NCBI GenBank assembly: GCA_020849205.1
Contig: JADLGS010000073.1
Coordinates: 1 to 11,371, forward strand
Origin: Candidatus Falkowiibacteriota bacterium
Lineage (GTDB): Bacteria; Patescibacteriota; Patescibacteriia; CAIXNZ01; JADLGS01
Direction: 5' to 3'
Length of the DNA: 11,371 bases
Shown: positions 1-11,371 of the stretch, in pieces
How positions within the stretch are numbered: position 1 is the first letter of the stretch
Layout: every line of letters begins with the position of its first letter
Notes under the pieces: model-generated
Seen by the model: the letters and a program-made list of their open reading frames with translations, nothing else
Databases searched by the model: none
Told to the model about the DNA's origin: nothing
Program-made: the position numbers and the translations under genes

Positions 1-2
1 CA

Positions 3-551
3 CCAGACGATAACATGTTTGATGCGTTTGAGTATGCAGTCACGCAAGACGTTGCTCCACAATCATCTATTACCTTTGATTTCAACATTACGGCAAAAAA
101 TCAACCAGTTGAAATCCCACACCAAATCACTCTCATTCGCAATGATGTAGTAATCTTGCAATTCACACAAACAATTAACGTCATTTCACCGTATTACGCA
201 ACCGTCGTAAAACACAACTTCCCTACCGCGATGAAAACAACATGGCGCCCAACTGTTGAACTTACGCTTAAAAACGAAGGTTCAGAAAATTGGGTAAATC
301 CAACACTCAAATCAACTGACGTTGACGGCACTCTTTCGTGGTTCTTTGATTGGTCGTGGGTGGACAAGAAGACAGTTCAAGTAAAAAAAGCTACTATTAA
401 ACCAGGTGAAGAGGTTACCTTTAAATTCCGCATTAAACCATATTGGAAAGCCGGCACCTACCCTCACGTGTACAAATTATGGACTGGAAAACAGATGATT
501 CTCATTAATGGTCAAGAACTTCTTGAACGACAAACTCGAGTTGATCGATAA
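3..551 (+). CDS. C-terminal part of an Ig-like, probably exported protein (5' end outside window)
   Basis: The reading frame is open from the first full codon (position 3) to the TAA at 549-551, so the true start probably lies before the window; the ATG at 15 is simply the first Met visible. The translated part is rich in alternating hydrophobic and polar beta-strand sequence and has no membrane segment. Its second half resembles an Ig-like fold of the NBR1 or bacterial surface type: a conserved Trp in 'NEGSENW', a 'KPGEEVTFKFRI' strand and a 'KAGTYPHVYKLWTG' strand. From family knowledge such modules are non-catalytic and usually sit on extracellular or cell-wall proteins. The function of the whole protein cannot be read from this fragment. 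It runs in the same direction as galU, 27 nt upstream, with no terminator between, so read-through into galU is likely. Confidence is high that it is coding and low for the fold. Confidence 0.75.
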   Translation, partial: PDDNMFDAFEYAVTQDVAPQSSITFDFNITAKNQPVEIPHQITLIRNDVVILQFTQTINVISPYYATVVKHNFPTAMKTTWRPTVELTLKNEGSENWVNPTLKSTDVDGTLSWFFDWSWVDKKTVQVKKATIKPGEEVTFKFRIKPYWKAGTYPHVYKLWTGKQMILINGQELLERQTRVDR

Positions 552-569
552 GGATAAATGGTCTAAACT
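541..569 (+). promoter_or_regulatory. possible galU promoter
   Basis: TTGATC (541-546), a 17-nt spacer and TAAACT (564-569) form a moderate sigma70-type match, four of six bases in each box. The -35 box overlaps the end of the upstream gene. The predicted +1 lies only 2-3 nt before the galU ATG at 579, which fits the near-leaderless starts seen elsewhere here and the lack of a Shine-Dalgarno. Confidence 0.4.
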
Positions 570-578
570 AGTTGTTAT

Positions 579-1445
579 ATGCAAAAAATTCGAAAAGCAA
601 TTATCCCCGTTGCGGGGTTTGGAACGCGTTTCTTGCCCGCGACAAAGGCCATGCCAAAGGAGATGCTTCCTATCATCGATAAGCCGGTGATTCAGTATAT
701 TGTAGAGGAGGCGGTTGCTTCTGGAATTACTGATATTATTTTGGTGACGGGGCCTTCAAAGCGTGCGATTGAGGATCATTTTGATATTAATACAGAACTT
801 GAAGACTGGTGTCGTGATAGTGGTAAAACTGATCAAGCAAAAGAGATTCGCAGAATTGCGGAGCTTGCTAATTTTATTTATATTCGTCAAAAAGGACCAT
901 ACGGAAACGGAACGCCAGTCCTAAACGCAAAAGACGTCATTGGCGACGAACCGTTTGCTGTGATCTGGGGCGACGAACCGTTTGTAAACCCTGACGCTCC
1001 ACGTCTCAAACAACTTATCGACACATACGAACAACTACAAAGTCCGATCATGACTGCGCGTGAGATTGACGACGAAGGAACCAAGAAATATGGCGTTATC
1101 GAAGGTACGATGCAAAGCGCTGATATTGTAAAGGTGGAAAAAGTAATCGAAAAACCAGGGCCACAAGGAACGACGTCTCGCATTGGCGCGCTTGGCGCAT
1201 ACATCCTCACGCCAGATATCTTCCCTATTCTTGAAAACACAAAATTAGGAAAAGATGATGAACTCTGGCTCGTTGACGCAATCCAAGAACTTGGAAAACA
1301 ACGACCAATCCACGCGAAACTCGTTCAAGTAAAGTTGTATGACACAGGTTCAAAAATCGGTTGGCTCAAAGCAAATATTGACTTTGCGTTACAGCGCGAT
1401 GACTTGAAAGATGAGTTGAGGAAATATATTGATGAAATCAAGTAG
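579..1445 (+). CDS. galU: UTP--glucose-1-phosphate uridylyltransferase
   Basis: This cytosolic enzyme makes UDP-glucose and pyrophosphate from UTP and glucose-1-phosphate, the entry point for glucosylated envelope polymers. The 288 residues are close to the usual 290-300 of bacterial GalU. The nucleotide-binding signature GFGTRFLPATKAMPKEMLP is at about residues 13-31 and is followed by DKP (34-36). Further family features are 'YGVIEG', 'VEKVIEKP' and 'LGAYILTPDIF' in the C-terminal half. At the position where many homologues have a 'PDD'-like motif this protein has 'IWGDEPF'. The ATG at 579 was chosen because it places the signature at the normal distance from the N terminus; no Shine-Dalgarno precedes it. 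A hairpin terminator follows. Codon choice shifts near residue 107 (see findings). UDP-glucose could feed the polyprenyl-phosphate glucosyltransferase-like gene at 5582-6298, but that link is inference. Confidence 0.96.
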   Translation: MQKIRKAIIPVAGFGTRFLPATKAMPKEMLPIIDKPVIQYIVEEAVASGITDIILVTGPSKRAIEDHFDINTELEDWCRDSGKTDQAKEIRRIAELANFIYIRQKGPYGNGTPVLNAKDVIGDEPFAVIWGDEPFVNPDAPRLKQLIDTYEQLQSPIMTAREIDDEGTKKYGVIEGTMQSADIVKVEKVIEKPGPQGTTSRIGALGAYILTPDIFPILENTKLGKDDELWLVDAIQELGKQRPIHAKLVQVKLYDTGSKIGWLKANIDFALQRDDLKDELRKYIDEIK

Positions 1446-1466
1446 TTCAATAATTTAATGAACATG

Positions 1467-1497
1467 ATAACACGGGTAACCGTGTTATTATTTTTCT
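1467..1497 (+). terminator. intrinsic terminator after galU
   Basis: A 9-bp perfect stem (1467-1475 ATAACACGG pairing with 1480-1488) with a 4-nt GTAA loop is followed by a T-rich tail (TATTATTTTTCTT). It lies 21 nt after the galU stop and separates galU from the lipoprotein/pilin operon. Confidence 0.8.
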
Positions 1498-1518
1498 TAC
1501 CATTAACTGCAGTGAATA

Positions 1519-1527
1519 TGCTATAAT
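1519..1527 (+). promoter_or_regulatory. extended -10 promoter of the lipoprotein/pilin operon
   Basis: TGC followed by a perfect TATAAT (1522-1527) makes an extended -10 element. A weak -35-like TTACCA lies at 1497-1502 with a 19-nt spacer. The ATG at 1541 is 13 nt after the -10, so the 5' leader would be only about 7 nt and contains no Shine-Dalgarno. Confidence 0.65.
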
Positions 1528-1540
1528 AATCACACAAACC

Positions 1541-2914
1541 ATGCATATGAAATACACATTCAAACATGTCACTCTTTTTGCGATTATGGCTTCCCTGATC
1601 TTTACGGGAGCAAGCTGCTCACAATCAAGTGACCCACAACGATCACCGCTTCCAGTTACTATCGAATGGTGGACGGTTTTTAAAAATACTTCAGACATCA
1701 CGCCGCTAATCAGCGCCTACGAAGCTGCTCATCCTCACGTCAATGTTGTTGTCAAAAACATTCGATTTGAAGATTTCAAAGATGATTTACTCGATGCGCT
1801 CGCCGAAGACCGTGGTCCTGACATCTTCACCATTCACAACACAGAAATTGAACAATACAAGTCTAAAATAAGCGCGATGCCAGCGACTACAACCCTAGAA
1901 GAAGCGTATCAAAAAGGCACGCTCTCAAAAAAGGTGTATTCACGAAAAGTCGCCACGCCAAGCTTTACCCCTCGCTACATCAATCAAACTTTTCTTGATC
2001 AGGTAGTAAAAGATCTTTATCAACAAAATCAATTCTGGGGAGTTCCACTGTCAGTAGACACGCTTGCGCTCTACTACAACAAGGCGCTTCTTGCTGCCGC
2101 GGGAATCTCGCTTCCAGCAACTAACTACGCGACACTTCAAGAACATGTCTTAAAACTCACTAAGCAATCCGCGACAGGAACGTTAACGCAATCTGGAGTC
2201 GCGATGGGAACAGCAAACAATGTTGAACGATATCAAGACATTCTCTCTCTTCTCATGATGCAAAACGGAACTGAGATGACCAACGACAACGGTACTCCCA
2301 CTTTTCAAGCAATGCCAGAATCACTTGGTCGTCGCGAAACACTTCCCGCAGCAGATGCGCTTGGCTTTTACAGCGACTTTGCTTCGCCAACAAAGCAAGT
2401 CTACACATGGAATGAATCTCGACCAAACTCACTTGAGGCGTTTATGGCGGGTAGCGTTGGTTACCTATTTGGATACGCCTATCACCTCCCAACTATCAAA
2501 GCACAAGCGCCAAAGTTAAATCTTGGAATCGCAAAAGCTCCTCAAATTACGGGAAATACAGAGGTTAACTTCGCGAATTACTGGGTTGAAGTGGTATCAA
2601 ATAAATCAAAGAATTCTGATGTAGCATGGAACTTCTTGCAGTTCATTTCACAACCAGAAAACGTAAAACTCTATCTTGAGCAAGCGAAACTTCCAACAGC
2701 AACAAAAACGCTCATAGACGCGCAAAAAGAAGATGTTGAGATTGGGGTTTTTGCTGAACAACTCCTCACTGCAAAATCATGGTATCAAGGCAAAAACCCA
2801 CAAGTTGTCGACGAAACATTCGCACAGATGATAAATGAATACAAACTTGGAACACTTGATGTAGATGAAATTTTAAGCAAAGCCGCGTCACGCATAAATC
2901 AATCACGAAGATAG
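1541..2914 (+). CDS. ABC transporter extracellular solute-binding lipoprotein (family 1, sugar type)
   Basis: A 457-residue extracellular solute-binding protein of the SBP_bac_1 class, which captures sugars or similar solutes for an ABC importer. The N terminus has a basic start, a hydrophobic stretch (about residues 10-23) and a probable lipid-attachment Cys26 in TGASC; the -3 residue is Gly rather than the usual Leu, so lipidation is likely but not certain. Class features are 'IEWWTVF' (first strand), 'GPDIFTIHNTEIEQY', FWGVPLSVDTLALYYNK at about 165-181, 'FMAGSVGYLFGYAYHLP', and a C-terminal 'AWNFLQFISQPENVK'. The second ATG at 1547 is an alternative start. The stop is 3 nt before the first pilin gene, so the two are co-transcribed. 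No permease or ATPase gene is in the window, so the substrate and transport partner are unknown; it may serve the envelope machinery beside it instead of import. Confidence 0.88.
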   Translation: MHMKYTFKHVTLFAIMASLIFTGASCSQSSDPQRSPLPVTIEWWTVFKNTSDITPLISAYEAAHPHVNVVVKNIRFEDFKDDLLDALAEDRGPDIFTIHNTEIEQYKSKISAMPATTTLEEAYQKGTLSKKVYSRKVATPSFTPRYINQTFLDQVVKDLYQQNQFWGVPLSVDTLALYYNKALLAAAGISLPATNYATLQEHVLKLTKQSATGTLTQSGVAMGTANNVERYQDILSLLMMQNGTEMTNDNGTPTFQAMPESLGRRETLPAADALGFYSDFASPTKQVYTWNESRPNSLEAFMAGSVGYLFGYAYHLPTIKAQAPKLNLGIAKAPQITGNTEVNFANYWVEVVSNKSKNSDVAWNFLQFISQPENVKLYLEQAKLPTATKTLIDAQKEDVEIGVFAEQLLTAKSWYQGKNPQVVDETFAQMINEYKLGTLDVDEILSKAASRINQSRR

Positions 2915-2917
2915 CCT

Positions 2918-3340
2918 ATGAAAAAAATTTTATTACTTATCATAACTATCGCGATCCTTGCGCCACTCAACTCTCAGGCGCAACCAATTGCAGGTGATCA
3001 AGGATTGTTAACGGGGCTTGATTGTGTCTCTGATGGTAATTGTCAGATCTGCGACATCATGATTGTTGCTAACAACATCATCAAGGTAATCCTAGGATTA
3101 AGTGGTAGCATCGCGTTACTCGCCTGCCTCATCTCTGGTGGATACCTCCTTATATCACAAGGCGGTGAATATAAGAAAAAAGCATACGAAACAGCAAAAA
3201 CCGCGCTCATTGGACTTGCTATAATATTCTTCGCGTACCCGCTTGTTAATCTAGGCTTAAACATTGTCACCGGAAGCGCCGACATAACAGAACCTGCAAA
3301 AGTATTTGGATCACAAGCTTGGACTGATTTTTGTAAATAA
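2918..3340 (+). CDS. pilin-like protein A (T4SS pilin / VirB2-TrbC style, Cys-containing)
   Basis: A 140-residue protein with a Sec signal peptide (MKK, hydrophobic core, probable cleavage after NSQA at residue 21), then two predicted membrane helices at about 54-78 and 96-118 joined by a short charged loop (GGEYKKKAYETAK). This layout and the motifs 'IIKVILGLSGSIALL', 'GGYLLISQGG' and 'TALIGLAIIFFAYPLVN' match the small pilin family found next to type IV secretion genes and common in Patescibacteria. It is the most divergent of the six copies. It adds C36, C42 and C45 before the first helix and a roughly 20-residue C-terminal tail with C139, which could form extracellular disulfides. The start is 3 nt after the lipoprotein stop and the stop is 3 nt before pilin B, so translation is probably coupled; no Shine-Dalgarno is visible. 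The role in a pilus or secretion fibre is inferred. Confidence 0.8.
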   Translation: MKKILLLIITIAILAPLNSQAQPIAGDQGLLTGLDCVSDGNCQICDIMIVANNIIKVILGLSGSIALLACLISGGYLLISQGGEYKKKAYETAKTALIGLAIIFFAYPLVNLGLNIVTGSADITEPAKVFGSQAWTDFCK

Positions 3341-3343
3341 ACT

Positions 3344-3673
3344 ATGAAAAGAATTTTAACAACAACTCTACTTGGACTACATGTATTTGCCAACAAAGCA
3401 CACGCAGTGGCGTTAGCAAATCCACTTGGTCAAAATAAAGTCGATCCTAATCAAATTATTGGAAACATTATAAAGAGTGGTCTCTCATTTCTTGGTATCG
3501 TAGCGCTCGTAATGTTTTTGTATGGAGGCTTGCAAATGTTTTTTTCGCGCGGCGATGACAAAAAAATCAAACAGGGTCGCGACACAATTATCTGGGCAGC
3601 TATTGGACTTGTTGTAATATTTTCGAGCTACGCCCTCGTTTCATACGTGCTCGCCTTTATTACCACATTATAA
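3344..3673 (+). CDS. pilin-like protein B (two-helix T4SS pilin family)
   Basis: A 109-residue protein with a Sec signal peptide (MKR start, probable cleavage after NKAHA, residue 21) followed by the family core: helix 1 at about 44-62 (GLSFLGIVALVMFLYGG), a charged loop SRGDDKKIKQGRD (68-80) and helix 2 at about 82-106 (IIWAAIGLVVIFSSYALV). It shares with copy D the pattern GGLxMxFSxGD, then GRxTIxW, and differs there from copies C, E and F, which have GFxWM and a KKAK-type loop. It begins 3 nt after the stop of A with no ribosome-binding site, so it should be translated by coupling from A. No hairpin follows it, so the transcript probably continues into C. Family members assemble in the membrane as pilus subunits after signal removal; that this one does so is inference. 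Confidence 0.8.
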   Translation: MKRILTTTLLGLHVFANKAHAVALANPLGQNKVDPNQIIGNIIKSGLSFLGIVALVMFLYGGLQMFFSRGDDKKIKQGRDTIIWAAIGLVVIFSSYALVSYVLAFITTL

Positions 3674-3719
3674 TCATGTATACTATTAATAAGTAAATAA
3701 TTAATTATATCTTTTACCT

Positions 3720-4124
3720 ATGCTCAAAAAGATTTTAGCAACACTCGCAACATTTGCGCTCGTTGCTGCCCCTGCCTTCGTTGGCGCTCAAACTCTTAGC
3801 TCAGACCCTGAGGATCCGTTTGGACTCGCTCCAGGACAAAACCTCTACGGAAGTTCTGATCAAGACTTACGCGTCACCATCGTCAACATTATCAACGTAT
3901 TCATGGGACTTCTTGGTACTGTTGCTGTGGTAATCATTCTCTACGGTGGATTCAAGTGGATGACTGCTGGTGGTGAATCAAAAGGAACTGAACAAGCCAA
4001 AAAACTTATTATCAATGGTATTATTGGACTTGTAATCATCTTGTCATCATACGCAATCGCTCGCTTCGTCCTTGTATCGCTTCTTCGCGGTACGGGTGGA
4101 AGTGGTTCTGAGCTCTATCAATAA
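3720..4124 (+). CDS. pilin-like protein C (two-helix T4SS pilin family)
   Basis: A 134-residue protein with a signal peptide (MLKK, hydrophobic core, cleavage likely after FVGA at residue 23), an acidic 25-residue mature N-terminal segment, helix 1 at about 54-76 (IINVFMGLLGTVAVVIILYGG), the FKWMTAGG turn, a loop with KGTEQAKK, helix 2 at about 97-121 and a Gly/Ser-rich tail. It is the best consensus example of the family here and groups with E and F. A 46-nt AT-rich gap separates it from B. That gap contains TATACT (3679-3684), a possible extra promoter with a roughly 29-nt leader and no good -35, so read-through from the 1519 promoter is the simpler view. A strong GC-rich terminator follows directly and ends this transcription unit. 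Confidence 0.82.
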   Translation: MLKKILATLATFALVAAPAFVGAQTLSSDPEDPFGLAPGQNLYGSSDQDLRVTIVNIINVFMGLLGTVAVVIILYGGFKWMTAGGESKGTEQAKKLIINGIIGLVIILSSYAIARFVLVSLLRGTGGSGSELYQ

Positions 4125-4133
4125 ACCAAAACC

Positions 4134-4167
4134 ACCACGGCAGTCGCGACTGCCGTGGTTTTGTTTT
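4134..4167 (+). terminator. strong intrinsic terminator after pilin C
   Basis: A perfect 13-nt inverted repeat (4134-4146 ACCACGGCAGTCG, complement at 4147-4159) has no spacer, so the loop forms from the central CGCG. A T-rich tail (TTTGTTTT) follows. It marks the end of the lipoprotein/pilin A-B-C unit. Confidence 0.9.
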
Positions 4168-4177
4168 CCACACCTCC

Positions 4178-4205
4178 GACTTCTGACTCCTGACTTCTGG
4201 CTCCT
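4178..4205 (+). repeat. tandem heptamer repeat (4 units) upstream of the pilin D promoter
   Basis: Four consecutive 7-nt units fit the pattern G(A/G)CT(T/C)CT: GACTTCT, GACTCCT, GACTTCT and GGCTCCT. The preceding CACCTCC may be a decayed fifth unit. The array sits between the terminator of pilin C and the -10 of pilin D, occupying the region where a -35 would be. Confidence 0.75.
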
Positions 4206-4211
4206 TATTTA

Positions 4212-4220
4212 TGTTATAAT
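4212..4220 (+). promoter_or_regulatory. extended -10 promoter of pilin D, leaderless
   Basis: TGT plus a perfect TATAAT (4215-4220) is followed by exactly 6 nt (AACCAC) and then the ATG at 4227, so the predicted +1 is the A of the start codon. No recognisable -35; the heptamer array occupies that position. Confidence 0.7.
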
Positions 4221-4226
4221 AACCAC

Positions 4227-4703
4227 ATGTCTCGAAAACTACTTATCATAGGCACTATTATTGTGCTTTCAATAATGTTAACTGGCTATTCGTTTGCTGC
4301 TCCGACTGTACCACCGACAGATCCTTTAGTAGGCGGTCAAACCAGTGGCGCTGGAAGCACTAGTACCAACACCTCTTCATCAGATAATTCAGTTGGAGGG
4401 GTTCAAGCAGCAATTAACTCGCTTGAAGCAACAACTTCAGCAGCTGGTCTGCCAAAGCAAACGCTTGGCGCAACGCTCAAAAAAGTGATTGATAACGTGA
4501 TTGGATTGTTAGGAGCGGCATTCTTGATTCTCTGTATCTACGGCGGACTTCGTATGATGTTCTCAAAAGGAGACGAGAAAGCGTATGCAGAAGGAAGAAA
4601 GACGATTTCGTGGGGTGTTATTGGCATGATCGTTATACTTGTTTCTTACGGTATAGTTGATCTCTTGTTTGGCGTAGTGGTACCTGGAATATCAGGGCAA
4701 TAA
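4227..4703 (+). CDS. pilin-like protein D (two-helix T4SS pilin family, with Ser/Thr/Gly linker)
   Basis: A 158-residue protein, the longest copy. It has a signal peptide (MSRK, hydrophobic core, likely cleavage around YSFAA, residue 25), a low-complexity extracellular segment rich in Ser, Thr, Gly and Asn (about 38-58) that the other copies lack, helix 1 at about 88-107 (VIGLLGAAFLILCIYGG), the loop MFSKGDEKAYAEGRKTISW (111-129) and helix 2 at about 129-153. The loop pattern FSKGDEK, then GRKTISW closely parallels copy B (FSRGDDKK, then GRDTIIW), indicating common descent by duplication. The start at 4227 is fixed by the -10 hexamer 6 nt upstream; there is no Shine-Dalgarno. It is followed after a 36-nt AT-rich gap by E, again mirroring the B-C pair. 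Surface exposure of the linker is inferred. Confidence 0.82.
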   Translation: MSRKLLIIGTIIVLSIMLTGYSFAAPTVPPTDPLVGGQTSGAGSTSTNTSSSDNSVGGVQAAINSLEATTSAAGLPKQTLGATLKKVIDNVIGLLGAAFLILCIYGGLRMMFSKGDEKAYAEGRKTISWGVIGMIVILVSYGIVDLLFGVVVPGISGQ

Positions 4704-4739
4704 ACTTAATTAATAAACTATTTAAATAAATAATTTTAT

Positions 4740-5123
4740 ATGAAAAAATTTCTTTCGTTCGCACTTTCGTTAGCGCTCGCGCTCACCTTAGGAGTAGTAT
4801 CAGTTCAAGCAGCAACTGATACTCTTGATGATCTTAAGTTAGAAAATCTATCTAATCAACTTGATGTGTCTGCTCAAGGTCCTGCTGAAACACTCGTTAC
4901 AATCATTAATACACTCTTCGGACTTCTTGGAACAGTCGCCCTCCTCATCTTCCTTTACGCAGGTTTTCAATGGATGATGTCAGGAGACTCTGCTGATGGA
5001 GCAAAGAAGGCAAAAGAGAGAATGAAAAATGCAGCTATTGGTATCTTCCTCATCCTTGCAGCATATTCAATTTCATCGTTTGTAATCAATGCGCTTACTA
5101 CTGCAACTGGTGGTAATGGGTAA
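4740..5123 (+). CDS. pilin-like protein E (two-helix T4SS pilin family)
   Basis: A 127-residue protein with a clear signal peptide (MKKFLSFALS, cleavage likely after VSVQA at residue 24), an acidic mature N-terminal segment, helix 1 at about 53-74 (IINTLFGLLGTVALLIFLYAG), FQWMMSGD, a basic loop AKKAKERMKN (88-97), helix 2 at about 98-119 and a short Gly/Asn tail. It is closest to copies C and F (FxWMM turn, KKAK loop, AYSIxSFV-type second helix). The AT-rich region before it contains AATAAT (4729-4734) 5 nt before the ATG, a possible weak leaderless promoter in addition to read-through from D. No Shine-Dalgarno is present. A 13-bp hairpin terminator follows 8 nt after the stop. Confidence 0.82.
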   Translation: MKKFLSFALSLALALTLGVVSVQAATDTLDDLKLENLSNQLDVSAQGPAETLVTIINTLFGLLGTVALLIFLYAGFQWMMSGDSADGAKKAKERMKNAAIGIFLILAAYSISSFVINALTTATGGNG

Positions 5124-5131
5124 TTAATAAC

Positions 5132-5165
5132 AAAAAACCCTCAAGGAATTGAGGGTTTTTTATTT
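5132..5165 (+). terminator. intrinsic terminator after pilin E
   Basis: A 13-bp perfect stem (5132-5144 AAAAAACCCTCAA pairing with 5149-5161) with a GGAA loop is flanked by A and T runs, so the T-tract is continuous with the stem and TATTTT follows. It ends the D-E unit just before the pilin F promoter. Confidence 0.9.
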
Positions 5166-5178
5166 TACTCTTTTCGTA

Positions 5179-5187
5179 TGATATAAT
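5179..5187 (+). promoter_or_regulatory. extended -10 promoter of pilin F, leaderless
   Basis: TGA plus a perfect TATAAT (5182-5187) lies exactly 6 nt (AGTAGC) before the ATG at 5194. The position of a -35 falls in the T-rich tail of the preceding terminator and matches poorly, so the TGn extension probably compensates. Confidence 0.7.
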
Positions 5188-5193
5188 AGTAGC

Positions 5194-5565
5194 ATGAAAT
5201 ATTTCTCATTTATTATCGGGTGTCTCATAATTCTTGGTGTTAGTGTCTCAAACGCTATCGCAATCACTCCACAACAACATCTTGAGTCTGTAGATTACAC
5301 AAATGTACAAACTAATGAAGTACGCGGTAGCGCTGCTTTGGTTATTGTAAATTTTATTAATGTTGTCTTTGGTTTACTTGGCGTTGTTATTCTCGTCTAT
5401 TTCTTGTACGCAGGTTTTAAATGGATGATGGCGCAAGATAATCAAGGTGAGGTCAAAAAAGCAAAGGATATCATGAAAAACGTCGCCATTGGCGCATTCG
5501 TTATCCTCATCTCCTACTCACTCGCAACCTTTGTCACCAACGCGCTACTTAACTTAAATAAATAA
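5194..5565 (+). CDS. pilin-like protein F (two-helix T4SS pilin family)
   Basis: A 123-residue protein with a signal peptide (MKYFSFIIG, hydrophobic core, cleavage likely after SNAIA at residue 23), a polar mature N-terminal segment (24-44), helix 1 at about 47-71 (INVVFGLLGVVILVYFLYAG), FKWMMAQD, loop EVKKAKDIMKN (86-96) and helix 2 at about 97-119 (VAIGAFVILISYSLATFV). The turn, the loop and the second helix align closely with E (FQWMMSGD, then AKKAKERMKN), so F and E look like the most recent pair. It is transcribed from its own promoter and the start is set by the -10 hexamer 6 nt upstream. Its stop codon lies inside the left arm of a hairpin shared with the convergent glycosyltransferase gene. 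No VirB4- or VirD4-type ATPase is in the window, so the assembly machinery must be elsewhere. Confidence 0.82.
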   Translation: MKYFSFIIGCLIILGVSVSNAIAITPQQHLESVDYTNVQTNEVRGSAALVIVNFINVVFGLLGVVILVYFLYAGFKWMMAQDNQGEVKKAKDIMKNVAIGAFVILISYSLATFVTNALLNLNK

Positions 5566-5593
5566 CTTCCGACTCTGGAAGTTATTTATTTTC
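5560..5593. terminator. bidirectional terminator between pilin F and the convergent glycosyltransferase
   Basis: An 11-bp perfect stem (5560-5570 AAATAACTTCC pairing with 5577-5587) with a GACTCT loop is flanked on both sides by TTATTTATTT when read outward, so it can serve both strands. The stop codons of both genes (5563-5565 plus, 5582-5584 minus) lie inside its arms. Confidence 0.8.
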
Positions 5594-6298
5594 TGATCGT
5601 AATCTGAGAATTTCACGGATATACTCTCTACCCACTTTAAACACTGACACTTTTGAGTCTGTTGCGCTTGCTCTATCTTTCCATGTAACTGGTAACTGCG
5701 CAATTGATTTTTGTGCTCTTTCGAGGCGATAGACAAGCTCTGAATCAAAAAACCATTGATCATTTTTGATATACGGTAGCATCTCAAGCGCAACGCTTGA
5801 CTTAACCATCTTGCATCCGCACGGAAAGTCAGAAACGTTACTTGTCAACACAGAGCGCATCAAAAAACGAAAGATCCGCGAAGCTGTTCGTCGAAGTAGT
5901 GAGCGCTTGGTGCTTGAATGCGCATGATATCGATTAGCGATGACAGCGTCATGAGAGTCAATAAGCGCAATCATGCTTGGCAAAGCCGCCAAATCAACTG
6001 CCAAATCAGCATCCATAAACATCACTGCATCATATGCGTCACCAAACTTCTCCCAGGCGCTTTTTATCGCAATCCCCTTACCTTTGAGTGGTATTTCATG
6101 TAATTGAACACTTGGTGTGTGAAGGGACACTTCCCGCACCACCGCGCGGGTATCGTCTTGAGACGCATTGTCAGAAACAATAATTGTTGTCTTGACGTCT
6201 GATAGATTATTTTTGATAAAGCTTTCTAATCGCAAAAGACTCTCTTTGATAATAGAGGCTTCGTTGTATGTTGGGATGACAATCAAAAGAGATTTCAT
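5582..6298 (-). CDS. family 2 glycosyltransferase, polyprenyl/dolichyl-phosphate glucosyltransferase-like
   Basis: A 238-residue GT-A fold enzyme predicted to move a sugar from a nucleotide donor onto a polyprenyl phosphate at the inner membrane face. Motifs: IPTYNEA (8-14), SDNASQDDT (42-50), KGKGIA (72-77, typical of the ALG5/dolichyl-phosphate glucosyltransferase branch), the metal-binding DADLA (96-100), FPCGCKMVK (158-166, where many relatives have a DxQCGFKLF-type motif) and WFFDSELVYRLER (182-194). A Lys-rich 'SKVSVFKVGREYIREILRLR' segment follows. There is no C-terminal membrane helix, unlike the longer DPM1 fusions. The start is taken as the ATG at 6298: a TATAGT -10 ends 6 nt before it. 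An in-frame GTG at 6304 abuts that hexamer and would lie upstream of the transcript. UDP-glucose from GalU is a plausible donor, but mannose cannot be excluded. Confidence 0.87.
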   Translation of the reverse strand: MKSLLIVIPTYNEASIIKESLLRLESFIKNNLSDVKTTIIVSDNASQDDTRAVVREVSLHTPSVQLHEIPLKGKGIAIKSAWEKFGDAYDAVMFMDADLAVDLAALPSMIALIDSHDAVIANRYHAHSSTKRSLLRRTASRIFRFLMRSVLTSNVSDFPCGCKMVKSSVALEMLPYIKNDQWFFDSELVYRLERAQKSIAQLPVTWKDRASATDSKVSVFKVGREYIREILRLRSENK

Positions 6299-6304
6299 GC
6301 TCAC

Positions 6305-6332
6305 ACTATATCACGTTATCCACATCTGCAAA
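6305..6332 (-). promoter_or_regulatory. promoter of the glycosyltransferase, leaderless
   Basis: On the minus strand TTTGCA (6332-6327), a 16-nt spacer and TATAGT (6310-6305) are present, the latter preceded by TGA (extended -10). The 6 nt GTGAGC separate it from the ATG at 6298, which decides the start. It is divergent from the promoter of the candidate small RNA, with the two -35 boxes 11 nt apart. Confidence 0.65.
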
Positions 6333-6343
6333 ACACTGTACTC

Positions 6344-6371
6344 TTGTAATGTGAGTTAAAGCTGTTATACT
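6344..6371 (+). promoter_or_regulatory. promoter of a candidate small RNA
   Basis: TTGTAA (6344-6349), a 16-nt spacer and TATACT (6366-6371) preceded by TGT (extended -10) give a good sigma70-type match. Six nt later the sequence is GAC, not a start codon, so unlike its neighbours this promoter does not drive a leaderless gene. Confidence 0.6.
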
Positions 6372-6377
6372 AAGTAG

Positions 6378-6473
6378 GACATCGGTAATTCACTGATTAC
6401 TCATACCAGTCATTTGCCTCATTAGTTGTGGGCCTTTCATGCTTGGCTTCATAATGAATGAGGCTTTTTCTTT
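6378..6473 (+). ncRNA. candidate small RNA of about 95 nt
   Basis: The 200-nt gap between the glycosyltransferase and yebC has an extended -10 promoter on the plus strand and, about 80 nt later, a plus-strand intrinsic terminator. Between them there is no ORF with a believable start: the only longer frame (ATG at 6439) begins inside the terminator hairpin and runs antisense into the yebC end. The 5' part contains a small inverted repeat (GTAAT, TCACTG, ATTAC, about 6385-6400). The sequence does not match tRNA, tmRNA, SRP RNA or RNase P signatures that I can recognise. Function and family are unknown; it might act in trans or simply be a short regulatory transcript. Confidence 0.5.
6416..6473 (+). 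terminator. intrinsic terminator of the candidate small RNA
   Basis: An 8-bp perfect stem GCCTCATT (6416-6423) pairs with AATGAGGC (6457-6464) and is followed directly by TTTTTCTTTT. The 33-nt loop can form a weaker inner stem (GCC with GGC near 6432-6447). The T-tail exists only on the plus strand, so it does not serve yebC. Confidence 0.75.
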
Positions 6474-6504
6474 TGAGGTGCGTGAGTACTTGATTCTTCA
6501 ATTA

Positions 6505-7230
6505 CTATTCTGCGTTATGAAATACAGCGTCTACATCGTCTAGGTCGTCAAGTTTTTCAAGTATTATCTCTAATTCTGATGATTGTTCAGGCGTGAGTTC
6601 TTTTGTTTCTTTGGCTACATATTCAATCGCAGAATCGGAAAGAGTGATGCCAAGTTGAGTTAGTGTTTTTAGAGCATTTCCATAATCAACTACATTAACA
6701 TACACGATCCATTGCTCATCTAGTTTCAAAATATCAAGAGCTCCAGCATCAATTAATTTCATTTCCAATTCATCTGGTACATGTTTCAAAATTTCATCAT
6801 GTGCAAGATAGATAACACCCTTTTTTTCAAAATTCCATGACACTGCCCCTTGAGCAGCAAGCGTCATTTCGTGTTTAGCAACCACATTCTTGATCTCGGT
6901 AAGCGCGCGGTTTGTGTTGTCAGTTTGGCAAACAATAATCATACCGACTTTTCCCGGGCCAAGCGCCTCGTACACGGCTTCGTTAATCGCCCCTCCTTCT
7001 AACTCCCCCGTACCTTTTTTGATCGCGCGCTCAATCACATCTTTTGGCACACTGACGCTCTTAGCTCGATCAATCGCAAGTCGCAGCGAAAAATTAAAAT
7101 CAGGATTACCGCCTCCAAGTCGCGCAGCAACCGTTACCGCGCGCGCCATTTTGGTAAATGTAGTCGCTCGCTTTGCGTCTATTCCGCCTTTATATTGTCG
7201 TACTTTGTGCCACCGAGAATGACCGGACAT
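6505..7230 (-). CDS. yebC: YebC/PmpR family protein (TACO1-like)
   Basis: A 241-residue member of the conserved YebC family, within the usual 235-250. It starts with the family hallmark MSGHSRWHKVRQYKG and continues with DAKRATTFTKMARAV, GGGNPDFNFSLRLAI, VPKDVIERAIKKGTG, 'YEALGPGKVGMIIVCQTDN', NRALTEIKNV and 'GAVSWNFEKKG', ending in an acidic C-terminal tail. Family members have been described both as DNA-binding regulators and, more recently, as ribosome-associated factors that ease translation of difficult proline-containing stretches; the sequence does not decide between these. The ATG at 7230 is fixed by the hallmark N terminus. It is divergent from ruvC, whereas in many bacteria yebC and ruvC lie in one operon. 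Its leader of roughly 36 nt is composed almost entirely of heptamer repeats and lacks a Shine-Dalgarno. No T-tailed hairpin follows it on the minus strand. Confidence 0.95.
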   Translation of the reverse strand: MSGHSRWHKVRQYKGGIDAKRATTFTKMARAVTVAARLGGGNPDFNFSLRLAIDRAKSVSVPKDVIERAIKKGTGELEGGAINEAVYEALGPGKVGMIIVCQTDNTNRALTEIKNVVAKHEMTLAAQGAVSWNFEKKGVIYLAHDEILKHVPDELEMKLIDAGALDILKLDEQWIVYVNVVDYGNALKTLTQLGITLSDSAIEYVAKETKELTPEQSSELEIILEKLDDLDDVDAVFHNAE

Positions 7231-7235
7231 AGGTT

Positions 7236-7270
7236 AGAAGTAAGTAGTAAGAAGTAAGTAGTAAGTAAAG
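7236..7270 (-). repeat. tandem heptamer repeat (5 units) in the yebC leader
   Basis: Read on the minus strand, 35 nt divide into five exact 7-nt steps: CTTTACT, then TACTACT and TACTTCT alternating twice. The array fills the space between the yebC -10 box and AACCTATG at the start codon, so it would be transcribed as the 5' leader. Confidence 0.85.
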
Positions 7271-7272
7271 AT

Positions 7273-7301
7273 AGTGTAGTTAAGATTTCTTGATATGTAA
7301 A
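7273..7301 (-). promoter_or_regulatory. yebC promoter
   Basis: On the minus strand TTTACA (7301-7296), a 17-nt spacer and TACACT (7278-7273) are present. The -35 matches five of six consensus bases, the -10 four of six. It is flanked on both sides by heptamer arrays. The predicted +1 is near 7267. Confidence 0.55.
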
Positions 7302-7350
7302 GTGTCTTGTGTACTGTGTCTTGTGTACTGTGTCTTGTGTATCGTGTATA
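7302..7350 (+). repeat. tandem heptamer repeat (7 units) running into the ruvC -10 box
   Basis: Seven contiguous 7-nt units all begin GTGT: GTGTCTT and GTGTACT alternate, then GTGTCTT, GTGTATC and GTGTATA. The last unit overlaps the -10 hexamer TATACT (7347-7352). The first unit begins directly beside the -35 of the divergent yebC promoter. Confidence 0.85.
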
Positions 7351-7352
7351 CT
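7347..7352 (+). promoter_or_regulatory. -10 box of ruvC, leaderless
   Basis: TATACT, preceded by TG without the usual spacer base, lies exactly 6 nt (ATTTTT) before the ATG at 7359. There is no convincing -35 because the upstream DNA is repeat. Its spacing is the same as at 4227, 5194 and 6298. Confidence 0.6.
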
Positions 7353-7358
7353 ATTTTT

Positions 7359-7871
7359 ATGTCACACAACAAATCAACTACTATCTTAGGTATCGATCCC
7401 GGCTATGGTATCGTTGGTTTTGGTGTAATTACTATTAACGATTCTCATCAGATGAAACACGTCACTCATGGCGTGATCACCACACCTTCAAAATCAGAAT
7501 TTATATCTCGCATACACATCATTTCGCAAGATCTTATCGATATTATCAAAAAATATAAACCAGATGCTGTTGGTATTGAAAAAATATTTTTTGCAAAAAA
7601 CACCAAAACTGCCATCGATGTTGCTCAGGCGCGAGGCGCAATCCTTGCTACCATCGCAGCCCATAACGTGCCGATCTTTGAACTAACACCACTACAAGTG
7701 AAACAAGGTATCGTTGGATACGGAAAGGCGGATAAAATTCAGGTACAAAAAATGACACAGTATCTCATGGGACTCACAAAAATCCCAAAACCTGACGATG
7801 CCGCCGACGCGCTCGCAATCGCCGTAGCCGTATCAACGCAAGTATTGACGCGAAGATTAAAAGGAGTATAG
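7359..7871 (+). CDS. ruvC: Holliday junction resolvase RuvC
   Basis: A crossover junction endodeoxyribonuclease that makes paired nicks in four-way DNA junctions together with RuvAB. The 170 residues compare with 173 in E. coli. The RNase H-like core shows the acidic catalytic set: D13 in LGIDPGYG, E74 in VGIEKIFFAKN, and D147 and D150 in PDDAADALAIA. Other family motifs are AIDVAQARGAI (85-95) and 'LTPLQVKQGIVGYGKADKIQV'. The ATG at 7359 is preferred because it gives the normal N terminus and lies 6 nt after a -10 hexamer. The frame stays open upstream to a TTG at 7290, but that stretch merely translates the heptamer repeats into Cys/Val/Leu-rich nonsense. ruvA and ruvB are not adjacent; the next gene is a small unknown protein 43 nt downstream, probably on the same transcript. 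Confidence 0.95.
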   Translation: MSHNKSTTILGIDPGYGIVGFGVITINDSHQMKHVTHGVITTPSKSEFISRIHIISQDLIDIIKKYKPDAVGIEKIFFAKNTKTAIDVAQARGAILATIAAHNVPIFELTPLQVKQGIVGYGKADKIQVQKMTQYLMGLTKIPKPDDAADALAIAVAVSTQVLTRRLKGV

Positions 7872-7902
7872 TAATAAGCATATAGTTCTTCAACCCTTTG
7901 GC

Positions 7903-7907
7903 AAGGA
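7903..7907 (+). promoter_or_regulatory. Shine-Dalgarno of the small gene behind ruvC
   Basis: AAGGA lies 7 nt before the ATG at 7915. It is the clearest ribosome-binding site in the window and supports the start of this operon-internal gene. Confidence 0.65.
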
Positions 7908-7914
7908 AAATCAC

Positions 7915-8211
7915 ATGGCTTCTCAAAAACTTCGAATCCCTTCAAACTCTGAATTACACATGTTTCATTCGCTTGGAGCAATTCCAGCAAGCTCCGCGTA
8001 TTTGGATGTTGGTGATGAAGCGGTGATTACGCGTATTAATTCTGTACGCGCCAAAGCACCTGACTCACAAGGCAAAATTACACTGAATCGCTCCAAGACG
8101 ATTGCAATTCGTAATGAGCAAATCAATGCATTTTTTGCTCACGGAACGAGAGCTTCTCGTTATAGTATTGGGCAAGACAAAGAAGGTCTGCCTATTATTA
8201 CGACAAAATAG
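7915..8211 (+). CDS. small basic protein of unknown function (98 aa)
   Basis: I do not recognise this protein. It has 98 residues, no signal peptide and no membrane segment, so it is probably cytosolic. It is moderately basic, with Lys/Arg concentrated in the second half (INSVRAKAPDSQGKITLNR, 'RSKTIAIRNEQINAFFAHG', 'TRASRYSIGQ'). A beta-rich pattern such as DEAVITRINSV and KITLNRSKTIAIRN would suit a small nucleic-acid or ribosome-binding fold, but this is speculation. Evidence for coding: a good Shine-Dalgarno, a frame free of repeats, no competing frame of quality, and a terminator 10 nt behind the stop. It lies 43 nt after ruvC on the same strand with no promoter visible between, so it is probably co-expressed with ruvC. 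Confidence 0.75.
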   Translation: MASQKLRIPSNSELHMFHSLGAIPASSAYLDVGDEAVITRINSVRAKAPDSQGKITLNRSKTIAIRNEQINAFFAHGTRASRYSIGQDKEGLPIITTK

Positions 8212-8221
8212 TTCATTCAAT

Positions 8222-8250
8222 CCCCAAGCCACAACGGTGCGGGGTTTTTT
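8222..8250 (+). terminator. intrinsic terminator after the ruvC operon
   Basis: CCCC (8222-8225) pairs with GGGG (8241-8244), with an inner GCC/GGT stem and a 2-nt internal mismatch, followed by TTTTTT (8245-8250). The stem is imperfect but position and T-tract are right. Confidence 0.65.
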
Positions 8251-8274
8251 GATACTAAGGTTAGCTCTATACAA

Positions 8275-8303
8275 TTGAATTTTTACCCTATATTCGTTAT
8301 ACT
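8275..8303 (+). promoter_or_regulatory. promoter of the penicillin-binding protein gene
   Basis: TTGAAT (8275-8280), a 17-nt spacer and TATACT (8298-8303) form the best two-box sigma70-type promoter in the window. The predicted +1 is near 8310, leaving a 40-nt leader before the ATG at 8350. Confidence 0.75.
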
Positions 8304-8309
8304 GCATTC

Positions 8310-8318
8310 ATGAAATAG
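8310..8318 (+). other. three-codon mini-ORF (ATG AAA TAG) at the predicted +1
   Basis: Six nt after the -10 box, exactly where leaderless genes in this window begin, the sequence is ATG AAA TAG. The mini-ORF is out of frame with the PBP start at 8350 (offset 40 nt). It could be a decayed former start or a small upstream ORF in the leader. Confidence 0.4.
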
Positions 8319-8323
8319 CTTTC

Positions 8324-8344
8324 TACTTAATACTTTCTACTTTT
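8324..8344 (+). repeat. short tandem heptamer repeat (3 units) in the PBP leader
   Basis: Three 7-nt units (TACTTAA, TACTTTC, TACTTTT) lie directly after the mini-ORF and just before the start codon; flanking bases extend the period slightly on both sides. The units resemble the TACTTCT units of the yebC leader. Confidence 0.65.
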
Positions 8345-8349
8345 TAAAA

Positions 8350-11253
8350 ATGTCTCACTCTCAACATCACAGTGAATGGAAAAATCAGCGTCCACACAAA
8401 AATTCATTGTTTGCAATTATCATCCACCTCATCAAAAAACCCTTCAAGCTACTTACGAAAAACAAAGAGGGTGTAATGAAAAACGCAATCGCAGGACTTG
8501 TTCTTGCGGGACTTTTTGGTTCGCTTGTACTCGTCGCGGCGTTTGGAATATTTTCTCGACAACTTCCTGACGTACACTCAATTCTTAATCGCTTTGTCGC
8601 TGAATCAACAAAAATTTATGACAACAAAGGCGAAACATTGTTGTACGAATTTCATGGCGATGAAAAAAGAACCATCGTAGAGTTGTCCGAAATTTCGCCA
8701 AACGTCATCAACGCTTTGATTTCAGCCGAAGACAAAAATTTTTACGAGCACAAAGGATTTTCTATTCTTGGCATTATCCGCTCCGTAATTCGCAACACAT
8801 TCACTGACAGCCGTGTTGGAGGATCAACACTCACTCAACAGATGATTAAAAACACGGTCCTCACCAACGAAAAAACATATACTCGTAAAATCAAAGAGCT
8901 CATCTTGGCGCGTAAAGCTGAGCAAGAATTTACCAAAGAAGAAATTCTTAAAGTGTATCTCAATACCATCAACTACGGAGGCGTAAACTATGGTGTTGAA
9001 TCAGCGTCGCAAGCTTTCTTTGGCAAGTCGTCAAAAGACGTAACGCTCGCGGACGCTGCTGTACTTGCGGCGATTCCACAACGCCCTACCTACCTTTCTC
9101 CATACGGAAAACATCTTGATGTGCTTAAGGCTCGACAAGAATGGGTCCTTGATCGCATGCAAGAAGAGGGATATATCACCAAAGAACAATCACAAGAAGC
9201 AAAGGGACAAGAGTTAGTGTACAAAGAGCAAAAAATTCAAGGTTCAATCACCGCCCCCCACTTTGTCTTTTATGTACACGATCAGCTTATCGCGGAATTT
9301 GGCGAAGAACTTGTAAACCAAGGTGGACTCAAAGTTATCACAACTCTTGATGCAAAAAAACAAGAAGTTGCTGAAAAGGCAATACACGACGCTAACGAAA
9401 AAAATCTAGAGAAAGGCGCTACCAACGCAGCACTTGTATCACTTGATGCAAAAAATGGAGAGATTTTGGCGATGGTTGGATCACAAGACTTTTTTAATGA
9501 CGAGATTGACGGTAAGGTAAATATTGTAACAAGCGCACGTCAACCAGGTTCGTCAATCAAGCCTATTGTCTACGCGACGGCTATCGAAAAAGGATTTACC
9601 ACGGAAACAGTTGTGTATGATGTAAACACAAATTTTGCAGTTTCAGGAAAAGCATATGAACCAAAAAATTACGATCTCAAAGAACGCGGACCCATCACTT
9701 TTCGAAATGCGCTTGCGCAATCACTCAACATCCCTGCGGTAAAGGCGATGTATTTAGCTGGCGTTCCAAATGTAATGAAAAAACTCGTCGAAGACCTAAC
9801 GTATTCGACAATCAAAAAAGAGCAAGATTGCGGACTTTCTCTCGTGCTTGGTGGATGCGAGGTCACACTCCTTGATCACGCAAGCGCATATACAGGATTT
9901 GCGCGCGACGGCGAAATGAGTAAGGCAGTAGCGATCAAAGAAGTATACGACACTGATGGAAAAAAGATTTTTGATATCGAGTATACCAAAAAGAAAGTAT
10001 GGGAACCTCAAACTGCCCGCGCAATCAACAGCATTCTTACCGATAACGTCGCGCGCACACCGGTTTTTGGCCCAACAAGCTACTTACAACTTGGTGATCG
10101 TCCAGTCGCGGCAAAAACCGGTACGACTAATGATTACAATGATGCATGGGCAATGGGTTACACGCCATCATTCGTCACCGGAGTGTGGGTTGGAAACTCT
10201 GACGGTACAGACATGAAACGTGGCGCCGATGGTTCAGTTGTCGCAGCTCCAATCTGGAACGCTTATATGCGAGGAATCTTACAAGGCACGCCCGTAGAAA
10301 CGTTTAAAGCGCCAGACCCACTTCCAGAAAACATCGCGCCTGTGTTGCGTGGTGTTCTTGGTGGAACAGTAGAGGTAGAAATCGATCGTATCTCACAAAA
10401 ACTTGCCACTGAATTCACGCCAGCAACGACTCGTGAAAAGAAAATCTTTACACAACACCACGACATTCTCCATTTTGTACGCAAAGACGACCCTCGTGGC
10501 GCTCCGCCAGATGATCCAGCAGTTGCCGATGGCGCCTATGGCGTTTGGGAGCAAGCGGTGCAAAATTGGGTCACGCGTGATCTACAAAAAAGAAAAGAAG
10601 AGGCGCTTGCAAAAGGAGAGCCATGGAACGACGCTACGGTTAACGCAGCGCCACCTACTGAATACGACGATGTTCACAAGCCTGAGCTTGTACCTTCGTT
10701 AACGGTTACCAACGTTACCAACAATCAAGTAATTGATCAATCAACTTACACCGTTACCGTACAAGCAAACGCTCCACGCGGTATTAGTAAAGTGGAGTAC
10801 AAGATTGATGGGGTTGTGAATGCCGTAAACACATTTGTGCCATACAGCGGAACGCTTTCGTTAGCTGGCATCCCGTCTGGATTTCACACGCTCACAGTTA
10901 CCGCATTCGATGATGTTGAAAATCAAACTTTCCAAAACTTTGAAATCAACATCAAGCAAACTTCATCACTTCCTTCTCTCATCATATCAGCGCCAACAAC
11001 TATGACGACGAGTGGTGGGGCAATTACAGTCAATGCAAGTACACTCAACGGCATCAAAACTCTCAACCTCATCAGTGTTGGCCCATCAAACCTGCCAAAC
11101 CTCTCAACCTCCCTCTCATCCCCAACCTCAACGCCAATCCAACTACAATGGACGCCAAATGAAGGTGCGGGCACCTACACCATCTACACTCAAGGTGCTA
11201 CAACTTCGAATGCGACTGTGACAAGTAACTCAATAACGGTAACCGTACAATAA
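8350..11253 (+). CDS. class A penicillin-binding protein (PBP1a-like) with C-terminal Ig-like domains
   Basis: A bifunctional peptidoglycan synthase of 967 residues: it polymerises glycan strands from lipid II and cross-links the peptides outside the membrane. Order: a basic cytosolic tail (1-43), one membrane helix (about 46-67), a GT51 transglycosylase with catalytic Glu127 in SAEDKNFYEHKG, GGSTLTQQMIKN (157-168), RKIKELILARKAE and the EILKVYLNTINYGG motif, then a transpeptidase with active Ser401 in SSIK (401-404), SLN (458-460) and KTGT (589-592). After about residue 650 comes a charged linker, then two beta-rich Ig-like segments (about 780-870 and 873-967) rich in Thr/Ser, probably binding wall or surface components. 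The usual family length without extensions is 700-850. The ATG at 8350 lacks a Shine-Dalgarno; an in-frame ATG at 8476 (Met43) is preceded by AGAGG and is a possible alternative start that still keeps the membrane helix. The gene is followed by a strong terminator. Confidence 0.94.
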   Translation: MSHSQHHSEWKNQRPHKNSLFAIIIHLIKKPFKLLTKNKEGVMKNAIAGLVLAGLFGSLVLVAAFGIFSRQLPDVHSILNRFVAESTKIYDNKGETLLYEFHGDEKRTIVELSEISPNVINALISAEDKNFYEHKGFSILGIIRSVIRNTFTDSRVGGSTLTQQMIKNTVLTNEKTYTRKIKELILARKAEQEFTKEEILKVYLNTINYGGVNYGVESASQAFFGKSSKDVTLADAAVLAAIPQRPTYLSPYGKHLDVLKARQEWVLDRMQEEGYITKEQSQEAKGQELVYKEQKIQGSITAPHFVFYVHDQLIAEFGEELVNQGGLKVITTLDAKKQEVAEKAIHDANEKNLEKGATNAALVSLDAKNGEILAMVGSQDFFNDEIDGKVNIVTSARQPGSSIKPIVYATAIEKGFTTETVVYDVNTNFAVSGKAYEPKNYDLKERGPITFRNALAQSLNIPAVKAMYLAGVPNVMKKLVEDLTYSTIKKEQDCGLSLVLGGCEVTLLDHASAYTGFARDGEMSKAVAIKEVYDTDGKKIFDIEYTKKKVWEPQTARAINSILTDNVARTPVFGPTSYLQLGDRPVAAKTGTTNDYNDAWAMGYTPSFVTGVWVGNSDGTDMKRGADGSVVAAPIWNAYMRGILQGTPVETFKAPDPLPENIAPVLRGVLGGTVEVEIDRISQKLATEFTPATTREKKIFTQHHDILHFVRKDDPRGAPPDDPAVADGAYGVWEQAVQNWVTRDLQKRKEEALAKGEPWNDATVNAAPPTEYDDVHKPELVPSLTVTNVTNNQVIDQSTYTVTVQANAPRGISKVEYKIDGVVNAVNTFVPYSGTLSLAGIPSGFHTLTVTAFDDVENQTFQNFEINIKQTSSLPSLIISAPTTMTTSGGAITVNASTLNGIKTLNLISVGPSNLPNLSTSLSSPTSTPIQLQWTPNEGAGTYTIYTQGATTSNATVTSNSITVTVQ

Positions 11254-11254
11254 T

Positions 11255-11286
11255 AAAAATACCCTCGATGTTCGAGGGTATTTTTT
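11255..11286 (+). terminator. strong intrinsic terminator after the PBP gene
   Basis: A 14-bp perfect stem (11255-11268 AAAAATACCCTCGA pairing with 11272-11285) with a 3-nt TGT loop carries A and T runs that make the T-tract part of the stem. It begins 1 nt after the stop codon. Confidence 0.92.
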
Positions 11287-11303
11287 GCATATTAATACTT
11301 CTA

Positions 11304-11338
11304 TTGCGAAAAAAATGTTCGCATGTAGAATGTATGGT
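11304..11338 (+). promoter_or_regulatory. possible promoter of the next gene
   Basis: TTGCGA (11304-11309), a 16-nt spacer and TAGAAT (11326-11331) are plausible boxes. A second hexamer, TATGGT (11333-11338), lies exactly 6 nt before the ATG at 11345, the leaderless spacing used elsewhere in this window. Which one is used cannot be decided. Confidence 0.4.
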
Positions 11339-11344
11339 AATGAT

Positions 11345-11371
11345 ATGCATTTTTCCCAACCTCTTCCTTTA
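11345..11371 (+). CDS. possible first codons of the next gene (cut by window end)
   Basis: After the PBP terminator and the promoter-like boxes, an ATG at 11345 opens a frame of nine codons (MHFSQPLPL) with no stop before the window ends. Product unknown. The call rests only on the promoter spacing and on the position behind a terminator. Confidence 0.35.

Follow-up and report, generated by a model that had tools for sequence, protein, structure and literature searches.

Tandem heptanucleotide arrays beside genes of a Candidatus Falkowiibacteriota bacterium look like a genome-wide, fast-changing and often hairpin-forming repeat

Introduction

The STRR sequences of cyanobacteria are short tandem heptanucleotide repeats, which the arrays reported here resemble by description, and REP and REPIN elements are dispersed intergenic hairpins that occur as singlets and as inverted pairs. 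In Xanthomonas and Nostoc, heptameric repeats of the types GGGAATC and GGGGA(C/T)T, discussed as G-quadruplex elements, carry their G-rich strand on the non-coding strand close upstream of gene starts and on the coding strand close after stops, with the opposite orientation found at greater gene distance (PMC4692102). These repeats are under-represented in divergent gaps and vary in length between species, and the same account counts 70 inverted pairs in Xcc (186 repeats) and 75 in Xac (183), describes such pairs as few in Nostoc, and mentions heptanucleotides of Calothrix (PMC4692102). Direct repeats of TAACTGA are described from Beggiatoaceae, Cyanobacteria and Bacteroidetes and have been proposed to be the site of a regulator in Beggiatoaceae (PMC4679880).

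Here, we analyze a stretch of 11,371 nt (contig JADLGS010000073.1; the window) in which four arrays of 7-nt period had been annotated beside promoters. These arrays look like a genome-wide, fast-changing and often hairpin-forming repeat of this bacterium and many of its relatives, and not like a device confined to the promoters of a few genes.

Results

All four arrays of the initial annotation proved real and were detected by TRF (Table 1); three of them are strong, and the one at 8319-8344 is weak. A scan at lags 7 and 14 placed the three stronger arrays above threshold and the array at 8319-8344 below it, and at a stricter threshold one lag-7 and two lag-14 segments were retained in the window, compared with none in one first-order shuffle per period. 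The alternation of units into a 14-nt super-period was also borne out, with identities of 0.796 at lag 7 and 0.810 at lag 14 over 85 arrays of this genome (themselves found by lag 7 or 14), and the -10 boxes occur at the places that the annotation implied. The three window arrays tested are solitary, with neither an inverted partner nor a hairpin; for the array at 4172-4213, the inverted partner was not above null and the DNA fold had a z of 0.57. The window contains no Rfam match at gathering thresholds. The unit type of the ruvC array recurs on contigs C20, C57 and C71 of the same genome.

Table 1. Heptad arrays and neighboring elements in the window
Feature	Position (nt)	Strand	Remarks
Terminator-like hairpin of pilin C	4128..4167	+	RNA fold; directly precedes the 4172-4213 array
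Heptad array, GACTTCTGACTCCT type	4172..4213	+	Follows the pilin C terminator-like hairpin and precedes the pilin D -10; solitary, no hairpin; TRF 4174-4205, 14-nt period, score 50
-10 box TATAAT	4215..4220	+	Leaderless layout, with 6 nt to ATG 4227
Heptad array, ACTACTTACTTCTT type on minus strand	7233..7267	-	Presumed yebC leader; TRF and lag scan; TRF 7236-7265, 14-nt period, 100% match, score 60
Possible yebC -10, TACACT	7273..7278	-	Two mismatches to TATAAT; reads 7278-7273
Heptad array, GTGTCTTGTGTACT type	7296..7349	+	Runs into the ruvC -10; perfect 14-nt repeat at 7302-7341 (TRF 14-nt period, 100% match, score 80)
ruvC -10 box TATACT	7347..7352	+	Preceded by TG; 6 nt to ATG 7359; formed in part by the last array unit
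-10 box TATACT	8298..8303	+	Upstream of the weak 8319-8344 array
Weak heptad array, TTCTACTTAATACT	8319..8344	+	About two 14-nt copies; leader of penicillin-binding protein gene; TRF 8314-8342, 14-nt period, score 51

Sampled parts of the 517-kb genome hold dozens of period-7 arrays belonging to several unit families, most of them intergenic. In contigs C1-C20, period 7 gave 17 arrays and one shuffle gave none, while periods 4-6 and 8-11 gave 0-3, such that a unit length of seven exceeds both chance and the other lengths. Among 37 arrays located in contigs C1-C40, 29 are intergenic, 3 lie at an edge and 5 are in coding sequence, in a genome where 11.7% of clean bases are intergenic (five contigs wholly N dropped from the latter count). 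One unit pattern matched 77 times genome-wide and its reversed control once; for the GTGT pattern, which is nearly its own reverse, the 10 matches of the reversed control carry no information. Period 7 also leads in sampled stretches of same-class relatives, with different units: 53 clean stretches from 56 genomes (3 of the 56 first-contig stretches were dropped) yielded 53 arrays, spread over 24 genomes and intergenic in 40 cases, and none after shuffling. Control loci from other phyla are a weak control, because they are mostly GC-rich (11/14 at 57% or more). Contigs C1-C40, the first-contig stretches and the gap-type counts are unbiased samples; the sets of 85 and 160 arrays are biased, as contigs past C40 and stretches L174-L177 were chosen for pattern matches.

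The initial annotation further held that the gene following an array has the array's pyrimidine- or T-rich strand as its coding strand. By reading, this applies to all four window arrays, but it is no genome-wide rule, with 39 intergenic arrays of this genome in the same and 36 in the opposite orientation when any distance upstream of a start is allowed. Close to genes, a polarity is seen: of 47 arrays lying no more than 30 nt upstream of a start, 34 have the pyrimidine-rich strand as the coding strand (34:13, p = 0.003; the window's own arrays excluded), as do 18/53 (18:35) of those within 30 nt after stops, the purine-rich strand being the usual coding strand there, with the 30-nt limit one of four tried and the p-values therefore exploratory. 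The bias is absent once the limit is set at 150 nt or beyond, 7/80 relative stretches were dropped from the trial of the four limits, and PMC4692102 is the sole outside support for the 30-nt polarity. A gene-caller artefact was rejected as its source, since arrays whose two strands have equal stop content lean in the same direction (11:4 upstream, 7:12 downstream; small numbers), as was background composition for the upstream bias, the 45 nt upstream of 637 array-free starts being 49.1% pyrimidine.

Could the arrays be slippage-prone spacers that tune expression, their length shifting the -35 region or the leader, as was initially suggested? Orientation is biased within 30 nt of starts, and an array in one matching gap measures 59 nt in G004 and 36 nt in G002 and is undetected in G005, as spacers of this kind would allow; however, 7-nt steps would often spoil promoter spacing, the units are degenerate, and arrays also lie after stops, in the opposite orientation, and in coding sequence. 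Arrays adjoin or overlap -10 boxes in several upstream regions of this genome, yet such nearness is expected, because TATAAT-like boxes peak here at 6 nt before the ATG and a position near a start is consequently one near a -10 box. Moreover, divergent gaps, which are promoter-only, show no array excess (8/86 compared with 42/383 co-directional gaps; Fisher p 0.85). A promoter-specific role thus fell on gap type and orientation, and we regard tuning spacers as improbable. The polarity could nonetheless mark a real function near starts. The window arrays are probably solitary members that fill promoter-upstream or leader space and are unlikely to be needed parts of the promoters.

An inverted partner within 200 nt, with which a hairpin is possible, was found for 65/160 arrays and for 12/26 in contigs C1-C40 of this genome. 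These pairs mostly span 60-135 nt and make up 48 distinct hairpins, and five hand-picked examples from this genome have DNA fold z values of -3.0 to -6.5. Under a looser test, inverted partners lie near 74/160 arrays and direct partners near 43/160, and as the direct partners are also above null, part of the pairing signal may reflect general repetitiveness. In a comparison with intrinsic terminators, TTTT occurs at 19/92 hairpin ends, not clearly more often than at control sites (a fraction of 0.148; p 0.14). In the relative G001, copies of an inverted repeat of about 130 nt with heptad arms occur at dozens of places (68 matches in total, among them the query and one place matched on both strands), and dispersed inverted-repeat copies are also present in G009.

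These dispersed copies and the number of distinct hairpins are what REP/REPIN- or MITE-like mobile hairpins would leave, with arms that are heptad arrays by chance, a transposase acting in trans and solitary arrays as half-elements. The Y1 transposase family, to which our search was directed, is present in 11/16 genomes tested, but Y1_Tnp was not found in the other five, all of them array-bearing (G000, only 66% complete; G034; G036; G039, 99% complete; and G055), and neither target-site duplication nor fixed ends are established. RAYT as a necessary mover is accordingly rejected, and mobile hairpins seem to us still less probable than tuning spacers.

Several unit families recur at unrelated loci within one genome. 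In contigs C1-C40, 0.136 of unit pairs lie within one mismatch, the fraction being 0.058 when units are compared with those of other genomes and at most 0.085 after letter shuffling, and in G046 the corresponding values are 0.178, 0.058 and 0.089; in G039, sharing (0.313) barely exceeds the letter-shuffled maximum of 0.294 (mean 0.230), which counts against the reading that we prefer. The main family of this genome is 86-96% constant at five of its seven positions, in units selected by that same pattern. Matching gaps of three same-genus species contain arrays that differ in length and unit, and the variable array length that had been anticipated is thereby seen, as a between-species comparison. 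Arrays of sites for a DNA- or RNA-binding protein (S1, a cold-shock protein or a lineage-specific regulator, by analogy with the TAACTGA proposal) would agree with the clear preference of two of three genomes tested for their own families at unrelated loci, with the constancy of the main family and with pyrimidine-rich leaders that would lack structure, but are the least probable reading of those weighed, given several unrelated families in one genome, different units in the same gap across same-genus species, and an orientation rule that vanishes at 150 nt or more.

Discussion

Our results point to a reading that we hold to be probable, namely that the window arrays are local members of a genome-wide, dispersed and mostly intergenic set of heptanucleotide arrays, which grew as stretches of 7/14 nt were duplicated, dispersed in part as hairpins and are tolerated or weakly selected beside genes. 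During replication, blocks of 7 and 14 nt would be duplicated and the arrays thereby lengthened. Template switching or foldback synthesis on existing arrays may supply both new arrays and inverted arms, and selection would then purge arrays from the greater part of coding sequence and wherever their orientation disturbs a start or stop. No copying event was observed among the genomes searched, which include no same-family genome. Pure slippage fails to explain the rarity of periods 5, 6 and 8, and this too counts against our reading.

A bolder proposal, which we consider rather unlikely, is a process common to the class within Patescibacteria that would write DNA in seven-base steps irrespective of sequence, build mirrored arrays, and hence hairpins, at preferred gene-adjacent sites, and replace older units by whichever unit the genome uses now. 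If this were true, the polarity common to Xanthomonas and Nostoc would reflect a general bacterial mechanism, independent of unit sequence and of quadruplexes. These observations caution against reading such arrays locus by locus as promoter elements.

Relative to REP and REPIN elements, hairpin pairs are present here as well, at the frequency given above, but their arms are 7-nt tandem arrays, and several array-bearing genomes gave no match to the Y1 transposase. Like the TAACTGA repeats, the arrays consist of heptamers, lie mostly between genes and near starts, have stops in all frames in one orientation, and in coding cases lie mostly near protein ends; the family TAACTGTTAACT, AACTGATAACTTAC of this genome is also close to TAACTGA in sequence (PMC4679880). 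That system favors one unit, whose near variants are rarely repeated, whereas the units here are many and degenerate, with several families in place of one fixed G-rich or TAACTGA unit (PMC4679880).

Runs of three G on either strand occur in 11/160 arrays, and the G-quadruplex pattern of four runs of three or more G on one strand in 1/160 and in none of the 63 from this genome; a two-G pattern occurs in 17/160 (6/63). The strand bias near genes is common to these arrays and those of Xanthomonas and Nostoc, and inverted pairs are common to these and those of Xanthomonas, whereas here a single genome carries several unit families, units differ between same-genus species, and divergent gaps are not significantly poorer in arrays (PMC4692102). 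Polarity (Xanthomonas, Nostoc) and inverted pairs (Xanthomonas) are thus already published, and what is new here is a variant of dispersed intergenic heptamer repeats with many A+T-rich units. As another lineage thus shows a similar layout built from such units, the common cause seems to lie in the seven-base step and the gene-adjacent position and not in the unit, and the old oddity of why the step should be seven becomes testable by comparing many small genomes.

Period-7 arrays within the genome and across the class

The window, which carries T4SS-type pilin genes, a glycosyltransferase, yebC, ruvC and a penicillin-binding protein gene, is one of the 99 contigs of a 66% complete genome of 517,441 bases. 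The two closest relatives of its YebC carry Patescibacteria names (44 and 43% identity), and we infer a Patescibacteria lineage for this genome and its relatives. The comparison set comprised 56 relatives of the same order or class, with none of the same family among the genomes searched.

All four heptad arrays described in the initial annotation were recovered at their positions by TRF as 14-nt rows, and the lag scan retained three of them, the last being weak (Table). DNA folding of the window array regions gave no excess stability over shuffles (z 0.54, 0.57 and -0.03).

The arrays extend well beyond the window: contigs C1-C20 (101,792 bases, C11 wholly masked) held 17 lag-7 segments at threshold 10 versus none in a single shuffle, and 0-3 segments at periods 4-6 and 8-11. 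One degenerate unit pattern matched this genome 35 times forward and 42 times in reverse, with one match for its reversed control. A slightly longer pattern matched in 18 of 57 genomes, with 67 matches here, 20 in one relative (G036) and at most 6 in every other, and its unit is therefore mostly peculiar to this genome; its reversed control gave up to 12 matches in one relative.

Among 53 clean first-contig stretches from the 56 same-class genomes (848,180 bases), we found 53 period-7 arrays spread over 24 genomes, 40 of them intergenic, and none in one shuffle. The double unit, period 14, gave 31 arrays, followed by periods 12 (16) and 9 (13), with 4 intergenic each, 15 (10), and 6 and 8 (9 each; 0 and 6 intergenic, respectively); periods 4, 5, 10, 11 and 13 gave 0-4. 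No period-7 array was found in 50 kb of E. coli K-12. The 14 loci taken from other phyla, most of them GC-rich and 100,874 bases in total, yielded one, which lay in a stretch of high GC. Two were present in 24,849 bases from three named Patescibacteria loci, but so were three of period 8.

Coordinates of arrays and neighbouring features
Feature	Stretch	Coordinates	TRF score	Observation
VirB2-like (T4SS_pilin) genes	window	2918-5565		six in tandem; five pass the Pfam cut-off, the first just below
Array, pilin D	window	4172-4213	50	retained in lag scan
TATAAT-like box	window	4215-4220		leaderless pattern
Array, yebC	window	7233-7267	60	retained in lag scan
Array, ruvC	window	7296-7349	80	retained in lag scan
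TATAAT-like box	window	7347-7352		leaderless pattern
TATACT and mini-ORF region	window	8298-8318
Mini-ORF ATG AAA TAG	window	8310-8318		begins 6 nt past TATACT
Array, penicillin-binding protein	window	8319-8344	51	weak in lag scan
Unit-family shift	C10, own contig	1147-1203
Unit-family shift	C71, own contig	5120-5188		GTGTACT-type units adjoin ACTTCTT-type
Superoxide dismutase array	L097, fetched stretch	7586-7615		encodes VRSQESGVRK in whole or part
Inverted-repeat element of G001	L118, fetched stretch	8464-8604		~135 nt

Placement and orientation

With genes called by a home-made hexamer gene caller, 29 of the 37 arrays in C1-C40 were intergenic, 3 lay at gene edges and 5 were coding, where intergenic sequence makes up 11.7% of the 191,717 clean bases; an array was present in 19 of the 101 gaps that were at least 60 nt long. 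Gap type gave no indication of a promoter link: array frequency in gaps of 60-500 nt did not differ significantly between co-directional (42/383), divergent (8/86) and convergent (3/50) gaps.

The proposed rule that the pyrimidine-rich strand is the coding strand held as a bias close to starts but not at large. Within 30 nt upstream of starts it applied to 34 of 47 arrays (p = 0.003) and within 30 nt after stops to 18 of 53 (p = 0.027; both own genome and relatives, window left out), these p-values being exploratory since the limit was one of four tried; at 150 nt the ratios were 56:47 and 46:48. Upstream at any distance in the own genome, 39 arrays followed the rule and 36 opposed it. The start bias was seen in both paired (15:4) and solitary (22:9) arrays, window included.

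Inside coding sequence the pyrimidine-rich strand was coding in 6 of 32 arrays, a skew that stop codons may force in part. In the four own-genome proteins examined, the array lay outside Pfam domains in a DEAD-box helicase, a DPBB (RlpA-like) protein and a T4SS coupling protein, and within the domain in superoxide dismutase, where six residues are absent from the best PDB relative.

A leaderless signature is also strong in the own genome. Of the 163 ATG starts preceded by a gap of 60 nt, a TATAAT-like box ended exactly 6 nt before the ATG in 20 (about 2 expected at one given position) and lay 4-9 nt before it in 41; by reading, TG directly precedes several boxes. The window mini-ORF lies ahead of the weak array and of the start of the penicillin-binding protein gene. 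Over 58 own contigs, a raw count gave 6 mini-ORFs of this kind, with a stop in the first six codons, a box 5-7 nt upstream and a gene start no more than 120 nt away.

Inverted pairs and turnover

Of 160 pooled arrays, 65 (in C1-C40, 12 of 26) had an inverted partner within 200 nt that outscored shuffled flanks, forming 48 distinct elements with a median span of 86 nt, whose left arm was purine-rich in 34 and pyrimidine-rich in 14 (p = 0.006). At a looser cut-off, 74 had an inverted and 43 a direct partner, with about 5% expected. Folded as DNA, five hand-picked own-genome examples were far more stable than shuffles (z -6.1, -6.5, -3.0, -3.7 and -4.8). In the relative G001, an inverted-repeat element with AATAATC/AATAACC heptad arms recurs at dozens of sites, with matches to both strands at many of them; copies were also seen in G009.

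Array length differs between same-genus species: at one common gap an array of 59 nt in G004 corresponds to one of 36 nt in G002, and none was detected in the third species, G005. The arrays that all three carry at another gap differ in unit (AATTCTA, AATTCAT-like and AATTTTA-like). The G009 counterpart of one G001 site had diverged, and its fold surpassed most shuffles (z -2.1, 7 of 200 as good). Unit sharing at unrelated loci exceeded letter-shuffled controls in the own genome (C1-C40) and G046, and barely did so in G039. Unit families also shift between neighbours inside single stretches.

Proposed mechanism and known systems

The arrays combine a heptad step, unit families, paired and solitary forms, turnover at matching gaps and short-range polarity. 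They probably grow through 7- or 14-nt duplication, with inverted arms arising from foldback or template switching; the prevailing unit would spread by copying, and selection would exclude arrays from most coding sequence. Searches for Y1 transposases found none in several genomes with arrays, so these enzymes are probably not required. For the unit length of seven, an earlier suggestion, quoted in PMC4692102, concerns the DNA segment contacted by polymerase.

Among the open-licence PMC matches listed, none reported heptamer arrays in Patescibacteria in its title or the start of its abstract. G-rich heptamers of two Xanthomonas and Nostoc share the layout and the distance-dependent polarity of the present arrays, and inverted pairs are described for those of Xanthomonas (PMC4692102); heptamer arrays close to starts occur in Beggiatoaceae (PMC4679880). 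Such a layout is already known, and what is new here is the many, mostly A+T-rich unit families, the turnover of units at matching gaps, and the presence of period-7 arrays in 24 of the 53 same-class genomes sampled.
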